A stretch of DNA of 64,000 nucleotides. Source: Microbacterium salsuginis (GTDB taxonomy: Bacteria > Actinomycetota > Actinomycetes > Actinomycetales > Microbacteriaceae). The stretch lies in assembly GCF_012524205.1 (NCBI RefSeq), contig NZ_JABACI010000005.1, positions 434,001 to 498,000 on the forward strand, read 5' to 3'. The translations under genes and the position numbers were made by a program. Shown piece after piece: positions 1-64,000 of this stretch. The number at the start of each line of letters is the position of its first letter. Position 1 is the stretch's first letter. The notes beneath the pieces were generated by a model, which made no database searches, was not told where the DNA came from, and was given only the letters and a program-made list of their open reading frames with translations.

Positions 1-2
1 TC

Positions 3-371
3 AGCGAGGGGATCTCGTCGACCGACGAGCCCGCCGTGCTCGTGCGCGATCTCACCGGCACGATCACCGCGTGGATCGAAGTGGGGGCCCCCGATGCCGC
101 GCGCCTGCATTTCGGAAGCATGCAGGCGGCTCGTACCGTGGTCTACACGCACCGCGACCCCGCGAAGGTGGCCGCGCCATGGGTCGGCAAGCGCATCCAC
201 CGTTCGGACGAGATCTCGCTCTACAGCTTCGATCCCGGCTTCATCGACCAGGCTGTGGCGGCGCTCGAGCGCCGCAACGCTATGACGCTCTCCCTCACCG
301 AGCGGCGCATGTATCTCGAACTCAACGGACAGACGTCAGAGTCGCCGATCCACGAGCAGCAGGTCGCCTGA
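3..371 (+). CDS. YaeQ family protein, 3' part only
   Basis: The gene enters the window already open, and only the last ~122 codons are present. The residues ITAWIEVGAPDAARLH, the run around VVYTHRD and the C-terminal block ending in MTLSLTERRMYLEL match the YaeQ family, whose fold resembles PD-(D/E)XK nucleases and whose biochemical role is unsettled. It ends 20 bp before a palindrome that serves the next operon, so it is probably a separate transcript. The start and the N-terminal half lie outside the window. Confidence 0.8.
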   Translation, partial: SEGISSTDEPAVLVRDLTGTITAWIEVGAPDAARLHFGSMQAARTVVYTHRDPAKVAAPWVGKRIHRSDEISLYSFDPGFIDQAVAALERRNAMTLSLTERRMYLELNGQTSESPIHEQQVA

Positions 372-391
372 CTCCCCCTGACTTCGCCGTA

Positions 392-417
392 GTGACCAGA
401 CCCGCTACACTGGTCAC
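392..417. promoter_or_regulatory. Inverted repeat, probable TetR operator over a promoter
   Basis: GTGACCAG, a 10-nt spacer, then CTGGTCAC: perfect 8-bp arms. TACACT (405-410), a plausible -10 box, lies across the spacer and right arm, and the hydrolase start follows at 433. The TetR gene is the second gene of the downstream operon, so autorepression of the hydrolase-TetR pair is the natural reading (inference). Confidence 0.6.
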
Positions 418-432
418 AACGAGCGGAGGCGG

Positions 433-1314
433 ATGAACGCGGCGCGCAACACGATCGAGCTGACGGGTGCCGTCGTCTCGTATCTCGAGTGGGTGCCGGC
501 GCGCCCGATCGGGCTGACCGTCGTGCTGCTGCACGGGGGCGGCGCAGACAACGCGGAGCTGTCGTGGGGGCTGTTCGGAGCAGTCCTGGCAGACAACGGG
601 TATCGAGTGATCGCACCCGACCACCCGGGCTTCGGCCACTCCGCACCGGCGGACTGGCCGCTCACGCAGGCCGATCTCGTCCGCTACGTCGGCGAGCTCA
701 TCGATGCGCTGGCTCCGAGCGACTACGTGCTGGGCGGCCTGTCGCTGGGCGGCGGACTCACCCTCGGGCATCTCCTCGAGCGTCCCGGCGACGCCATGGG
801 CGCGATGCTGTTCGGCTCATTCGGGATCATGCCGCGCTTGAGCGACGGCCCTCTGGGGGGCCTCAGTCACTTCGCGACCGCGATGATGCTGCGCACGGGC
901 ATGCTCGCCGCCCTCACGCGCTCGTACTCCCGCAGCGCCTCGGCCATGGAGCGCGGGCTGCGGGAGATCGTACGGAATCCCGGCGCCCGCACGCCGGCGC
1001 TCGTCGACGCTGTCATCGCCGAAGCCGCCTCTGGGAACGGCATGCGGGTGTTCGGCGAGTGGCAGCGCGATCAGGTCCGATGGTCGACCCTGCGCACTGA
1101 CTACACGGCGCGGCTGGCTTCGATCCACACGCCGATCCTCCTCGTACACGGCTCGCGTGACAGCGGCGTGCCGATCGCCCGCGCGCGGGTGGCAGCCCGG
1201 TTGCTTCCTGATGCCAGGCTGCTGGCGGTCGAGGACGCCGGACACTGGGTGCAGCGGGACCGTCCGGACGTCGTGCTCCCGGCTGTCCGCCGCTTCCTCG
1301 ACAGGCTCCGCTGA
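433..1314 (+). CDS. alpha/beta-fold hydrolase
   Basis: A 293-residue cytoplasmic hydrolase of the classical alpha/beta fold. The oxyanion motif LLHGGG is at about residues 32-37, and the nucleophile elbow GLSLGG places Ser at about 104. The acid is Asp ~243 in HGSRDSG and the catalytic His ~271 is in DAGHW. No signal peptide is seen and the substrate cannot be deduced. The start is preceded by GAGCGGAGGCGG. Its stop overlaps the start of the TetR gene (TGATG), so the two are translationally coupled and are probably induced together by a TetR ligand. Confidence 0.85.
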   Translation: MNAARNTIELTGAVVSYLEWVPARPIGLTVVLLHGGGADNAELSWGLFGAVLADNGYRVIAPDHPGFGHSAPADWPLTQADLVRYVGELIDALAPSDYVLGGLSLGGGLTLGHLLERPGDAMGAMLFGSFGIMPRLSDGPLGGLSHFATAMMLRTGMLAALTRSYSRSASAMERGLREIVRNPGARTPALVDAVIAEAASGNGMRVFGEWQRDQVRWSTLRTDYTARLASIHTPILLVHGSRDSGVPIARARVAARLLPDARLLAVEDAGHWVQRDRPDVVLPAVRRFLDRLR

Positions 1315-1892
1315 TGCCACGCCCCCTGATCGACAACCGGCGAGAACGCATCCTCGACGCCGCGGAAGCGCTCGTCCTGGACCGAGGATTCGACGCGATG
1401 AGCGTTGCGCGGGTCGCCGAGGGAGCCGAGATCGGGAAGGGCGCGGTCTATCTGGAGTTCGCGAGCAAGCACGACATCCTCGACGGAGTTCTCACCCGTG
1501 CCACTGCGCGCCTTCAGGCTCGTGTCGACGCGGAGCTCGGCATCCGTCCCTCTCTGTCGGCGGCGTATCGCGCGGCGGCGCGCGCACTCCTGGCGGATGA
1601 GCTCATGAGCGCGGCCTTCCTGGATGATCGGGGCATTCTGGGATCCCACGTCGACGCCGTGGCCGACGGCCGGTACCGCGCGCGCCATCGCTCCGTCGTC
1701 GCGTGGCTCTGCGAGCTGGAGCGACGGGACGCGCTCGCGGACGGCGTCAACCCGGAGCACCTTGCGATCGCACTGTCGAGCGCGACGATCGGACTCCTGT
1801 CGGCCGCTCGGATCATCGGGCCGCTCACACCGGCGCAACTGGAAGGTGCGATCGAGACGTTCGCGCACATGGTCGCCGTCTACGAGCGGTGA
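1314..1892 (+). CDS. TetR/AcrR family transcriptional regulator
   Basis: A 192-residue one-component repressor. The N-terminal helix-turn-helix at residues ~8-55 reads RERILDAAEALVLDRGFDAM...VARVAEGAEIGKGAVYLEF, typical of TetR. The rest is a variable ligand-binding helical domain that I cannot assign to a ligand. The ATG overlaps the stop of the upstream hydrolase by one base. The inverted repeat at 392-417 is the likely binding site, so the operon would be autoregulated. Confidence 0.9.
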   Translation: MPRPLIDNRRERILDAAEALVLDRGFDAMSVARVAEGAEIGKGAVYLEFASKHDILDGVLTRATARLQARVDAELGIRPSLSAAYRAAARALLADELMSAAFLDDRGILGSHVDAVADGRYRARHRSVVAWLCELERRDALADGVNPEHLAIALSSATIGLLSAARIIGPLTPAQLEGAIETFAHMVAVYER

Positions 1893-1922
1893 CACGGCGC
1901 ATCCACGCTGGCCGCCCGGGGG

Positions 1923-2348
1923 TCAGCTCGCGGCAGACTCGTCGTACCGGGCGCGCGCGACCGCGATGTCGGATTGGTGTGACTCGGTCCAGGTCACGAG
2001 GGCGAGGACTGTTGCGTTGAGACTACGACCGAGGTCGGTGAGCGAGTAGTCGACACGGGGAGGGACGACCGGGTGCACGGTGCGTGACACCAGCCCGTCG
2101 CGCTCCAGTTGCCGGAGTGTGACAGTGAGCATTCGTTGACTCACTCCGTCGACGAGGCGCAGCAGCTCCGTGAACCGAAGCGTGCCGTTCTCGAGCAGCG
2201 CCATGACCAGCAGCGACCACTTGTCGGCGATCCGATCCAGGATCTGTCGAACTTCGCAATCCTCCCTCGCGTCCCACTGGAATGGGTCGTTCGGCATGTC
2301 GGTGACTTCGCAGGAACCGACGTACTCCGAAGTGCGTACTTCCGTCAT
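1923..2348 (-). CDS. HxlR family transcriptional regulator
   Basis: The core CEVRQILDRIADKWSLLVMAL followed by RFTELLRLVDGVSQRMLTVTLRQLERDGLV and a wing ending in YSLTDLGRSL is diagnostic of the HxlR winged-helix family. Members often sense thiol or quinone stress through a Cys in the N-terminal region, and Cys precedes EVRQ here. The start is uncertain: the ATG at 2348 is chosen, but GTG 2381 and ATG 2297 are in frame and none has a good ribosome binding site. It is divergent from the MFS exporter at 2411, the usual arrangement for a local repressor of an efflux pump. Confidence 0.85.
   Translation of the reverse strand: MTEVRTSEYVGSCEVTDMPNDPFQWDAREDCEVRQILDRIADKWSLLVMALLENGTLRFTELLRLVDGVSQRMLTVTLRQLERDGLVSRTVHPVVPPRVDYSLTDLGRSLNATVLALVTWTESHQSDIAVARARYDESAAS
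2322..2339. promoter_or_regulatory. Paired GTAC half-sites, possible HxlR operator
   Basis: Two GTAC tetramers 14 bp apart (2322-2325 and 2336-2339) lie near the chosen start of hxlR and upstream of the MFS gene. An ACTTCG/CGAAGT inverted pair overlaps the same stretch. HxlR proteins commonly bind short dyads between themselves and the regulated gene. This is a tentative site and would fall inside the coding sequence if the upstream start is the real one. Confidence 0.35.
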
Positions 2349-2410
2349 GCGCCCATGATGACGCACGATGCTGTCAGGCACAAGAAGTAACCGACCACCT
2401 GAGGAGCACT

Positions 2411-3808
2411 GTGACGACGACCACCGAAGCCGGCTCGCCCGGCATTCAGCTGCGCGGCAGCGGGATCCTGCTGCTGATCACCCTGTGCGGCGCGGCGTTC
2501 CTCGAGGGCATCGACATCGCGATGTTCAACGTGGCGCTGCCGGTCATCCGCGGCGATCTCGGGCTCGAGACCACTCAGCTGCAGTGGATCCTCAGCGGCT
2601 ACGTCGTTGCGTACGGCGGATTCATGATCCTCGGGGGCCGCGTCGGCGACCGGTTCGGCCGGCGGCGGGTGTTCCTGATCGCTCTCAGCGTCTTCATCGT
2701 CTTCTCGATGGCCGGCGGGTTCGCAGAAGACGGCTGGATGCTCGTCGTCGCGCGGTTTGCGACCGGTATCGCCGCCGCGTTCATGATGCCCGCAGGGCTG
2801 TCGATCATCACGACCGGCTTCGCCGAAGGGTCGGCCCGCAACCGTGCCGTGCTCATCTATGCGGGAATCGGCGCCGCCGGCTTCTCCCTCGGCCTCGTCG
2901 CGGGAGGCCTGCTCACAGCGATCGGGTGGCGGTGGGTCTTCTTCGCACCTGTCGTGCTGGGCGCGCTCATCCTCGTCGGTGCGCTCACGCTCATCCCGCG
3001 CGACACCACCGAGCGCGATCGGAGTCCTTTCGACGCCATCGGGGCGGTGGCGCTCACCGCGGGCATCGTGATGACGGTGCTGGCCGTCGAGCAGGCTTCC
3101 CATGGCGCGTGGCCCATTGTGATCGCCGCGACGATGGGCGCGATCATCGCACTCGTCGCCTTCGGAGTGCGCCAGCGCACGGCGGCCGTGCCGATCATCC
3201 CATCCGCCTTCCTTCGCTCACGCGCCCTGTTGCGCGCCTACCTCGGCGCAGGTTCCCTGGCCGCCGGCTTCATGGGCTTTCAATTCATCGTCGTGCTGTA
3301 TCTGCAGGAGCTGCGGGGTTTCACCGCGTTACAGACCGCATTGGCAATGGTCGTGATGGCGATCGATGCGGTCCTCGCGCCGACCGTCACGCCGCGGCTT
3401 GTCGCACGATTCGGCACGTGGCCGGTGGCGATCGGCGGACTGATGTTCGCGGCCCTGTCGTACCTGCTGTTCCTCCCGGTGGGGCCCGATTGGACCTATG
3501 CCCTGATGTTCCCGAGCTTCCTTGCGCTGGGTCTCGCGTTCACGTTCGCCTATGGACCGCTCACGATTGCCGCTACCGACGGCATCGCGGATCGCGATCA
3601 GGGACTGACCAGCGGCATTCTGTACACCTTCTTCCAGTTCGGCGCTGCGATCGGCCTCGCCGTCACGAGTGCCGTGCTCACCATCGCCGTGAACGCCGGC
3701 AGCGAGCCATTGGGCGCGTACCGCGCCGCGCTGTGGGTACCGCTCGCGCTGGCCGTGCTGGGGATCATCACGGCCGTTGCGGGTCGACCGCGCCGGCGAG
3801 TGTCGTGA
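2411..3808 (+). CDS. MFS transporter, DHA2 (EmrB/QacA-like) drug exporter
   Basis: A 465-residue polytopic membrane protein. The opening FLEGIDIAMFNVALPVI is the motif D1 region of DHA2 drug:H+ antiporters, and GGRVGDRFGRRR is the MFS motif A loop after the second helix. About 14 hydrophobic segments can be counted across the length. The GTG start has GAGGAG a few bases upstream. It is divergent from an HxlR regulator, which suggests inducible efflux of a toxic compound. Substrate unknown. A strong hairpin follows the stop. Confidence 0.88.
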   Translation: MTTTTEAGSPGIQLRGSGILLLITLCGAAFLEGIDIAMFNVALPVIRGDLGLETTQLQWILSGYVVAYGGFMILGGRVGDRFGRRRVFLIALSVFIVFSMAGGFAEDGWMLVVARFATGIAAAFMMPAGLSIITTGFAEGSARNRAVLIYAGIGAAGFSLGLVAGGLLTAIGWRWVFFAPVVLGALILVGALTLIPRDTTERDRSPFDAIGAVALTAGIVMTVLAVEQASHGAWPIVIAATMGAIIALVAFGVRQRTAAVPIIPSAFLRSRALLRAYLGAGSLAAGFMGFQFIVVLYLQELRGFTALQTALAMVVMAIDAVLAPTVTPRLVARFGTWPVAIGGLMFAALSYLLFLPVGPDWTYALMFPSFLALGLAFTFAYGPLTIAATDGIADRDQGLTSGILYTFFQFGAAIGLAVTSAVLTIAVNAGSEPLGAYRAALWVPLALAVLGIITAVAGRPRRRVS

Positions 3809-3814
3809 GCGCGA

Positions 3815-3834
3815 GGCCCGGCGACGGCCGGGCC
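3815..3834. terminator. Bidirectional hairpin terminator
   Basis: GGCCCGGC, loop GACG, GCCGGGCC: a perfect 8-bp GC-only stem between the convergent MFS exporter and VOC protein genes. There is no U-tract, as is common in high-GC actinobacteria. Confidence 0.7.
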
Positions 3835-3847
3835 CCGCGTGAACCCG

Positions 3848-4270
3848 TCAGCCGGCGGGGTGCGTCGCCGCGATGTCGAGCACCCATGTGACGCCGAAGC
3901 GATCGGTGAGCTGTCCGTACAGCGGTGCCCACGGCGACGCGTCGAGCGGCTGACGCACTGTGGCCCCGTCGCTCAGCTTCTTCCAGTAGCGCGTCAGCTC
4001 GGCGGCGTCCGTCCCGCGCACCGAGACGAAGAAGGGGTCGTGCCCCTGATCCCACGGGAGGTGCGCATACACGTCGTACGCCATGATGCGGAACCCGTTC
4101 TCGGCCGACACCTGGCCCCACACCACCAGGGCGGCGGTGTCGGCGTCGGCCATGCCCATGTCGGCGTAGCTGATGATCGCGAGCTCGCCGCCGAAGACGG
4201 TGCGGTAGAACTCGAGGGCCTCCCGTGCTGCGCCGCGGAAGTTGAGGTGGGGAGTCACTGCGATGGTCAT
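3848..4270 (-). CDS. VOC family protein (PhnB/glyoxalase-like)
   Basis: A 140-residue vicinal-oxygen-chelate fold protein. The start MTIAVTPHLNFRGAAREALE followed by FYRTVFGGEL is the classic opening of the PhnB-like 3-demethylubiquinone methyltransferase-related VOC family. The start at 4270 has AGGACGAG upstream and begins at the conserved first strand, so the longer open frame to 4363 is not used. It is divergent from a WYL regulator, a pairing frequent in actinobacteria. The enzymatic role of this subfamily is not established. Confidence 0.85.
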   Translation of the reverse strand: MTIAVTPHLNFRGAAREALEFYRTVFGGELAIISYADMGMADADTAALVVWGQVSAENGFRIMAYDVYAHLPWDQGHDPFFVSVRGTDAAELTRYWKKLSDGATVRQPLDASPWAPLYGQLTDRFGVTWVLDIAATHPAG

Positions 4271-4377
4271 GGAACTCGTCCTGTCTGTGTCTACGGGCCT
4301 CCGGATGGCGGCCACGTCATCGATGATTCGCCGAGTAGCGGCCAGAATGTGTCCTCTACCCACGGCATGATCAGGTC

Positions 4378-5418
4378 ATGTCAACGGCGTCTTCTCGTAT
4401 GCTGACCCTGCTTTCGCTGTTGCAGACGCGGCGCGACTGGCCGGGCGCACGCCTCGCGGATCGGCTCGGGGTGAGTCCGCGCACCGTGCGCCGTGATGTC
4501 GATCGGCTGCGCGAGCTCGGATACCGGGTGGAGGCGACGAAGGGTCCCGACGGGGGCTACCGCCTCGAGGCGGGGAGCGAGCTGCCGCCCCTGCTGTTCG
4601 ACGACGAGCAGGCGGTCGCGGTGACCGTGGCGCTTCGTGCGGCGGCGTTGTCGTCGGCCGGGATCGAAGAGGCGGCGCTGCGGGCGCTGGCGACGGTGAG
4701 GCAGGTGATGCCTGCGCGGTTGCGGCACCGGTACGACGCCATCGAGTTCACCGCGGCAGTCGACGAGCGAGCGCCCGTCGACGCCGCGGTGCTCGAAGCG
4801 ATCTCGGCAGGGATTCACGCGCGCGAAGAACTCCGATTCGACTACGCCCGCGTCGGCGAAGAGTTCGACTCCCCGGCAGAGGATGTCACCGCGCCCCGGC
4901 GAACGCAGCCGCACCATCTCGTGGCGACAAGGGGCCGGTGGTACCTCGTCGGCTGGGACAAGGAGCGCGAGGACTGGCGCGTCTACCGCGTCGACCGCAT
5001 GCGTGTGCGGTCGCATCGCGGCGCCCGCTTCGCACCACGCACCGTGCCCGGCGGCGACCCGCACCGGTTTCTGCGCGCCCGATTCCGAGGGGCGACGGAT
5101 GCCGACGCCTGGCCTTGCCGGGCCACTGTGGTCGTGCGGGCTCCCGCTGCGCGCGTGCTCCCCTTCGCGGGCGACGGTGTCGTCACCCCGATCGACGCCG
5201 ACTCCTGCCTGTTCGAGACCGGAGCGTGGTCGTGGGCAGCGCTGGCCGCCCTTCTGGCGCGCTTCGACGCGGAGATCGACGTCGTCGAGCCGCCCGAGCT
5301 CGGCAGGGCGTTCGCAGACCTCGCCGCTCGGGCGTCCCGAGCCGCAGCGGGCGTCTCCCCCGTCGCATCGAATCGCCGACAGGCCGATAGCGTCGATGCC
5401 ACGGGCGCCCAGCACTGA
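4378..5418 (+). CDS. YafY/DeoR-type HTH and WYL domain regulator
   Basis: A 346-residue regulator with an N-terminal HTH_11 domain (LLQTRRDWPGARLADRLGVS ... TVRRDVDRLRELGY, residues ~10-50). A central WYL domain covers ~140-210, with the signature RGRWYLVGWDKEREDWRVYR, and a WCX-like C-terminal domain follows. WYL domains bind nucleotides or other small ligands. It probably controls the divergent VOC gene. About 13 bp separate its stop from the amine oxidase gene, so the two are likely cotranscribed. Confidence 0.9.
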   Translation: MSTASSRMLTLLSLLQTRRDWPGARLADRLGVSPRTVRRDVDRLRELGYRVEATKGPDGGYRLEAGSELPPLLFDDEQAVAVTVALRAAALSSAGIEEAALRALATVRQVMPARLRHRYDAIEFTAAVDERAPVDAAVLEAISAGIHAREELRFDYARVGEEFDSPAEDVTAPRRTQPHHLVATRGRWYLVGWDKEREDWRVYRVDRMRVRSHRGARFAPRTVPGGDPHRFLRARFRGATDADAWPCRATVVVRAPAARVLPFAGDGVVTPIDADSCLFETGAWSWAALAALLARFDAEIDVVEPPELGRAFADLAARASRAAAGVSPVASNRRQADSVDATGAQH

Positions 5419-5431
5419 GGAGGAGGCCGGG

Positions 5432-6760
5432 GTGGATCATTTCGACACGATCGTGGTCGGCGCGGGTATCGCAGGTCTCACCGTCGCGCGGCTCCTGACC
5501 CGCGCAGGCAGGAATGTCGTCGTGCTCGAGGCGCGAGAGCGCGTCGGTGGACGGGTGCTCACGGATCGCTCGCAGGGGCTCATCACCGACCTGGGCGCCT
5601 CCTGGATCCATGGCGTGACCGGCAGCCCCGTCGCCGCCGCGGCGGCGGCCTTCGGGATGCCGATGATGGAGTTCTCGGTCGGCGCCTACCAGCCTGCGAG
5701 CCGCCCCATCGCCTACTACGGACCGTCGGGAGAACGGCTCTCAGATGCCGCCGTCCGACGCTTCGTCGGCGACATCGACGCCGTCGACATCACGCTGGCG
5801 CGGGTGATCGCGGACTCGAAGGCAGATGCCTCCTACCGTGACGTGACTGAGACGGCGCTGGATGCCCAGCGCTGGGACCACGAGCGAGCGCAGCGGGTCC
5901 GCGAGTTCCTCGAACACCGGGCCGAGGAGCAATACGGGGTTCAGCGCGACCAGCTGGCTGCACACGGCCTCGACGACGACTCCATCGACGGTGACGAGGT
6001 CGTCTTCCCCGACGGCTACGACGAACTCGCCGCGCGGTTGGCAACGGGTCTCGACATCCGGCTCGGGCACGTCGTCTCGCGCGTGGCCTGGTCCGCGCAG
6101 GGTGCCACGGTCTCGAGCGGCAGCACGACGGCCACCTCCGACGATGTGGTCGTGACAGTTCCGATCGGCGTCCTGCAGTCCGAGGAGTTCGCGATCGAGC
6201 CTGCCTTGCCCGAGCCGCAGGCGAGTGCGCTGCGTCGACTCAAGATGAACGCCTTTGAGAAGGTCGTGCTGCGGTTCCCCGCCAAGTTCTGGGACGACGG
6301 CGTCTACGCGATCCGCCAGCAGGGCCCCGAGGGACGTTGGTGGCACTCCTGGTACGACCTCACCCGCCTGCACGGCACCCCCACACTGCTGACGTTCCTC
6401 TCCGGAGAGGCGGCCGTACAGACTCGCGGCTGGTCGGACGATCGCATCGCAGAGTCGGCCCTGGCGCAGCTGCGGCGGCTGTACGGCGCCCGGGTGGAGC
6501 AGCCGACACAGGTGCACGTGACGGCGTGGCAGGACGATCCCTTCGCCCGGGGTTCGTACGCGTACATGACGGTGGGTTCGAACACCAGCGATCACGACGA
6601 CCTCGCGAACACGGTCGGGGGCGTGCTGCACATCGCCGGAGAGGCCACCTGGACCGACGACCCAGCGACCGTGCCTGCGGCGATGTTCTCGGGTCATCGC
6701 GCCGCGTCCCGCATCCTTCAGCGAGAGATCCCCATCGACGACCTCTGGACCGAGGGCTGA
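5432..6760 (+). CDS. Flavin-containing monoamine oxidase family protein
   Basis: A 442-residue FAD-dependent amine oxidase. The dinucleotide-binding motif VVGAGIAGLT is at residues ~8-17, followed by VLEARERVGGRV and DLGASWIHG, the GG doublet and substrate entry region of the MAO/polyamine oxidase family. The C-terminal FAD motif reads HIAGEATWTDDPATVPAA. The GTG at 5432 is chosen because GAGGAGG precedes it and the Rossmann motif starts immediately. The open frame runs further upstream into the WYL gene, but that is a shadow. It probably oxidises a primary or polyamine substrate, which is not identifiable. Confidence 0.88.
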   Translation: MDHFDTIVVGAGIAGLTVARLLTRAGRNVVVLEARERVGGRVLTDRSQGLITDLGASWIHGVTGSPVAAAAAAFGMPMMEFSVGAYQPASRPIAYYGPSGERLSDAAVRRFVGDIDAVDITLARVIADSKADASYRDVTETALDAQRWDHERAQRVREFLEHRAEEQYGVQRDQLAAHGLDDDSIDGDEVVFPDGYDELAARLATGLDIRLGHVVSRVAWSAQGATVSSGSTTATSDDVVVTVPIGVLQSEEFAIEPALPEPQASALRRLKMNAFEKVVLRFPAKFWDDGVYAIRQQGPEGRWWHSWYDLTRLHGTPTLLTFLSGEAAVQTRGWSDDRIAESALAQLRRLYGARVEQPTQVHVTAWQDDPFARGSYAYMTVGSNTSDHDDLANTVGGVLHIAGEATWTDDPATVPAAMFSGHRAASRILQREIPIDDLWTEG

Positions 6761-6905
6761 CGTCGCCGCCGGGAACGTTCCGTGAGCACAGGGAAGAGCG
6801 CCTCTCAGCAGATCCGAGCATTGCCGTTCCGAAGTCCGTGAACCACTTGCGCCCGTATCCGGTGGTGGTGTGGACTACGACGAGTTCGGCACGGAGGGCT
6901 CGATC

Positions 6906-7577
6906 GTGAAGATGCTGCTGACGTCGGGAGGCGTCACCAACTCCTCAATCCGCTCAGCACTCGTCGAGCTGCTCGGCAAACCGATCGAAGAATGCCACGC
7001 GCTCCTCATTCCCACGGCGCAATGGGGACACCCGCTGTGCTCTCCGCAGACAGTGTGGATGTCGACAGCCGGGCGATGGCCAGATCAGCAAGGTTTGACG
7101 GAGCTCGGCTGGAGATCGGTCGGGGTTCTCGAGTTGAGCGCCCTGCCGACCATCGGACGGGAACGCTGGGAGTCGTGGGTGGCCGCTGCTGACGCCCTGC
7201 TGGTGGACGGTGGCGAGGCCATCTATCTCAGCCGTTGGATGCGCGAGTCGGGGCTGGCGGACCTGCTGCCCTCGCTTGCGGATACCGTGTGGGTCGGGGT
7301 GAGTGCGGGCAGCATGGTCATGACGCCACGCATCGGCAAACAGTTCGTCGAATGGGATGTCGAGGGCAGTGATGAGGCACTCGGCCTGGTGGACTTCTCG
7401 ATCTTCCCGCACCTGGACTATCCCGGCTGGGACTCCAACTCCTCCGACAGTGCCGCACGCTGGGCGGCGGAGATCGAGGGACACTCCTTCGCGATCGACG
7501 ACCACACGGCGCTCGCCATACAAGAAGGCGAGGTGCGAGTCGTCTCCGAAGGGAAATGGCTGGAACTCAACGCCTGA
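6906..7577 (+). CDS. Peptidase E-like (S51) class I glutamine amidotransferase-fold protein
   Basis: A 223-residue cytoplasmic protein of the dipeptidase E/cyanophycinase group. KMLLTSGGVTNSSIR opens the fold, DALLVDGGEAIYLSRWM is the GG(N/E) turn, and VGVSAGSMVM carries the nucleophile Ser ~133. FPHLDYPGW contains the catalytic His. The GTG start at 6906 has GGAGGG at good spacing, better than the upstream alternative at 6870. Family members hydrolyse Asp-X dipeptides; the specificity here is not proven. Confidence 0.82.
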   Translation: MKMLLTSGGVTNSSIRSALVELLGKPIEECHALLIPTAQWGHPLCSPQTVWMSTAGRWPDQQGLTELGWRSVGVLELSALPTIGRERWESWVAAADALLVDGGEAIYLSRWMRESGLADLLPSLADTVWVGVSAGSMVMTPRIGKQFVEWDVEGSDEALGLVDFSIFPHLDYPGWDSNSSDSAARWAAEIEGHSFAIDDHTALAIQEGEVRVVSEGKWLELNA

Positions 7578-7684
7578 CGGACCTCAACGACTCTTCCCAC
7601 CGTTCACCTCGGACCCTTCAGCGAGCGGATAGGGTCGGGACGACGGTCGACAGAAGCACGACGGGAACCAGCGGGACTTCGCTA

Positions 7685-7912
7685 CTACTCGCCCTCGGCT
7701 ACCGGCTCCCTGCGCTGGGGGAATAGGGCGCGCACCACGAGGGCGGCGCCACCGAGCAGACAAAGCCAGGCAGCTCCCCATGCGACCAGACCCAGCACCT
7801 GGTTTGCTTCGATCCAGGATCGTACGACGTCGGTGCCTTTGAAGAGCATCCAGACCAGGAAGATCATGATGAGGACCGCGCCGCTGAACCTCAGCCCAAG
7901 CTTTCTCGCCAT
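7685..7912 (-). CDS. Small two-TM membrane protein, unknown
   Basis: 75 residues with two hydrophobic segments, SGAVLIMIFLVWMLF (~10-24) and LGLVAWGAAWLCLLGGAALV (~40-59), and a charged C-terminus ending EPVAEGE. It starts at ATG 7912. I recognise no family. It borders decayed DNA on its upstream side. It is kept because the hydrophobic pattern and codon usage look genuine. Confidence 0.5.
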   Translation of the reverse strand: MARKLGLRFSGAVLIMIFLVWMLFKGTDVVRSWIEANQVLGLVAWGAAWLCLLGGAALVVRALFPQRREPVAEGE

Positions 7913-7929
7913 ACGTTGAAACTACTCGA

Positions 7930-8251
7930 GTTCGCTCGGATGTCGGTCGCCTATCGCGTGCCCGATCCGAACATGGTTGTGTTGGACGATGAGAACGGGC
8001 CGGCCGCGAAACCGCGCAGGCGTAGTCTGGACGGGCGCCGCAGCGTTGATGGCCGTGTCAATCTTCTTCACTCCGATCATCGGCGTCGGGTGATTTCAGA
8101 CGCCGACGGGACCGGGACCTCCGTCTGCGTATCCGCCCAGCGGTCCATTCTCGGATTCGAAACGAATATGTGGGTCTGGCTTGGAGCCGTGATGGTTGTA
8201 TTCATCGGCACTGCCATCGTGGCAAGATCCACTGCGAAGCGACCGCGCTGA
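7930..8251 (+). pseudogene. Remnant of a small membrane protein gene
   Basis: The C-terminal half reads SILGFETNMWVWLGAVMVVF and ends with a basic tail, a convincing transmembrane helix. In another frame just upstream (about 8027-8095) lies a second clear helix, VVWTGAAALMAVSIFFTPII, followed by a stop. Joining the two frames gives a plausible two-helix protein, so I infer a gene broken by two frameshifts. The product family is not known and the 5' limit is arbitrary. Confidence 0.35.
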
Positions 8252-8496
8252 TCGCGGATGACTCTGTGCAAACAGGTCGTCGTCTGGGCAATGCGCGAGG
8301 GTGCGCGGCGGGATCTCCCAGCGAGCCGCGGCCGCGTCGGATGGGGCGCCCGAGTTGCGCGACCGCGGCTCCAAGGACCTTAGAAGATGTGCGCTTCGCA
8401 GGATGCGAGGAACTCCACCACGGCGATGCTGAAGCTCGCTGTAAACGGTGGCGCGCGAGACGCTGAACCGATCCTGTCCTCCATCGCAGCATCTCT

Positions 8497-8946
8497 ATGG
8501 GCGTGTTGACGGATCTCGGTATCGATAACCAGCTCTCCGAAGCGATCTACGCCTCCGAATCGGACTGGCGGCAGAACCCGTTTGCCATCGATGCTGCCGT
8601 GACCGTTCGTGAACTTGCCGAGGCGGACGTAGTGATCGGAATCGTGAGCGACATCCACTTCGACATTCGCCCCTCGTTCAGGGCGATGGGCGTGGACGAC
8701 GCGCTACCGCCTACTCACTGTCCTTCGAGGTTGGCGCTCAGAAGTCGAATCCCGAGATCTCCGACCATGCCCACCGTGCACTCGAGGCTTCACCCTCACA
8801 GACGCTGTTCGTTGGGACCGGTCGGGTCCAGAGGGGGCGCAGTAGAGCACGGAAGGATGACTCTGCTGCTGCCGCCTCTCAACTCGCCCGAGGACACTCG
8901 GCGCCATGCAGTCGCACGGCTTCTGGCCCCCGGATCCCAGCGTTAG
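8497..8946 (+). pseudogene. HAD superfamily (subfamily IA) hydrolase, frameshifted
   Basis: Frame +1 encodes LTDLGIDNQLSEAIYASESD and VVIGIVSDIHFDIRP, the cap and motif II region of actinobacterial HAD-IA hydrolases. At about 8700 the reading continues in frame +3 as YSLSFEVGAQKSNPEI ... QTLFVGT, which is motif III and the start of motif IV. At about 8815-8835 it returns to frame +1 as GGAVEHGRMTLLLPPLNSPE, the normal C-terminus. Two compensating frameshifts, loss of the motif I N-terminus and damage to the PD of motif III make this a clear pseudogene. Weak traces extend upstream to about 8380. Confidence 0.75.
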
Positions 8947-9222
8947 CGCGGAAACGGGTAACGCGGTTCGCAGCAGACATCTGCATCGATCAGACAATGA
9001 CCGATGCGCGTGCCGCGGCCGAACGCATCACCTGCTCCCCGGCTCATCCCACCACGATCGCGCATGCCGGCGATAGTCGCACCGCACCCAGGCGGCACGG
9101 CGCACAATGCCACGGACCTCCAGCGCGTGTGCCCAGGACTGTTGACAAATGCCAGGTCATACGGATAATTTCCGGAGGCGATCCCGGTCTCGGGTGTTTC
9201 AACGAGGAGGTTGAGTTGGAGC

Positions 9223-9603
9223 ATGACATATAAGCGCAGGAAGACACCGCGCGTCTTGGCGGTACTCGCATTCACCGTAGTGGCACTACTCGGAGGTGCA
9301 CAGGGAGCTGCAGCCCTCGGCTGGAGTCCGGTGGTGAACTGCGCAGGAGGCGGGCAGCTATCCTGGCGCTCGTACCAAATCACCTTCTCCAACGCCGGTG
9401 GGGACACGTACGCGGGCCTAGGCTGCGGCGGAAACTCCGGCATCCAGCTCCGCTACCAGGCGTACCCCGGGGGACCCTCCTACCTCACCTCTCAGAAGCT
9501 AGTTCAGGGGTATTCGGTCTCGCTGACTCAGAGCGGAACCACGAACGGATACCACAAGGCCTACAACCACAGCGGCGTCCAAGTCGGTTCGACGAGTTCG
9601 TAA
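9223..9603 (+). CDS. Small secreted glycine-rich protein, unknown
   Basis: 126 residues. A basic n-region (MTYKRRKTPR), hydrophobic core (VLAVLAFTVVALLGGA) and AXA-type site (QGAAA) form a Sec signal peptide, leaving a mature protein of about 92 residues. The mature part has two cysteines (VNC and LGC), is rich in Gly, Ser and Tyr, and ends GYHKAYNHSGVQVGSTSS. GAGGAGG lies 12 nt before the ATG; a TTG at 9211 sits too close to it. The size and export recall actinobacterial bacteriocin-like peptides, but I see no diagnostic family motif. Ten bases separate it from the next exported-protein gene, so they form an operon. Confidence 0.7.
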   Translation: MTYKRRKTPRVLAVLAFTVVALLGGAQGAAALGWSPVVNCAGGGQLSWRSYQITFSNAGGDTYAGLGCGGNSGIQLRYQAYPGGPSYLTSQKLVQGYSVSLTQSGTTNGYHKAYNHSGVQVGSTSS

Positions 9604-9613
9604 GGAGCGAGAC

Positions 9614-10087
9614 ATGAAGAAGCGAACGATCATCGTAGGCGCGCTCCTGGCCGCGGCCGGCATCGTGACAGTCGGCGGACTGGCCGCGTCCGGTGGAGCA
9701 CTCAACCCGGAAGCAGGACCTCTGCCCGAGGGTGTGGAAGTCGTCACACAACAGGTGTACGACGACGCGTATTCGAAGTTCGAGGCGTGCATGAACGAAG
9801 GCGGTGCCACGCTTGCCGCCGAGCGCGTTGTCGGCGGTGTGCACGAATTCTCCTTCCTGGCGGAAGCGGAGCCGGTGTACGACAAGTGCTACGTCGACTT
9901 CGCACCAATCGACTTCCGGTGGCAGATCTCCAAGTCGTACGACTCCGAAACATTCATCAAGTATCGCGAGTGCCTGACGGATATCGGCATCCAGCCGGGC
10001 AAGGACGCTGACACGGTCTTGGCGCAGGTCGAGGAGAGCGACCTCGACGTCCGGAGGTGCTTCGAGGAAGACGCAGCGAACGGCTGA
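9614..10087 (+). CDS. Exported or membrane-anchored small protein, unknown
   Basis: 157 residues. KKRTIIVGALLAAAGIVTVG is an N-terminal signal or anchor helix. The rest is an acidic extracytoplasmic domain with four cysteines (EACMNEGG, DKCYVDF, YRECLTDIG, RRCFEED), spaced as two probable disulfides. A good SD (AAGGAG) lies upstream. It follows the secreted Gly-rich protein by 10 bp and is closed by a strong hairpin, so the pair is a two-gene unit. No function is known; it could be a partner or immunity factor (inference only). Confidence 0.7.
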   Translation: MKKRTIIVGALLAAAGIVTVGGLAASGGALNPEAGPLPEGVEVVTQQVYDDAYSKFEACMNEGGATLAAERVVGGVHEFSFLAEAEPVYDKCYVDFAPIDFRWQISKSYDSETFIKYRECLTDIGIQPGKDADTVLAQVEESDLDVRRCFEEDAANG

Positions 10088-10098
10088 ACTGAACACCC

Positions 10099-10138
10099 CG
10101 CTGTCCTGTCGTCCGAACTCACGGGCGACAGGACAGCG
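10099..10138 (+). terminator. Hairpin terminator of the secreted-protein pair
   Basis: CGCTGTCCTGTCG, a 14-nt loop, then CGACAGGACAGCG: a perfect 13-bp stem 11 bp after the stop of the second gene. Confidence 0.75.
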
Positions 10139-10242
10139 CATTCAAATGCGCCGGTCGTGATTACGCAGGGTCACCATTCGAAGATTTACTATTTGCGAGA
10201 GCGGCGGATGTGATGCCGTCAGGGTGCTCGCCGGAGCGCTAT

Positions 10243-10665
10243 CTAGCAGAGTGCGCTGTAGCTCTGGCCGTGTCCACCCGTCAGGGCCACGGGCTCGCTG
10301 TCTCGCGCGAGGATGGAGCGGTGGCCGATCTCGACCGCGGGATCTATCCGAGCACCAATCGAAGGAACAGCCCCCGGCCCCTCGTTGCTCACCCACGTCG
10401 CATCTAGGCCAGCGACCATTGCCATGAAGCGTTTTCGATCCTCCGGGGAGCGCCGCGCTCGATCCGGGTGGGCTCGCTCGCAGCATGTCTGCGACACGCT
10501 CGAGCCGCTGTCGGCGTTCGGTGTGTTCGGGCCACACGAGCCTCCGCAGCCAATCACGTCGTCCGGGTTGGCAAACGACAGCGGGTTCAGATCGATCCCG
10601 CAGCGCCAAACCACTTCCGGCAACCGCGTCGGGATGGATTCAGCCGAGGTGATCTCCCAACGCAA
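10243..10665 (-). pseudogene. DUF2332 family protein, frameshifted and internally deleted
   Basis: One minus-strand frame gives PEVVWRCGIDLNPLSFANPDD and, further on, MVAGLDATWVSNEGPGAVP and SEPVALTGGHGQ. These are the middle and C-terminal signatures of DUF2332 proteins. A second frame supplies the missing link DWLRRLVWPEHTERRQRLER (about 10500-10560). Reading through needs two frameshifts, and about 50-60 residues expected between RLER...RASPP and the C-terminal block are absent. The N-terminal third is also gone. Clearly a dead gene. Confidence 0.72.
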
Positions 10666-11112
10666 ACGGACTTCGCTGGACCGGCTGCCGGGAAGCCTCT
10701 TTCATGGCCAGCTGCATATAGTGGCGCTCCAAAAAAGGACCGCGTCGGAGGTTAGTGAGGAAACGGACACCACGTGTTGCCAGTAGAAGTTGCATTACCC
10801 GTTTTGCGAAGTCGGCAATCGACCTCCCCCGCACGCGGGAGGGTCCTCACGCGAGAGCTTGCAGTCGCGGCCGGGTCCATCGAGGACGCACGCCCTCGAT
10901 GCCCGGTTAGCCCGCCCTTCAGGATGCCCGGATGGATGCGCTTCTCGTTCGCATCTGAAGCGAGCATGCCCGAGACCGGTCGATCCGGCGGTACGTCGAA
11001 GCCGTCCATGGCCTACTCGGCCTCAAGTCCGATGCGGTGACGATGTCGCGCGGTTGCGGCGGCTTTGACACGGTTCGCTCGCTCACCATTGGGCTAGCGC
11101 ACCTCGACAATG
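10666..11112. other. No recognisable gene; decayed DNA
   Basis: Open frames exist on both strands, but none has a coding signature, a convincing ribosome binding site or a family motif. Fragments such as IRRYVEAVHGLLGLKSDAVT (about 10985-11045, plus strand) look like pieces of proteins but cannot be assigned. Confidence 0.5.
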
Positions 11113-11160
11113 AACAAGGCCCCGAGAACTGCGTTGTCACGCAGATCTCCGGGCCTTGTT
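11113..11160. terminator. Hairpin next to the distal att copy, probable ancestral ssrA terminator
   Basis: AACAAGGCCC and GGGCCTTGTT form a 10-bp stem around a 28-nt loop. It lies immediately outside the left copy of the ssrA 3' end. The right copy has a related hairpin at 20880-20927. The simplest reading is that this was the original ssrA terminator before the island inserted. Confidence 0.6.
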
Positions 11161-11162
11161 CC

Positions 11163-11196
11163 GTGACAGCGGCTGGTGGAGATGGGGGGAATCGAA
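11163..11196. repeat. Distal attachment-site copy of the ssrA 3' end
   Basis: 34 bp matching 20929-20962 with one mismatch (C at 11173, T at 20939). It contains the last 23 bp of tmRNA including the encoded CCA. Beyond 11196 the match stops abruptly, as expected at the edge of an integrase crossover region. Confidence 0.85.
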
Positions 11197-11315
11197 TTCT
11201 GCCGACGCCTTCGCGCCGTTTCGCGGGATCGGGCCCAGAACCGCGGAATTACACGAGTTTTCAGGCCTTCTTGAACCGTCCCGAACCGTCTGGATCGGTG
11301 CCGATTCTCCTCGAT

Positions 11316-11335
11316 TGTGGGCAAATTGTGGGCAA
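11316..11335. repeat. Probable integrase arm-type site, left end
   Basis: TGTGGGCAAATTGTGGGCAA, itself two tandem copies of TGTGGGCAA, is identical to 20830-20849. The match extends imperfectly ~15 bp upstream. It lies 120 bp inside the left att copy, a position typical of arm-type binding sites. Confidence 0.6.
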
Positions 11336-11553
11336 ATCGGATGCCGCGCCTCCCCCGCCTGCTCAGATTGCGGTGCTCCGACAATCGGCCGAGTCAGTGT
11401 GTCGGGACCGTCGCAGTGCCCGGCGTCGAGCGGTTGCTAAGCGCAGCGCGCAGCGCGGAGTCTGCAAAGAGCGAGCGGCGGGAACGGAGCCGGGTCCGAC
11501 CACTATCCTCTCGCCGTCGGAGCACGCATCGAGGGGTCCTCGCAGTTTCGTCG

Positions 11554-12138
11554 CTAGAGTTCGATCGGTCCTGGCGAGGGGACCTCGTCCGGCAACCCGG
11601 CGTCGAGGATGGAGGCGACCATCTTCACGGCGCGGTCCGAAAGCGCATCTCCCGGATAGAAGTCTTCGTAGAGCTCTTCGGCTTCATCGAGTGTCGTGAC
11701 GTCGCACAGTCGCAGGAGCTGGCGGATGTCGTTCGTATCGCGACCGGGCCGGTTGGCGCGCAGCTTCATCGCCAGCATCGCTTCCTTCGCCGCAACCTGG
11801 ATAACGATGCCGTCGTGGTCGTAGATGGTCTCGCACTCGACCGGCCTGCGGCCGAGCGTCGGAAGCGCATCAGCCTTTTCGACGTCGAAGTTCAGCCAGC
11901 CTGGATCCCACCCGCGGGACTGAGCCACCTTCGCGGCAGCCGCTGTGACTTCGTCGTCGCTTCCCGGATCGATGTGGAGCGAGTCGAGATCCTGCGTCGT
12001 GCCACGGTCGAAGTAGCGGAGCGCCAGGGCAGCTCCACCGACGATCCGGATACCTGCGACCTGGTGAGAGGCGCGCAGCTCCGTGATGAGCGCCCTGAGC
12101 CCGTCGAGGATGTCCTCTCGGCCGAGAGTCGTCGCCAT
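11554..12138 (-). CDS. Nucleotidyltransferase-fold toxin (DUF6036/AbiEii-like)
   Basis: A 194-residue protein. IRIVGGAALALRYFDRGTTQ followed by DLDSLHI is the glycine pair and Asp-x-Asp catalytic core of the minimal nucleotidyltransferase fold used by AbiEii/MenA-like toxins and DUF6036 proteins. KEAMLAMKLRANRPGRDTND is the conserved C-terminal KxxAxK block. These toxins transfer nucleotides to tRNA or other targets and arrest growth. It starts 2 bp after the stop of the HTH antitoxin-like gene, an operon organisation typical of this class. The target is not deducible. Confidence 0.72.
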   Translation of the reverse strand: MATTLGREDILDGLRALITELRASHQVAGIRIVGGAALALRYFDRGTTQDLDSLHIDPGSDDEVTAAAAKVAQSRGWDPGWLNFDVEKADALPTLGRRPVECETIYDHDGIVIQVAAKEAMLAMKLRANRPGRDTNDIRQLLRLCDVTTLDEAEELYEDFYPGDALSDRAVKMVASILDAGLPDEVPSPGPIEL

Positions 12139-12140
12139 GC

Positions 12141-12713
12141 TTAGACGCTCGCGAAAGTGTCACGCCAGACGAGCACGCCGCGCTCGGCGAACTCGTCGGG
12201 CACTTCCGACGTGGGCGGAGTCGGGTCGGCCGGATCGACCTCGAGCGTCGCGGGCGCATGGAGATATCGGCTCGGATCTGACACCCACTCAGGCGCCGGG
12301 AGACCTTCCTCGCGCAGACGCCAGGCGACAAGGCCGGCGAGCGCGGCATCCCACACTTGATGCTGCGTCGATGCCGGCTCGGCGAGTCCGAGAATTCCTC
12401 GCACCAGTCCTCGCTCGGCCAGCAGGTTGTCGTTGAGCTGCAGGAGCGCACGGAGAGCGCGGTCCTTATCGCCCTCAGCCAGCCGACGCCGGATCTCGTC
12501 AGCCGCAGTCGCCGCGTCGTCGCGCTGGGTAGGCGCGGAGTACAGCCGATGCCCCGCGCCTGCGAGCAGTCGCTCTACCGTGGCGAACTCCGTATCGCGG
12601 CCGCCCTCAGATTTGGAAACACGGCTCTGATCGATGCGAGTGCGCTCTGCGAGTTGCTTTTGCGTGAGTCGCCGACTTTTGCGAGCGGCGCGGATGAGCG
12701 TTGAAGCAGTCAT
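12141..12713 (-). CDS. XRE-type HTH antitoxin partner
   Basis: 190 residues. An N-terminal Cro/C1-type HTH (RAARKSRRLTQKQLAERTRI ... VSKSEGG, residues ~8-40) is followed by a helical domain that probably contacts the toxin. The GGAGGG ribosome site is well spaced from ATG 12713, and a perfect dyad (12733-12750) sits just upstream in the promoter. The first-gene position, HTH and dyad support an autoregulating antitoxin for the nucleotidyltransferase downstream. Confidence 0.78.
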   Translation of the reverse strand: MTASTLIRAARKSRRLTQKQLAERTRIDQSRVSKSEGGRDTEFATVERLLAGAGHRLYSAPTQRDDAATAADEIRRRLAEGDKDRALRALLQLNDNLLAERGLVRGILGLAEPASTQHQVWDAALAGLVAWRLREEGLPAPEWVSDPSRYLHAPATLEVDPADPTPPTSEVPDEFAERGVLVWRDTFASV

Positions 12714-12732
12714 TGCACCCTCCGATCAGCAG

Positions 12733-12750
12733 TATGACTTCAGAGTCATA
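12733..12750. promoter_or_regulatory. Operator palindrome of the toxin-antitoxin operon
   Basis: TATGACT-TCAG-AGTCATA: perfect 7-bp arms 20 bp before the antitoxin start. TAGAAT, a possible -10 box on the minus strand, adjoins it. Binding by the HTH antitoxin is inferred. Confidence 0.65.
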
Positions 12751-12851
12751 TTCTACCCCCTAGTCCGCTGCGCCGCCCGCAAAGCTGTCGCCTCAGGACG
12801 ACGAACCAACACCCCGGCCGACAACCCCGTCGGCTGGCGACGCGTGACTCT

Positions 12852-13325
12852 CTAGCTCTTGTCGGCGACGCCGCGCTTGCTCAGCGCTTGGCGGCTGAGG
12901 CCCGTGCGCATCGCCAGTGAAGACCAGGGCACGCCTTGATCGCGCAGGTCTGCGATGAGCGAGTCGCGCTCGCGCAGTAGCTTGGCTTCCTCTCGATGAA
13001 GCTGGACGAGAGATTCCGACAGATCGCGGAGGCGGCGGAGGTCCGCTTGCTGAGCGCGCTTCTTCTCCCATGGCGTCGCCGATGGACCCTTCGCCCGCGG
13101 TGTCGGACGTACTGTTTCCGCGACGCGAGTCTCCCCGTCCGGCAGGGGCCCGGGTCGCCGAAACGAACTGCCACCCGGAACGCCGACTACCGGCGATGGC
13201 GCCGGTGAGTCGCGTTCCACTAGTCCGGCAGGTGCGGGAGTAGTGGGGCTCGGGTCGCTCTCCACGACAACGGCGGCAGCGTGTTCCGCCGCGACTTTCC
13301 GCTGTTTGTAGCGCCCGCGAGTCAT
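12852..13325 (-). CDS. Small HTH protein with disordered N-terminal half, unknown
   Basis: 157 residues from ATG 13325 (MTRGRYKQRK). The first ~80 residues are rich in Pro, Ser and Val without motifs. A coiled-coil-like stretch (LRRLRDLSESLVQLHREEAK, ~105-125) is followed by a C-terminal HTH, PWSSLAMRTGLSRQALSKR, resembling the resolvase-type or RNA polymerase sigma-4-like helix pair. It probably binds DNA in the island. No family assignment. Confidence 0.6.
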   Translation of the reverse strand: MTRGRYKQRKVAAEHAAAVVVESDPSPTTPAPAGLVERDSPAPSPVVGVPGGSSFRRPGPLPDGETRVAETVRPTPRAKGPSATPWEKKRAQQADLRRLRDLSESLVQLHREEAKLLRERDSLIADLRDQGVPWSSLAMRTGLSRQALSKRGVADKS

Positions 13326-13598
13326 GCAACCAGGTTGACACGCGATCGCACTCGGTTCAAGGGGTCGCAGGCTGCCCACAGAAAGTGCCTGCGTGCATTG
13401 CGCTTCTGTTTGTCTTCAGTTCTTGGCGTGCTCGCTGGCCTTCCGTCGAGGGGTCATCTCCCGCGCTCGTTGCGGGACGTCGGCGCGCAAGTGGATCGGG
13501 CGGGGTAATCGGGCATCTCCCGGTCTTTGACTGCCCGAGGCTGGTCACACCAATCGCTCACGCTCCTCGACCGAGCTGGGGGCCACTACGGTGAGGCC

Positions 13599-13811
13599 AT
13601 GAAGAGTTGGGCGCGGGTGATCGCTCGGGAGCGCGTGTTGAGCACACATCGGGACGCGGACGCCCACGACGTCGACGATGCGCCGCGGCCCTTGAACGCC
13701 AAGGATCGACGCATCATCGCATGGACGATCGCCCTGATCATCGTCGGCGGGTACGTCATCTGGCAGTTGCTCGGCCTCTGGACCGCAAAAGACGCTGTGC
13801 CGCCGTCATGA
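13599..13811 (+). CDS. Small single-TM protein, unknown
   Basis: 70 residues: a charged N-terminus, then one hydrophobic helix (IIAWTIALIIVGGYVIWQLL, ~39-58) and a short polar tail. GTGAGG precedes the ATG. It is probably an inner-membrane protein with a cytoplasmic N-terminus. It may be coupled to the next gene, which starts 31 bp downstream. Confidence 0.55.
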   Translation: MKSWARVIARERVLSTHRDADAHDVDDAPRPLNAKDRRIIAWTIALIIVGGYVIWQLLGLWTAKDAVPPS

Positions 13812-13841
13812 CTGATCACACCACCGGCGGGCGCGACAATC

Positions 13842-14084
13842 GTGGGAGAACCTCGGATCGACCGCCAGCCCTACCGGGCCACAACGTATGTGACAGTTCG
13901 TCCGGCGGAGGGTCAGAAAGCTCATCAACTCGTCGAACAGATGGGGTTATCTGAGCAGCCGATTCAGATCGGCCCCACACCTCTCGACTGGCGGCCTGTG
14001 TGGGTTTACAGCAGACCCGTGCCGGACGGTGTCGAGCTGCGGCTGGTTTACTTGCGAGACCCCGGCGACCTGATCACGCCGTAG
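13842..14084 (+). CDS. Small hypothetical protein
   Basis: 80 residues beginning at GTG. It alternates beta-like stretches (TTYVTVRPAEG, WRPVWVYSRPV, GVELRLVYLRDP), which suggest a compact beta sheet. No ribosome site is obvious, so it may be translated by coupling to the preceding small membrane protein. No family is recognised. Confidence 0.5.
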   Translation: MGEPRIDRQPYRATTYVTVRPAEGQKAHQLVEQMGLSEQPIQIGPTPLDWRPVWVYSRPVPDGVELRLVYLRDPGDLITP

Positions 14085-14247
14085 TGCGTATTGGCGTCCA
14101 GCCTGGGTTCGGACAGCAGTGCGAAGCATGGTCGCCCGAGGAAGGACCGGCTTGCAGACGCCGAGCTTTGGGGGGCTAGCAAGCGGATCTCTGACTGGCG
14201 AACGGGTTAACATGAGGCACTCGCTCGTAGGAACCGGAGTCGCGGAC

Positions 14248-14841
14248 TTGACCAGACCATTCATGACGGACCCGGCGCTACTGGAGTCGCTCGATGGCCA
14301 GCAGTATCTGGTTCTTCGACCGGAGGATGAGATCGAGACGTTCTGGGACGTGAGCAGGGAGTCTCTGCGGGAGTCGATCGCACAACCCGTTAGCTATCCC
14401 CATACAGGTCACGTCACTCTTCGGGGTTTCTTAGAGCCGGACCGCGTCGACGAGCTGAAGGCGGCCCTCACAACCTGGGCTCAGGTCCAGCCCCCGATCG
14501 AACTGAAGGTCGTCGGCATCGACGGCTTTCCGCCCCCTTTCCAAATTGTCCATGCGGAGCTCAAGCGAACCTCATCGCTTGTTTCGGCGTACGCGGGCCT
14601 GACGTCACTACTTGATTCGACTGACTTTCACCGGATCGGCGAGCTACCACTCGAAGACTGGGTTTTCCATATGTCCCTCATCTATGCCGGCGGCCTCGAT
14701 GAGGTGAGTTGGGCGAGGATCTATGACCGCTGTCGAAGAGTCCTCGAACAGCGGCCAGCGGAGACCATTACGAGCGCGGACTTCGTCTGGTATACGGACG
14801 GCGCCGAGCATGTGGAGCGACTCATGTTTGCCGCCAAGTAG
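14248..14841 (+). CDS. 2H phosphoesterase-like protein
   Basis: About 197 residues. Two His-x-Ser/Thr-hydrophobic motifs, HVTLRGF (His ~55) and HMSLIYA (His ~141), are spaced as in the 2H/LigT cyclic phosphodiesterase superfamily, with a FPPPFQI loop between. Such enzymes act on 2'-5' or cyclic nucleotide phosphodiesters in RNA repair or in degradation of signalling oligonucleotides. The start is uncertain. TTG 14248 has GGAG 8 bp upstream, while ATG 14212 and ATG 14263 are alternatives with weaker sites. It lies inside the ssrA island. Function inferred from motifs only. Confidence 0.65.
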   Translation: MTRPFMTDPALLESLDGQQYLVLRPEDEIETFWDVSRESLRESIAQPVSYPHTGHVTLRGFLEPDRVDELKAALTTWAQVQPPIELKVVGIDGFPPPFQIVHAELKRTSSLVSAYAGLTSLLDSTDFHRIGELPLEDWVFHMSLIYAGGLDEVSWARIYDRCRRVLEQRPAETITSADFVWYTDGAEHVERLMFAAK

Positions 14842-14899
14842 GCGTACGGATGGACCGGCCCGCTATTGGACCGGCCTTCGCGCAACGAGTTCCTGTCTG

Positions 14900-15460
14900 T
14901 TACTCCCGGATGTTTCGCCGGGCGGACGACGGATTGCGCGGCTTGTTGAGTGCGACCCAGTACCGCTCAAACGTGCCGGACGTGTTTTCCAGGACTCCGC
15001 CTGCGCTCAAGATAGTCCGCCGTGACGCCGGGTTATCGCTTTCGCAGACGAGGAGTGCCCTGGTGATGCCCCGCTGTTGGGCTTGATAGAGGCAAAGCTC
15101 CAGAGCCGCCGTCGCGACACCTCGGCCACGCTCAGAGGGTCGGATTCCGTATCCGACGTGGCCACCATCGGCGAGGAGGACGTCGTTCAGCTCATGGCGA
15201 AGGTGAATTGACCCCAGAACATAGGACGGATCCACGTCGTCCACGATCCACCACACTGTGGCCGGCACGAATCCACCTTGGCCTTCGGTGCGCTGCCGGA
15301 TCTCACGGTTCAGCCAGCGATCAAAGGCGTCTGGGAACCGTAGTTCCTGGGCATCGAACCCGAACGTCGAGAAGCCGTGGAGAACCGCCCCGCCGAACTC
15401 ATCGATCGCGTCGACCCACGAGGGCCAGCGTGATCGATCGGGCAACACAAGCGAAATCAT
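14900..15460 (-). CDS. GNAT family N-acetyltransferase
   Basis: A 186-residue acetyltransferase. GHVGYGIRPSERGRGVATAA is motif A (acetyl-CoA pyrophosphate loop Q/RxxGxG/A), and RALLVCESDNPASRRTILSA is motif B. Start ATG 15460 begins MISLVLPDRS; the longer open frame upstream is not supported. The acceptor substrate is unknown. It is convergent with the 2H phosphoesterase-like gene within the island. Confidence 0.85.
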   Translation of the reverse strand: MISLVLPDRSRWPSWVDAIDEFGGAVLHGFSTFGFDAQELRFPDAFDRWLNREIRQRTEGQGGFVPATVWWIVDDVDPSYVLGSIHLRHELNDVLLADGGHVGYGIRPSERGRGVATAALELCLYQAQQRGITRALLVCESDNPASRRTILSAGGVLENTSGTFERYWVALNKPRNPSSARRNIRE

Positions 15461-15509
15461 GTGGAAAGTGTATGGACCGTGTTGTATGGGACGCGCGCGG
15501 CGGGACCGG

Positions 15510-15800
15510 TCAACGGTCGGTTCGGTACGCCGTTTCCCAGTACTGGAAGGTGATGGTGTCGTGGGGAAGCGCGCGCTGGACCTCGTCGTACAGGCGGCGA
15601 CCTTCCGCCTCGTGCGCAACCGCTGTCGCCTCATCAGGCCAGCCGTGCTGCCAATCGAACAGCTGCTCGAACTGTGTCGACCATGCGCGCACCTCGCGCT
15701 CGAGGTCGCTAGGTAGCAGCGGTTCATCATCGCCACACGCGCCATCGTCTCCCCAGAACGGCCGCGGGGCACCATAGTCATTCATGAACCGATACCGCAT
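15510..15800 (-). CDS. Hypothetical acidic protein
   Basis: About 96 residues from ATG 15800 (MRYRFMNDYGAPRPFW). A GTG at 15890 would add 30 residues but has no ribosome site. It is rich in Asp/Glu and Trp, with a helical C-terminal half. It resembles the small acidic proteins of unknown function frequent on actinobacterial islands, but no motif assigns it. It lies 49 bp upstream of the GNAT gene on the same strand. Confidence 0.55.
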   Translation of the reverse strand: MRYRFMNDYGAPRPFWGDDGACGDDEPLLPSDLEREVRAWSTQFEQLFDWQHGWPDEATAVAHEAEGRRLYDEVQRALPHDTITFQYWETAYRTDR

Positions 15801-15938
15801 ATGCCATTCTCTATCGGTCGCCGCTATCGCCGCTTGATTCGAAGGGTTCAGGCGCAGCCCTTCCCTGGACCCCCAGTTACTCAGCCTCACGTCGGCGCGC
15901 TCGGCGACCGGTGACCGGGCGGCACCTGCCTGGTGCCG

Positions 15939-16643
15939 TCAGTCGGCGCGGGTGGTGTCCCGGCCGCGAGTTACTACTTCGATGTTGATGTGCGGTAGTT
16001 CGTCGCGATTGACCACGACGGTGACGAGGGTGTCGCCGATTGGGGCTCCAATGGCGAATACGTGCGGGTCTGTGTCGATGCGCACGGCCTGTCGGTCGAT
16101 GCCGTCGACGCGGAGAGTCGCGTCCCGTTGGACGCTGATTGCTGTCACGTCAGGGGCGGGTGGGAGGCTGCCGATCGAGCCAATAAGGCCGCGCTCGACG
16201 CGGAACTGATTCATCAAAATGTAGTTGGTGTGGTCGACGAGGACTTCATCGATGGACGGCGTAGCAGCATCGCGGTACCAGGAGGTACGAATCGCCTCCC
16301 ACAGCATTGGGTATCTCTGCAGATCTAGCTGCCGGAGATACCATGCGGGCAGTGGCCACGGGGGCCGCTGTTCCAACGCCTCGCGGATCGGATCGTCGAG
16401 CTCTGCGAAGTTGGCCGGGTCGGAACGGTTCGCAGGATTGCGAAACAGCACGTATGTGAGACCGACATGGCCATCCCTGGTACCGGCGGCGTCGCTGCCG
16501 CTGCCGGATCCCGACGGGTCCATCTCTTCCAAACCCGATTGCGGCGCGAGGCCGAACACGCGGAACGGCATCGCATTGATGCGTTCCCACTGCTCGGCCA
16601 CTGGGTCGGGAGAATCCTCCGATATCCTTCCGGCGAAGCGCAT
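15939..16643 (-). CDS. Hypothetical protein
   Basis: 234 residues, with no signal peptide or membrane segment. The N-terminal half is largely helical (WYLRQLDLQRYPMLWEAI). The C-terminal ~80 residues alternate strands (TAISVQRDATLRVDGIDRQA ... TLVTVVVNRDELPHINIEVV), suggesting a separate beta domain. Start ATG 16643 has no strong SD. I recognise no family. Confidence 0.6.
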   Translation of the reverse strand: MRFAGRISEDSPDPVAEQWERINAMPFRVFGLAPQSGLEEMDPSGSGSGSDAAGTRDGHVGLTYVLFRNPANRSDPANFAELDDPIREALEQRPPWPLPAWYLRQLDLQRYPMLWEAIRTSWYRDAATPSIDEVLVDHTNYILMNQFRVERGLIGSIGSLPPAPDVTAISVQRDATLRVDGIDRQAVRIDTDPHVFAIGAPIGDTLVTVVVNRDELPHINIEVVTRGRDTTRAD

Positions 16644-17005
16644 GACACTGAGTATGCGTCAGCGCAGACGTCTACCACCACGTCAAGACGTCTGCTCTGG
16701 AACATCCAACGTGCGATCTGCCGATGAGGCTCACAGCCGCGCGATTACGGACCCTGCATCGCCCGTCTGATACCTTCGGCGGCTGGAGCTGGGAATCTGC
16801 GTGGGGAAGCGGTCACTGTGAGGCTGCCGCTGGCATCGTCTGGGTGGCTTACGCTCTTGCCAGGGTGGGATTATCCCCTCGCCGAATCGGTGGATTCGTC
16901 TCAATGCCGAACGCAGCGCAGCTGGAGCAACTGGAGCACGGCGGTCCTGACGGATTCTCTTGGTGCTCATTTGGACGAACCGGTTGATTCCGGGCATGTA
17001 TCGGT
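16644..17005. other. Gene-free spacer between divergent island genes
   Basis: 362 bp with no coding signature on either strand. It must hold the promoters of the divergent hypothetical gene and of the membrane-regulator/sigma operon, but I cannot pick them out. ACGTCTACCACCACGTC at about 16667 is the only repeat-like feature noticed. Confidence 0.5.
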
Positions 17006-17683
17006 ATGGACGTGAGAACAGGCGAACGGTCCGATGACCTCGATGTGCTACTGAGTGCAGCTGCTTGTCGGGCGGCAGACGACTCGGGACGCATCACTGG
17101 GGCTCTTCACCAGCTGATTGATGCGCGAGTCTCGGAAGTACACGCCAACGGTCGGAACCGAAAGTTCTTGGTTCCCGCGGCCATCGCGGGCGCGCTGCTG
17201 GCACTGGTTGGCGCGGGGGCGGCGGTCGCCACCCAGTGGGCTCCCTGGGTCACGGAGGCAGACAATCCGGATGTGGTCTTCACTCGCGAGTGGGACGACG
17301 CAAGCGGCACCTATCTTGGCTATTGCGAGGGTCGCATAGAAGTTGTCCACTGGGACCCGGATCAGGTCGCCGCGACGCGAACGTATCTCGCTACGGTGAA
17401 CGTCGACGACCTAGAACCAAACCTCGAGTGGCTTGCTATGAGGCTTGCTAGGCAGGGTGAGCTTGATCGCCTCGGAGATCTTGTCGAGGGTGCAGATCCA
17501 GCGGACTTCGAGGACCCGGGGAGTCTGGCGCCGCAGGAGAAGATGTCCGATGCCAATCTCCTTCACAACGCGTTGATGCGCACGGTGCTTGACGGCATGC
17601 ACGCCGCCATGAATGACCCGAAGCTGTCCGCCACCGGCGACGTCCAGTGCACCACGGACTCTATGAATTCCGGTGACCAGTGA
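17006..17683 (+). CDS. Single-TM protein, probable anti-sigma-like regulator
   Basis: 225 residues. A cytoplasmic N-terminal domain of ~50 residues is followed by one membrane helix (AAIAGALLALVGAGAAVATQ, ~58-77) and a ~145-residue outer domain with two cysteines (LGYCEGR and VQCTTD). The ECF sigma gene starts within its last codons (GTGA overlap), so the products are made together. That topology and coupling suggest a membrane-bound sigma regulator, but no zinc HxxxCxxC motif is present, so this is inference. Confidence 0.62.
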   Translation: MDVRTGERSDDLDVLLSAAACRAADDSGRITGALHQLIDARVSEVHANGRNRKFLVPAAIAGALLALVGAGAAVATQWAPWVTEADNPDVVFTREWDDASGTYLGYCEGRIEVVHWDPDQVAATRTYLATVNVDDLEPNLEWLAMRLARQGELDRLGDLVEGADPADFEDPGSLAPQEKMSDANLLHNALMRTVLDGMHAAMNDPKLSATGDVQCTTDSMNSGDQ

Positions 17684-18183
17684 CGACCGCCGCGGAGTCG
17701 CTGTTACGCGACACCGCCCCTCGCTTGCTCGGGTACTTCCTTAACCGCATCGACGTCGCTGAGGACGCCGCAGATCTAGTCAACGAAACTCTCATCGCCG
17801 CTCTGAAGAGCGCCCGACGGGCGCCCTCCGAGCCAGAGCCGGCCCGGATGTGGCTCTTCGGGATCGCCCGAAACACCCTCCGTCACCACTACCGAAGCAC
17901 AGCCCGCCGCGATGCGCTGACGCGCCGGCTCACGGAAGCCCTTCACGACTCCCGCTCAGAACTCGACGACGTCCACGACGTGCGCGCCGCAGTCGCAGCA
18001 CTGCCTGAGCAGCTTGCCGAACTGATTCGGCTTGTGCATTGGGATGGATTCAGCATCGAGCAAGCCGCGGCGCACACAGGAATCAACCCATCCACCGCCA
18101 GAAGCCGTCACGCCCGCGCCAAAGAGCTGCTCCGGCAGCACCTAGAGCCTACAAGGGTCGCTGAGACCAGGAGAGCGCCGTGA
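17680..18183 (+). CDS. RNA polymerase ECF-type sigma factor
   Basis: 167 residues. Region 2 is around LGYFLNRIDVAEDAADLVNE and ARMWLFGIARNTLRHHYR. Region 4 is AALPEQLAELIRLVHWDGFS with the HTH EQAAAHTGINPSTARSRHAR. The linker is short, as in ECF factors. The GTG start overlaps the stop of the upstream membrane protein by 4 bp. This order is the reverse of the usual sigma-then-anti-sigma arrangement. It probably directs a small regulon, perhaps including the lipoprotein gene 160 bp downstream. Confidence 0.85.
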   Translation: MTTAAESLLRDTAPRLLGYFLNRIDVAEDAADLVNETLIAALKSARRAPSEPEPARMWLFGIARNTLRHHYRSTARRDALTRRLTEALHDSRSELDDVHDVRAAVAALPEQLAELIRLVHWDGFSIEQAAAHTGINPSTARSRHARAKELLRQHLEPTRVAETRRAP

Positions 18184-18341
18184 GCCCCGCCTCCATCACG
18201 CCATCAACCATCCACCCGACCGGCACCGTGTCGATAGACATCACTTGGGCGCCCACTCTCGACACCAATTCAGCATCCACGAAACCGTAGAGCGCGGAAG
18301 CCGGGGTTGCATGCTCGCAACTCAGCGAAGAGTCTAAGGAA

Positions 18342-18737
18342 ATGAAGATGGTGCATAGGAAGGTGAGCATCCCGACACTCGCTGGCGTAGCTATCCTGCT
18401 GTCTCTGACTGGCTGCGCATCAGCCCTGCCGTCCGCATGTCCCGCTATCGGCTGGGTGAACACGCTTACTGTCGCGCTCGAAGGCGAGACAGCCGCGATC
18501 GACTCCGTGCGACTGTGCACCGAGAAAGAATGTGCCCCTGCGGCCGAACACGACGGCGACTCCTGGACATTCTCAACAGACATGATGGCCCCGGATCAAG
18601 TCACTGTGCGTACGCTGGCGGCCGACGGGCAAATCGTCAGCGAAACGGACGTGGAACCCGGTTGGGAACGAATCGGTGGAAGCGAAAGATGCGGCGGCCC
18701 GGCCGTCGCCGTCGTGACTGTGAGTGTCAGCCCATAA
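18342..18737 (+). CDS. Small lipoprotein, unknown
   Basis: 131 residues. The signal sequence ends in the lipobox LTGC (Cys ~25) after VSIPTLAGVAILLSL, so it is a diacylated membrane-anchored protein. The mature ~107 residues contain four more cysteines and alternate beta-like stretches (VNTLTVALEG, VTVRTLAADG, VAVVTVSVSP). AAGGA precedes ATG 18342. Its position after the sigma pair suggests a connection to envelope sensing, not proven. Confidence 0.7.
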   Translation: MKMVHRKVSIPTLAGVAILLSLTGCASALPSACPAIGWVNTLTVALEGETAAIDSVRLCTEKECAPAAEHDGDSWTFSTDMMAPDQVTVRTLAADGQIVSETDVEPGWERIGGSERCGGPAVAVVTVSVSP

Positions 18738-19021
18738 CGACCGACCGATGCGCGCCGTGAAGCGACAGTGATGGGTTCCTTCTATGCCTCAACGACTGCG
18801 GCGCAAGCTGATGGATCCTCGCCCGTCGATCGCGAACCGGGTTGCGTGCTGCCACTCGTTCCGGCGACGCAACCCACCGGAAAGTGCTCGACCGGTTGAA
18901 TGCGGCCGATGGCGTCAGCGACCACAGGTTTGAGCGCGGGCAACGGCGGGTGTCCCCTCAAGCCGACTTGGACCTGGGCGCAGTCTTCTCTCTCCGCTCG
19001 CTCTTTGTCAGGGCGCCACGA
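18738..19021. other. Spacer without recognisable gene
   Basis: 284 bp. Short open frames occur, but none has a start with a ribosome site or a known motif. No strong hairpin was seen after the lipoprotein gene. Confidence 0.45.
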
Positions 19022-19441
19022 TCACCATGCGAGTATCTGGTCGATGATCCATTTTCCGCCCCAAACGACGAGCAGCATCGTTCCGCCGATAGGCACGAGG
19101 ATCATTGCGGTCTCGAATAGAAGCTTGAGAAGCGGACGATCGGCGAGGCGCTTGCGGAGCGGCCATGTGACGGCGCCAAGCCCAACCGCGAAGATCATCA
19201 ACACACCGATCCCAAACAGGATGACGCCGATAACAAGAGCCGTCTGGCCCACGAGCTTCCACCCGGTGAACTGCGTGAGGCCCTGCGCCGCCAGTGCAAG
19301 CGTGACGGCGAGGTAGCCGCCGAGCACCGTGCCCAGAGCCTGGCCCAGGACCGACTGCCAGAAGGGACCTCGTAGGAACCAAGGCCGCCTACCGGCGGTC
19401 GACGTTGCATCGGCCTCGGACGTGGGCGCGTAATCGGTCAC
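19022..19441 (-). CDS. Membrane protein, unknown
   Basis: 139 residues from GTG 19441 (the next in-frame start upstream is unsupported). At least three hydrophobic helices: LGTVLGGYLAVTLALAAQG, LVIGVILFGIGVLMIFAVGL and AMILVPIGGTMLLVVWGGKW, with positive loops (PLRKRLADR). I do not recognise a family. It lies between the lipoprotein and the integrase remnant on the island. Confidence 0.6.
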   Translation of the reverse strand: MTDYAPTSEADATSTAGRRPWFLRGPFWQSVLGQALGTVLGGYLAVTLALAAQGLTQFTGWKLVGQTALVIGVILFGIGVLMIFAVGLGAVTWPLRKRLADRPLLKLLFETAMILVPIGGTMLLVVWGGKWIIDQILAW

Positions 19442-19638
19442 GACGCAATACTGACAGAGCCTCGAAGGGTCAGTTCTTCTGGTTGCCCGTGGCAATCTTT
19501 CCGCCCGCGATGGTCCCGCCTTCGGCAGTGCCCGTTTACGGATCCGCTTACGCGCTCAACCGGAGTGGGGCCCCGGATATAAGTGCGTCGCCAGCGGGTC
19601 GCGTCGGCGCCGTGAGTTACTCTGACTGCGAGGTCAGC

Positions 19639-20807
19639 ATGGGAAGCATCGCGGCGTATCAGGCAGCGGCGGGCCGGCGCTACCGCGTCAGATGGCGCGA
19701 CGACACCACGCACCGCCAGGTCGAGAAGCGCGGATTCAAGACGAAGCGCGACGCAGAGCTCTTCCTCGCTCGCACCGAGGTCGCCCGCTCGGATGGTTCC
19801 TACACGAACCCCGCCGCGGCCAAAGCCACCGTCCGCGAACTTGGAACCGAGTGGTTGCGAAACAAGCGGCACTCGCTCAAAGCCTCGTCGTACAGCTCGC
19901 TGGAGACTTCGTGGCGGGTATACGTACTCCCCCGCTGGTCCGACACCCGCATCGGCGATATCCGAGCGTCGCAGGTGGAGCAGTGGATTCGTGAGCTCTC
20001 CGAGGGTACGGCTCCACGAGCCGCACGAAGAGCAGCGGCGTGGCGGGGAGCCCGCGATCGGCGACGGTCGTCTATCGCGCGCTCGGGGTTCTTGCCGGCA
20101 TCCTCGACACCGCTGTCCGTGACGGACGCATCCCCCGCAACGTCGCTCGGGGCGCGCAGAACCTGCCGACGAAACGATCCGAGAAGCCGCGACGGTACCT
20201 GACGCACGACGAGGTCGTGCGGCTCGCCGAAGCGGCGTCGACGCCGACCTATCGAACGCTGATCGTGGTGCTCGCATACTGCGGCCTCCGATGGAGTGAA
20301 GCGATCGGCATGTACGTGCGCGACATCAACTTCGAGCGCGACCGCATCCAAGTCAATCGCGCGGCCGTCGAGGTCGAAGGACGCATCGTCGTCGGGGCGC
20401 CGAAGAACTGGGAGCGGCGGATCGTCCCGTTCCCGGAGTTCCTGGAAGCGCCGCTGCGTGAGCTCTGCGACGGCAAGGGGCCGGACGACCTCGTGTTCGC
20501 GGACCCCGACTGCAATCATCTGCGACGTGCGAAGACCAGCCTCGGCACGACGTCATGGTTCAGCGCCGCCCTCGAGCGGTCGGGTATCGAACGCCTGACG
20601 CCGCACGACCTTCGTCACACCGCGGCGAGCCTCGCGATCTCGTCCGGCGCGAACGTAAAGGCGGTGCACCGGATGCTCGGTCACAAGTCCGCGGCGATGA
20701 CTCTAGACACCTACGCCGACCTGTTCGAGGACGACCTGGCCGACGTCGCGGCGCGGATGAACCAAGGCGGACTCGACGCCGATGTGACTCGGCTGTGGTC
20801 GGTCTGA
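19639..20807 (+). pseudogene. Tyrosine recombinase/integrase, frameshifted
   Basis: From ATG 19639 (GAGG upstream) frame +1 gives the AP2-like arm-binding region (RWRDDTTHRQVEKRGFKTKR) and the core-binding SAM-like domain (WLRNKRHSLKASSYSSLETS) up to RELSEGT at ~20008. Frame +3 then carries on with GSTSRTKSSGVAGSPRSATV and the whole catalytic domain. That includes Arg in YCGLRWSEA, HDLRHTAAS, GHKSAAMTL and the nucleophile Tyr in DTYADL. A single missing base near 20005-20010 explains the break. Unless this is a sequencing error, no full-length integrase is made. Confidence 0.85.
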
Positions 20808-20829
20808 CCGGCGCGCGATCCTCCTCAAG

Positions 20830-20849
20830 TGTGGGCAAATTGTGGGCAA
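20830..20849. repeat. Probable integrase arm-type site, right end
   Basis: TGTGGGCAAATTGTGGGCAA, identical to 11316-11335 at the other end. It lies 22 bp after the integrase stop and 80 bp before the att core. Confidence 0.6.
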
Positions 20850-20879
20850 GCGCACCCGCGGCCCACACTCCACGCCAAC

Positions 20880-20927
20880 GAAGAGGGCCGGAGATCCGCG
20901 GGATTCCGCGGCTCTCGGCCCCTCTTC
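20880..20927. terminator. Hairpin between integrase and ssrA 3' end
   Basis: GAAGAGGGCC pairs with GGCCCCTCTTC around an internal GC-rich loop containing a second CCGCGG stem. It lies directly beyond the ssrA 3' end and can terminate both ssrA and the integrase transcript. Confidence 0.65.
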
Positions 20928-20928
20928 T

Positions 20929-20962
20929 GTGACAGCGGTTGGTGGAGATGGGGGGAATCGAA
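20929..20962. repeat. Attachment site at the ssrA 3' end
   Basis: GTGACAGCGGT followed by the reverse complement of the last 23 nt of tmRNA. 33 of 34 bases match 11163-11196. The functional ssrA gene is rebuilt at this end. Confidence 0.85.
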
Positions 20963-21310
20963 CCCCCGTCCATCGCTGAGTAACTGCGGTTTCTCCGGGC
21001 GCAGTCTGTGAAAGCGTTCTACTCGGCTCCGACCTTTGTCACAGACACCTAAGTCGACAAGCCCAGCCTGAAGAAAGTCCCGTGTGACGCTCAGGCGACG
21101 TCACACAGCAAGATCCCTAAATGACGCCAATACCCGTGACGGGATCGGTCACGGATTGACGGCGTCGGGCTCGCTGCTCAGGCAGCGAGGGCGAACGCGG
21201 ACTGCTTCTTTTCGGCAGTTATTGTTTTGCAGGGAGCGTTCACGAGATAACCCTGCATCCTCGGCCCGCTGCACGCAGATTCGCAGGCGATGTCGAAACC
21301 GATCATCCCC
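20940..21310 (-). ncRNA. ssrA: Transfer-messenger RNA
   Basis: 371 nt. The 5' end GGGGATGATCGGTTTCGACA and the 3' end with the T-arm GGTTCGATTCCCCCC and encoded CCA form the Ala-tRNA-like domain. The acceptor stem GGGGATG/CATCTCC pairs fully. The tag frame ends in codons for SAFALAA followed by TGA (stop 21178-21180), preceded by KTITAEKKQ. The exact resume codon is uncertain. It rescues stalled ribosomes together with SmpB, encoded 850 bp away. Its 3' end is the integration target of the adjacent island. Confidence 0.95.
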
Positions 21311-21477
21311 GTGATCCTCGTTGGAGGAGAGTTCCTTCTTGCGAAGGGGCCGCTGTCACACTGTGGAGTTTCCAAACCGGACGCCGTGGCATCCGAGCAC
21401 ATCAGTCTATAACGGATGCCTCGGCCCCGCCATTCCGCTTCGCATCGACCGCGTCCCGCCCGCGTAGAGTCGGCGTC

Positions 21478-22152
21478 ATGAACGACGTCGTCATCACGGT
21501 CCGCGGCGAGCACGAGACTCGTGTCGCCCCCGAGCGCGCGATCGCGCACCTCACCATCAAGGCGGAGGGTCCCGAGCGCGGCGCCGTCGTCGAGCGCATG
21601 GCCGCCCTCACCGAGCCTGTCCGAGACGATCTGGCCTCCCGCAAGTCCGCCGGCACGGTCGTCGAGTGGACGAGCCAGCGGGTCTCGGTGTGGTCCGAGC
21701 GCCCGTGGAACAACGAGGGCAAGCGCCTCGCGCCGGTGCACTACGCGAGCGTGGACTTCTCGGCGACGTTCACGGATTTCGCGGTCCTGTCCTGGTGGGC
21801 CGGTGATGTCGCCGAGCGCGAGGGCGTGCAGCTGGGCTGGATCGAGTGGCAGCTCACGCCCGAGACGCGTGCGATCACTGAACGCGACGTCGCCACCGAG
21901 GCCGTCGGCGTGGCGGTGACCCGCGCGACCGCGTATGCGAACGCATTGCGCTTGGAGAACGTCACGCCTCTCGAGATCGCCGACGTCGGTCTGCTGTCAC
22001 GTCAGGACCGGCCGGAGTCGGGTCCCGCGCCTCGCGCACTCATGGCCAAGGCGTCGTTCGCCGCGGATGCCGGCTCGGGACCGGCTGTACAGCTGCAGCC
22101 GGAAGACATCGTCGTCTCGGCGGCCGTCGAGGCCCGATTCAGCGCCCGCTGA
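21478..22152 (+). CDS. SIMPL domain (DUF541) protein
   Basis: 224 residues. VVITVRGEHETRVAPERAIA is the N-terminal strand of the SIMPL fold, and ATAYANALRLENVTPLEIAD is the conserved central helix-strand with A-x-x-Y/A-A. No signal peptide is seen, so this is a cytoplasmic SIMPL protein. The role is poorly defined. TAGAGT ends 7 nt before ATG 21478 with no SD, consistent with a leaderless mRNA. Confidence 0.8.
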   Translation: MNDVVITVRGEHETRVAPERAIAHLTIKAEGPERGAVVERMAALTEPVRDDLASRKSAGTVVEWTSQRVSVWSERPWNNEGKRLAPVHYASVDFSATFTDFAVLSWWAGDVAEREGVQLGWIEWQLTPETRAITERDVATEAVGVAVTRATAYANALRLENVTPLEIADVGLLSRQDRPESGPAPRALMAKASFAADAGSGPAVQLQPEDIVVSAAVEARFSAR

Positions 22153-22161
22153 GACGTCGCG

Positions 22162-22638
22162 CTATTCGCCCAGGCGGTTGCGCGAACGCATGGCGCGCTC
22201 GGCCTCGCGCTTGTCTTCGCGCTCGCGGATCGTCTGCCGCTTCTCGAACTCTCGCTTGCCCTTCGCCACGGCGATCTCGACCTTCGCCCGACCGTCCGAG
22301 AAGTACAGCTTCAACGGCACGAGCGTGTAACCGCCGGCCGATACCGCGTGCGAGAGCTTGATGATCTCGTCCTTGTGCAGCAGCAGCTTGCGCGTGCGCT
22401 TGGCGGAGTGGTTGGTCCAATGGCCCTGGGAGTACTCCGGGATGTGCACCGCGTCGAGGAACGCCTCGCCGCCGTCGATGTAGGCGTAGCCGTCGCTGAG
22501 GTTGGCGCGGCCCTCGCGGAGCGACTTCACCTCGGTGCCCGTGAGCACGAGACCGGCCTCGTACGTCTTCTCGATGGCGTACTCGTGACGCGCGCGACGA
22601 TTGGTCGCGACGACCTTCTCACCGCGTTCCTTGGGCAT
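22162..22638 (-). CDS. smpB: SsrA-binding protein SmpB
   Basis: 158 residues, the normal length. [20 protein letters not shown] and [19 protein letters not shown] form the tmRNA-binding OB fold, and the C-terminal basic tail ([18 protein letters not shown]) reaches into the decoding centre. SmpB delivers alanyl-tmRNA to stalled ribosomes. It is the last gene of the prfB-ftsE-ftsX-smpB series and lies close to ssrA. Confidence 0.97.
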
Positions 22639-22710
22639 GACTGCTCCTCGATCCGGACCGCACCCGTCGCGCGGCAGCCTGTCAGTCTACCTCGCCACGT
22701 GCGCCATGCG

Positions 22711-23625
22711 TCACGCGCGCAGCCAGCGCCGGATCGCGAAGCCCGCCGACAGGGCCGCCAGCGCGACACCCACGAGGATGATGGCGGGAACGACGAGCCA
22801 CGCCTCCCCCATGCCGACCCACGTGGTCACGAACTCGACACGGTTGCGCAGGTATTGGTCGACACCGAAGTGCACGCCGGCGATGACCGCCGCGCTGGCC
22901 AGCAGAGACCCGATCAACGCCGCGAACACGCCCTCGAGGATGAACGGCGTCTGGATGAAGCGGTTGGATGCTCCCACCAGGCGCATGATGCCGAGCTCTC
23001 GCCGGCGCGCATAGGCCGACAGCCGGATGGTCGTGGCGATCAGCAGCACCGCGGCGACGAGCATGAGCGCAGCGATGCCGACCGCGATGTACGTCGCGAT
23101 CGTGAGTGCCGAGAACAGCGGTTCCAGGTACTGCAGTTCGTCCTTGACCTCTTCGACGCCCTGCATCCCTGTGAACGCTTCACTGATGACGTCGGACTGG
23201 CGATGATCGACGAGGTTGATCCAGAACGTCTGGTTCATCTGGTCGGGCGTGATGACGCTTGCGTAGTCCTCGCCGAGCAGCTCGACGACGTTCTCGTAGG
23301 CCTCCTGGCTGCTCTCGAAGCGCAGGTCGCGGATCAGAGGAGACAGCGCCTCCCCCTCGAGCTGCTCACGCACCGCGGTGACCTGCTCCTCGGTCGCGAC
23401 TCCCGCCGCGCACGTGTCGGTCTGCGAGATCGAGGTGCACATGAAGATCTGCACCTGGGCGCGATCGGCCCAGTAGTCCTGCATCTTGCCGATCTGCATC
23501 TGCATGAGGATCGCGGCACCCACGAACGTGAGCGACACGAACGTCACGAGCACGACCGACACGACCATCGAGAGGTTGCGCCGCAGGCCCGTGAAGGCCT
23601 CGGACATGATCAGACCGAACCTCAT
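22711..23625 (-). CDS. ftsX: Cell division protein FtsX
   Basis: 304 residues. An N-terminal cytoplasmic tail (LIMSEAFTGLRRNLSMVVSV) leads to TM1. A ~115-residue outer loop has two cysteines (MCTSISQTDTC), then three more TMs follow (~165-300), with the signature ARRRELGIMRLVGASNRFI. FtsX is the permease half of the FtsEX complex that activates peptidoglycan hydrolases (RipC type in actinobacteria) at the septum. The start overlaps the ftsE stop (ATGA). Confidence 0.95.
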   Translation of the reverse strand: MRFGLIMSEAFTGLRRNLSMVVSVVLVTFVSLTFVGAAILMQMQIGKMQDYWADRAQVQIFMCTSISQTDTCAAGVATEEQVTAVREQLEGEALSPLIRDLRFESSQEAYENVVELLGEDYASVITPDQMNQTFWINLVDHRQSDVISEAFTGMQGVEEVKDELQYLEPLFSALTIATYIAVGIAALMLVAAVLLIATTIRLSAYARRRELGIMRLVGASNRFIQTPFILEGVFAALIGSLLASAAVIAGVHFGVDQYLRNRVEFVTTWVGMGEAWLVVPAIILVGVALAALSAGFAIRRWLRA

Positions 23626-24788
23626 GACGTGGGCCCCACTTCGTCGTCAGGATCGGTCTCGCCCAGGCCCAGCCGGTCGGCGAGCCCGAGTTCGGCGACG
23701 TCGATCTCGGCAAGGTCGGCGACCGGGATCGGCTGGGTGTGACTCGGCGTCGCCGGCGCGACGGGAGCCTCGGGCCGAGGCGGCTCGGCGGTGCGTTCCT
23801 CAGCGGGTTCGGCGACGGGATCGGATGCCGGTGACGCCGGCGGCACGGGTCGCCCGGCATCGGCGGGCTCGGGCTCGGGCTCCGGGCGCTCCGGTACGAG
23901 GCGGGGCTCGGCAGCGCTCGCGCGCGGCGCAGCGGCGAGGGCTGCGGCATCCGTCATGTCATCGTCGTCGGCGTCGACGACCGTGGGATCCAACCCCGCT
24001 GCCGCCGCCAAGGCGGCTTCGCGCTGCACCTCGAGCACGGCCGTCAGCGCGGCCACGGCGGCGGCACCGCGTTCTGGCTCGGGCGCGAGGCTCGGCAGGC
24101 CCGACGTGTCGCCGTAGCCGCCGTGCCGCTCGTCGCGCACCATCTCGCCGTAGCTCAGCTCGATCACGCGTCGCTGCATCTGGTCGACGAACCCCGCCTC
24201 GTGCGTCGCCATCACGACCGTCGTACCACCGGCGTTGATCCGCGCCAGCAGCTGCATGATGTCGACCGAGGTGCCAGGGTCGAGGTTTCCGGTCGGCTCG
24301 TCGGCGAGCAGCACCTGCGGGCGGTTCGCCAGGGCACGGGCGATCGCGACACGCTGCTGCTCACCGCCGGACAGCTCGTGCGGGAACCGCTTCTCTTTGC
24401 CTGCGAGGCCGGCAAGCGCCAGCACCTCGGGTACGGCCTGCTGGATGAACGCCCTCGACGAGCCGATCACCTGCAGCGTGAACGCCACGTTCTGGAAGAC
24501 CGTCTTGGTCGGCAGCAGCCGGAAGTCCTGGAAGACCGCGCCGACGTGACGGCGGAAGTAGGGCACCTTGCGGTTCGACAGCGTGCGCAGGTCGCGCCCG
24601 AGCACGATGACGCGCCCCTCGGACGGCGTCTCCTCCCGCAGGATCAGGCGCAGGCAGGATGACTTGCCCGAGCCGGACGCTCCGACGAGGAACACGAACT
24701 CACCGCGCTGCACCTCGAAGTCGACGTTGCTCAGGGCAGGCTTCGCGGTGCCGCGAAAGCGTTTCGTGACGTTCTCGAACCGGATCAT
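23622..24788 (-). CDS. ftsE: Cell division ATP-binding protein FtsE with long C-terminal tail
   Basis: 388 residues against ~229 for typical FtsE. The ATPase domain (1-~225) has Walker [11 protein letters not shown]-loop, signature [16 protein letters not shown], Walker [13 protein letters not shown] and H-loop ATHE. From ~228 to 388 runs a low-complexity Ala/Pro/Glu/Asp-rich tail ([20 protein letters not shown]), ending in a short region [19 protein letters not shown] that could be a docking helix. The tail continues directly in frame to the ftsX overlap and is therefore real. FtsE couples ATP hydrolysis to FtsX for septal hydrolase control. Confidence 0.95.
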
Positions 24789-24855
24789 GGCCTAACGAGC
24801 CTATGCGGATGCCCCGCCCGACCCGCCTGCGACACCCGGTGCCGAGGCATCCGGA

Positions 24856-25965
24856 TCAGTCGTCGGTCTTGCGCTTGCGCCACCGGATGCCCGCGGCGAT
24901 CAAGCCGTCGAGATCGCCGTCGAAGACGACCGCGGGATTGCCGACCTCGTAACCGGTGCGCAGGTCCTTCACCAGCTGCTGGCCGTAGAGGAAGTACGAA
25001 CGCATCTGGTCGCCCCAGCTCGCGGTGATGACACCGGCGAGCTCCTTCTTCTTGGCCGCCTCTTCTTCCTTCTTGAGCAGGAGCAGGCGGGTCTGCAGCA
25101 CGCGCATGGCCGCGGCGCGGTTCTGGATCTGGGACTTCTCGTTCTGCATCGACACGACGATTCCGGTCGGGAGGTGCGTGAGGCGCACGGCCGAGTCCGT
25201 CGTGTTGACGGACTGGCCGCCCGGACCGGAGGAACGGAAGACGTCGACGCGTAGGTCGCCCTCGGGGATGTCGACCTCGACGGCCTCTTCCATCACCGGG
25301 ATGACCTCAACGGCCGCGAAGCTCGTCTGACGCTTGTCTGCCGAGCCGAACGGGCTGATCCGCGCGAGCCGGTGCGTGCCGGCCTCGACCGACAGCGTGC
25401 CGTACGCGTAAGGAGCGTCGACCTCGAACGTCGCGGACTTGATCCCAGCGCCCTCCGCGAAGGACGTGTCGAGGACCTTCACCGGGTACTTGTGGCGCTC
25501 GGCCCAGCGCAGATACATGCGCATCAGCATCTCGGCGAAGTCGGTCGCGTCATCGCCACCGGCGCCGGAGCGGATCGTGACGACGGCAGCACGATCGTCG
25601 TACTCGCCGTCGAGGAGTGTCTGCACCTCGAGCTGACCGATGATGTCCTCGAGCTCGGCGATCTCGTGGCGGGCCTCCTCGGCGGAGTCCTCGTCGTCCA
25701 TCTCGTTGGCGAGCTCGACGAGCACGTCGAGGTCGTCGAGGCGCTGCTCGACATCGGTGATGCGCTTGAGCTCGGTCTGGCGGTGGCTGAGGGCGCTGGT
25801 GACCTTCTGCGCCTTCTCGACGTCGTCCCAGAGATTGGGAGCGCCGGCCTCCTCGCTCAGACGCGCGATCTCGGCGGTGAGTGCGTCGACGTCGACCACG
25901 GACTTGATGTCGGAGAACGTGGAACGCAGCGCCTGGATGTCGGCGGAAGGATCGAAGTCGAGCAT
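24856..25965 (-). CDS. prfB: Peptide chain release factor 2
   Basis: 369 residues. [20 protein letters not shown] carries the GGQ that triggers peptidyl-tRNA hydrolysis, and [15 protein letters not shown] holds the SPF stop-codon recognition tripeptide for UGA/UAA. The start [13 protein letters not shown] is at ATG 25965. There is no in-frame stop or SD-like frameshift element, so the autoregulatory +1 frameshift of many bacterial prfB genes is absent. Confidence 0.97.
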
Positions 25966-25991
25966 GACACTCCAGACTAACGTGGTTGGAC

Positions 25992-27293
25992 ATGGCCGAT
26001 CGTCCGGACTCCCCCACCGCACGTGACGTGCTGTGGCGGTTCGGGCCGATGGTGTACGGGCCCACCGTCCTCTTCGCGCTCGGCGAGGGCGCGGTGCTGC
26101 CCGTCATCCCCGTGATCGCGGCCGATCTGGGCGCCGACCTCGCCGTGGCGGCGCTGGTCGCGTCGGCGCTGGTGGTGGGCCAGCTGTGCGGCAACATCCC
26201 CGCAGGCTGGGCGGTGGCCCGCATCGGCGAGCGCCTCACGATGGCGCTCGCCGGTGTCGTCTCGCTCGCGGGCATCCTCGGAATGGCTCTCGCACCCTCT
26301 CTCGGGCTGTTCGCCGTCGCCGTGTTCCTCATCGGGTTCTGTGCCGCCGCCTTCGGGTTGGCACGCCACTCCTTCATGACCACGCGAGTGCCGTTGGCGT
26401 TCCGCGCACGGGCACTGTCGCTGCTGGGCGGGACGTTCCGTCTCGGCATGTTCGTCGGCCCCTTCGTCGCCGCCGCACTCATCGCCGTCTTCGGCGACGA
26501 GCACGTCACGATCTGGTTCTTCGGGATCTGCCTCGTCGCGACGATCCTGCTCGTGCTGCTCGGACCCGACCCCGAGACGCACTTCCTGCCGTCGACCGCG
26601 ACACGGGATGCCGCCGACACGGCCCTCGCCGAAGACACCGGCGAGCCGGTCACAGGCACGATTCCGGTGCCGTCCCGGCGCACGCCCCGCACCGGCGTGT
26701 TCCGCACCATGTGGCGTCACCGCGACGTGCTCTCGCGGCTCGGCCTGGCCGCGGCATCCCTCTCCGCCGTCCGCTCGGCGCGGCAAGTCGTCCTTCCCCT
26801 GTGGGGAGTTTCGATCGGGCTCGACGCCCAGACGATCGCCCTCGTCGTCGGGGTCTCGGGCGCGATCGACTTCGCGCTGTTCTACGCCAGCGGCCAGGTC
26901 ATGGATCGCTTCGGCCGGCTGTGGGCCGCGCTTCCCGCGATGCTGCTGATGGGCGTGGGATTCATCGCGCTGTCCTTCACGCACGACACCGACCAGTCCG
27001 CGATGTGGTTCGCGATGTTCGCGGCTGTGCTCGGGGTCGGCAATGGCCTCTCCAGCGGCATCCTGCTGACCCTCGGGGCCGACGTCGCACCCAAGACCGA
27101 CCCGGCGCCCTTCCTCGGCTCGTGGCGCACCCTCACGGACGCCGGCGGCGCGGTCGCTCCGCTGCTCGTCTCGGCGATCGCCGCGACCGCGACGCTCGCC
27201 GTCGCGAGCGGCGTCATGGGAGCGATCGGACTGGTCGGCGCCCTCGCGTTCGTGCGATGGGTTCCGCGTTTCGTTCCGCGCGCTCGGGGCTGA
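25992..27293 (+). CDS. MFS transporter
   Basis: 433 residues with about 12 hydrophobic segments. [20 protein letters not shown] is a motif A-like loop with a degenerate DRxGRR. A central charged loop (~200-240) separates the halves. The start ATG 25992 is 26 bp from the divergent prfB start. Probably an efflux transporter; substrate unknown. It is convergent with the TrmB/LuxR-type regulator. Confidence 0.85.
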
Positions 27294-27312
27294 CGAGGTC
27301 CCTGCGGGCTGC

Positions 27313-28287
27313 TCAGACCCACTCCCTGCGCACGGCTTCGGCTCCGAGCTGCATGCGCGTGGTCACACCTGCGATGTCCATGAGGTCGGCGACCCGACGC
27401 TGGACCGTGCGCAACGAGATTCCCAGCTGCCCTGCCGCTGCGGCATCCGTCACTCCCATGAGAAGAAGGTGCAGCAGATCGCGGTCGATGTCTTCGGCGA
27501 CAGGGGCGGCGGCCAGCGGCAGGAACTCCGTCGCGGCGCGCCAGTACTCCTCGAAGATCGACACGACGAGATCGAGCAGGCCGCTGGGGTGGATCAGCAG
27601 CGCGCCGAATCCGTCGTCCTCGCCCTGCGAGTGCATCGGCACGAGCGCCATCTGATCGTCGGCGATGAACATGCGGGTCGGGAGCGTCGGAAGGACGCGG
27701 ATCTCCTCGCCGATCTGCGACATGTCTCGCGCCGCCGCGAGGAAGCCGGGGCGCTCGAGCACCGCGCTCTCGACGATGACGCGATAGCGCACGCCGCGCG
27801 CGAGAGCCCGATCCTCCTCGATGTTCTCCTCCCCGCTGAGCAACGCGATCTCGTTCAGCACCAGCACTCGCACCTGCGTGGTCGAGGCAGCCTGAAGCTG
27901 GGCGACACGCTGCCGGACCGCGTCGTCGCCGATCACCACGTCGACCACATCGGCGACGCTGCGCTGCTCCGCCGAGCGGCGGTACAGGTCGCTCAGCTCG
28001 AGGAGTGCCTCGTGCGCCCGGCTGATGCCGCGCTCGCGCTCGAGGAGCAAGGGGCGCAGGGCGATGTTGGGTGGGGATGCCGTGAATCGATCGCTGCTCG
28101 CCGCCTGACGTGCGAGCAATCCGAGGCGCTCGAGCTCATCGACGATCGGCTGCACGCGTGGCAGCGACATGCTGAGGCTGCCGGCGATCTCGGCGGTCGA
28201 GGCGGACGGCTGCTGCAGCACCCGCCGGTAGACGGCAGTGTGTGCCTCATCGAGTCCGAGTGCTTCGAGCACAGTGACCTTCCCCAT
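27313..28287 (-). CDS. TrmB-like and LuxR-type dual HTH regulator
   Basis: 324 residues. The N-terminal winged helix LEALGLDEAHTAVYRRVLQQ ... TAEIAGSLSMSLPRVQPIVD (~5-60) is TrmB-like. A central domain has a PLD-like sensing fold, and a C-terminal LuxR-type HTH (LLMGVTDAAAAGQLGISLRT VQRRVADLMD, ~275-310) follows. Start ATG 28287 begins MGKVTVLEAL. It is divergent from the large secreted subtilase with 118 bp between the starts. Regulators of this build adjoin exported hydrolase genes in actinobacteria, so it probably controls the protease. Confidence 0.8.
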   Translation of the reverse strand: MGKVTVLEALGLDEAHTAVYRRVLQQPSASTAEIAGSLSMSLPRVQPIVDELERLGLLARQAASSDRFTASPPNIALRPLLLERERGISRAHEALLELSDLYRRSAEQRSVADVVDVVIGDDAVRQRVAQLQAASTTQVRVLVLNEIALLSGEENIEEDRALARGVRYRVIVESAVLERPGFLAAARDMSQIGEEIRVLPTLPTRMFIADDQMALVPMHSQGEDDGFGALLIHPSGLLDLVVSIFEEYWRAATEFLPLAAAPVAEDIDRDLLHLLLMGVTDAAAAGQLGISLRTVQRRVADLMDIAGVTTRMQLGAEAVRREWV

Positions 28288-28318
28288 GCGTCCATCGTCG
28301 CCTGCGCGGCATGGCGGA

Positions 28319-28346
28319 TGGTGGCCATGGCATTTCTCCGCCACCA
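28319..28346. promoter_or_regulatory. Dyad in the divergent regulator/subtilase promoter
   Basis: TGGTGGC and GCCACCA, 14 nt apart, lie midway between the divergent starts. A perfect palindrome TCGATATCGA follows at 28371-28380. Either may bind the divergent regulator; not demonstrated. Confidence 0.4.
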
Positions 28347-28405
28347 CTCTAGGCCCGCGGGGGACGATGCTCGATATCGACCCCTACCCCCAGAGAGGCT
28401 CACGC

Positions 28406-31400
28406 ATGTCACGACCCCAGCCCATCGGCCGCCGCGTGCGCCCGAGCGTCGCCGCCACAAGCGGCCTCGCGATCGGCATCGCAGGCATCGGCCTCGCCAC
28501 GCTTCCGGCGACCGCCGTCACCGATGTCGACGGTCCCCCCGCCCCCGCCGCGGCGGTCGCCGGCAGTTCTCACTCCGTCACGCTGATCACCGGCGATCGC
28601 GTCACGGTGACCGACTTGTCCGACGGCACGCACACCGTCGACGTCGAGACGGCCGTGCCCGGCGCCGGCGTCCGGACGTATCAGGTGGGCGACGAGCTGC
28701 ACGTGGTGCCCGACGCTGCACTGCCCTACCTGGCCTCCGATGCACTCGATCAGGACCTCTTCAACGTCTCGCTGCTCATCGAGTTCGGCTACGACGACGC
28801 GTCGGTGGATGCGACGCCCATCATTCTGGAACAGGATGCCGACACCGCTCGCGCTTTCTCTGCACCCGCGCCGGGTCTCGAGGTGCAGGCCGAGCTGCCC
28901 AGCATCGGCGGCGCCGCCGCGACCGTCGGGCACGCCGAAGCCGCATCGGCGTGGAGCGCGCTGACTGCGCCGAGCGCGCGCTCGTTCTCAGCCGCCCCTG
29001 CGCTCGCGAACGGCATCGAGGCGATCCACCTCGACGGCAAGGTGAAGGCCTCGCTCGACGGGAGCGTCGGTTACATCGACGCCCCCGAGGCATGGGCGGA
29101 CGGCTACACCGGTGACGGCGTGACGGTGGCCGTGCTCGACACCGGATACGACGACACCCACCCTGATCTGCAGGGTCGCATCCTCGCCGGCTCGCAGAGC
29201 TTCGTGCCCGGCGAAGGGGTCGCCGACGACCCCAACGGTCACGGCACGCATGTCGCCTCGACCGTCGCAGGCACCGGCGCCGCCTCGGACGGCACGCACC
29301 GTGGCGTCGCCGACGGCGCCGATCTGCTGATCGGCAAGGTGCTGGGTGCGGACGGCTACGGACAGGACTCCTGGATCATCGACGCCATGGAGTGGGCCGG
29401 CCAGAACGCGCCGATCGTGTCGATGAGCCTCGGGTCGATGTCGCCGTCCGACGGCAAGGACCTCATGGCGGAGTCGCTGAACCAGATCGCCGAATCCACC
29501 GGCGCCCTGTTCGTGGTCGCTGCAGGCAATGCGGGTTCGCCCGAGTCGATCGGCGCCCCCGGGTCCGCTGCACAGGCCTTCACGGTCGGCTCGGTGGATG
29601 ACCCGTCCGGTGCGCTGTCGTACTTCACCAGCCAGGGTCCGCTCTCGCGCTCCGGTGCCCTGAAGCCCGATGTGACCGGCCCCGGCAACGACGTCACCGC
29701 TGCGCGTTCGGCGGACAGCGGCGGCGAAGGCGCCTACATCGCGATGAGCGGCACGTCGATGGCGACGCCGCACGTCGCGGGTGCCGCGGCGATCCTGCTC
29801 AGCGCGAATCCGGACTACACGACGGAGCAGCTGAAGGCCGCGCTGGCCAGCACCGCGACCGACCTCGGGTACACCGCGTACCAGGGCGGCACCGGGGTCA
29901 TCGACGTGGACGCCGCGCTCGAGGCTCCCGTCGTGGCATCCGGTTCCGGCGATTTCGGCATGCTGATGTGGGGCGAGGAGCCGACGCCGGTCGAGCGCGC
30001 CATTGAATACACCAACCGCACGGATGCCGAGATCACGGTCGCGCTCACCGCGACGCTGACCGACACCACGCCCGGCGGCGACGCGGCACCTGGTCCGTTG
30101 TCAGCCGGCATCGCGTTCGACGCGTTGACGCTCGGAACGGACACGCTCACGATTCCCGCGGGCGCAAGCGCGACCGTCACCATGACCGTGGACCCGGCAA
30201 AGGTCCCTGCGGGCACGCAACTGTCGGGTGCGCTCGTCGGGTCAGTGGACGGCGTGGCCGTGACGCGCACGGCGCTCGGCACGATCGCCGAGGCCGAGCG
30301 CTACGACCTCACCATCACGGCGACGGACTTCGAGGGCAACCCCGTGAACGCGTACGCGATGGTGTGGGATGCCGCGGCCCAGTGGGTCGAGCCGGTCCTC
30401 GTCGAAGGCGAGACGACGCTGCGCCTGCGGAAGGGCGACTACTCGGTCATGTCGTACATGGACGTCAATCGGACGCCGGACACGCTCGCGATGGTGCTGA
30501 CGGGTGACCCGAAGCTTTCGCTGACCGAGGACTCGACGGTGGCGCTCGATGCCCGCGCGGCCGAGGAAGTGACGGTCGACGTCGGACGTGACGACCTCGA
30601 GCAGTCCTTCGCCCGCATGGACTTCCAGGCCGACGAGTTCACCGCGAGCGCGATGGTGCCCGTTCTCGTCGACGAGCTGTGGGCTCAGCCCATGAAGGTC
30701 GACGACGCTGAATTCGACTTCACCACGCGCTGGCGCCTGTGGGAGCCGATGCTGACGGTCGCGGCCGGCAAGAAGCCGCTCGACATCGTGCTCCAGGTCG
30801 GATCGACGTTCCTCGACGGCGAGATCAAGGCTGCAGCTGTCGATGCCGGGCAGGGAACCGTCGACGAGATCGCCGCGGCCGGCGTCGAGGGAAAGGTCGC
30901 TGTCGTGACGCGCTCCGAGACCGTGACGCCCGGACAGGCGGCCGCCAACGCGGCATCCGCCGGTGCGAAGCTGCTCATCCTGGTCAACGACGCGGACGGC
31001 GAGCTGAGCACCTGGGTGGGTTCGGACGACTTCGAGTCCGACGCGCCCATCGCGGTCGCCGCCGTCAGCGGCGTCGAGGGCCGTGAACTGCTCGCGCAGA
31101 TCGCGAACAAGAAGGTGACCGTCACCGCAGTCGGCGACGAGTACGCAGACGTGGTGTACGACATCGCCCGCTACAGCGAGGGCGAGATCCCGCAAGACCT
31201 GGCCTACGCGCCCGCGAACCTGACGCGCATCGATACGACCTACCACGGTCAGACCGAGCTGCTCGGCGAGTTCCGGTACGACTTCGTGCCCGGCGCGCAG
31301 TACGGGGCGGGGTACTTCATGATCGCCGAACGGGGAGTGACCCGGGAGGAGTGGGTGAACACCGAGGATCTGCGCTGGAACCAGGGCGTCGGCGTGGAGT

Positions 31401-32263
31401 CCGTCCGATGGGAGATGCGCGACATCCTCCGCACGTACGAGCCCGGCCAGGAGCTCGAGGCCGAGTACTTCGGCGGGATCGTGCGTCCCTACGTCGGACT
31501 CGGTTACTGGGTGCCCTACCGTGTGTCGGACTACGCCCAGATCAACGTTCCGAGCTGGGCGGACGGCGGCAGCGCCGACCACACCGGCGCGTTCGACACC
31601 TGGATGGAGCCGGCGACGGTGCAGCAGCTGACGGACGTGTACATCGACGGTCGGCTGGTCAAGCAGGCAAGCGCCCAGGGTGCGAGCCTGTACGACTTGC
31701 CCGACGGCGAGCAGGACTGGCGCGTGGTGAGCACCGCGACCCATGACGGAGCGCACCTCACCGGTTCGACGAGGACCGTCAGCGAGTGGACCTTCCGTTC
31801 GGCCGGGCAGCTCGGCGACTGGGAGAACCGGCTCCTGCCGATGATCCAGGCGTTCTACGACGTCGACGTCAACGCCGAGAACCTCGTGGGTGAGGGACGA
31901 CGCAAGGGCTCCAGCATCCCACTCGGTCTCGAACTGGGCCACGTCGCCGGCACGGTACCCGCCGGCGCGATCACCGACGCCACGCTCGAGGCCCGTACCG
32001 CCGGGGGCGAGTGGGTGCCGGTGTCCCTCGCACCGGCCACCACGGACGCCCCGACCGGACCGGTCGAGGGCGACGGCGACATCTTCGTCACGTCTCGCGC
32101 GTGGGTCAGCGGGTACGCCGCTCAGATCCCGGTGTCCGACAAGGGCGGCTGGGTCGACCTGCGGGTGACGGCGACGGATGCCGAGGGCAACACGTTCTCA
32201 CAGGAGATCGAGAAGGCGTTCCAGGCGACGCCCGTCAAGGGCGGCGGCAACGGCAGGGGCTGA
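28406..32263 (+). CDS. Large secreted S8 (subtilisin-like) serine protease
   Basis: 1285 residues. A signal peptide with an Arg-rich n-region (SRPQPIGRRVRPS) and hydrophobic core (GLAIGIAGIGLATL) is followed by a propeptide. The catalytic triad is Asp ~245 (AVLDTGYDD), His ~279 (NGHGTHVAS) and Ser ~451 (SGTSMATPHVAG), with oxyanion Asn in VAAGNAGS. A PA-like domain lies at ~819-905 (GVEGKVAVVTRSETVTPGQA), with beta-sandwich regions before and after it. There is no LPXTG, so it is released. AGAGAGG is the SD for ATG 28406. Probably nutrient scavenging under control of the divergent regulator. Confidence 0.93.
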   Translation: MSRPQPIGRRVRPSVAATSGLAIGIAGIGLATLPATAVTDVDGPPAPAAAVAGSSHSVTLITGDRVTVTDLSDGTHTVDVETAVPGAGVRTYQVGDELHVVPDAALPYLASDALDQDLFNVSLLIEFGYDDASVDATPIILEQDADTARAFSAPAPGLEVQAELPSIGGAAATVGHAEAASAWSALTAPSARSFSAAPALANGIEAIHLDGKVKASLDGSVGYIDAPEAWADGYTGDGVTVAVLDTGYDDTHPDLQGRILAGSQSFVPGEGVADDPNGHGTHVASTVAGTGAASDGTHRGVADGADLLIGKVLGADGYGQDSWIIDAMEWAGQNAPIVSMSLGSMSPSDGKDLMAESLNQIAESTGALFVVAAGNAGSPESIGAPGSAAQAFTVGSVDDPSGALSYFTSQGPLSRSGALKPDVTGPGNDVTAARSADSGGEGAYIAMSGTSMATPHVAGAAAILLSANPDYTTEQLKAALASTATDLGYTAYQGGTGVIDVDAALEAPVVASGSGDFGMLMWGEEPTPVERAIEYTNRTDAEITVALTATLTDTTPGGDAAPGPLSAGIAFDALTLGTDTLTIPAGASATVTMTVDPAKVPAGTQLSGALVGSVDGVAVTRTALGTIAEAERYDLTITATDFEGNPVNAYAMVWDAAAQWVEPVLVEGETTLRLRKGDYSVMSYMDVNRTPDTLAMVLTGDPKLSLTEDSTVALDARAAEEVTVDVGRDDLEQSFARMDFQADEFTASAMVPVLVDELWAQPMKVDDAEFDFTTRWRLWEPMLTVAAGKKPLDIVLQVGSTFLDGEIKAAAVDAGQGTVDEIAAAGVEGKVAVVTRSETVTPGQAAANAASAGAKLLILVNDADGELSTWVGSDDFESDAPIAVAAVSGVEGRELLAQIANKKVTVTAVGDEYADVVYDIARYSEGEIPQDLAYAPANLTRIDTTYHGQTELLGEFRYDFVPGAQYGAGYFMIAERGVTREEWVNTEDLRWNQGVGVESVRWEMRDILRTYEPGQELEAEYFGGIVRPYVGLGYWVPYRVSDYAQINVPSWADGGSADHTGAFDTWMEPATVQQLTDVYIDGRLVKQASAQGASLYDLPDGEQDWRVVSTATHDGAHLTGSTRTVSEWTFRSAGQLGDWENRLLPMIQAFYDVDVNAENLVGEGRRKGSSIPLGLELGHVAGTVPAGAITDATLEARTAGGEWVPVSLAPATTDAPTGPVEGDGDIFVTSRAWVSGYAAQIPVSDKGGWVDLRVTATDAEGNTFSQEIEKAFQATPVKGGGNGRG

Positions 32264-32277
32264 TCCCACTCGCCACC

Positions 32278-32317
32278 GGCAGGGGCTCCATCCGCTTCGG
32301 CGGGTGGAGCCCCTGCC
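32278..32317 (+). terminator. Hairpin terminator after the subtilase
   Basis: GGCAGGGGCTCCA, a 14-nt loop, TGGAGCCCCTGCC: a perfect 13-bp stem starting 14 bp after the stop codon. Confidence 0.85.
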
Positions 32318-32414
32318 CCGTCTCCCCCGCCTCCCACCGCCCTGTCGTCCGTCGCAAGCGGCCGTGACCCGGCGAATCGGAGTGGCCACGTGCGACGGTT
32401 CGATGCCGCGCGGG

Positions 32415-33239
32415 TCACCACATCGCGGCGACGAGGTCGGCGAACACGGACTCGGGGTCGTTGTCGAGGCCACGGCGCGCGAACCACGTCGAGACGTTGA
32501 TGACATCGCGGTACATGAAGTCCATGCCCTGCGGGTTGGCGGCGACATCCACGATCTGCGGCAGATCGATCACCACGATGCGGCCGTGGTGCTCGAGCAG
32601 GTTGTACGGCGACAGGTCGCCGTGCGCGAACCCCGCGCGAGCGAACGCCGTGAGGATCTCGACGACTTGGCGGTACGCATCGGCGAGCTCCCCGCCGTGC
32701 AACCGCGACTGCGCGAGCCGCGGCGCGGCCGCGCGCCCGTCGCCGATGAACTCCATCAGCACCTCGGTGTCGCTCACCTGCACCGGATAGGGCACCGGCA
32801 CGCCTGACCGCCAGGCGAGCGACAGCGCCGCGAACTCGCTCGCCGCCCAGTGCCCGGCGGCCACGGAGCGGCCGTGCGCCGATTTGCGGCCGACCGCGCG
32901 CACGTCGCGCGTGTTGCGCATCACGCGCCCCTCCTCGTAGCTTCCGGAGCGGTGGAAGTCGCTGTGATGCGTGCTGCGGTAGCGCTTCGCCGCGAGCAGG
33001 GTGCCGGTCGTGCCGGGAACCGCGCGCTCGATCAGGTAGAGGTCGGCCTCCTTGCCGGTCTTGACGATGCCGAGCTCGGTGTCGAAGGCGCCGGCCTCGG
33101 TGACCACCCATTCGGGATACGGCAGCGGTCCGCGCTGGGTGGGAGAGGATGCCGGCCAGGTGGTCCAGCGTTGATCGGGCCCCGGCTCGAGAAGCGGGCT
33201 GTCCGAAGGAAACGTTGCGTCGAAGCGCAGAGATGACAT
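32415..33239 (-). CDS. RIO1-type serine protein kinase
   Basis: 274 residues. GIVKTGKEADLYLI is the RIO glycine-poor ATP loop and LLAAKRYR contains the ATP-contacting Lys ~85. FAHGDLSPYNLL places the catalytic Asp at ~208, and IVVIDLPQIVD supplies the metal-binding Asp ~225. The activation loop is lacking, as usual for RIO kinases. The role in bacteria is not established. GGAG lies 9 nt before the ATG but is buried in a hairpin (33249-33263). A 20-codon leader ORF precedes the hairpin, suggesting translational control. Confidence 0.88.
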   Translation of the reverse strand: MSSLRFDATFPSDSPLLEPGPDQRWTTWPASSPTQRGPLPYPEWVVTEAGAFDTELGIVKTGKEADLYLIERAVPGTTGTLLAAKRYRSTHHSDFHRSGSYEEGRVMRNTRDVRAVGRKSAHGRSVAAGHWAASEFAALSLAWRSGVPVPYPVQVSDTEVLMEFIGDGRAAAPRLAQSRLHGGELADAYRQVVEILTAFARAGFAHGDLSPYNLLEHHGRIVVIDLPQIVDVAANPQGMDFMYRDVINVSTWFARRGLDNDPESVFADLVAAMW

Positions 33240-33248
33240 CGGGGAAGA

Positions 33249-33263
33249 CTCCAGTGACTGGAG
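33249..33263 (-). promoter_or_regulatory. Hairpin that sequesters the RIO kinase ribosome site
   Basis: In the mRNA sense CTCCAG-TCA-CTGGAG: a perfect 6-bp stem with a 3-nt loop. The right arm contains the GGAG expected to act as SD for the kinase start at 33239. It begins 10 nt after the stop of the leader ORF, within the footprint of a terminating ribosome. Confidence 0.55.
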
Positions 33264-33273
33264 GCCGCCGATC

Positions 33274-33336
33274 TCAGTGGGTGCGGGCGGCCTCGCGGGA
33301 AAGGGAACTGACGCGAGACATGGCGAAGACAGCCAT
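33274..33336 (-). CDS. 20-residue leader peptide of the RIO kinase gene
   Basis: MAVFAMSRVSSLSREAARTH, preceded by an unusually strong SD (GGAAGGAGG, 6-nt spacer). TAGAGT further upstream (about 33383-33388, minus strand) could be the -10 box. The peptide has no signal sequence; it is Ser/Arg-rich and ends 34 bp before the kinase start. The strong SD on such a short frame and the hairpin that follows argue that its translation, rather than its product, matters. It could alternatively be a genuine microprotein. Confidence 0.55.
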   Translation of the reverse strand: MAVFAMSRVSSLSREAARTH

Positions 33337-33435
33337 CGTGTTCCTCCTTCCGGTCGGGGTGCGGCGCACCGGTGCGGCGTTCACTCTAGCGACATTCCGC
33401 TCCCGCGCACCAGCGGTCGCGCTACCTTCGTGCAC

Positions 33436-33789
33436 ATGAGCGGATCGGATGCGACCGGCGGTGGTGTCGTCCGCTTCTGCCGCAGTCGCAGCGCGGGTCG
33501 TCGCTGCACGCGGCCGCTCGGGCACCCCGGGCTGCATCGCCATCGCACGATCATGTGGACGGATGCCTCTGCCGACCCACCGCGATGCCCGGGCTCCGGC
33601 GAGCCGGGCGAGCCGGCCGCTCGCCTGCCCGACGGCTACCCACACGGCCGAGCGCTGTGCGCGCGCTGCCAGCGGTTCGTGCCCCTCGACGGTGCCGGAC
33701 GACTCGCCGAGCACGACACGACGGATGCGCTCGAAACGGATGCCGAGGCCGGCAGCCGACGCGAGTGGTTCAACCTGCACGGCTGGTGA
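33436..33789 (+). CDS. Small Cys/His-rich hypothetical protein
   Basis: 117 residues. Cysteines in VRFCRSRSAGRRCTRPLGHP, PPRCPGSG and LCARCQRF, together with HPGLHRHRT, suggest one or two zinc-binding sites. The C-terminus ends EWFNLHGW. TACCTT ends 7 nt before ATG 33436 with no SD, consistent with leaderless translation. It is divergent from the RIO kinase leader. No named family. Confidence 0.6.
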   Translation: MSGSDATGGGVVRFCRSRSAGRRCTRPLGHPGLHRHRTIMWTDASADPPRCPGSGEPGEPAARLPDGYPHGRALCARCQRFVPLDGAGRLAEHDTTDALETDAEAGSRREWFNLHGW

Positions 33790-33819
33790 CGGGCTGGATC
33801 GTTCGACAAACCGTACGTG

Positions 33820-34257
33820 TCAGCGCAGCGCGGTACGACTCGTGGCGGTCGCTTCGAGCGCGACGCCGTCGGGCACGAACAGCGTGACGACGGGCGGATG
33901 CCATGTGCCTGCGACCGTCACCCGCGCCGAGACGCCGTCGGGCGTCTCGGCCGATAGGAGCACCGCGTCCCGGCCGACCTCGGCGACCATCAGTTCCGCC
34001 TGCCGTCGGACTGCCGCATCCGTCAGGGTTGCGAGCGGTGCACCGTCGACCACTGTCACCTCGAAGCCATCCGCCGCAGCGAGGGCGGCAGCATCCGCCA
34101 GCGCATCCAATCGCTTCTGCGACAGGTACAGGCTCGTCGCGGCGACGCAGATGAGGATCGCGACGAGCGCGAGCACCGCGTAGCCGAGGGTCAGGATCAG
34201 GATGCTGCCCTCGTCGTCCTGTCCGTGCTCGGCGCGGGAGTCGCGCACGCGTGTCAC
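33820..34257 (-). CDS. TadG/Rv3654c-like pilus-neighbourhood protein
   Basis: 145 residues from GTG 34257, which overlaps the stop of the preceding TadE gene (GTGA). ILILTLGYAVLALVAILICV is a single N-terminal TM, followed by [20 protein letters not shown], the hallmark of TadE/TadG pseudopilin-like proteins. The remaining ~75 residues form an exported beta-rich domain. Last gene of the tad operon. Confidence 0.8.
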   Translation of the reverse strand: MTRVRDSRAEHGQDDEGSILILTLGYAVLALVAILICVAATSLYLSQKRLDALADAAALAAADGFEVTVVDGAPLATLTDAAVRRQAELMVAEVGRDAVLLSAETPDGVSARVTVAGTWHPPVVTLFVPDGVALEATATSRTALR

Positions 34258-34727
34258 GACGCCCCCCAGAATCGCGAGACCTTGTGTGCTGCCGATCCCT
34301 CCACCGGGATCGACGCGATCTGGTCGAGGCCCAGCACGGGCGGCACGAGCGGCAGTGTCACGGCGCTGCGAACGGTCACGATCAGCGTTGCTCCGGCGGC
34401 GGGGCACGACACGCCTGCCGGCCGGCACGTGATATCGACGTCGACGTCGTCGAGTCCGTACTCGTCGCGCACCGAGGAGAGAACGCGTTCGGCTCGCGCG
34501 TCGGCATCGGCGGCGTCGACCGCGGTCGAGATCGCGCGCGCGAGGTGCCGCGCCCCGGCCTCGGCGCCGAGAGACTGCTGCTGGATCGACCCGAGTGCGA
34601 CGACGAGATAGACCAAGGGCACCAGCATCAGCAGACCCACGAGGATGAACTCCAGTGCTGCAGAGCCCCGATCGTCCGCGCGGTCCGGGTCGGCATCGGT
34701 GTCAGTCGAACGACTCGATGGGCGCAT
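34254..34727 (-). CDS. TadE family pseudopilin
   Basis: 157 residues. DDRGSAALEFILVGLLMLVP gives the Gly-x-x-x-x-Glu processing and assembly motif followed by the TM helix of TadE-like pseudopilins. Two cysteines (ITCRPAGVSCP) may form a disulfide outside. It overlaps its neighbours on both sides, by 26 bp with the upstream TadE gene and 4 bp with the downstream gene, so translation is coupled. Confidence 0.85.
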   Translation of the reverse strand: MRPSSRSTDTDADPDRADDRGSAALEFILVGLLMLVPLVYLVVALGSIQQQSLGAEAGARHLARAISTAVDAADADARAERVLSSVRDEYGLDDVDVDITCRPAGVSCPAAGATLIVTVRSAVTLPLVPPVLGLDQIASIPVEGSAAHKVSRFWGAS

Positions 34728-35136
34728 GGGCGATCACCTCCATCGATCTCGGAGACCCGAGCAGGCCGACCAGCGGCAGGGTCGCGGCAACCCGCACCTC
34801 CACCGCGGCGTGCCCGAGGTCGGTCGTCTCGCGGACGCTCACATCGGCGGCGTATTCGGCACCGATGGTCCGCGTCACGATGTCGCGCGTGCGCGCTGCT
34901 CCCTCATCGAGCGACGTGTCGGCCAGCGCCGCATGGTAGGCGCCCTCGACCGCAGCATCGTGCACGACGTTGCGCACGTACACGGCGAGGCCGAACTGCA
35001 GCACACCGAGCGTCAGCACTGTCAGGAGTGTGCCGACCAGCACGAACTCGACCGGACTGGAGCCCTCTTCATCCCTGCCCGCCGCCGCGAAGCGGGCACG
35101 CAGGCCCGTCGCGAGACGGGCACGGAATCCGCGCAC
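34702..35136 (-). CDS. TadE family pseudopilin
   Basis: 144 residues. DEEGSSPVEFVLVGTLLTVL is the TadE motif with the conserved Glu and TM helix. The rest is an exported domain containing VVHDAAVEGAYHAALAD, the usual helical segment. It probably primes or stabilises the Flp pilus. It lies between the small Flp-like gene and the second TadE gene. Confidence 0.85.
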   Translation of the reverse strand: MRGFRARLATGLRARFAAAGRDEEGSSPVEFVLVGTLLTVLTLGVLQFGLAVYVRNVVHDAAVEGAYHAALADTSLDEGAARTRDIVTRTIGAEYAADVSVRETTDLGHAAVEVRVAATLPLVGLLGSPRSMEVIAHAPIESFD

Positions 35137-35139
35137 GTC

Positions 35140-35343
35140 CTAGAAGCCCGAGACCCGCTCGATGGCCTGTTCGAACAGCCCCGCCAGCGCCGGGCCGGCG
35201 AGCGCCCAGATCACCACGACCAGCCCCGCCGTCATGAGCGTGATCAGCACCCAGCCGGGCACATCGCCTCGCTCGTCATCCGCGAGGTCCTGCCCCGAGG
35301 CGCGCAGCCTGTCGATCGCTCGACGCATCCACGTCATGTTCAT
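35140..35343 (-). CDS. Flp pilin-like small protein (DUF4244-like)
   Basis: 67 residues. A short basic N-terminus and DDERGDVPGWVLITLMTAGL lead into a single hydrophobic helix (VVVIWALAGPALAGLF). The size and position between TadC and the TadE genes fit the major Flp-type subunit of actinobacterial tad loci, with Gly-Asp in place of the usual GxxxxEY. GGAAGGAGAAGGAG precedes ATG 35343; ATG 35337 is an equally placed alternative. Confidence 0.72.
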   Translation of the reverse strand: MNMTWMRRAIDRLRASGQDLADDERGDVPGWVLITLMTAGLVVVIWALAGPALAGLFEQAIERVSGF

Positions 35344-35367
35344 CTCCTTCTCCTTCCGACCGTGAGG

Positions 35368-36297
35368 TCAGCCGATACCCAGTCGAAGCATGAAGATCCC
35401 GGGGAACACCGCGAACAGCACGCTCAACGGCAGAATCAGGAAGACCAGCGGCACCAACATGTAGATCTCTTTGCGGCCTGCCCGCTCGATGAGGCCGCGC
35501 TTGGCGTCCTCGCGCGCATCGAGAGCCTGTGCGTGGAGCACGTGCGCGAGCGGTGCGCCCCGATCGATCGCCGCGACCAGCTGGTCGACCGACCGCGAGA
35601 GCGCCGGAATCTCGAGGCGCGCCGCCATCCGCCCGAGCGACTCCGACAGCGGCGATCCGGTTCCCACGGCGACCACGACGCCGCGCAACTCGGCGGTGAG
35701 CTCACCCGCCCCGACATCTCCGACGCGCCGCAGCGAGTCGAGGATCCCTTCGCCCGCCGAGAGGCACAGTGCGAGGAACTCGAGCACCGTCGGCAGCTCT
35801 TCTTCGATGCGGCCGACTCGCGCCCGCGAGGCGCGGGTGAGCCACGCGTCGCACGCGAACGCACCGCCGACCGCGGCGAGCGGCGGCAGCAGGCCCAAGG
35901 CAGGCGAACCACGGCCCAGCAGCACGAGCCCCACGACCAGCGCCCCGCCCACCGCGAGCCCGACCACCGCCCACGCGAGCTGCCTGCCACGGAAGCGCGC
36001 AGCATCCATCGTCCACCCGGCCCGCTGCAGGCGCCGAGTCACCGCTTCGTCTCCGCCGATCACGCGCGCGAACCGGCGCTGCAGCACCGCCCACGCCAGA
36101 GTCGGGTCGTACCCCGGGCCGGTCGTCACATCGAGCCCGCGCGGATCGGTGACGTCGCGGATGTACGGGGCGATGCGCCGGGCAAGGCTGGGTGCACCCC
36201 AGCGCGGGGCGAGCGAGAGCAGCAGACAGACCCCGACTCCGAGCGCCGTGCCGAGCACGACCGCGTAAGCGACCTCCCCCGCGACGCCGCCGATCAC
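35368..36297 (-). CDS. tadC: Type II secretion F-family protein TadC
   Basis: 309 residues from GTG 36297, which overlaps the tadB stop (GTGA). One N-terminal TM and two central TMs (LAWAVVGLAVGGALVVGLVL) are followed by the T2SF domain (EELPTVLEFLALCLSAGEGI ... LSRSVDQLVAAIDRGAPL), and the C-terminal TM is LVPLVFLILPLSVLFAVFPG. TadB and TadC form the inner-membrane platform for Flp pilus assembly. Confidence 0.9.
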   Translation of the reverse strand: MIGGVAGEVAYAVVLGTALGVGVCLLLSLAPRWGAPSLARRIAPYIRDVTDPRGLDVTTGPGYDPTLAWAVLQRRFARVIGGDEAVTRRLQRAGWTMDAARFRGRQLAWAVVGLAVGGALVVGLVLLGRGSPALGLLPPLAAVGGAFACDAWLTRASRARVGRIEEELPTVLEFLALCLSAGEGILDSLRRVGDVGAGELTAELRGVVVAVGTGSPLSESLGRMAARLEIPALSRSVDQLVAAIDRGAPLAHVLHAQALDAREDAKRGLIERAGRKEIYMLVPLVFLILPLSVLFAVFPGIFMLRLGIG

Positions 36298-37151
36298 CCG
36301 AACCACCGCCGCGGCTCGGGAAGCCGGCCGAGCCGGATCATCACGCGGTAGGCGACGAACGAGACCGCGGCACCGGCGAGGATGAGGACGATGCCCTCGG
36401 GGCTTCCGTACGCCTTCGCGCCTTCGGGGCGCATGGCCAGGAGCGCCAGGATCACCCACGGCGCGGCGACACCGAGCACCGCGGCGCCACGGATCCAGGA
36501 TTGACGCGACTCGACCTCGGCGCGCAGGGCGGCGTCGGCGCGGACGGACGTCGCCAACGCCCGCAACACGGCGGTGAGCTCCGTGCCGCCGACCTGACGA
36601 GCCATGCGCAGCGTCTCCACGATGCGGTCGGCGACCGGATCGGCGAGGTTCGCCTTGAGTCGCTGCGCACTGGAATCGAAGTGGCCCGAGGCCGAGACGT
36701 CGCGTGCGAACGCGGCGAAAGCGGGCCGCAACTCCGCCGGAGCGGAGTCGGCGAGGCTCGCGACGGCGTCGGGGAGCGACATGCCTGCACGCACCGATGC
36801 GATCAGCAGGTCGCACACGTCCGGCCAGAGGGTGCGGCGCGTGCGCAGCAGTCGCGAACGTCGAGCGCGCAGCCATGCGAAGGGCGCGAGTGCGCCGGCT
36901 GCCGCAGCGACCAGGGAGAGGACCGCCACCTGGGTGACGAGCCACGCGGTCGCGGCGGCCACCGCCGCGCAGCAGACGGCGACCACGACCACCGACGTCG
37001 CCGACATGCGTGCCATCCCCGAGTCCTCGAGCAGCCGCGAAAGCCGGCCGGGCTTCGCATCCGATGCGTCGCGCACCACGGACGGCCATAGCCAGGGAGA
37101 CAGCGCGAGCAGGAGACCTGCTGCGAGCACTGCTCCCCAGACGAACGTCAT
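36294..37151 (-). CDS. tadB: Type II secretion F-family protein TadB
   Basis: 285 residues. An N-terminal TM (FVWGAVLAAGLLLAL) and a TM pair (~50-90) precede the T2SF domain (TLWPDVCDLLIASVRAGMSL PDAVASLADS), with C-terminal TMs after it. It overlaps tadA (ATGA, 37148-37151) and tadC, so the three are translationally coupled. Confidence 0.9.
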   Translation of the reverse strand: MTFVWGAVLAAGLLLALSPWLWPSVVRDASDAKPGRLSRLLEDSGMARMSATSVVVVAVCCAAVAAATAWLVTQVAVLSLVAAAAGALAPFAWLRARRSRLLRTRRTLWPDVCDLLIASVRAGMSLPDAVASLADSAPAELRPAFAAFARDVSASGHFDSSAQRLKANLADPVADRIVETLRMARQVGGTELTAVLRALATSVRADAALRAEVESRQSWIRGAAVLGVAAPWVILALLAMRPEGAKAYGSPEGIVLILAGAAVSFVAYRVMIRLGRLPEPRRWFG

Positions 37152-38296
37152 GCTGCGCCCGCTCGGTACAGCGTCCTGGCTGCGATGATGCCGCCGTCCA
37201 CCCCGGCCGGGGCGACGATCTCGACGACGCGGCGAGCGCCGGACGCGTCGCGTTCGCAGTGGACGACGAGATGGACGGATGCCGCGACCGCCGGCAGCAC
37301 GAAGGATGAGTCGATGTTGCGTCCGGCGAGCAGGGGCAGGGCGGCGAGCTTGCTCAGCGCCTCGCGGGCCGAGTTGGCGTGGATGGTCGCCGCGCCCGGC
37401 ACACCGGTGTTGAGTGCCAGCAGGAGGTCGAGCGCCTCGGCGTCGCGGACCTCGCCGACCACGAGACGATCGGGGCGCATGCGGAGTGCTTCTTTGACCA
37501 GGCGCCGCAGCGTCACCTCGCCCGTTCCTTCGAGGCTCGGCTGGCGGCCCTGCAGCGAGACGATGTCGGCGGCGGCCACCGCGAGCTCGAAGGTCTCCTC
37601 GACGGTGACGATCCGGTGCGTGGGCGGGCAGGCCGCGATGAGCGCTCCCAGCAGGGTCGTCTTGCCCGCGTGAGTCGCGCCCGAGACGAGCACCGAGCGG
37701 CCCTGCACCATCGCCTCCTGCAGCAGATGCGCCGCCGACGGATCGAGAGAGCCGGCCGCGACGAGGCGACCGAGGTCGCGGTACGCGGGCAGGAACTTCC
37801 GGACGTTGACGGCCCAGTGGCGCCTGGTGATGTCCGGGATCACCACGTGCAGACGGGAGCCATCAGGCAGCGAGGCGTCTACGAAGGGCTGGCTGAGATC
37901 GACGCGACGGCCGCTGGACTGCAGCATCCTCTCCACGAGATCGCGTACGGCGGTCTCGGTGAGCACGAGCGGCGTGCGCTCCGGCACTCCCCCGCGCGCT
38001 ACGAAGATGCGGTCGGGCGCGTTGATCCACAGTTCCTCGACCGTGGGATCGTCCAGGTAGGCCTGCAGCGGGCCGTATCCGGCGACCGACGCGAGAACGT
38101 CCCGCACGCAGGCGGCCTCGTCGTCGACCGGAGCCAACCCCCTCGCGAGTGCGAAGTCGTTGTGCCTGCGCACTTCGGCGCGGGCGATCTGTGCGGCCAG
38201 ATCGGGGTCCCGCGAGGGATCGGCGCGCTCCGCCCGGAGCCGCTCCCGGACGCGCTCGGCGACGAGCGTCGAGACGGGCGTGGGCGCGAGGGTCAC
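37148..38296 (-). CDS. tadA: Tad pilus assembly ATPase TadA/CpaF
   Basis: 382 residues. The N-terminal helical domain (GYGPLQAYLDDPTVEELWIN) is that of CpaF-type secretion ATPases. Walker A SGATHAGKTT is at 205-214, the Asp box is around VEETFEL, and the His box is GAATIHANSAREAL. It hexamerises under the TadB/TadC platform and powers pilus assembly. No TadZ/Ssd gene precedes it here; the upstream side faces a divergent small membrane-protein gene. Confidence 0.93.
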   Translation of the reverse strand: MTLAPTPVSTLVAERVRERLRAERADPSRDPDLAAQIARAEVRRHNDFALARGLAPVDDEAACVRDVLASVAGYGPLQAYLDDPTVEELWINAPDRIFVARGGVPERTPLVLTETAVRDLVERMLQSSGRRVDLSQPFVDASLPDGSRLHVVIPDITRRHWAVNVRKFLPAYRDLGRLVAAGSLDPSAAHLLQEAMVQGRSVLVSGATHAGKTTLLGALIAACPPTHRIVTVEETFELAVAAADIVSLQGRQPSLEGTGEVTLRRLVKEALRMRPDRLVVGEVRDAEALDLLLALNTGVPGAATIHANSAREALSKLAALPLLAGRNIDSSFVLPAVAASVHLVVHCERDASGARRVVEIVAPAGVDGGIIAARTLYRAGAA

Positions 38297-38335
38297 CGAA
38301 GCATCCTCGCAAGTCGGGGCGGGAGCATCCGGAAG

Positions 38336-38344
38336 TTATCCACA
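38336..38344. promoter_or_regulatory. Perfect DnaA-box 9-mer
   Basis: TTATCCACA, the consensus DnaA box, stands alone between the divergent tadA and the small membrane-protein gene. A single copy may be fortuitous, or may allow DnaA-dependent control. No cluster or AT-rich region indicates an origin. Confidence 0.4.
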
Positions 38345-38395
38345 GATGCGCACGGAGCGGGCGCGAGGCAGGATGGTCTCAGAGACGGAAGGACC

Positions 38396-38611
38396 ATGAT
38401 GAGCAGGACCAAGATGGAGCTCTCTCCCGGTACGAAGGCGGGCCTCGGCGTCGCGGGGATCGTGCAGGTCGTGTTCGCCTTCCTGGCGTTCTGGGACCTT
38501 GCGAACCGCCACCCTGACGACGTGCGCGGGCCGAAGACCGCATGGATCCCGGCGATCCTCATCAACTGGATCGGTCCGGCCAGCTACTTCGTGTTCGGCA
38601 TTCGCCGCTGA
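38396..38611 (+). CDS. Small membrane protein, PLD-nuclease N-terminal-like
   Basis: 71 residues with two TM helices: GLGVAGIVQVVFAFLAFWDL and AWIPAILINWIGPASYFVFG. The pattern W-x-P-x-I-x-I-N-W-I-G-P-x-x-Y-F-x-F-G-R is that of the short PLDc_N (cardiolipin synthase N-terminus-like) proteins. GGAAGGA precedes the double ATG. The function of stand-alone copies is unknown. Confidence 0.75.
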   Translation: MMSRTKMELSPGTKAGLGVAGIVQVVFAFLAFWDLANRHPDDVRGPKTAWIPAILINWIGPASYFVFGIRR

Positions 38612-38661
38612 GACGTGCCCGGCGGCGGGATGTCACATCCTCCCGCTGCGCGGTGTCTCCA

Positions 38662-38678
38662 TGTCGAAGGAATCGACA
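38662..38678. promoter_or_regulatory. Inverted repeat upstream of the flavoprotein
   Basis: TGTCGA-AGGAA-TCGACA: perfect 6-bp arms, 15 bp before the start of the NADH dehydrogenase-like gene and partly preceding its SD. A possible operator; no candidate regulator is adjacent. Confidence 0.4.
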
Positions 38679-38692
38679 CGAAGGAGGCACCC

Positions 38693-39901
38693 ATGCTGGG
38701 CGCAACAGGACACAGGATCGACGTCGTCGTGATCGGCGGCGGTTACGCGGGAGTGATGACGGCCAACCGCCTCACGCAGCGGAGCGATGTGTCGGTGACG
38801 CTCGTGAACCCGCGCGATCGCTTCGTCGAGCGGATTCGGCTGCACCAGCTCGTCGGCGGATCCGACGATGCGGTGATGCCGTTCAACGAGTTGCTGGCGG
38901 GCGAGGTGAAGCTGGTGGTCGACACAGCAACCGCGATCGACCCAGCGCGGCGACGCGTCACCCTCGAGAAGGGCGAACCGCTGTCGTACGACTATCTCGT
39001 CTACGCGGCGGGAAGCTCGAGCGCCTCGCTGCAGGTGCCGGGTGCGGCGGAGTTCGCGCTGCCGATCTCGACCCTGGAGGAGGCCGAGCGCGTCCGCGGG
39101 GTCCTCGCCGGCACCCCGAAGGACTCCCCCGTCGTCGTCGTCGGATCGGGACCCCTCGGTATCGAGACGGCCGCAGAACTGGCCGAGCTCGGTCGTCGCG
39201 TCACGCTCGTATGCGGTCGAATCCTGAGCCCGTACAGCCACCCGAGCGCGCGTCGAACCATCCGCCGCCGCTTGGAGGCCCTGCACGTGGTCCTGCTCGA
39301 GGGCGATGCCGCGACTGCCGCGGCGGTGACGCCCGACGCGGTGGAACTGGCGGACGGGCGCACGGTGACCAGTGCCGTGACGATCTGGACCGCGGGCTTC
39401 GCCGCCGCGGGCCTTGCCCGCCACAGCGGGCTGACTACCGACGCGGAAGGCCGGCTGGTCACCGACGAGACGCTCACCAGCGTCGACGACGACCGCATCG
39501 TCGCGACCGGTGACGCCGCCTCCCCGTCGCACGTGCCGCTGCGCATGAGCTGCCAGGCGGCGCTGCCCCTCGGCTCGCACGCGGCCGACACCGTGCTGAA
39601 CCGCATCTCCGGCGAGGAACCGGCCGGTTTCGACCGCGGCATCGGCGCGATGTGCGTGAGCCTCGGGCGGGACTACGGCATCTTCCAGTTCGCGCGGTTC
39701 GACGACACGGCCATCCGCCTGCACGTGCCCGGGCGCCTGGGCGCGCTCCTCAAGGAGGAGGCCTGCAAGAGCCCGATCTCGCAGATCAAGACGGAGGCGC
39801 GCAAGCCGGGCGCGCACCGGTGGCTCGTCAAGGACACGCGACGCGCCGAGCGGGTGCGCGCGGCACTCGCGGCGGAGGGGAACACGGTTCTCTCGCGCTG
39901 A
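38693..39901 (+). CDS. NAD(P)/FAD-dependent oxidoreductase (NDH-2-like)
   Basis: 402 residues. FAD-binding Rossmann VVVIGGGYAGVMTAN is at ~10-24, NAD-binding VVVVGSGPLGIETAAELAEL at ~145-165, and the second FAD contact DDRIVATGDAASP at ~265-278. The pattern matches type II NADH dehydrogenase-like pyridine nucleotide disulfide oxidoreductases without the redox CxxxxC. No C-terminal amphipathic membrane anchor is evident, so the electron acceptor is open. GAAGGAGG is the SD. A hairpin follows. Confidence 0.85.
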   Translation: MLGATGHRIDVVVIGGGYAGVMTANRLTQRSDVSVTLVNPRDRFVERIRLHQLVGGSDDAVMPFNELLAGEVKLVVDTATAIDPARRRVTLEKGEPLSYDYLVYAAGSSSASLQVPGAAEFALPISTLEEAERVRGVLAGTPKDSPVVVVGSGPLGIETAAELAELGRRVTLVCGRILSPYSHPSARRTIRRRLEALHVVLLEGDAATAAAVTPDAVELADGRTVTSAVTIWTAGFAAAGLARHSGLTTDAEGRLVTDETLTSVDDDRIVATGDAASPSHVPLRMSCQAALPLGSHAADTVLNRISGEEPAGFDRGIGAMCVSLGRDYGIFQFARFDDTAIRLHVPGRLGALLKEEACKSPISQIKTEARKPGAHRWLVKDTRRAERVRAALAAEGNTVLSR

Positions 39902-39916
39902 CCAGTGCACGAATAC

Positions 39917-39942
39917 GGGGGTCGGCCCCACAGCCGACCCCC
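39917..39942 (+). terminator. Hairpin terminator
   Basis: GGGGGTCGGC, 6-nt loop, GCCGACCCCC: a perfect 10-bp stem 16 bp after the flavoprotein stop and 28 bp before tRNA-Leu. Confidence 0.85.
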
Positions 39943-39969
39943 AGCGGCGTCAGTAGACTGATCCCACTC

Positions 39970-40051
39970 GCGGGAGTGGTGGAATTGGCAGACACGCAGG
40001 ATTTAGGTTCCTGTGCCTCCGGGCGTGTGGGTTCAAGTCCCACCTTCCGCA
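39970..40051 (+). tRNA. tRNA-Leu (anticodon UAG)
   Basis: 82 nt before CCA addition. The acceptor stem GCGGGAG/CTTCCGC allows one G-U pair. The D-loop contains TGGAATTGGCAGAC, the anticodon arm is CAGGA-TTTAGGT-TCCTG (anticodon TAG), the long variable arm is of class II, and the T-arm is GTGGGTTCAAGTCCCAC. CCA is not encoded. TAGACT at about 39953-39958 is the likely -10 box. It decodes CUA and CUN codons. Confidence 0.95.
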
Positions 40052-40099
40052 CGCGGACGTTCGCAGACCGCCGACACCTCGACCGACGGGAATCCCACC

Positions 40100-40879
40100 G
40101 TGCACGCAGTTCCTACCGCCCTGATCCCCTGGCTCGATCCGGCCGCGATCATCGCATGGGCAGGCCCGTGGGCCCTCGTCGTGGTCTGCTTCATCGTATT
40201 CGCCGAGACGGGCCTGCTCGTCGGCTTCCTGCTGCCCGGTGACACCCTCCTGGTCATCGCGGGACTGCTGTCGCACTCCACCGCGGCGGCGCCGAACGGC
40301 GTCTTCGGAATCAGCGTGTGGTGGGTGGCGCTCCTCATCGGGCTCGCCGCGTTCGTCGGCGGGGAGGTCGGCTATCTCATCGGCCACAAGGCCGGTCCCG
40401 CGGTCTTCGAACGCAAAGAGAGCGGTCTGTTCAGCGTCAAGAACGTCGAGCGCACCAACGCGTTCTTCGAGCGCTTCGGCGGCCTGACGATCATCCTCGC
40501 CCGCTTCGTGCCGATCGTCCGCACCTTCGCGCCGGTCGCGGCGGGCGTCGGCCACATGCACAAGGGCAAGTACACGCTCTACAACCTCATCGGGGCCGTG
40601 CTGTGGGGCTTCGGCCTCACGATGTTCGGCTACGCCATCGGCTTCATCCCGTTCGTGCGTGACCTCGTCACCGAGTACATCGACATCATTCTGCTGATCG
40701 CCGTCGGCGGCACCGCCCTGGTCACGCTGTGGCACTACCTTCGCGAGCGCAGCAAGGCCAAGAAGGCCGCCGCAGCCGGCAAGGACGTCGTCACCGACGA
40801 GGCCGAGGCCGAGGCACTCGTCCTCGACCCCGAGGTCTTCGAGCGCGGGCCCGAGCACGGCGAGGCCCCGAAGGGCTGA
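40100..40879 (+). CDS. DedA family membrane protein
   Basis: 259 residues from GTG 40100. FAETGLLVGFLLPGDTLLVI is the DedA signature E-x-G-x-x-x-x-F-L-P-G-[DE], and FERFGGLTIILARFVPIVRT contains the F-x-R-x-x-P-x-x-R motif. Five to six TM helices and a charged cytoplasmic tail are present. DedA proteins act in lipid carrier (undecaprenyl phosphate) recycling and proton-dependent homeostasis. It lies 48 bp after tRNA-Leu. Confidence 0.92.
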   Translation: MHAVPTALIPWLDPAAIIAWAGPWALVVVCFIVFAETGLLVGFLLPGDTLLVIAGLLSHSTAAAPNGVFGISVWWVALLIGLAAFVGGEVGYLIGHKAGPAVFERKESGLFSVKNVERTNAFFERFGGLTIILARFVPIVRTFAPVAAGVGHMHKGKYTLYNLIGAVLWGFGLTMFGYAIGFIPFVRDLVTEYIDIILLIAVGGTALVTLWHYLRERSKAKKAAAAGKDVVTDEAEAEALVLDPEVFERGPEHGEAPKG

Positions 40880-40906
40880 ACCGGGACCCGGAGTCGGGTC
40901 GTCGCG

Positions 40907-41845
40907 TCAGGAAGCCTTCTTCTTGGCTGCCGGCTTCTTCTCGGCGGTCTTCTTGGCCGCCGGCTTCTTGGCCGACGAGCCGGACGCCTTGCTCTCGGAT
41001 TTCGCGGAGCCCCCGGCATCCTTCTTCGTGGACTCCTTCGAGTCCGAGCCGCCGCGCGCCGCGCGTGACTTCTCGACGCTCGCCCGCAGAGCCGCCATGA
41101 GGTCGATGACCTCGCCGCCGGTCTCCTCCTCCTCGTGGTCGCCGAAGGTCTCGGCGGTGTCGACGGCGTCGCCCTTCTCGAGCTTCGCCTCGATCAGCGT
41201 GCGGAGCTCGGCCTGGTATTCGTCGGTGAACTCCTCGGGATCGAAGTCGCTGGCGAAGCTCTCGACGAGGGATGCCGACAATTCGAGCTCTTTCGCAGAG
41301 ATGCGCACCGACTCGTCCAGGGCCGGGAACGCCGCCTCGCGCACCTCATCGGCCCACAGCAGCGTCTGCAGCACCAGCACGTCACCGCGGACCCGCAGCG
41401 CGGCCAGGCGCGTCTTCTGCCTCAGCGAGAAGCGGACGATCGCGGTCCGGTCGGTCTGCTCCAGCGTCTTGCGCAGGAGCACGTACGCCTTGGGCGACGC
41501 CGAGTCGGGCTCGAGGTAGTACGCGCGATCGAGCGTCAGCAGATCGATTTGGTCGCTCGGCACGAACTCCACGACGTCGATCTCACGACTCTTCTCGGCC
41601 GGGAGCGACGCGAGGTCGTCCTTGGTGAGCACGACGGTCTTCTCGCCGTCGTCGTACGCCTTGTCGATGTCGGAGTACGGCACCACCTCGCCGTCGATCT
41701 CGCACACGCGCTGATAGCGGATGCGTCCGCCGTCCTTGTTGTGCACTTGATGCAGCGAGACATCGTGGTCTTCGGTCGCGGAGTACACCTTGACCGGCAC
41801 GTTCACGAGCCCGAACGTCAGTGCACCCTTCCAGATCGCCCTCAT
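40907..41845 (-). CDS. ku: Non-homologous end-joining protein Ku
   Basis: 312 residues. MRAIWKGALTFGLVNVPVKV is the canonical start of bacterial Ku, and the core beta-barrel runs to ~255. The C-terminal extension (KKPAAKKTAEKKPAAKKKAS) is a lysine-rich DNA-binding tail as in actinobacterial Ku. It threads onto double-strand ends and recruits LigD. It is divergent from ligD with 46 bp between the starts, so the pair shares a promoter region. ATG 41845 is chosen over the upstream frame at 41869. Confidence 0.97.
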   Translation of the reverse strand: MRAIWKGALTFGLVNVPVKVYSATEDHDVSLHQVHNKDGGRIRYQRVCEIDGEVVPYSDIDKAYDDGEKTVVLTKDDLASLPAEKSREIDVVEFVPSDQIDLLTLDRAYYLEPDSASPKAYVLLRKTLEQTDRTAIVRFSLRQKTRLAALRVRGDVLVLQTLLWADEVREAAFPALDESVRISAKELELSASLVESFASDFDPEEFTDEYQAELRTLIEAKLEKGDAVDTAETFGDHEEEETGGEVIDLMAALRASVEKSRAARGGSDSKESTKKDAGGSAKSESKASGSSAKKPAAKKTAEKKPAAKKKAS

Positions 41846-41891
41846 CCCACAAGTACACACCGGTAACACCGGTCACGGCTACCCTGAACCC

Positions 41892-44405
41892 ATGCCCGGC
41901 GGAGAGCAACTGGTGCGGATCGGCGGAAGGCGACTGCGTATCACCAACCTCGACAAGGTGCTCTACCCCGAGACGGGCACCACCAAAGGCGAGGTGATCG
42001 ACTACTACACGCGCATCGCCGAGGTCATGATCCCGCACGTGGTCGGGCGCCCGGTCACCCGCAAACGGTGGCCAGACGGCGTCGGCACCGAGGACGATCC
42101 CGGCATGGTCTTCTTCGCAAAGGACCTCGAGCGGGGCGCACCCTCCTGGGTGAGACGGATGCCGATCCCCCACTCGACCGGACCGAAGGACTATCCGCTC
42201 GTGGGCGACGTGCCCACGCTGGTGTACCTGGCGCAGGTCGCGAGCCTCGAGCTGCACGTGCCGCAGTGGCGCTTCGCTCCGGACGGCGCACGCGGTGATG
42301 CCGATCGTCTCGTGCTCGACCTCGACCCGGGCCCCGGCGTCGGCCTGGCCGAATGCGCCACGGTCGCCGGCTGGGCACGGACGATCCTGGAAGGCATGGG
42401 CCTCGAGCCCTACCCGGTGACCAGCGGGAGCAAGGGGATCCACCTCTACGCGGCACTGCCGCCCGGGCAGTCGAGCGAGCAGGCGTCGGCCCTGGCCAAC
42501 GAGCTCGCCCGCGCGATCGAGGCGGATCATCCCGACCTCGTGGTCAGCAGCATGAAGAAGTCCGAGCGACGCGGCAAGGTACTGATCGACTGGAGCCAGA
42601 ACAACGGCTCTAAGACGACGATCGCGCCGTACTCTCTGCGCGGGCGCATGCATCCCACGGTCGCCGCTCCACGCACGTGGGAAGAGCTGGACGACCCCGA
42701 CCTGCGCCACCTCGACTTCACCGAGGTGCTCGAGCGCATCGACGAGATCGGCGACCCGATGGCGCCGCTGGGCTTCCACGCCGGCGGTCGCGAAGCCGAG
42801 ACCGGCCCGCTCGCGCCCTACATCGCCAAGCGCAGCGCCGACCGCACCCCCGAGCCGGTGCCGCGCAATCCGCTCGGGGCGGCCCCTACGGACGACAAGC
42901 CGCAGTTCGTCATCCAGGAGCATCACGCCACGCGGCTGCACTGGGACTTCCGCCTGGAGCGCGACGGCGTGCTGGTCAGCTGGGCGGTGCCCCGGGGCGT
43001 GCCGCACTCGTACAAGCGCAACAACCTCGCCGTGCAGACCGAGGACCACCCGATGGAGTACGCCACGTTCGAGGGCACGATCCCCGCCGGCGAGTACGGC
43101 GGCGGCACGGTGACCATCTGGGACGACGGCCGGTACGACCTCGAGAAGTGGCGCGATGACGAGATCATCGCGACGCTCGAAGGTCGACCGGGAGGTCCGC
43201 TCGGACGCGTCCGGCTGGCCCTCATCCGCACCGAGGGCGACGGTGAGAAGTCCAGCTGGCTGCTGCATCGGATGAAGACGGATGCCGACGGCCGGCCGCA
43301 GCCGGACGGCATCCCCGTCGAGCCCAGCCCGCAGGCCGACGAGCCTCGGCCCGCGGCATCCGCCCGCCGCTCCCCACCCGGGCCGGCACCGCGCACCGAC
43401 GTCGCACCTTCCGCCGCTGCCGCTCCACCTGCGGACGCCCTCCGGCCGATGCTGGCGACGTCCGCGACCCCGGCCGCGGCCCGCCAGTCGGCGCAGCGAT
43501 GGGGCGAGCCGTCGTGGGTCGAGATGAAGTGGGACGGCATCCGCGCCGTCGGCTCGTGGGACGGCTCGCGACTGCGCCTCTACGCGCGCAGCGGCAACGA
43601 GATCACCCACCGCTACCCCGAGCTGACGGCGGTCGACGCCGGCCTGGGCGACGAGCCGGCGGTGGTGGACGGCGAGCTCGTGGCGCTGGAACCGGACGGA
43701 CGGCCGAGCTTTCCGTTGCTGCAGACCCGGATGAACCTCGAGCGGGCCGGCGACATCGCCCGCGAGGCGCGCCGCACGCCCGTGCGCTACTACCTGTTCG
43801 ACGTGCTCTCGCACGACGGGGACGACCTGGCCGTCCTGCCGTTGCGGGAGCGACGGGACGTGCTCGAAGCGATCGCGGACGACACCGTCGACGCGATCGC
43901 GGTTCCGCCGGTGTTCGACGACGTCGATGCGGCGCTCGGTGTCAGCCGGCAGCTGCGACTGGAGGGCATCGTCGTGAAGGATCCGGCGTCGCGGTACCTC
44001 CGGGCAGGCAGATCGGAGTCCTGGCTCAAGGTGAAGATCACGCACACCCAGGAGGTGGTGATCGCCGGCATCCGTCCCGGCAAGGGCGGACGCAGCGGCA
44101 CGTTCGGCTCGCTGCTGCTGGGCATTCCGGGGGCTGACGGGCTGCAGTACGCGGGCCGCGTCGGCACCGGATTCAGCGACTCGATGCTCGCCACGCTGCT
44201 GCAGAAGCTCACTCCCCTGCGCACCGACGAGAGCCCCCTCGTCGGCGTGCCGCCGCTCGACGCCCGAGACGCGCTCTGGGTGCGGCCCGAACTCGTCGGC
44301 GAGGTCGAGTACGGCGAGTTCACGCCGGGCGGCATCCTCCGCCACCCGCGGTGGCGGGGTCTGCGTCCCGACAAGTCACCGGCAGAGGTGCGACGCGAGA
44401 ACTGA
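41892..44405 (+). CDS. ligD: Multifunctional ATP-dependent DNA ligase LigD
   Basis: 837 residues with domain order Pol-PE-Lig as in mycobacteria. The primase-polymerase domain (~10-290) has RLVLDLDPGPGV with the metal Asp pair and GSKGIHLYA. The 3'-phosphoesterase (~335-480) has FVIQEHHATRLHWDFRLE and GTIPAGEYGGG. A Pro/Ala linker is followed by the ligase domain (~515-837) with adenylation motif EMKWDGIRA (Lys ~546). It repairs double-strand breaks with Ku. TACCCT ends 6 nt before the ATG, indicating a leaderless mRNA. Confidence 0.96.
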   Translation: MPGGEQLVRIGGRRLRITNLDKVLYPETGTTKGEVIDYYTRIAEVMIPHVVGRPVTRKRWPDGVGTEDDPGMVFFAKDLERGAPSWVRRMPIPHSTGPKDYPLVGDVPTLVYLAQVASLELHVPQWRFAPDGARGDADRLVLDLDPGPGVGLAECATVAGWARTILEGMGLEPYPVTSGSKGIHLYAALPPGQSSEQASALANELARAIEADHPDLVVSSMKKSERRGKVLIDWSQNNGSKTTIAPYSLRGRMHPTVAAPRTWEELDDPDLRHLDFTEVLERIDEIGDPMAPLGFHAGGREAETGPLAPYIAKRSADRTPEPVPRNPLGAAPTDDKPQFVIQEHHATRLHWDFRLERDGVLVSWAVPRGVPHSYKRNNLAVQTEDHPMEYATFEGTIPAGEYGGGTVTIWDDGRYDLEKWRDDEIIATLEGRPGGPLGRVRLALIRTEGDGEKSSWLLHRMKTDADGRPQPDGIPVEPSPQADEPRPAASARRSPPGPAPRTDVAPSAAAAPPADALRPMLATSATPAAARQSAQRWGEPSWVEMKWDGIRAVGSWDGSRLRLYARSGNEITHRYPELTAVDAGLGDEPAVVDGELVALEPDGRPSFPLLQTRMNLERAGDIAREARRTPVRYYLFDVLSHDGDDLAVLPLRERRDVLEAIADDTVDAIAVPPVFDDVDAALGVSRQLRLEGIVVKDPASRYLRAGRSESWLKVKITHTQEVVIAGIRPGKGGRSGTFGSLLLGIPGADGLQYAGRVGTGFSDSMLATLLQKLTPLRTDESPLVGVPPLDARDALWVRPELVGEVEYGEFTPGGILRHPRWRGLRPDKSPAEVRREN

Positions 44406-44416
44406 GGCCCGCGGGG

Positions 44417-45328
44417 TCACGCGTGGGCGTCGTGCTCGACGTGACCGGCCGGCTCGAGCTGAAAGGTCGAATGCGCGACGTCGAAGTGCTGCGACAGACA
44501 TGTCTGCAGTTGACTCAGGATGCCGGATGCCCTGCCGTCCTGCAGCGCCGCCTCGTCGACCACCACGTGGGCCGAGAACACCGGGGCGCCGCGCGTCAGC
44601 TGCCACACGTGCACGTCATGCACATCCACGACACCGGGGGTCCCGAGGATGTGCTCGCGGATCTCACGGACGTGCGTGCCCTTCGGCACGGACTCGGCGA
44701 GGACCGACACGACCTCGCGCATCAGTCCGATCGCTCGCGGGATGATCATGGCCGCGATGAACAGCGACGCGATCGCGTCGGCCTGCGCCCACCCGGTCAC
44801 GAGGATCACGATCGCCGCGACGATGACCGCGGCCGAGCCGATGAGGTCGCCGAGCACCTCGAGGTAGGCGCCGCGCACATTGATGCTGCGCCGCTGCGCC
44901 GAGCTCAGCAACCACATCGCCACCGCGTTGGCGACGAGACCCACGATGGCGACGCCCAGCATGAGTCCGCCGGCGACCTCGACATCGGAGGGTGACAAGA
45001 GGCGCGAGACGCCTTCGACGGCGACCCACGCCGACAACGCGATGAGGATGATGCCGTTGACCAGGGCTCCGAACACCTCGGCACGCTGGTACCCGAAGGT
45101 GCGGCGATCGTTCGCCGGCCGCGCAGCGACGATGCTTGCGACCAGGGCGATCACCAAGGCAGCGGCATCCGTGAACATGTGCGCCGCATCGGCGAGGAGA
45201 GCGAGCGAACCCGAGAGAGCGGCGCCGATGATCTGCACCACCATGACCACCGTGGTGATCGCGAGCGAGATCGCCAGCAGGCGACGGTTACCCGCCCCGC
45301 GGACGCCGCTCGGCGCATGGTCGTGCAT
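44417..45328 (-). CDS. Cation diffusion facilitator (CzcD/ZitB-like) transporter
   Basis: 303 residues with six TM helices. SLALLADAAHMFTDAAALVI carries the Zn site HxxxD in TM2, and GDLIGSAAVIVAAIVIL the matching Asp in TM5. The C-terminal cytoplasmic domain (TPGVVDVHDVHVWQLTRG) is the ferredoxin-like dimerisation unit. It exports Zn2+/Cd2+/Co2+ by proton antiport. Short His-rich ends (MHDH, HVEHDAHA) fit metal binding. TAGCCT ends 6 nt before the ATG. Confidence 0.92.
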   Translation of the reverse strand: MHDHAPSGVRGAGNRRLLAISLAITTVVMVVQIIGAALSGSLALLADAAHMFTDAAALVIALVASIVAARPANDRRTFGYQRAEVFGALVNGIILIALSAWVAVEGVSRLLSPSDVEVAGGLMLGVAIVGLVANAVAMWLLSSAQRRSINVRGAYLEVLGDLIGSAAVIVAAIVILVTGWAQADAIASLFIAAMIIPRAIGLMREVVSVLAESVPKGTHVREIREHILGTPGVVDVHDVHVWQLTRGAPVFSAHVVVDEAALQDGRASGILSQLQTCLSQHFDVAHSTFQLEPAGHVEHDAHA

Positions 45329-45433
45329 GTCTCCAGGCTAGGCGGCGGACTCCGTCCGCGCGGCGCACTTCACGTACTCGGGAATGAGTGTCCTTCTCAC
45401 CCCGGCGGTGCGGGTGGGTGCTAGCGTGCCGCT

Positions 45434-47050
45434 GTGATGCAGCGCACGACGCCCACGACCGATCGGCCCTGGCGACGTTCCGGCGCCGCGCAGTACGCCC
45501 TCCAACGGGTCTCCCGGATGCTGCGACCCCCGGTCGTCGTGACGCCGATGGATCCTCGCGTGCGCAAGCAGCAGGACGTCGAGATCCCGATGCGGGACGG
45601 CACCATCCTGCGGGCCAACGTCTATCTGCAGGCCGGCGCCGGACCCGTGCCCGCCATCCTCTGCGCACACCCCTATGGGAAGGACGTCCTTCCCCGTCGT
45701 ACCCGGCGCGGGTATCGCATCAACCCGCAGTTCCGGTTTCTGCGCCAGACCGAGCAGATCCACATCTCGGACGAGACGAGCTGGGAGGCGCCGGACCCGT
45801 CGTGGTGGGTTCCGCGCGGATTCGCGCTCGTCAACCTCGACGTGCGCGGGGCCGGTCGTTCCGACGGGGTCGGATCTCTCATGAGCGACGCGGAGGCGCA
45901 GGACCTCCATGCCGCGATCGAGTGGATCGCACAGCAGGAATGGTGCGACGGCGGCGTGGCCATGCTGGGCGTGTCGTATCTCGCCATTTCGCAGTACAAG
46001 GTGGCGGCGACGCGCCCGCCACACCTGCGGGCGATCGCTCCCTGGGAGGGGTTCACGAACGCGTACCAGGACTTCTTCTACCCCGGCGGCGTCCGCGAAG
46101 TCGGCTTCTCACGACTGTGGACGACGCTCGTGCGCCGATCGGCGCGCATGGCGCCGGACCTCGGCGCCGAGGTCGCGGCACGTCCGGACGAAGATGCGTG
46201 GTGGGATTCGCTCGTGCCCGACCTGCGGCGGATCGACGTGCCGATGCTCGTGTGCGGCAGCTTCTCGGACGCGAATCTGCACACGAGGGGGTCTTTCCGG
46301 GCCTTCCGCGAGGTCTCGTCCTCGGCGCGCCACCTTTACACGCACCGCGGCGGCAAGTGGGCGACCTTCTACGGCGACGAGGCGAAGGCGGCGCAGCTCG
46401 CCTTTCTGCAGACGCATCTCCAGGATGCTGCGCAGACCCTGCCCCGCGTGCGGCTGGAGGTGCGAGAGCGACGCGACGCGGTGCTCGCGGTCCGCCACGA
46501 GGACCGATGGCCCCCGCCCGGCGAGACCCGCACGCTCCATCTGAGCGGCCACGGCGCGCTCGACACTGCCGTGCCCGAGCACGCCTCCCCGGTCACGTTT
46601 CCGGCACGCCGTCGTGCGGCGGCCTTCTCGTGGACTTTCGACGAAGACACCGAGGTCACCGGCGAGGCTCGCGTGCGGCTGTGGATCAGCGCGGCCGAGG
46701 AAGCGCCTCTGTCGCTGTTCGCGGGGCTGTCCAAATGGACCGCGAACCGCTTCATCCCCTTCGAGGGCTCGTACGGATTCGGACGGGATTACGTCGCAAC
46801 GGGCTTTCGGCGGGTCCTTGCGACGCGAGAGCCGCAGCCGGTGGAGATCGACTTCGCACCATCGGCGACGCTCTTCCGTGCGGGCGACGAGCTGCGCCTT
46901 CACGTCGGCGGGCGTTCGTTGTCGCCGCGCAATCCGCTGTGGGGATCCTTCCCTGCGCTCTACCGCTCGAGCCCGCGCATCACCTGCACCGTGCACGCGG
47001 GCGCCGGGCATCCCTCGGCGCTCGAGCTGCCGATCGCCTCACTCGACTGA
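45434..47050 (+). CDS. CocE/NonD (S15 X-Pro) family hydrolase
   Basis: 538 residues. EIPMRDGTILRANVYLQ and NLDVRGAGRSDG are typical of CocE-type hydrolases. The nucleophile elbow is MLGVSYLA; most relatives have GxSYxG, here Ala replaces the last Gly. The C-terminal ~220 residues form the jelly-roll PepX_C domain (TGEARVRLWISAAEEAPLSL). No signal peptide, so it is cytoplasmic. TAGCGT ends 6 nt before GTG 45434, suggesting a leaderless start there; ATG 45437 is adjacent. Substrate unknown: esters or proline peptides. Confidence 0.85.
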   Translation: MMQRTTPTTDRPWRRSGAAQYALQRVSRMLRPPVVVTPMDPRVRKQQDVEIPMRDGTILRANVYLQAGAGPVPAILCAHPYGKDVLPRRTRRGYRINPQFRFLRQTEQIHISDETSWEAPDPSWWVPRGFALVNLDVRGAGRSDGVGSLMSDAEAQDLHAAIEWIAQQEWCDGGVAMLGVSYLAISQYKVAATRPPHLRAIAPWEGFTNAYQDFFYPGGVREVGFSRLWTTLVRRSARMAPDLGAEVAARPDEDAWWDSLVPDLRRIDVPMLVCGSFSDANLHTRGSFRAFREVSSSARHLYTHRGGKWATFYGDEAKAAQLAFLQTHLQDAAQTLPRVRLEVRERRDAVLAVRHEDRWPPPGETRTLHLSGHGALDTAVPEHASPVTFPARRRAAAFSWTFDEDTEVTGEARVRLWISAAEEAPLSLFAGLSKWTANRFIPFEGSYGFGRDYVATGFRRVLATREPQPVEIDFAPSATLFRAGDELRLHVGGRSLSPRNPLWGSFPALYRSSPRITCTVHAGAGHPSALELPIASLD

Positions 47051-47061
47051 GCGGGACCGGG

Positions 47062-47721
47062 TCAGAGTCCGGCCAGGAGCGGCGCGAGAGCGGCGAACGC
47101 GCGCGAGCGGTGGGACTCCGCGTTCTTCTCCGCCGCGGTCCACTCGCCCACGGTCCGCTCAGCATCCGCGGGCTGGCCGTCCGGCACGAACACGGGGTCG
47201 TACCCGAACCCGCCGGCCCCGGCGGCCGCCGTGGCCAGGCGTCCGGGCCAGATGCCTTCGACGACGTGTTCGACGCCGGCATCCGATCCCGGTGACCCCG
47301 CCGGCACGACGAGGGCGATCGTCGACACGAACTGTGCGGTGCGGTGGGGATCCCGGATGTCGGAGAGCTGGTCGAGCAGGAGGTTCAGGTTCGCGGCGGC
47401 ATCCTTCGCGTGTCCGGCCCAATACGCCGAGAAGACACCGGGCGCTCCGCCGAGCACGTCGACGCAGATGCCCGAGTCATCGGCGAGAGCCGGGAGCCCG
47501 GTGTGCGCGGCCGCGGCCCGGGCCTTGATCAGGGCGTTCTCAGCGAAGGTGACGCCGTCCTCCACCGGCTCGGGTCCGTCGTAGCCGATCACCTGGAGGT
47601 CGGGGCGGGTCCCCGCGACGATCGCCTGGAACTCCTCGACCTTGTGCGGGTTGTGCGTCGCGAGCACGATGCTGCGTTCCGACTCGCTTCGCTCGCTCAA
47701 CGACCGGCTCACGTCCGTCAC
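47062..47721 (-). CDS. rdgB: Non-canonical purine NTP pyrophosphatase (RdgB/Ham1)
   Basis: 219 residues. [17 protein letters not shown] is the substrate-binding start, [20 protein letters not shown] is the catalytic Asp pair region, and [12 protein letters not shown] is the signature. It hydrolyses ITP, dITP and XTP to monophosphates. The GTG start overlaps the rph stop by 4 bp. An unusual N-terminal stretch, [13 protein letters not shown], precedes the conserved domain. It is encoded by a REP-like repeat (47676-47705). Confidence 0.93.
47676..47705. repeat. REP-like repeat inside the rdgB 5' end
   Basis: GTTCCGACTCGCTTCGCTCG plus CTCAACGACC, the form of a dispersed repeat that I recognise from many actinobacterial genomes. 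Here it is translated as part of the RdgB N-terminus. Confidence 0.55.
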
Positions 47722-48464
47722 TCCGAAGCGACCGGCTCGAGGGCGGCGAGCTGGTGGCCGCGCAGCGCCGCGCAGCCGTTCACGCCGAGCTCGAGCAGCG
47801 CGTCGAGCTCGCGCTTGTCGAACGGCGCCCCCTCGGCCGTGCCCTGCACCTCGACGAAGAGTCCGCGGCCGGTCACGACCACGTTCATGTCGGTCTCGGC
47901 ACGGACATCCTCGACGTACGCGAGGTCGAGGAGGGGCTCGCCGTCGACGATGCCCACCGAGACCGCCGCGACCGAGTCGAGGAGAGGCGTGGCCTTCTGA
48001 CCGATGAACTTCTTCGCGCGACCCCACTCGATCGCGTCGGCGAGCGCGACGTAGGCGCCGGTGATCGCCGCGGTCCGGGTGCCGCCGTCCGCCTGCAGCA
48101 CGTCGCAGTCGATGACGATGGTGTTCTCACCCAGAGCCTTGGTGTCGACGACGGCGCGCAGCGCCCGGCCGATCAGCCGGGAGATCTCATGCGTGCGCCC
48201 ACCGATCTTGCCTTTGACGCTCTCGCGGTCGTTGCGGCTGTTGGTGGCGCGGGGCAGCATCGCGTACTCCGCGGTGATCCAGCCCTTGCCCTTGCCGACC
48301 AGCCAGCGCGGCACGCCGTTGGTGAACGACGCGGTGCACAGCACCTTGGTGCCGCCGAACGAGATGAGCGCCGAGCCCTCGGCGTGGCTCGACCACCCGC
48401 GCTCGATGGTGATGGGACGCAACTGGTCGGCGGCGCGACCGTCCGCGCGCACAAGTTCGGTCAT
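47718..48464 (-). CDS. rph: Ribonuclease PH
   Basis: 248 residues. [20 protein letters not shown] opens the RNase PH fold. [20 protein letters not shown] and [20 protein letters not shown] carry the phosphate- and tRNA-binding residues, and [20 protein letters not shown] is the family signature. It trims tRNA 3' ends by phosphorolysis. It sits between murI and rdgB, a conserved actinobacterial order, and overlaps rdgB by 4 bp. GAGGAG lies just upstream of its start. Confidence 0.96.
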
Positions 48465-48478
48465 GGAGGCTCCTCGGG

Positions 48479-49324
48479 TCAGGCGGTCGGAAGGTCGATG
48501 GCGCCGGTCTGCACGAGCCGGACGGCGGTCACCTCGCGGCCCATGAGCCGGTGAGCGAGGTCGAGGAACTCATCGGCGGACGCGCCGGTGGCCTCGTAGA
48601 CGTGGCGGGGCGTGGCATCCGGTCCCGCGAGCAGGTTGCGCGACACGAGCTGCCGGTAGACGTCCTTCGCGGTCTCGGTGTCGCTCGAGACGAGGCTCAC
48701 TTCGGGGCCCATCACATAGCTGATGGCGCCTTCGAGGAACGGGTAGTGCGTACAGCCCAGCACGAGCGTGTCGACGCCGGCGTGACGCAGCGGCGCGAGG
48801 TACTCCTCGGCGACCGCCAGCACCTCGGGCGAGTCGGTGACGCCGTCTTCGACGAACTCGACGAAGCGCGGGCACGCCTGCGCGAACACCGTCAGCCTCT
48901 CGTTGACCTCGAGCATGTCCTGGTAGGCGCCCGATCCGATGGTCCCGGCCGTGCCGATGACCCCGATGCGGCCGTTGCGGGTTGTCGACATCGCGGTGCG
49001 CACGGCCGGCCCGATCACCTCGACGACCGGGACGTCGTAGCGCTCCCGCGCGTCGCGCAGCATCGCCGCCGAGGCGGTGTTGCACGCGATCACGAGCATC
49101 TTCACGCCCTGATCGACGAGCGCGTCGAGGATCTCGAGCGAGTAGCGGCGCACATCCGCGATGGGCTTGGGCCCGTACGGCGATCGCGCGGTGTCGCCGA
49201 TGTACAGGATCGACTCGCGCGGCAGCTGAGCCGAGACGGCACGGGCGACGGTGAGCCCGCCGACACCGGAATCGAAGATTCCGATCGGCGCGTCCGCGCC
49301 GTCCTGAGCCTGCCGAAGGGTCAC
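48479..49324 (-). CDS. murI: Glutamate racemase
   Basis: 281 residues. [17 protein letters not shown] opens the family, and the two catalytic cysteines are Cys81 (VIACNTASA) and Cys191 (LGCTHYPFL). It supplies D-glutamate for peptidoglycan. The first nine residues, MTLRQAQDG, lie outside the conserved domain and come from a REP-like repeat that is mirrored in pncB. TAGGCT ends 8 nt before the GTG start, so the mRNA is probably leaderless. Confidence 0.95.
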
Positions 49325-49391
49325 GATGCCCCAGCCTACGCCAGCCGATCACTAGGCTGACCCGCATGACCCTTCGACAGGCTCAGGACGG
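49300..49391. repeat. Mirror pair of REP-like repeats forming two gene starts
   Basis: TGACCCTTCGACAGGCTCAG followed by GACGG at 49367-49391 is inverted at 49300-49324 with one mismatch in 25 bp. Each arm encodes the N-terminus MTLRQAQDG of a different protein (MurI and PncB). Only 42 bp lie between the arms. Confidence 0.8.
49333..49358. promoter_or_regulatory. Back-to-back -10 boxes for murI and pncB
   Basis: AGCCTA (49333-49338, TAGGCT on the minus strand) and TAGGCT (49353-49358) stand 8 and 7 nt from the murI and pncB starts. The whole divergent promoter region is 41 bp, so the -35 region of each promoter overlaps the other gene's elements. Confidence 0.6.
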
Positions 49392-50715
49392 CGGTCCCTC
49401 GACCGCGCTGTTGACGGACCGCTACGAACTCACGATGCTCGACGCGTCGCTGCGCGACGGCACCGCCGAGCGACGCTGCGTCTTCGAGCTGTTCGCCCGC
49501 CGTCTGCCGGGGGCACGACGGTTCGGCGTCGTCGCGGGAACGGGGCGCCTGCTGGAGCTGATCCGCGACTTCAGGTTCGGCCAGGACGAGCTGCGCTTCC
49601 TGAAGGACGAGAACGTGGTGGATGCCGCGACCCTCGACTTCCTCGAGGAATACCGTTTCACCGGCTCGATCACGGGCTACCGCGAGGGCGAGCTCTACTT
49701 CCCCGGCTCGCCGATCCTCACCGTCGAGGGCACGTTCGCCGAGGCCGTCGTTCTGGAGACCCTCGCCCTCAGCGTCCTCAACCACGATTCCGCCATCGCC
49801 ACGGCCGCCGCCCGCATGAGCGTCGCCGCCGGAGAGCGCCCGCTGGCCGAGATGGGGTCGCGGCGCGCCGCCGAGTCCTCGGCCGTCGCCGCCGCGCGAG
49901 CCGCATACATCGCCGGCTTCGGCGCGACCTCGAACCTCGAGGCGGGACGGCGTTGGGGCATCCCGACAATGGGCACCGCTGCGCACTCGTGGACCCTGCT
50001 GCACGACAGCGAAGAGGCTGCGTTCCGCGCGCAGATCGAGGCGCTCGGCGTGGAGACGACACTTCTGGTCGACACCTACGACATCCGCGAGGGCGTCGCG
50101 ACGGCGGTCCGGGTCGCGGGTGCCGGGCTCGGCGGCGTCCGCATCGACTCGGGCGACCTGCCGACGGTGGCCGCCGATGTGCGTGCCCAACTGGACGAGC
50201 TGGGCGCGACCGGCACCCGGATCACCGTGACGAGCGACTTGGACGAGTTCGCGATCGCGTCGCTGGCGGCATCCCCTGTCGATTCCTACGGGGTCGGGAC
50301 CTCGGTGGTCACCGGCTCGGGAAGCCCGACGGCCGGTATGGTCTACAAGCTCGTCGCGCGGCAGGACGACGCCGGCGGCTGGGTCGCGGTGGCGAAGGCC
50401 TCGACCGACAAGGGATCCAAGGGCGGCCGCAAGGCCGCCTTCCGCACGCTCGACGACGGCACGGCCACGAGCGAGCTGATCGCCGTCTCGGACGGCTTCG
50501 AGCAGCTGCAGACCGTGGCGTCACATCCCGGAGCGCGTGCGCTGCAGGTCACGCTCATGGCCGAGGGGGAACCGGATGCCTCGTACGAAGGAGCCGCGGG
50601 CGTCGAGGCCGCGCGCGCGCACCACGCACGCGTACGCGAGGAGTTGCCGGTACGGGCTCTCGCGCTCAGCCGCTCCGATCCGGCGATCCCCACGGTCTAC
50701 GTCGACGCGGAGTGA
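49366..50715 (+). CDS. pncB: Nicotinate phosphoribosyltransferase
   Basis: 449 residues. LLTDRYELTMLDASLRDG is the conserved start and MGTAAHSWTLLHDSEEAAF contains the phosphorylated His. GVRIDSGDLP is the PRPP/product-binding loop, with GVGTSVVTGSGSP as the phosphate loop. It makes nicotinate mononucleotide in the Preiss-Handler NAD salvage pathway. The first residues, [10 protein letters not shown], derive from the REP-like repeat shared with murI. TAGGCT ends 7 nt before the ATG; no SD. Confidence 0.93.
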   Translation: MTLRQAQDGGPSTALLTDRYELTMLDASLRDGTAERRCVFELFARRLPGARRFGVVAGTGRLLELIRDFRFGQDELRFLKDENVVDAATLDFLEEYRFTGSITGYREGELYFPGSPILTVEGTFAEAVVLETLALSVLNHDSAIATAAARMSVAAGERPLAEMGSRRAAESSAVAAARAAYIAGFGATSNLEAGRRWGIPTMGTAAHSWTLLHDSEEAAFRAQIEALGVETTLLVDTYDIREGVATAVRVAGAGLGGVRIDSGDLPTVAADVRAQLDELGATGTRITVTSDLDEFAIASLAASPVDSYGVGTSVVTGSGSPTAGMVYKLVARQDDAGGWVAVAKASTDKGSKGGRKAAFRTLDDGTATSELIAVSDGFEQLQTVASHPGARALQVTLMAEGEPDASYEGAAGVEAARAHHARVREELPVRALALSRSDPAIPTVYVDAE

Positions 50716-50733
50716 GCCGGCCCAGCCGGATGC

Positions 50734-51000
50734 TCAGCCGCCGAGGGACTCGTAGATCTCTTTGCAGGTGGGGCAGATCGGGAACTTCTCGGGGTCTCTG
50801 CCCGGCGTCCACTTCTTCCCGCACAGCGCGCGCACCGGCTTGCCGGTGATGGCCGACTCGAGGATCTTGTCCTTCTTCACGTAGTGCGAGAAGCGCTCAT
50901 GATCGCCCGGCTCGACGCTCTCTTCGCGGATGAGCTCTTCGAGCTCGCGGTCGAGGGTCGCGAGTCCACCCTGATCGGGGCCTTCGACAGGTGTGCTCAT
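50734..51000 (-). CDS. DUF3039 domain protein
   Basis: 88 residues. FSHYVKKDKILESAITGKPV followed by RALCGKKWTPGRDPEKFPIC and PTCKEIYESL is the DUF3039 pattern, with Cys residues (ALCGKK, ICPTC) that probably bind zinc. Conserved in actinobacteria, function unknown. It is convergent with pncB. Confidence 0.88.
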   Translation of the reverse strand: MSTPVEGPDQGGLATLDRELEELIREESVEPGDHERFSHYVKKDKILESAITGKPVRALCGKKWTPGRDPEKFPICPTCKEIYESLGG

Positions 51001-51041
51001 GGTGAGTCAGTTTAGCCCGTCGGCAGCGCGCGGGACCCGGC

Positions 51042-52607
51042 TCACGTCGCCTCCGCGAACTCCATGATCCGCCCGCCGCGTCGCTCGAATGCCAGGGATC
51101 CGACGACGACTCCCACGACGAGGACACCGAGTCCCACACCGATGCCCGTCCACATCGCCGTGGTCGCGGCATCCGCCTCGCCGTTCAGAGCGCGCCACGA
51201 CCACCACAGCGCGGGGATCGCCAGCGCGAGCCCGCCGAGCATCACGAGCGCCTGCGCGATCGCGCCCGTGGCGCTGGTGCGCTGCGGCTGCTGGAAGGGA
51301 CTCTCGCCCGGGCGTGAGACCGCATAGGGGGCCAGCACCGACGAGACGCTCGATAATCCGAGACCGGCGAGGAAGAGCGAGGCGCACACGCCGACCATCG
51401 CGGGAAGCAGCGCCCATCGGCCATGCAGGGAGATCGCGACGGGGATCGCGACGGCCAACAGGGGCACGCCGATGAGGACGACGGGGACGAGGCGACCGAC
51501 GCGGTCCGAGATCCCTCGCACGCCGCTGGCGACATGCATCCACACCGCCGTCGAGTCGTATGCGACATCGTTGTGCGGCAGCCATCCCAGGAAGAGCGCC
51601 GCGAACGGCACGGGCACCAGCACGACGAGCTCGGGGGGAACCCCGGCGATCAGCAGAGGGACGACCGTGATCGCGGCGGCGATCGGGATGATCAACGCGT
51701 TGACGACATAGCGCCTGTCCCTGAACCAGTAGTGCAGACTGCGTGCGGCGATCGCGCCACCCGGTGTGCCCGGCGCCACGGCGAACCAGCCGAGACCGCC
51801 GCGGTCGCGGGTGGACAGGGGGCGCTCGGTCGTGGTGAGCAATCGGTGCACGGCCCACGTCCACAGCAGGCCGAGGACCGCGACCGTCGCGACGGCGACG
51901 ACGACGGTGAGCCAGAGGTTGCCGCCGGTCGCCACGACTCCCGGGAGTGCCCACCCGGCTCCCAGCGGGGTCAGGGCAAGTGTCGAGACGGCCTCGACCA
52001 GCTGCGGCGGGACGGTGCCCTCCCACTCGAGGGATGCCAGGAAGACGCCGACGGGAACCACCACGACGAGCACCACCAGGACGAACACGCCCGACAGCTC
52101 GCGAGAGCGGCGCTCCCGAAGGAACAGGGCCGCGAGGGCCATGCACACCCGCGCGAGAAGGGAGCACGTGACGATTCCGAGAACCACCCCGAGGATCGTG
52201 AACACGGGCGGCACGCCCGACTCCGACCACACCACGGCGGCACTGACGGCGATCGCGAGCAGAACGAGGATGGGCACGCTGATCAGGCCCACCACGGCGA
52301 GCACCGCGGCGAGCCGGCCTCGCGACGGTGCGAGCAGTGCGAAACGTCGCGGGTCCAGCGGATCCTCCGCCGCGCCGATGAGCGGTGCGAGAGCGAATCC
52401 GAGCGTGACGCCCGAGCCGCCGAGGACCGTGACGGCGAGGACGACATCGGTGTCGGCGTCCCGCATGGTCAGGATCGCCCAGCACGCCGCAGCGGTCGCC
52501 CCGGCGAGGATCACCAGCCCCGCGACGACGCGGATCACATGCGACGGGCGGCCGCGCAGCGTCCCGAAGAGCAGCGCCAGCCTCAGTCGGAGAACGTGTG
52601 CAGCCAT
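51042..52607 (-). CDS. ABC exporter membrane subunit
   Basis: 521 residues with about 12 hydrophobic helices, starting LRLALLFGTLRGRPSHVIRV. It overlaps the ATPase gene by 25 bp, so the two proteins are a transporter pair. No substrate-binding protein is nearby, which points to export. Helix-rich proteins of this size next to CcmA-type ATPases are common in actinobacteria. Substrate unknown. Confidence 0.82.
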   Translation of the reverse strand: MAAHVLRLRLALLFGTLRGRPSHVIRVVAGLVILAGATAAACWAILTMRDADTDVVLAVTVLGGSGVTLGFALAPLIGAAEDPLDPRRFALLAPSRGRLAAVLAVVGLISVPILVLLAIAVSAAVVWSESGVPPVFTILGVVLGIVTCSLLARVCMALAALFLRERRSRELSGVFVLVVLVVVVPVGVFLASLEWEGTVPPQLVEAVSTLALTPLGAGWALPGVVATGGNLWLTVVVAVATVAVLGLLWTWAVHRLLTTTERPLSTRDRGGLGWFAVAPGTPGGAIAARSLHYWFRDRRYVVNALIIPIAAAITVVPLLIAGVPPELVVLVPVPFAALFLGWLPHNDVAYDSTAVWMHVASGVRGISDRVGRLVPVVLIGVPLLAVAIPVAISLHGRWALLPAMVGVCASLFLAGLGLSSVSSVLAPYAVSRPGESPFQQPQRTSATGAIAQALVMLGGLALAIPALWWSWRALNGEADAATTAMWTGIGVGLGVLVVGVVVGSLAFERRGGRIMEFAEAT

Positions 52608-54067
52608 TCCAGGCCCTCCACGTCGCTGAGGCCGCCGGCGAGCTCGACGAAACGCTGTTCGAGCGTCAGCTCGCCGCGCACCTCGTCGACGGTGCCCTCA
52701 GCAAGCACCTGCCCGGCCACCAGCACGGCCACGCGCGTGCAGACGCGCTCCACGAGCTCCATGCCGTGGCTCGAGAGGATCACCGTCCCCCCATGCGCGA
52801 CGTACGTGGAGAGGATGTCGAGGATGATGGCGCTCGAGACCGGGTCGACGGCCTCGAACGGCTCATCGAGCACGAGCAGGCGCGGAGAGTGGATCAGCGC
52901 TCCCGCGAGCATGACCTTCTTGAGCATGCCCGCCGAATAGTCCGAGACGCTGCGCCCCAGCGCGCCCTCCAGATCGAACGCGCGCGCCAGATCGGCTGTC
53001 CGGCTTTCCACGACCGCCGGAGAGAGCCCGCGCAGAACACCGTAGTAATAGAGGAGCTGCCGCCCCGTGAGGCGATCGAATGTGCGCAGGCGATCGGGCA
53101 GGACGCCCATCAGCTTCTTCGCCGCGAGCGGCTTCGCCGCGGCGTCCACGCCACCGACCCGGATCGTGCCGCGGTCGGGATTCAGCAGCCCCGCGATCAT
53201 CGACAGCGTCGTGGTCTTGCCGGCACCGTTCGGGCCGACCAGACCATAGAACGTGCCGGCGGGGACGGTCAGGTCGATGCCCTCGACGGCATGCGTACCG
53301 CCGAACCGCTTCGTGACCCCGCGAAGAACGAGCACGTCACCGGATGCCGCGGCCGCAGGCGGCGGTACGACCGGTGCGGCCGCGGGCTCAGGCTCTGGTT
53401 CGGGCTCAGGCTCAGGCTCGCGGCCAGGCACGATGACCGGTGCGACCACGTGCTCCGGCCCGACCTCCGCCTCGTGCTCGACCGGCGCGGCGCCTTCATC
53501 CTCGACCACTGTCGCGGCCCGGACCGTATCGGCTTCACGCTCGACGACGGCCGTCGCGTGCGCTTCGGGCTCGGTTCCGGCCTGGGGCTCGCTTTCGACC
53601 TGGGACTCGGTCTCGACTCCAGGCTCGCCTTCCACCTGAGGCTCGCCTTCGACCTGAGGCTCGGCCTCGGGTTCCGGCTCGATCTCGGGCTCGACCGAGA
53701 CGGACTCGGGTTCGGCCAGGGCACCGGTCTCGGATTCCTCGACCGCCGAGGGGACGGCTTCGGTCAGCGGCGCGGGGAGCGGCGGCTTCGGGGGGACCAC
53801 GATGTCAGCCGCCACGATCGCTGCGACATCCAGGTCCGTCGGCAGCGGGGGTGGCGGACCGGGATCCGCGACCGGAGCCGCGGCCTGCGTCGGACGCTTG
53901 GTCTTGGCGGCGGGCTTGCGCCCGCCCTTGGGCCGCGGCTTGCGGGGCGATTCGTGCGCGTCGGAGGCCGGCTTCACCGTCGCGGGAAGCCGGACGACCG
54001 GCGCACTGGCGTGACCGTCCGGCTCTTCCGGATCGATGTCATTCGGCACCGGGAGGGAGGCTGTCAC
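52583..54067 (-). CDS. ABC transporter ATPase with long acidic N-terminal extension
   Basis: 494 residues from GTG 54067 (TACGTT ends 6 nt upstream). The first ~245 residues are Pro/Glu/Ala/Val-rich with near repeats PQVEGE and EPEP, preceded by a basic patch (RKPRPKGGRKPAAKTKRP). The ATPase follows: VLRGVTKRFGGTHAVEGIDL, Walker A GPNGAGKTTT, signature SDYSAGMLKKVMLAGALIHS, Walker B LLVLDEPFEAVD and H-loop SSHGMELVE. The extension is about as long as the ATPase domain and is probably disordered. It pairs with the permease downstream. Confidence 0.88.
   Translation of the reverse strand: MTASLPVPNDIDPEEPDGHASAPVVRLPATVKPASDAHESPRKPRPKGGRKPAAKTKRPTQAAAPVADPGPPPPLPTDLDVAAIVAADIVVPPKPPLPAPLTEAVPSAVEESETGALAEPESVSVEPEIEPEPEAEPQVEGEPQVEGEPGVETESQVESEPQAGTEPEAHATAVVEREADTVRAATVVEDEGAAPVEHEAEVGPEHVVAPVIVPGREPEPEPEPEPEPAAAPVVPPPAAAASGDVLVLRGVTKRFGGTHAVEGIDLTVPAGTFYGLVGPNGAGKTTTLSMIAGLLNPDRGTIRVGGVDAAAKPLAAKKLMGVLPDRLRTFDRLTGRQLLYYYGVLRGLSPAVVESRTADLARAFDLEGALGRSVSDYSAGMLKKVMLAGALIHSPRLLVLDEPFEAVDPVSSAIILDILSTYVAHGGTVILSSHGMELVERVCTRVAVLVAGQVLAEGTVDEVRGELTLEQRFVELAGGLSDVEGLEWLHTFSD
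53380..53720. repeat. Degenerate tandem repeats inside the ABC ATPase gene
   Basis: Short units encode EP and PQVEGE repeats. Two near-identical 18-nt copies (CTCGCCTTCSACCTGAGG, S being C or G) occur at about 53623-53660, and CTCAGG units run at about 53385-53420. Slippage here would change the length of the acidic extension in frame. Confidence 0.6.
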
Positions 54068-54262
54068 CAAACAAACGTATCAAGGGCCTCCGTCAGACGG
54101 GGAAGTCGGTGACGCCGAATCTCAGCATCCGCGTTATGTCACAAATCAGCAACGGCGGCCGATCATTCTGCACGTTCCCAGGCGTCATCGCTACCATGGG
54201 CCAGGCACGAAGGGGTGTCTTGTCGGTGAACCGGCAGTGAATCGTGGACTTCAGGAGTTACA

Positions 54263-54955
54263 TTGACCCTTCAAACCGTCATCCTCGCAGCCGGAATGGG
54301 CTCGCGACTCGGGCGCAGCCTGCCCAAGCCGCTGACCGAGCTCAGCGACGGCCGCAGCATCATGCAGCAGCAGCACGACAACATCCGTGCCGCGTTCGGC
54401 CGTGACGCCGAGATCACCACCGTTGTCGGGTATCGCGCTGAGGCGATCGTCGAGGCGTTCCCCGACGTTCATTACGTGTACAACGACCGTTACGACCAGA
54501 CCAACACGTCCAAGAGCCTGCTTCGCGCCCTCGCGAAGACCGGCAAGGGTGGCGTGCTGTGGATGAACGGCGATGTCGTCTTCGACCCCCGCGTCCTCGG
54601 GCGCGCGATCGAGCTCATCGAGCGCGATCAGTCCTTCGTCACGGTGAACACGTCCAAGGTGAGCGACGAAGAGGTGAAGTACACGGTCACGGCCGAGGGC
54701 CACATCAACGAGCTCTCCAAGACCGTCAAGGGCGGGATCGGCGAAGCCGTGGGTATCAACTACATCTCCAGCCGTGACAAGAAGGCGTTCATGCGGCAGC
54801 TGAGCCGCGTCGACGACCAGGACTACTTCGAGCGCGGACTCGAGCTGGCGATCGTCGAGGACGGGCTTCTTCTCGAGCCGCTGGACATCTCGGACCTGTA
54901 CGCCGTCGAGGTCGACTTCGCCGAGGACCTCGAGCGCGCGAACCTGTTCGTCTGA
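54263..54955 (+). CDS. Nucleotidyltransferase family protein (NTP transferase)
   Basis: 230 residues. TVILAAGMGSRLGRSLPKPL is the GxGxRxxxxxPKP nucleotide-binding loop of sugar-phosphate and choline-phosphate cytidylyl/uridylyltransferases. WMNGDVVFDPR provides the metal Asp. It is similar in size to LicC-type enzymes. The TTG start has AGGAG at proper spacing. It could activate a sugar or phospho-alcohol for wall polymers assembled by the CDP-glycerol-type genes 4-9 kb downstream (inference). Confidence 0.8.
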   Translation: MTLQTVILAAGMGSRLGRSLPKPLTELSDGRSIMQQQHDNIRAAFGRDAEITTVVGYRAEAIVEAFPDVHYVYNDRYDQTNTSKSLLRALAKTGKGGVLWMNGDVVFDPRVLGRAIELIERDQSFVTVNTSKVSDEEVKYTVTAEGHINELSKTVKGGIGEAVGINYISSRDKKAFMRQLSRVDDQDYFERGLELAIVEDGLLLEPLDISDLYAVEVDFAEDLERANLFV

Positions 54956-55029
54956 CCCTCGGTCGCGCGGCCCTCACAGGGCGTGTCAACCCCCGCTGAT
55001 CGACAGGCGCGGCGGTTAGGATCGGCGCG

Positions 55030-56013
55030 ATGGCCGAGAAGGTGCACCGTATCCACACCCTGCCCGAGGACTCTCCGTGGCAGGGCGGGCTGCCGCCTGC
55101 CGGCTCGGACGAACATCCTCGATCGATCCGGGCACTCGATCGAGTGCTCGCCATCCAGCGCCCGGTCGTGCTCGCGCATCTGCGAAGCATCCGCCTTCGG
55201 CATCCGGATGCCTCCTCCGCGGACATCGTGCAAATCCTCGAGCGCCGCTATCTCGCGGCTGTGACGACCGGTGGCGCCGCGGTGGGGGCCACCGCCGTCG
55301 TGCCGGGCATCGGCACGGGCGTCACTCTCGCTCTCAGCGGCGTCGAGACGGTGGCATTCCTCGAGGCGACGGCGCTCTTCGCGCAGTCCGTGACCGAGGT
55401 GCACGGCATTCCCGTGGCGGATCCGGACCGTGCCCGAGCCCTCGTGCTCACGCTCATGCTCGGCAAGGAAGGCGTCGATCTCGTGGCCCAGCTCGCCGGT
55501 CAGGTCGCCGGGCGCGGCCCGTCTCGCGACAAGTACTGGGGTGAGCTCGTCACCAAGACGCTCCCCCGCGCCGCAGTCGGCCCCCTCGTCGACCGGCTCA
55601 AGACCACGTTCATCCATCAGTTCGCCGCGCGGGGCGGAGCATCCTGGATCGGCAAGGCCCTGCCGTTCGGCATCGGCGCGGCGATCGGCGGGGCGGGCAA
55701 CAACATCCTGGGCAGGCGCGTGCTGGTCAACGCGCGCCGCGCATTCGGCCCGCCTCCGGCGATCCTCCCGCCCGATCTCGAACCCCGCCCCGGGGCCCAG
55801 CGCCTGGAGCGTGCGGCCAGCCTCGGCATCCGTCGAGCGGGACACGCGGTGGTCGGCGGGGTGACGCGGAGCGCGGGTGCGGTCGGTCGGCTGGGAAGCA
55901 GGGTGGTGCATCGGCCGCGGCGTGCGATCGAGGGCACGAGCGCACCGGACGAGCTCCGACCGGATCCGGACGCGGACGCGCCTGATCCCGGGGTTCGCCC
56001 GGACGACCGCTGA
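55030..56013 (+). CDS. Conserved membrane-associated protein, unknown
   Basis: 327 residues. Two hydrophobic stretches, GGAAVGATAVVPGIGTGVTL and ALPFGIGAAIGGAGNNIL, flank helical segments. The pattern recalls EcsC-family proteins, but I am not certain. The C-terminus is disordered and acidic (DPDADAPDPGVRPDDR). TAGGAT ends 7 nt before ATG 55030, suggesting a leaderless mRNA. Confidence 0.65.
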   Translation: MAEKVHRIHTLPEDSPWQGGLPPAGSDEHPRSIRALDRVLAIQRPVVLAHLRSIRLRHPDASSADIVQILERRYLAAVTTGGAAVGATAVVPGIGTGVTLALSGVETVAFLEATALFAQSVTEVHGIPVADPDRARALVLTLMLGKEGVDLVAQLAGQVAGRGPSRDKYWGELVTKTLPRAAVGPLVDRLKTTFIHQFAARGGASWIGKALPFGIGAAIGGAGNNILGRRVLVNARRAFGPPPAILPPDLEPRPGAQRLERAASLGIRRAGHAVVGGVTRSAGAVGRLGSRVVHRPRRAIEGTSAPDELRPDPDADAPDPGVRPDDR

Positions 56014-56133
56014 GATCCGCGGTTCCTCCCCCGTTGTGCCGTCGCGAGACCCCGCGGCGGAGATTGCACAGCGCCCTCTGATCCGCGCGAAATCCGGTTC
56101 GTGGCGTCGGCTCCGGCCCCTACGGTGGCGGCC

Positions 56134-56436
56134 ATGCTGCACGCTTTCGAGCCCCAGGAACCGCGCCCGCCACTCGCCTACCGCGTGCCCTGGCGGGTCG
56201 ATCGCATCTACGATCGGCATCCGCTCGTCACGAACGTCGGCCCCGCCGCGGTGGATTTCGTGCGCGTCTTCCTCGACCTCGGACGCAGCGCCGTCACGGA
56301 GCACTGGGGACAGATGCCGCCCGGCGACACTGCGGAACTCTGCCTGTGCGATGCAGAGCCCGATGAGACGATCGTGACGCTGGCCTGGTTCCGTCCTGGC
56401 GACGGCGAGGAGTACCTGTGGCGGTTCGTGATGTGA
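56134..56436 (+). CDS. Small hypothetical protein
   Basis: 100 residues starting MLHAFEPQEPRPPL. A compact mixed protein with WRVDRIYDRHPLVTNVGPAA and ETIVTLAWFRPGDGEEYLWR, probably a beta-rich fold. TACGGT ends 7 nt before the ATG, consistent with leaderless expression. No family recognised. Confidence 0.6.
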   Translation: MLHAFEPQEPRPPLAYRVPWRVDRIYDRHPLVTNVGPAAVDFVRVFLDLGRSAVTEHWGQMPPGDTAELCLCDAEPDETIVTLAWFRPGDGEEYLWRFVM

Positions 56437-56470
56437 CCCGCGCCACGCGAGCAGGGGCGAGAATGTCGGT

Positions 56471-56701
56471 ATGGGTCTGTTCATGCAGCGACCGGAGCAC
56501 AACGACGAACTTCCTGGGCTTCCGGGCGAACCGCTGCGCGCGGAGACGGCCGCAGAACGGCTTGCGGATGCCGCGCCCATCGACGCCGGATCGCTCGATC
56601 TCGTCGGTCTGGGCGGAGGCGGTGCGGTCGAGTCGATCGTGATCCCCGTCGCTCCCGTCATCGAGATCGCCCAGCCATTGGAGTCCGGCGAGGACGAGTA
56701 G
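56471..56701 (+). CDS. Small acidic hypothetical protein
   Basis: 76 residues, acidic, Gly/Ala-rich and probably disordered (AAPIDAGSLDLVGLGGGGAV), ending PLESGEDE. No ribosome site is clear. It is retained because codon usage matches the neighbours, but confidence is limited. Confidence 0.45.
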   Translation: MGLFMQRPEHNDELPGLPGEPLRAETAAERLADAAPIDAGSLDLVGLGGGGAVESIVIPVAPVIEIAQPLESGEDE

Positions 56702-56716
56702 CCGCGATCCGACACA

Positions 56717-56732
56717 CTGCAAGCGCTTGCAG
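56717..56732. promoter_or_regulatory. LacI-type operator upstream of maltokinase
   Basis: CTGCAAGCGCTTGCAG is a perfect 16-bp palindrome with the central CG and TGCAAGCGCTTGCA core of LacI/MalR-family operators. It lies 44 bp before the maltokinase start and about 30 bp before its probable -10 (TACCCT 56764-56769). Confidence 0.7.
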
Positions 56733-56776
56733 CCGGTTCTCGACAGCTAGCGCACGCGGGGCATACCCTCACAGGT

Positions 56777-58153
56777 ATGGACAGCACGTTGGCGTGCCTT
56801 GCGGCCTGGATGCCGCGGCAGCGGTGGTACGCCGCGAAAGGACGCCCACCGAGCCTTCGCCTGGTGTCGTGGTGGGACCTGCCCTCGTCTGCGACGGGCG
56901 GCGAGATACACATACGCACGTTCCTCGTGGCGGATGAGGGCGCGCTGCCGGCCGTGCTCTATCAGCTTCCCATCGTCGCGCGCGCCACCGAGACCGTGGT
57001 CTGCGACCCCGAGCACGTCATCGGGAGCCCGGAGCCCGGGACGACGTTCATCGACGGGCCATTCGACGCGGCGTACACCGATGCGCTGCTCACGCTCATA
57101 CTCTCCGGCAGCACCGCGGAAGGGCCGCAGACGACCGCGGCAGGGCATTCAGTGTCGGCGATGAGCGCCCCGGCCGCGCGAGTCGCGCGAGTGGTCAGCA
57201 GCGAGCAGTCCAACACCTCCGTGATCTACGAAGGCGGCGGTTCTCCGATCATCTGCAAGATGTACCGACAGCTGCATCCCGGGCTCAATCCCGACATCGA
57301 ACTGCAGAGTGCGCTCTCGAACGCCGGCTCCACGCGCGTGCCGGCGTCCATCGGCTGGATCGAGGGAACCTGGCCCGACCTGACCACCGCCCACGGGACT
57401 GTCACGGGCTCTTTGGCATTCGCACAGGAGTTCCTGCCGGACGTCGAGGATGCGTGGCGGGTCGCCCTCCTGGCCGCGGCACGTGACGAGGACTTCCGGT
57501 CGCCCGCGGCGGACCTCGGTACCGCGACTGCGAACGTCCACCTCGCCCTGGCCGAGCTCTTCCCCACCCGCTCCGCGACCGCCGCCGACCGCGGCGCCGT
57601 GGCCTCGACGTGGGCGCGGCGTCTGGCGATCGCGATCGCCGAGGTGCCCGAGGTGGCCGAGCGGAAGGAGGCGGCCGAAGCACTGTACCGGCGTGCCCTC
57701 GACGTCGAGTGGCCTCCACTGCAGCGGATCCACGGCGACTATCACCTCGGGCAGGTGCTGCATGTGCCGGGCCGCGGCTGGGTGCTGCTGGACTTCGAAG
57801 GCGAGCCGCTGCGACCGATGGCCGAGCGTACGCAGCACGACTTCGCGTTGCGAGACGTCGCCGGGATGCTCCGCTCGTTCGATTACGTGGCCGGATCGCT
57901 GCGTCTGGACGACCCGGACCGCTCGGCCGAATCCGTGCGCGAGTGGGCGCGCGGTGCGAGACGGGCGTTCGTCGAGGCCTATGCCGCCACGACGGGTGCA
58001 GACCTCGATCCGCGTCATCCGCTGCTGGCAGCCTTCGAGCTGGACAAAGCCGTGTACGAGGCCATCTACGAATCCCGCAACCGGCCCACGTGGGTGGCGA
58101 TCCCGCTGAGGGCGATCGCGCGGCTCGTCGAGCGCCCCGCCGCCGTGTCCTGA
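56777..58153 (+). CDS. mak: Maltokinase (Mak/Pep2-like)
   Basis: 458 residues. The N-terminal cap (WMPRQRWYAAKGRPP) is followed by SSEQSNTSVIYEGGGSPIIC KMYRQLHPG with the ATP Lys, IHGDYHLGQVLH as the catalytic loop with Asp, and WVLLDFEGEPLRPMAER as the metal-binding DxE. Maltokinase phosphorylates maltose at C1 with ATP, feeding GlgE alpha-glucan synthesis. No glgE or treS is in the window. A LacI-type operator lies upstream, and TACCCT ends 7 nt before the ATG. Confidence 0.88.
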   Translation: MDSTLACLAAWMPRQRWYAAKGRPPSLRLVSWWDLPSSATGGEIHIRTFLVADEGALPAVLYQLPIVARATETVVCDPEHVIGSPEPGTTFIDGPFDAAYTDALLTLILSGSTAEGPQTTAAGHSVSAMSAPAARVARVVSSEQSNTSVIYEGGGSPIICKMYRQLHPGLNPDIELQSALSNAGSTRVPASIGWIEGTWPDLTTAHGTVTGSLAFAQEFLPDVEDAWRVALLAAARDEDFRSPAADLGTATANVHLALAELFPTRSATAADRGAVASTWARRLAIAIAEVPEVAERKEAAEALYRRALDVEWPPLQRIHGDYHLGQVLHVPGRGWVLLDFEGEPLRPMAERTQHDFALRDVAGMLRSFDYVAGSLRLDDPDRSAESVREWARGARRAFVEAYAATTGADLDPRHPLLAAFELDKAVYEAIYESRNRPTWVAIPLRAIARLVERPAAVS

Positions 58154-58159
58154 CCGCGT

Positions 58160-59449
58160 TCAGCCCTCGAGGGCGTCGTCGAGCTCTGCCTCGTCCTGCT
58201 CGCGGCCCTCTTCGTCGGTCTCCTCGACCGACTGCGCGTACCAGCGATCCCACTCCGCCATGAGGTGACGGATGGCCCCGTGGAATCGCGCGGTCGCCGC
58301 ACCAGGCGCCGTGTCGCCGAAGTAGTGACGCACCCATCGCTCCAGGCGCGCAACGGCTTCGGGATCCGCGAGCACCCGCTCGGTCTCGGCGACGATCGCG
58401 GGCGCGGCGGACGCGTCCAGCCATTCGCAGGCCGAGAGATAGCCGTGCGTGTCGATCGCCGCAGCCGGATCCGCGGGTCGCGTGATCATCAGCGGCTTGT
58501 CGGCGGCGAGCCGGTCGTACACCATCGCCGAGATGTCGACGATGGCGACGTCGGCCGCGGAGAGCTGCCATCCGAGCTCCGGTCCGTCGTCGTACACGTG
58601 CTGGCCGGAGGGGTCGGCGGCGTTCGCTGCGGCGAGCGCCGCGATGATGCGGCGATTCGCGGCGCCGTACTCCGCGTTGACCACACCCGACCGCGGGTGC
58701 GGCCGGTAGATCACGCGGTGCCGGCCGGTGGACAGCAGGGCGTCGACGAGTGCCTCGCCGTGCGAGAGCACCGAACCGTAGTGGGCCGACGGTCGATCTC
58801 CCTCCCACGTGGGGGCGTACAGCACGACGGTGCGGTCGTCCGGCCGATACGGCAGCGTCCCGGAGTAGTGGTCGGCCTGCGGCCGGCCGATCTCGAGGGC
58901 ACGACGTTCGACGTCGTAATCCCACAGCACGCGGGAGAGCCGCTCACGGGCGGCATCGCCGGCGACCAGTGCGTAGTCATACGCCTTGTACTGGTTCGTG
59001 GTCATGTACATCTTGTCGGACTCGCCGTGGTTGATGAACACGTGCCAGCGCCTGCCGTAGCGGAACATCTGGAAGTTGCGGGTGTTCTGGTTCACGTACA
59101 GCACGACGCGGATGTCCTGCTGGGCGAGGAAGCTCTCCAGATCTCGCACGGTGGGAACGAAGGCGACCGGCGGGGCGTCCTCGGCGAGCATCGCGCGCGC
59201 TCCGGTCGCTGCGCGGCTGAGGACGACGACGGGCCAGGTCTTCGCGAGTTCGGCCAACGGCTTGTACCACTGCCGCATCTGGTACATGTTGACCGCGCCG
59301 TCGGCGAAGTACACCGCGACGCGATAGTGGAACGCCGGATGCTGCGGCCGAGAGGCGAGCGCTCGCCGGACGTCGATCACCGCAGAGCGGTTCCTCACCG
59401 CCTTGCGGACGAGGGCGACCGCCTTCTTCCCATCCGAGACAAGACCCAC
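58160..59449 (-). CDS. CDP-glycerol glycerophosphotransferase family protein
   Basis: 429 residues. VVLYAPTWEGDRPSAHYGS and VIYRPHPRSG are the conserved nucleotide-binding motifs of TagB/TagF-type transferases. AADVAIVDISAMVYDRLAAD KPLMITRP is the hallmark D-x-S loop. It builds or primes poly-alditol phosphate (teichoic acid-like) chains on the cytoplasmic face. The N-terminus is basic (KKAVALVRKAVRNRSAV). The GTG start lies 6 nt after TAGGCT. Two relatives are encoded nearby. Confidence 0.88.
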   Translation of the reverse strand: MGLVSDGKKAVALVRKAVRNRSAVIDVRRALASRPQHPAFHYRVAVYFADGAVNMYQMRQWYKPLAELAKTWPVVVLSRAATGARAMLAEDAPPVAFVPTVRDLESFLAQQDIRVVLYVNQNTRNFQMFRYGRRWHVFINHGESDKMYMTTNQYKAYDYALVAGDAARERLSRVLWDYDVERRALEIGRPQADHYSGTLPYRPDDRTVVLYAPTWEGDRPSAHYGSVLSHGEALVDALLSTGRHRVIYRPHPRSGVVNAEYGAANRRIIAALAAANAADPSGQHVYDDGPELGWQLSAADVAIVDISAMVYDRLAADKPLMITRPADPAAAIDTHGYLSACEWLDASAAPAIVAETERVLADPEAVARLERWVRHYFGDTAPGAATARFHGAIRHLMAEWDRWYAQSVEETDEEGREQDEAELDDALEG

Positions 59450-59529
59450 GCCTCTAGCCTAACCGCGGCGCGCATCGCGCCACGGGGCGGTCAGCGGGTT
59501 CACGGCGGCGCCCATGACATGATCGACGC

Positions 59530-60624
59530 GTGCATGTCGAGCATCGTGGGCGCCGGGACGCTCCGGTCGTCCCTCCCGCGGCCGGCGTGACGTTCGTCAT
59601 GCCCGTGCTCAATGAACGCGGGTATCTGCGGCGTGCGGTGGAGACCGTCCTCGCGCAGGATGTCGCGGGCCCGACCGAGCTGATCCTCGCGCTCGGACCC
59701 TCGACGGACGGCACGTCCGACCTGGCACGCGACCTTTCTCGTCAGGACGCGCGGGTCGTGCTGGTGGACAACCCGGCCGCAGACATCCCGGTGGGACTGA
59801 ATCTCGCCATCCGCGCCGGGCGCTACCCGACGATCGTGCGGGTCGATGCGCATTCCGAACTCGAGCCGGACTACACCACGCGGGCGCTCGCGGCACTTGA
59901 TCGTGCGCGCGCGGCCAACGTCGGCGGCGTCATGAAAGCCGAGGGGCGCACGCCGTTCCAGCGCGCGGTCGCACGGGCCTACAACTCGCCCATCGGCCTG
60001 GGTGGTGGCGCCTACCACGGCGGTACACAGGAAGGCGAGGCGGAGTCCGCGTACCTCGGCGTCATGCGCCGTGCCGTGCTGGACGAAGTCGGTCTCTTCG
60101 ACGAGACGATCCGGCGCGGCGAGGATTGGGAACTGAACCTGCGCATCCGCCGCGCCGGTTACCGCGTCTGGTTCGATCCCTCACTGGCCGTGACCTATTG
60201 GCCGCGCGAGAGCTGGACACGTCTGGTTCGCCAGTTCTCGGCCACCGGCAGGTGGCGCGGCGAGCTGGTCCGCCGATTCGGCCGCGGCAATTCGCTCCGC
60301 TTCTTCGCGCCGCCCGCCCTGGTGCTCACGATCCTGCTCGCCGTGGTCGTCGGCGTCCTTCAGCTCACCGGAGTGATCCACGGATGGGCGTCGGTCGCGG
60401 CATCCGTCGTCTATCTCCCGATCGTCGCGTACGCGGCGCTGATCGCGGCGGTCGCGATCGGCCCCGGCGGCGGGCGAGGCTGGCGGGACAAACTGTGGAC
60501 GGCCGCCGTGCTGCCCACGATGCACCTCTCGTGGGGCTGGGGCTTCGTCGTCGGCCTCGTGCGCGGGGCCCACGACACCGTCGACACCTCGCGACTGGGC
60601 AGCAGGAACACGCCGCTTCCCTGA
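59530..60624 (+). CDS. Glycosyltransferase family 2
   Basis: 364 residues. TFVMPVLNERGYLRRAVETV is the GT-A opening, GPSTDGTSDLARDLS the nucleotide site, VRVDAHSELEP the DxD/DAH metal motif, and RRGEDWELNLRIRRAGYRVW the ED acceptor motif. Two to three C-terminal TM helices (VLTILLAVVVGVLQL, AYAALIAAVAI) anchor it in the membrane. It resembles ExoA-like succinoglycan enzymes. It probably contributes to surface polymer synthesis with the flanking CDP-glycerol-type genes. Confidence 0.88.
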   Translation: MHVEHRGRRDAPVVPPAAGVTFVMPVLNERGYLRRAVETVLAQDVAGPTELILALGPSTDGTSDLARDLSRQDARVVLVDNPAADIPVGLNLAIRAGRYPTIVRVDAHSELEPDYTTRALAALDRARAANVGGVMKAEGRTPFQRAVARAYNSPIGLGGGAYHGGTQEGEAESAYLGVMRRAVLDEVGLFDETIRRGEDWELNLRIRRAGYRVWFDPSLAVTYWPRESWTRLVRQFSATGRWRGELVRRFGRGNSLRFFAPPALVLTILLAVVVGVLQLTGVIHGWASVAASVVYLPIVAYAALIAAVAIGPGGGRGWRDKLWTAAVLPTMHLSWGWGFVVGLVRGAHDTVDTSRLGSRNTPLP

Positions 60625-60638
60625 GCGCGTCGCTCGGT

Positions 60639-62105
60639 TCAGGCGAGCGGCGCGGCGGGATCGATGAAGCCCTGGTCGAGAATCCGCGAGACCACCCGTT
60701 CGGCGGCGCTGCCGTCATCGCGCGTGTTGAACTTCGCACGCCAGGTCGCATACTTCTGCGCGTAGGCCTCGGCGTCATCCCGCGCCAGAGCGGCCACCAG
60801 TTCGCTCTGACTGCGCACCACCGGACCCGGTGCATGCGCCGCAAGGTCGAAGTAGAACCCCCGCAGCTCCCCACGGAAGTGCTCCATGTCGGGGACGAGG
60901 AAGTACATCGGCTTTCCCGTCACCGAGAAGTCGAACATCACCGACGAGTAGTCGGTGATCAGCGCGTCGGCGCTCAGCAGCAGCTGCGAGGTGTCGGGAA
61001 AGCCGGTGACGTCCACGACCCGCGGACCCTCGGCGTCCCGCCCGGGCAACAGCGTCCGAGAGTGCCCGCGGACGAGCACGACGGCATCCGCTGCGGCGGC
61101 CAGAGCCGCCGGATCGACGAAGTCGACGATCTCATCCCTGTCGTCACGCCATGTCGGCGCATACAGCAGCACGCGCTCCCCAGGACGGATACCGAGGGCC
61201 GCACGTGTCGCGGATGCGTCCGCATCGCGGGCGAGGACGTCGTTGCGGGGGTAGCCCTCGACCCAGATCGGACGGGAGAGGAACGCGTAGGCCTTGCCGA
61301 GGATCGTCGCGGCGTACGGGTTCTGCGCCAGCAGAACGTTCCAGCGCCGGGACTCGCGGATGACGGCCACCATCCGCCGCGGATCGAACCCGGGACGGTG
61401 CAGCGCGAGACGCTTGAGCGGGGTGCCGTGCCAGGTCTGCAGGACGACCTGCCCCTTGCGGCGAACGAATCGCCGCCGCAGCCAGTCATTGACCACCAGC
61501 AGACGCGCGGCGCCGCGGGCACGCCACCACTCCGGGCTGCCCTCCACCACCGCGACCGCGCCTTCGGGCACGGCGACCGACAGATCGACCACACTCCAGT
61601 AGCGCGTGACACCGGGGGCACGGCGCGCCAGCTCCCGGTCGATCGCCAGCGGGTTGCAGCTGGCGTTGCGCCCGTAGAAGCTCTCGAAGAAGACGGCGTT
61701 CTCGAACCCGGTGGGTCGGGTCGCGTACCGACGTTCGAGAGCGTCCTGCCCCTCACCGGAGTCGTACGCCGGATCGATCGGCGGACCCACCCGCAGCGTC
61801 CAGCCATCCAGCTCTGCGCGCAGCGTCCCCAGCTGAGTCAACGGCACCGCATCGGGCGACGGGATGCTGCGGCTCTCGGCATCCGCGACGCGCACGTCGT
61901 ACACGCCGCTGGGCAGCGGCAGCTCCGGCCCGCCCCAGCGCGCGGCGCGCAGGGGCAGGACCGCCCGCCACGTCTTGCCACGCCCGGTCAGGGTGGCGAC
62001 CACCCGGGCCCTCGGACCGATGAGCTCCACCGCGGACGGGCGTTCGCCCTCACCCGAGAGCACCAGCGCCGGCCCCCCGTCGATCGTGAAGAGCGCGTGG
62101 GTCAT
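60639..62105 (-). CDS. CDP-glycerol glycerophosphotransferase family protein with N-terminal domain
   Basis: 488 residues. An N-terminal beta-rich domain of ~110 residues (ALVLSGEGERPSAVELIGPR) precedes the transferase domain. Motifs include VVLQTWHGTPLKRLALHRPG, VLLYAPTWRDD, ADAVVLVRGHSRTL and LSADALITDYSSVMFDFSVT, all standard for TagB/TagF. ATG 62105 overlaps the stop of the next gene upstream (ATGA), so the pair is coupled. Confidence 0.9.
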   Translation of the reverse strand: MTHALFTIDGGPALVLSGEGERPSAVELIGPRARVVATLTGRGKTWRAVLPLRAARWGGPELPLPSGVYDVRVADAESRSIPSPDAVPLTQLGTLRAELDGWTLRVGPPIDPAYDSGEGQDALERRYATRPTGFENAVFFESFYGRNASCNPLAIDRELARRAPGVTRYWSVVDLSVAVPEGAVAVVEGSPEWWRARGAARLLVVNDWLRRRFVRRKGQVVLQTWHGTPLKRLALHRPGFDPRRMVAVIRESRRWNVLLAQNPYAATILGKAYAFLSRPIWVEGYPRNDVLARDADASATRAALGIRPGERVLLYAPTWRDDRDEIVDFVDPAALAAAADAVVLVRGHSRTLLPGRDAEGPRVVDVTGFPDTSQLLLSADALITDYSSVMFDFSVTGKPMYFLVPDMEHFRGELRGFYFDLAAHAPGPVVRSQSELVAALARDDAEAYAQKYATWRAKFNTRDDGSAAERVVSRILDQGFIDPAAPLA

Positions 62106-63388
62106 CGGGGTCCTTCCATGGGCACGAATGCTCCGTCGGGTTCGTCCAGTCCGGCCAGGATCGCACGGTACACCCTTTCAGCGTTGCCGCCGTCTCGGTG
62201 GCTGTGCATACGGGCGCTCAGCTCGCGCGAACGACGGAGCCGCTCATCGCGCGTTGCCGGGTCGCCCAGAACATCGTCCAGCTGTGCGACCGCTCCTGCC
62301 CAGTCCGACGTCCAGTCGTCGTCGGCGACGTCGCTGTACCGCCCGTAGAAGCCCCGCCTGCGCGCGTACCCGTCGAGATCCGGAGCGAGGAACACGACCG
62401 GCAGCGGAACGAGCGCGGCGTCGAAGACGAGCGATGAGTAGTCGGTGACCAGGGCGTCCATGCCGGGCAGCAACGGCGTCACGTCCGACACCAGATCCGC
62501 GCCGAGCGCGTGGATGCGGTCGGTCGGGAAGGGGGGCGCGTACTCCCCCGCGCCCAGCGGGTGCGATCGCACCAGCAGCGCCGCATCATGACGTGTCAGC
62601 ACTTCGACGATGCGCTCCCACTCGGGAACTGTCGGCACCGCCGGATCCGCTGCGCCGTCGCGCCACGTCGGAGCGTAGAGGATGAAGCGCATTCGGGGAT
62701 CCGCGCGTGGGCATGCCTGGACGATGGCTGCCCGGGCCTCGGCGCGACGCTGTTCGGGCGTGCCGCGCGAGAGCACGTCGACACGCGGCTCGCCGGTCAC
62801 GGGAACCCGTGCATCCGAGAGCCCGAAGGCCGACTCGAGCCGGCCGCGTACGACATGCGAGGCGGACGGCAGCACGCGGATCCTGCGCTGGGCGGCGCGG
62901 TACATCGTGCGCAGCACGCTGCGAACGGGCCCGGCGAGGGGTGTCCGCGCGAAGACCCGCGGCACCCGGAGCGTCTCGGGCGAATCCAGCCCGATGCGTT
63001 TGAGCGGGATCCCGTGCCACAGCTGGACGATCAGCGCGCCCGAGACCGCGTAGCGGTTCACATCGCCGAATCCATGCGTCACGACCACCACCCGTGCCCG
63101 CGCCGTGCGCCACAGGCCGCGCAGCGAGTTCTTCGAGACGGCGGGGATGCCGCGCGTCGCGGCATCCTCCGCCTCGCGCGCGTTCGCGACGAGCCACACC
63201 GCCGGTCGCCCGTCGGCCGCCGCGACATTCCACAGCGCGAGGGCGCCGTCGGCGATGCCCACCGCGCAGCCGAAGACCCACTCGTCGCGCGAGCGCGGGA
63301 CGAGGAGGGTCAGCATGCGCCCCGCGGCATACAGCGGGATCGTCGCGAGCTTGATCGCATTACCCGCCCCGAACGAGAAGGACGCCAC
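62102..63388 (-). CDS. CDP-glycerol glycerophosphotransferase family protein
   Basis: 428 residues. VIVQLWHGIPLKRIGLD, MRFILYAPTWRD, LLVRSHPLG and MDALVTDYSSLVFDAALV are the family motifs. The start GTG 63388 lies within the left arm of a large hairpin (63381-63436), so initiation may be structurally limited. With the two relatives it probably forms the primase/polymerase set for a teichoic acid-like polymer. Confidence 0.9.
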   Translation of the reverse strand: MASFSFGAGNAIKLATIPLYAAGRMLTLLVPRSRDEWVFGCAVGIADGALALWNVAAADGRPAVWLVANAREAEDAATRGIPAVSKNSLRGLWRTARARVVVVTHGFGDVNRYAVSGALIVQLWHGIPLKRIGLDSPETLRVPRVFARTPLAGPVRSVLRTMYRAAQRRIRVLPSASHVVRGRLESAFGLSDARVPVTGEPRVDVLSRGTPEQRRAEARAAIVQACPRADPRMRFILYAPTWRDGAADPAVPTVPEWERIVEVLTRHDAALLVRSHPLGAGEYAPPFPTDRIHALGADLVSDVTPLLPGMDALVTDYSSLVFDAALVPLPVVFLAPDLDGYARRRGFYGRYSDVADDDWTSDWAGAVAQLDDVLGDPATRDERLRRSRELSARMHSHRDGGNAERVYRAILAGLDEPDGAFVPMEGPR

Positions 63389-63436
63389 CCCTCGAGCCTA
63401 TCGCCCGTGTGTGGGCGTGACTCGAGGGGTGGCGTC
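63381..63436 (-). terminator. Large hairpin after htrA, overlapping the next start
   Basis: GACGCCACCCCTCGAG and CTCGAGGGGTGGCGTC are perfect 16-bp arms around a 24-nt loop that itself folds (CGCCC/GGGCG). It lies just after the protease stop in the minus-strand direction and includes the GTG start of the next gene in one arm. It works as a terminator for htrA and could also restrict translation of read-through mRNA. Confidence 0.7.
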
Positions 63437-63450
63437 CGTCGTGGGCGGGA

Positions 63451-64000
63451 TTACTGCTCGAGCGTTCCGAGCGTGACCTCGACCGTACGGGTCTCGCCGT
63501 CCCGGACGTACGTGACCTCGGCGTCGCTTCCGGCGGCAGCGGCACGCACCTGAGCCGTCAGATCCGTCGCATCGGTGATCGGCACCCCGTTGAACCCGGT
63601 GACCACGTCGCCCACTTCGAGACCGGCCTCGGCCGCTGCTCCCCCGTCGACGACCTCCGCGATGTACGCGCCGGTGATGTCGGAATCCTCGACAGCTGCC
63701 GCCGGCTGGACGCTGGCGCCCAGAAGTCCGTGCGTCGCCTCGCCGTTCTCGATGATCTCGTCGGTGATCCGCTGGACGATGTCGGACGGGATCGAGAAGC
63801 CGACGCCGATCGAGCCGGAGCCCTCGGTCGCCGAGCCACCGGCCGTCGCGATCGCGACGTTGATGCCGATGAGCTTGCCCTCGGAGTCGACCAGCGCACC
63901 GCCGGAGTTGCCCGGGTTGATCGCGGCGTCGGTCTGGATCACCGCGATCGAGATGGTCTGCGTCGGCGCCTGCTGCTGCTGGCCTTGGCCGAAGTCGAAC
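63451..64000 (-). CDS. HtrA/DegP-type trypsin-like protease with PDZ domain, 3' part
   Basis: The gene runs off the right edge; about 182 C-terminal residues are seen. QTDAAINPGNSGGALVDSEG contains the catalytic Ser of the S1C family. A PDZ domain (GLLGASVQPAA ... VVDGGAAAEAGLEVGDVVTG FNGVPITD) ends the protein. A Gln-rich loop (GQGQQQQAP) precedes the catalytic Ser region. Actinobacterial HtrA proteins are membrane-anchored envelope quality-control proteases. The catalytic His, Asp and TM anchor lie outside the window. Confidence 0.92.
   Translation of the reverse strand, partial: FDFGQGQQQQAPTQTISIAVIQTDAAINPGNSGGALVDSEGKLIGINVAIATAGGSATEGSGSIGVGFSIPSDIVQRITDEIIENGEATHGLLGASVQPAAAVEDSDITGAYIAEVVDGGAAAEAGLEVGDVVTGFNGVPITDATDLTAQVRAAAAGSDAEVTYVRDGETRTVEVTLGTLEQ

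Follow-up and report, generated by a model that had tools for sequence, protein, structure and literature searches.

A conserved leader ORF and a candidate ribosome-controlled RNA switch upstream of RIO1-type kinase genes in Actinomycetota

Described leader systems and the RIO1 kinase locus

Translation attenuators of the ermC and cat type consist of a leader ORF, alternative stems and a sequestered Shine-Dalgarno (SD) sequence, and a drug-dependent stall of the ribosome in the leader induces the downstream gene. The leader that precedes a RIO1-type kinase gene of Microbacterium salsuginis likewise contains an ORF, alternative stems and a sequestered SD, and a stall is predicted to induce the kinase. 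Drug-dependent stalling is established for the former and putative for the RIO1 leader, which exhibits a valine excess but no sign of purifying selection. The closest described system found is the toiL uORF of topAI-yjhQ in Escherichia coli, where the uORF itself pairs with the ribosome-binding site of the target and stalling of a ribosome lifts the repression (PMC12121999). The two systems are alike in that the translation state of a uORF sets the pairing around a downstream ribosome-binding site, and they differ in geometry: the end of the RIO1 leader pairs with an anti-SD arm, such that a ribosome that finishes the leader should repress and an early halt should induce, and the target is a RIO1 kinase (PMC12121999). 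Amino-acid leader-peptide attenuators for trp, cys, ilv and leu are described for Actinobacteria (PMC1262725). These share with the RIO1 leader an ORF and alternative structures in actinobacteria, with valine as the possible regulatory codon, but a codon run is present in a minority of the RIO1 leaders and the target is a kinase; the word "kinase" is absent from the text of PMC1262725. No RIO1 leader in bacteria appears among the literature matches listed. An Rfam search of positions 30000-36000 of the window (the whole 64,000-nucleotide stretch that was analysed) at E <= 1 returns two matches, both far below the gathering score and outside the leader, and eight RIO1 loci yield no match at the gathering score.

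The kinase gene occupies positions 32415..33239 on the minus strand (start ATG at 33239) and encodes 274 residues. The product matches the Pfam RIO1 domain (PF01163) with an E value of 8.9e-32 and 110.7 bits against a cut-off of 22, and its translation contains TGKEAD, HGDLSPYNLL and VIDLPQ, which we take to be the RIO catalytic motifs; on the domain score and these motifs, the gene identity proposed in the initial annotation stands. A PDB search with the kinase matches Rio1 chains (1zp9, 4otp), which places the archaeal and eukaryotic RIO1 kinases in the same family by sequence, and the match to the NCBIfam PA4780-type model reaches 142.1 bits, less than the model's cut-off of 350 bits. In archaea and eukaryotes the RIO kinases are ribosome-assembly factors; to our knowledge, no role of a RIO1 kinase in bacteria has been described.

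Among named relatives, those nearest to the kinase belong to Microbacterium, and the occurrence of the gene is patchy both in the genus (69/198 genomes) and in the family (19/120 genomes, two of these 19 being partial or a paralogue). Matches are present in 102/347 genomes at the order level and in 79/345 at the class level, many of the latter being weak matches to ordinary Ser/Thr kinases. A shared gene neighbourhood was sought in the 1.5-kb flanks of the RIO1 loci, and the largest cluster of neighbours comprises 11 of 108 loci. In the window, a 1341-codon ORF (28238..32263, plus strand) is convergent with the kinase gene.

A leader ORF retained upstream of RIO1 kinase genes

The 20-codon leader ORF noted in the initial annotation is present as described: MAVFAMSRVSSLSREAARTH, followed by TGA, extends over 33274..33336 on the minus strand (ATG at 33336), has equivalents in relatives, and is preceded by the near-perfect SD GGAAGGAGG (33343..33351), separated from the leader ATG by 6 nt. 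A predicted -10 hexamer, TAGAGT, is located upstream of the ORF (33383..33388), and 98/102 sequences of Microbacteriaceae type contain a TANNNT hexamer that begins 30-70 nt 5' of the leader ATG, 77 of these hexamers clustering sharply at -60 to -51. This placement indicates that the leader is probably transcribed, and a transcription start downstream of the leader, which would have spoken against the initial proposal, is not indicated.

The upstream regions of RIO1 genes were searched jointly for a strong-SD leader and a kinase start bearing an SD; in this search, gene starts are picked by SD energy and the best pair is retained at each locus. After removal of a second copy of the window locus (L001), a partial match (L019) and a Ser/Thr kinase paralogue (L020), a leader is found at 219 of 224 RIO1 loci, some of which were reached twice, and merging of identical upstream regions reduces the 219 to 212 distinct ones; the five loci at which this search finds no leader are L083, L095, L168, L225 and L226. 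Because the joint search picks the best pair, the same search was run on other ORFs. An ATG leader with an SD energy <= -7.9 kcal/mol is present in 196 of the 212 distinct regions, all from Actinomycetes, and in 0/117 control ORFs, which are ORFs of at least 150 codons from the window and from the flanks of RIO1 loci, picked greedily by length (some may be spurious), with the kinase and ORFs overlapping it excluded. In other classes of the phylum, a strong-SD leader is present at 20 of 22 RIO1 loci (the control genomes being in-class only), and at the two exceptions (L272 and L276) the available upstream sequence is limited to ~150 nt. The sampled Actinomycetota thus retain a leader ORF with a strong SD before their RIO1 kinase genes, and on sequence grounds a conserved and translatable leader ORF lies 5' of the kinase, as expected for an attenuator.

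For the pairing and peptide analyses, the 212 regions, all distinct, were sorted into 103 of Microbacteriaceae type, including L033, and, among the others, 44 with a separate leader and 65 with a leader that overlaps the kinase; L047 is excluded from the pairing (A:B and B:C), peptide and valine counts of the Microbacteriaceae type, which therefore comprise 102 sequences. When a model of the leader element (R1) is searched against 58 genomes, all 14 matches with E <= 2e-4 precede RIO1; several of these are themselves sequences of which the model is built, and one (G326) comes from another family. Eight weaker R1 matches among those listed (L242-L249) were inspected as possible occurrences of the element at other genes; none is alike, and they were taken as chance. 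One of these, in which a short ORF precedes the gene of a membrane protein, resembles kdpF-kdpA.

Alternative pairings around the kinase Shine-Dalgarno sequence

The 6-bp hairpin described previously, CTCCAG-TCA-CTGGAG (33249..33263, minus strand), is present in the sequence, is supported by fold and pairing, and begins 10 nt past the leader stop. Its arms are CTCCAG (33263-33258) and CTGGAG (33254-33249; positions counted by hand), and the 3' arm contains the kinase SD GGAG (arm C, 33249..33252), 9 nt upstream of the kinase ATG. The initial annotation missed a second stem, in which arm A (GAGGCCGCC, 33286..33294, leader codons 15-17) is complementary to arm B (GGCGGCCTC, 33261..33269), such that the last codons of the leader and a post-stop arm form a perfect 9-bp stem in the window. 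Arm B overlaps the SD hairpin through its CTC, which is part of the hairpin's 5' arm, and B can therefore pair with A or with C, never with both.

The conservation of leader and stem among close relatives, proposed earlier as a check, is observed for both. When the register is chosen for each sequence separately, the best six-pair A:B core is whole in all 103 Microbacteriaceae-type sequences except L026 and L047, the latter lacking a convincing A:B stem. In a common register the core is whole in 97/102 sequences and all nine pairs form in 43; L026, L071, L140, L144 and L155 are short of one or two core pairs. For a swap test, the 102 rows were merged to 96, arms starting with GGCC were moved two bases to the common register, and the B arms were dealt among species. 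The observed arms form 7.66 Watson-Crick pairs of 9 versus 7.23 for swapped arms (sd 0.057, 0/5000), although this test, like the shuffles below, ignores relatedness among the sequences. In alignment A1, comprising 49 of the 96 sequences chosen for diversity and length, 93.2% of the A:B cells pair, versus 33 to 58.5% in slid controls; four pairs exhibit two-sided change, a number reached in 1/500 shuffles, and the covariation score is reached in 0/500. On the kinase tree, pair 5 underwent 13 changes in A and 9 in B, as counted by parsimony on a single protein tree, and is mispaired in 0/96 sequences. The outer pairs are loose, with position 7 paired in 84/96 and position 9 in 51/96.

The B:C pairing also exceeds the swapped expectation (10.87 vs 9.47, 0/5000), and the extension past GGAG covaries, as can be seen by eye in GGTGA:TCACC (L010), GATGA:TCATC (L062) and GCGG:CCGC (L012). 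The support on A1 is weaker than for A:B: 84.9% of the cells pair, the covariation score is reached in 6/500 shuffles, the two-sided pairs in 80/500 and further pair types in 439/500. The compensatory stem changes anticipated for this locus are thus found, clearly for A:B and more weakly for B:C. In enforced folds, A:B is lower in 48/102 sequences and B:C in 53/102, with a gap within 3 kcal/mol in 67, which suggests that the modelled energies are close to balance. Taken at sequence level, these results argue for two mutually exclusive RNA structures in the separate leaders, one over the leader and one hiding the SD.

Separate leaders of other families exhibit the same pairings with unrelated letters. 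The leader end pairs with B (20.86 vs 16.36, 0/3000, n=44), for example as GTTCCCACCGC:GCGGTGGGGAC, CGCCCGCCGG:CCGGCGGGCG and TGAGGGGCC:GGCCCCTCA, with only short matches in L045 and several more, and B pairs with C (14.21 vs 12.84, 1/3000, n=42, L169 and L170 being excluded from this test). In L088, L092, L093 and L098, A and C are one heptamer, GAGGAGC, complementary to B. The 65 overlapping leaders extend past the kinase start, and B:C pairing is unsupported in them (9.88 vs 10.71, reached by 3000/3000); mutually exclusive A:B and B:C structures are not indicated by these sequences.

A third pairing involves the leader SD. In the window, its predicted partner is a CU-rich segment within the leader ORF (GTTCCCTTTCC, 33298..33308), as indicated by the MFE fold and swap tests. 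In the overlapping leaders, where this is the one pairing seen, the leader SD pairs with a CU-rich stretch just 5' of the kinase SD (18.95 vs 15.56, sd 0.34, 0/3000; CGATCGGAAGGA:TCCTTCCGATCG in L179), and two controls in which the leader SD was paired with other stretches are negative in this group. Over all 212 regions, the downstream partner scores 18.56, versus 13.64 for an upstream control and 16.77 for swapped partners (0/1000). The effect is modest within the Microbacteriaceae-type leaders (16.71 vs 15.98, 8/3000), and it is also observed outside the class (20.35 vs 18.36, 12/3000, n=20).

In other classes, a scripted scan detects a GC-rich hairpin followed by a T-rich tail in the interval between the leader ORF and the kinase gene of L258 and L261, and similar stretches are seen by eye in L272 and L276. 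These terminator-like hairpins suggest that, in those classes, a leader of this type governs the termination of transcription, not SD access. From the sequences compared, the leader seems to be the constant part of the system and the output form the variable part.

A proposed switch and other readings of the leader

The pairings are best explained by a ribosome-controlled RNA switch, composed of the leader ORF and three competing RNA segments, in which completion of the leader turns the kinase off; we regard this reading as fairly likely. Arm A starts 22 to 0 nt before the leader end in 102/102 Microbacteriaceae-type sequences, which implies that a ribosome finishing the leader would cover A at least partly. 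B would then close on C, the kinase SD would be hidden, and the kinase would be off. If the leader is not started, or if the ribosome halts in the valine-rich first half, A would be left free, and since transcription of A and B precedes that of C, the A:B stem would form, leaving the SD open and the kinase made. The CU-rich segment is predicted to hold the leader SD and would gate translation of the leader. The overlapping leaders may have the same sign through leader ribosomes that run over the kinase start, and the terminator-like forms through loss of an antiterminator. Candidate signals are valyl-tRNA, an exit-tunnel drug or a shortage of ribosomes.

We infer the sign of the switch from this geometry, and a mask model agrees with it weakly. 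In this model, the unpaired fraction of the kinase SD is 0.26 in the free RNA, 0.30 with a ribosome at codon 9 and 0.23 with a ribosome at the stop, the last state being lower in 70/103 sequences; the corresponding values for the window are 0.16, 0.20 and 0.04. The amount of RIO1 kinase is probably adjusted by the cell to the state of its own translation, and the retention of the leader across the phylum, while the stem letters and the output form change, suggests that kinase output is tied to translation. More speculatively, and with considerable doubt, the kinase may be released phylum-wide when ribosomes cannot finish the valine-rich leader, whether from few initiation-ready 30S subunits, from short valyl-tRNA or from a drug, and bacterial RIO1 would in that case act in translation stress or in 30S maturation and would itself be subject to feedback from translation. 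If true, the bacterial role of RIO1 would be akin to that of the RIO kinases of archaea and eukaryotes. Identifying what stops ribosomes from finishing the leader would be a route to the role of bacterial RIO1. As RNA biology, the proposed switch would be an attenuator whose arm A can mimic the target SD, and whose direction is such that a ribosome at the leader end should repress and an early-halted one should induce.

A narrower form of this switch, nested within it and therefore not to be weighed as a separate competitor, assigns the signal to a stall in the valine-rich first half, with an early stall turning the kinase on, either through valyl-tRNA shortage, as in amino-acid leaders, or through an exit-tunnel drug, as in leaders of the Erm type; we propose it tentatively, and a plain shortage of initiating ribosomes is an alternative signal. 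Codons 2-9 are enriched in valine, in frame, in each of the three in-class groups that were counted, namely 26.7% vs 6.0% in base-shuffled sequences for the Microbacteriaceae type, 17.3% vs 5.3% for the other separate leaders and 13.1% vs 5.3% for the overlapping leaders. The remaining two leader frames contain 0.9 to 2.9% and codons 2-9 of the kinase 0.3 to 2.7%, and the value is 22.9% in 35 mutually distant Microbacteriaceae-type leaders. The predominant valine positions are codons 4 and 6 for the Microbacteriaceae type and codon 5 for both remaining groups; at least two valines are present in 82/102, 23/44 and 11/65 leaders, respectively, and a longest run of at least three in 13/102, 6/44 and 0/65 (19/211 in total). 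This in-frame excess is, at the level of sequence, further evidence that the leader is translated, and it suggests a stall site 5' of arm A. Codon 15 is the first codon of arm A in the window, and a ribosome halted at codons 4-9 would therefore leave the arm free. VFV-like stretches occur in the leaders and recall those of Erm leaders. That one leader can sense many drugs is shown by toiL (PMC12121999).

The substitution pattern of the leader codons points in the other direction. In the codons before arm A, 51 disjoint nearest pairs carry 82, 86 and 78 substitutions at the three codon positions, and their 30 synonymous and 137 nonsynonymous codons (18% synonymous) compare with 28% predicted under equal rates. 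The all-pairs count has the same direction (305 synonymous, 2020 nonsynonymous), and three other families, with small numbers, give synonymous-to-nonsynonymous ratios of 7:17, 3:26 and 5:8. The even change by codon position and the low synonymous share thus give no sign of purifying selection in these substitution counts. Additionally, GTC is the commonest valine codon in these leaders and its frequency may reflect a need at the nucleotide level, and the window leader contains only two valines.

The initial annotation suggested a translational attenuator or coupler, which was right in kind and a good reading of the locus, although it was incomplete and its sign is probably wrong. In the coupler form, the SD hairpin would be closed at rest, and a ribosome reaching the leader TGA would open the hairpin or reinitiate, which would turn the kinase on. 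The free MFE fold of the window is indeed the B:C form, with the kinase start codon and the leader TGA in the base of the hairpin; the stop lies only 10 nt from the hairpin core, and a ribosome at this stop would also overlay part of B and the hairpin base. However, coupling leaves the conserved A:B stem unexplained, since a ribosome at the stop would prevent A:B. The distance from the stop to B has a median of 6 nt, is at least 10 nt in 27/102 sequences and reaches 65 nt, which indicates that a ribosome halted at the stop codon would not consistently extend to the hairpin, and the overlapping leaders end 3' of the kinase start. We therefore consider coupling unlikely: the proximity of stop and hairpin core stands, but a ribosome at the stop that covers A should probably favour the SD hairpin instead of melting it.

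A purely structural 5' UTR, such as a thermometer or an mRNA stabiliser with a leader that is hardly translated, would fit the covarying leader-SD pairing and a leader SD that is predicted to be mostly paired (0.22 unpaired), but it is improbable, since a start codon, a strong SD, a stop beside arm A and in-frame valine would be needless without translation. That a conserved small protein precedes the kinase by chance, the stems being a side effect of its coding sequence, would account for the strong SD, the wide retention and the valine excess, but is very improbable given that the codons change freely while the arms change letters together.

Several individual loci bear on the history of the gene. 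At G141:C1:789547-790514, the leader element is whole (E 7.2e-17) and the kinase match is split into two pieces in different open frames, which indicates that this copy is perhaps decaying. L033, a MAG assigned to Candidatus Corynebacterium faecigallinarum, carries a Microbacteriaceae-type kinase (63% identity) with a leader and a compensated A:B stem, GAGGTCGTC:GACGACCTC; the kinase is far from the named lineage, which points to gene transfer or to a mis-binned contig. Finally, L037, L038, L039 and L102, among them Actinoallomurus and Kribbella, share the near-identical overlapping leader MAIT(V/A)LRHVR, and its common presence in these two genera hints at transfer between orders.
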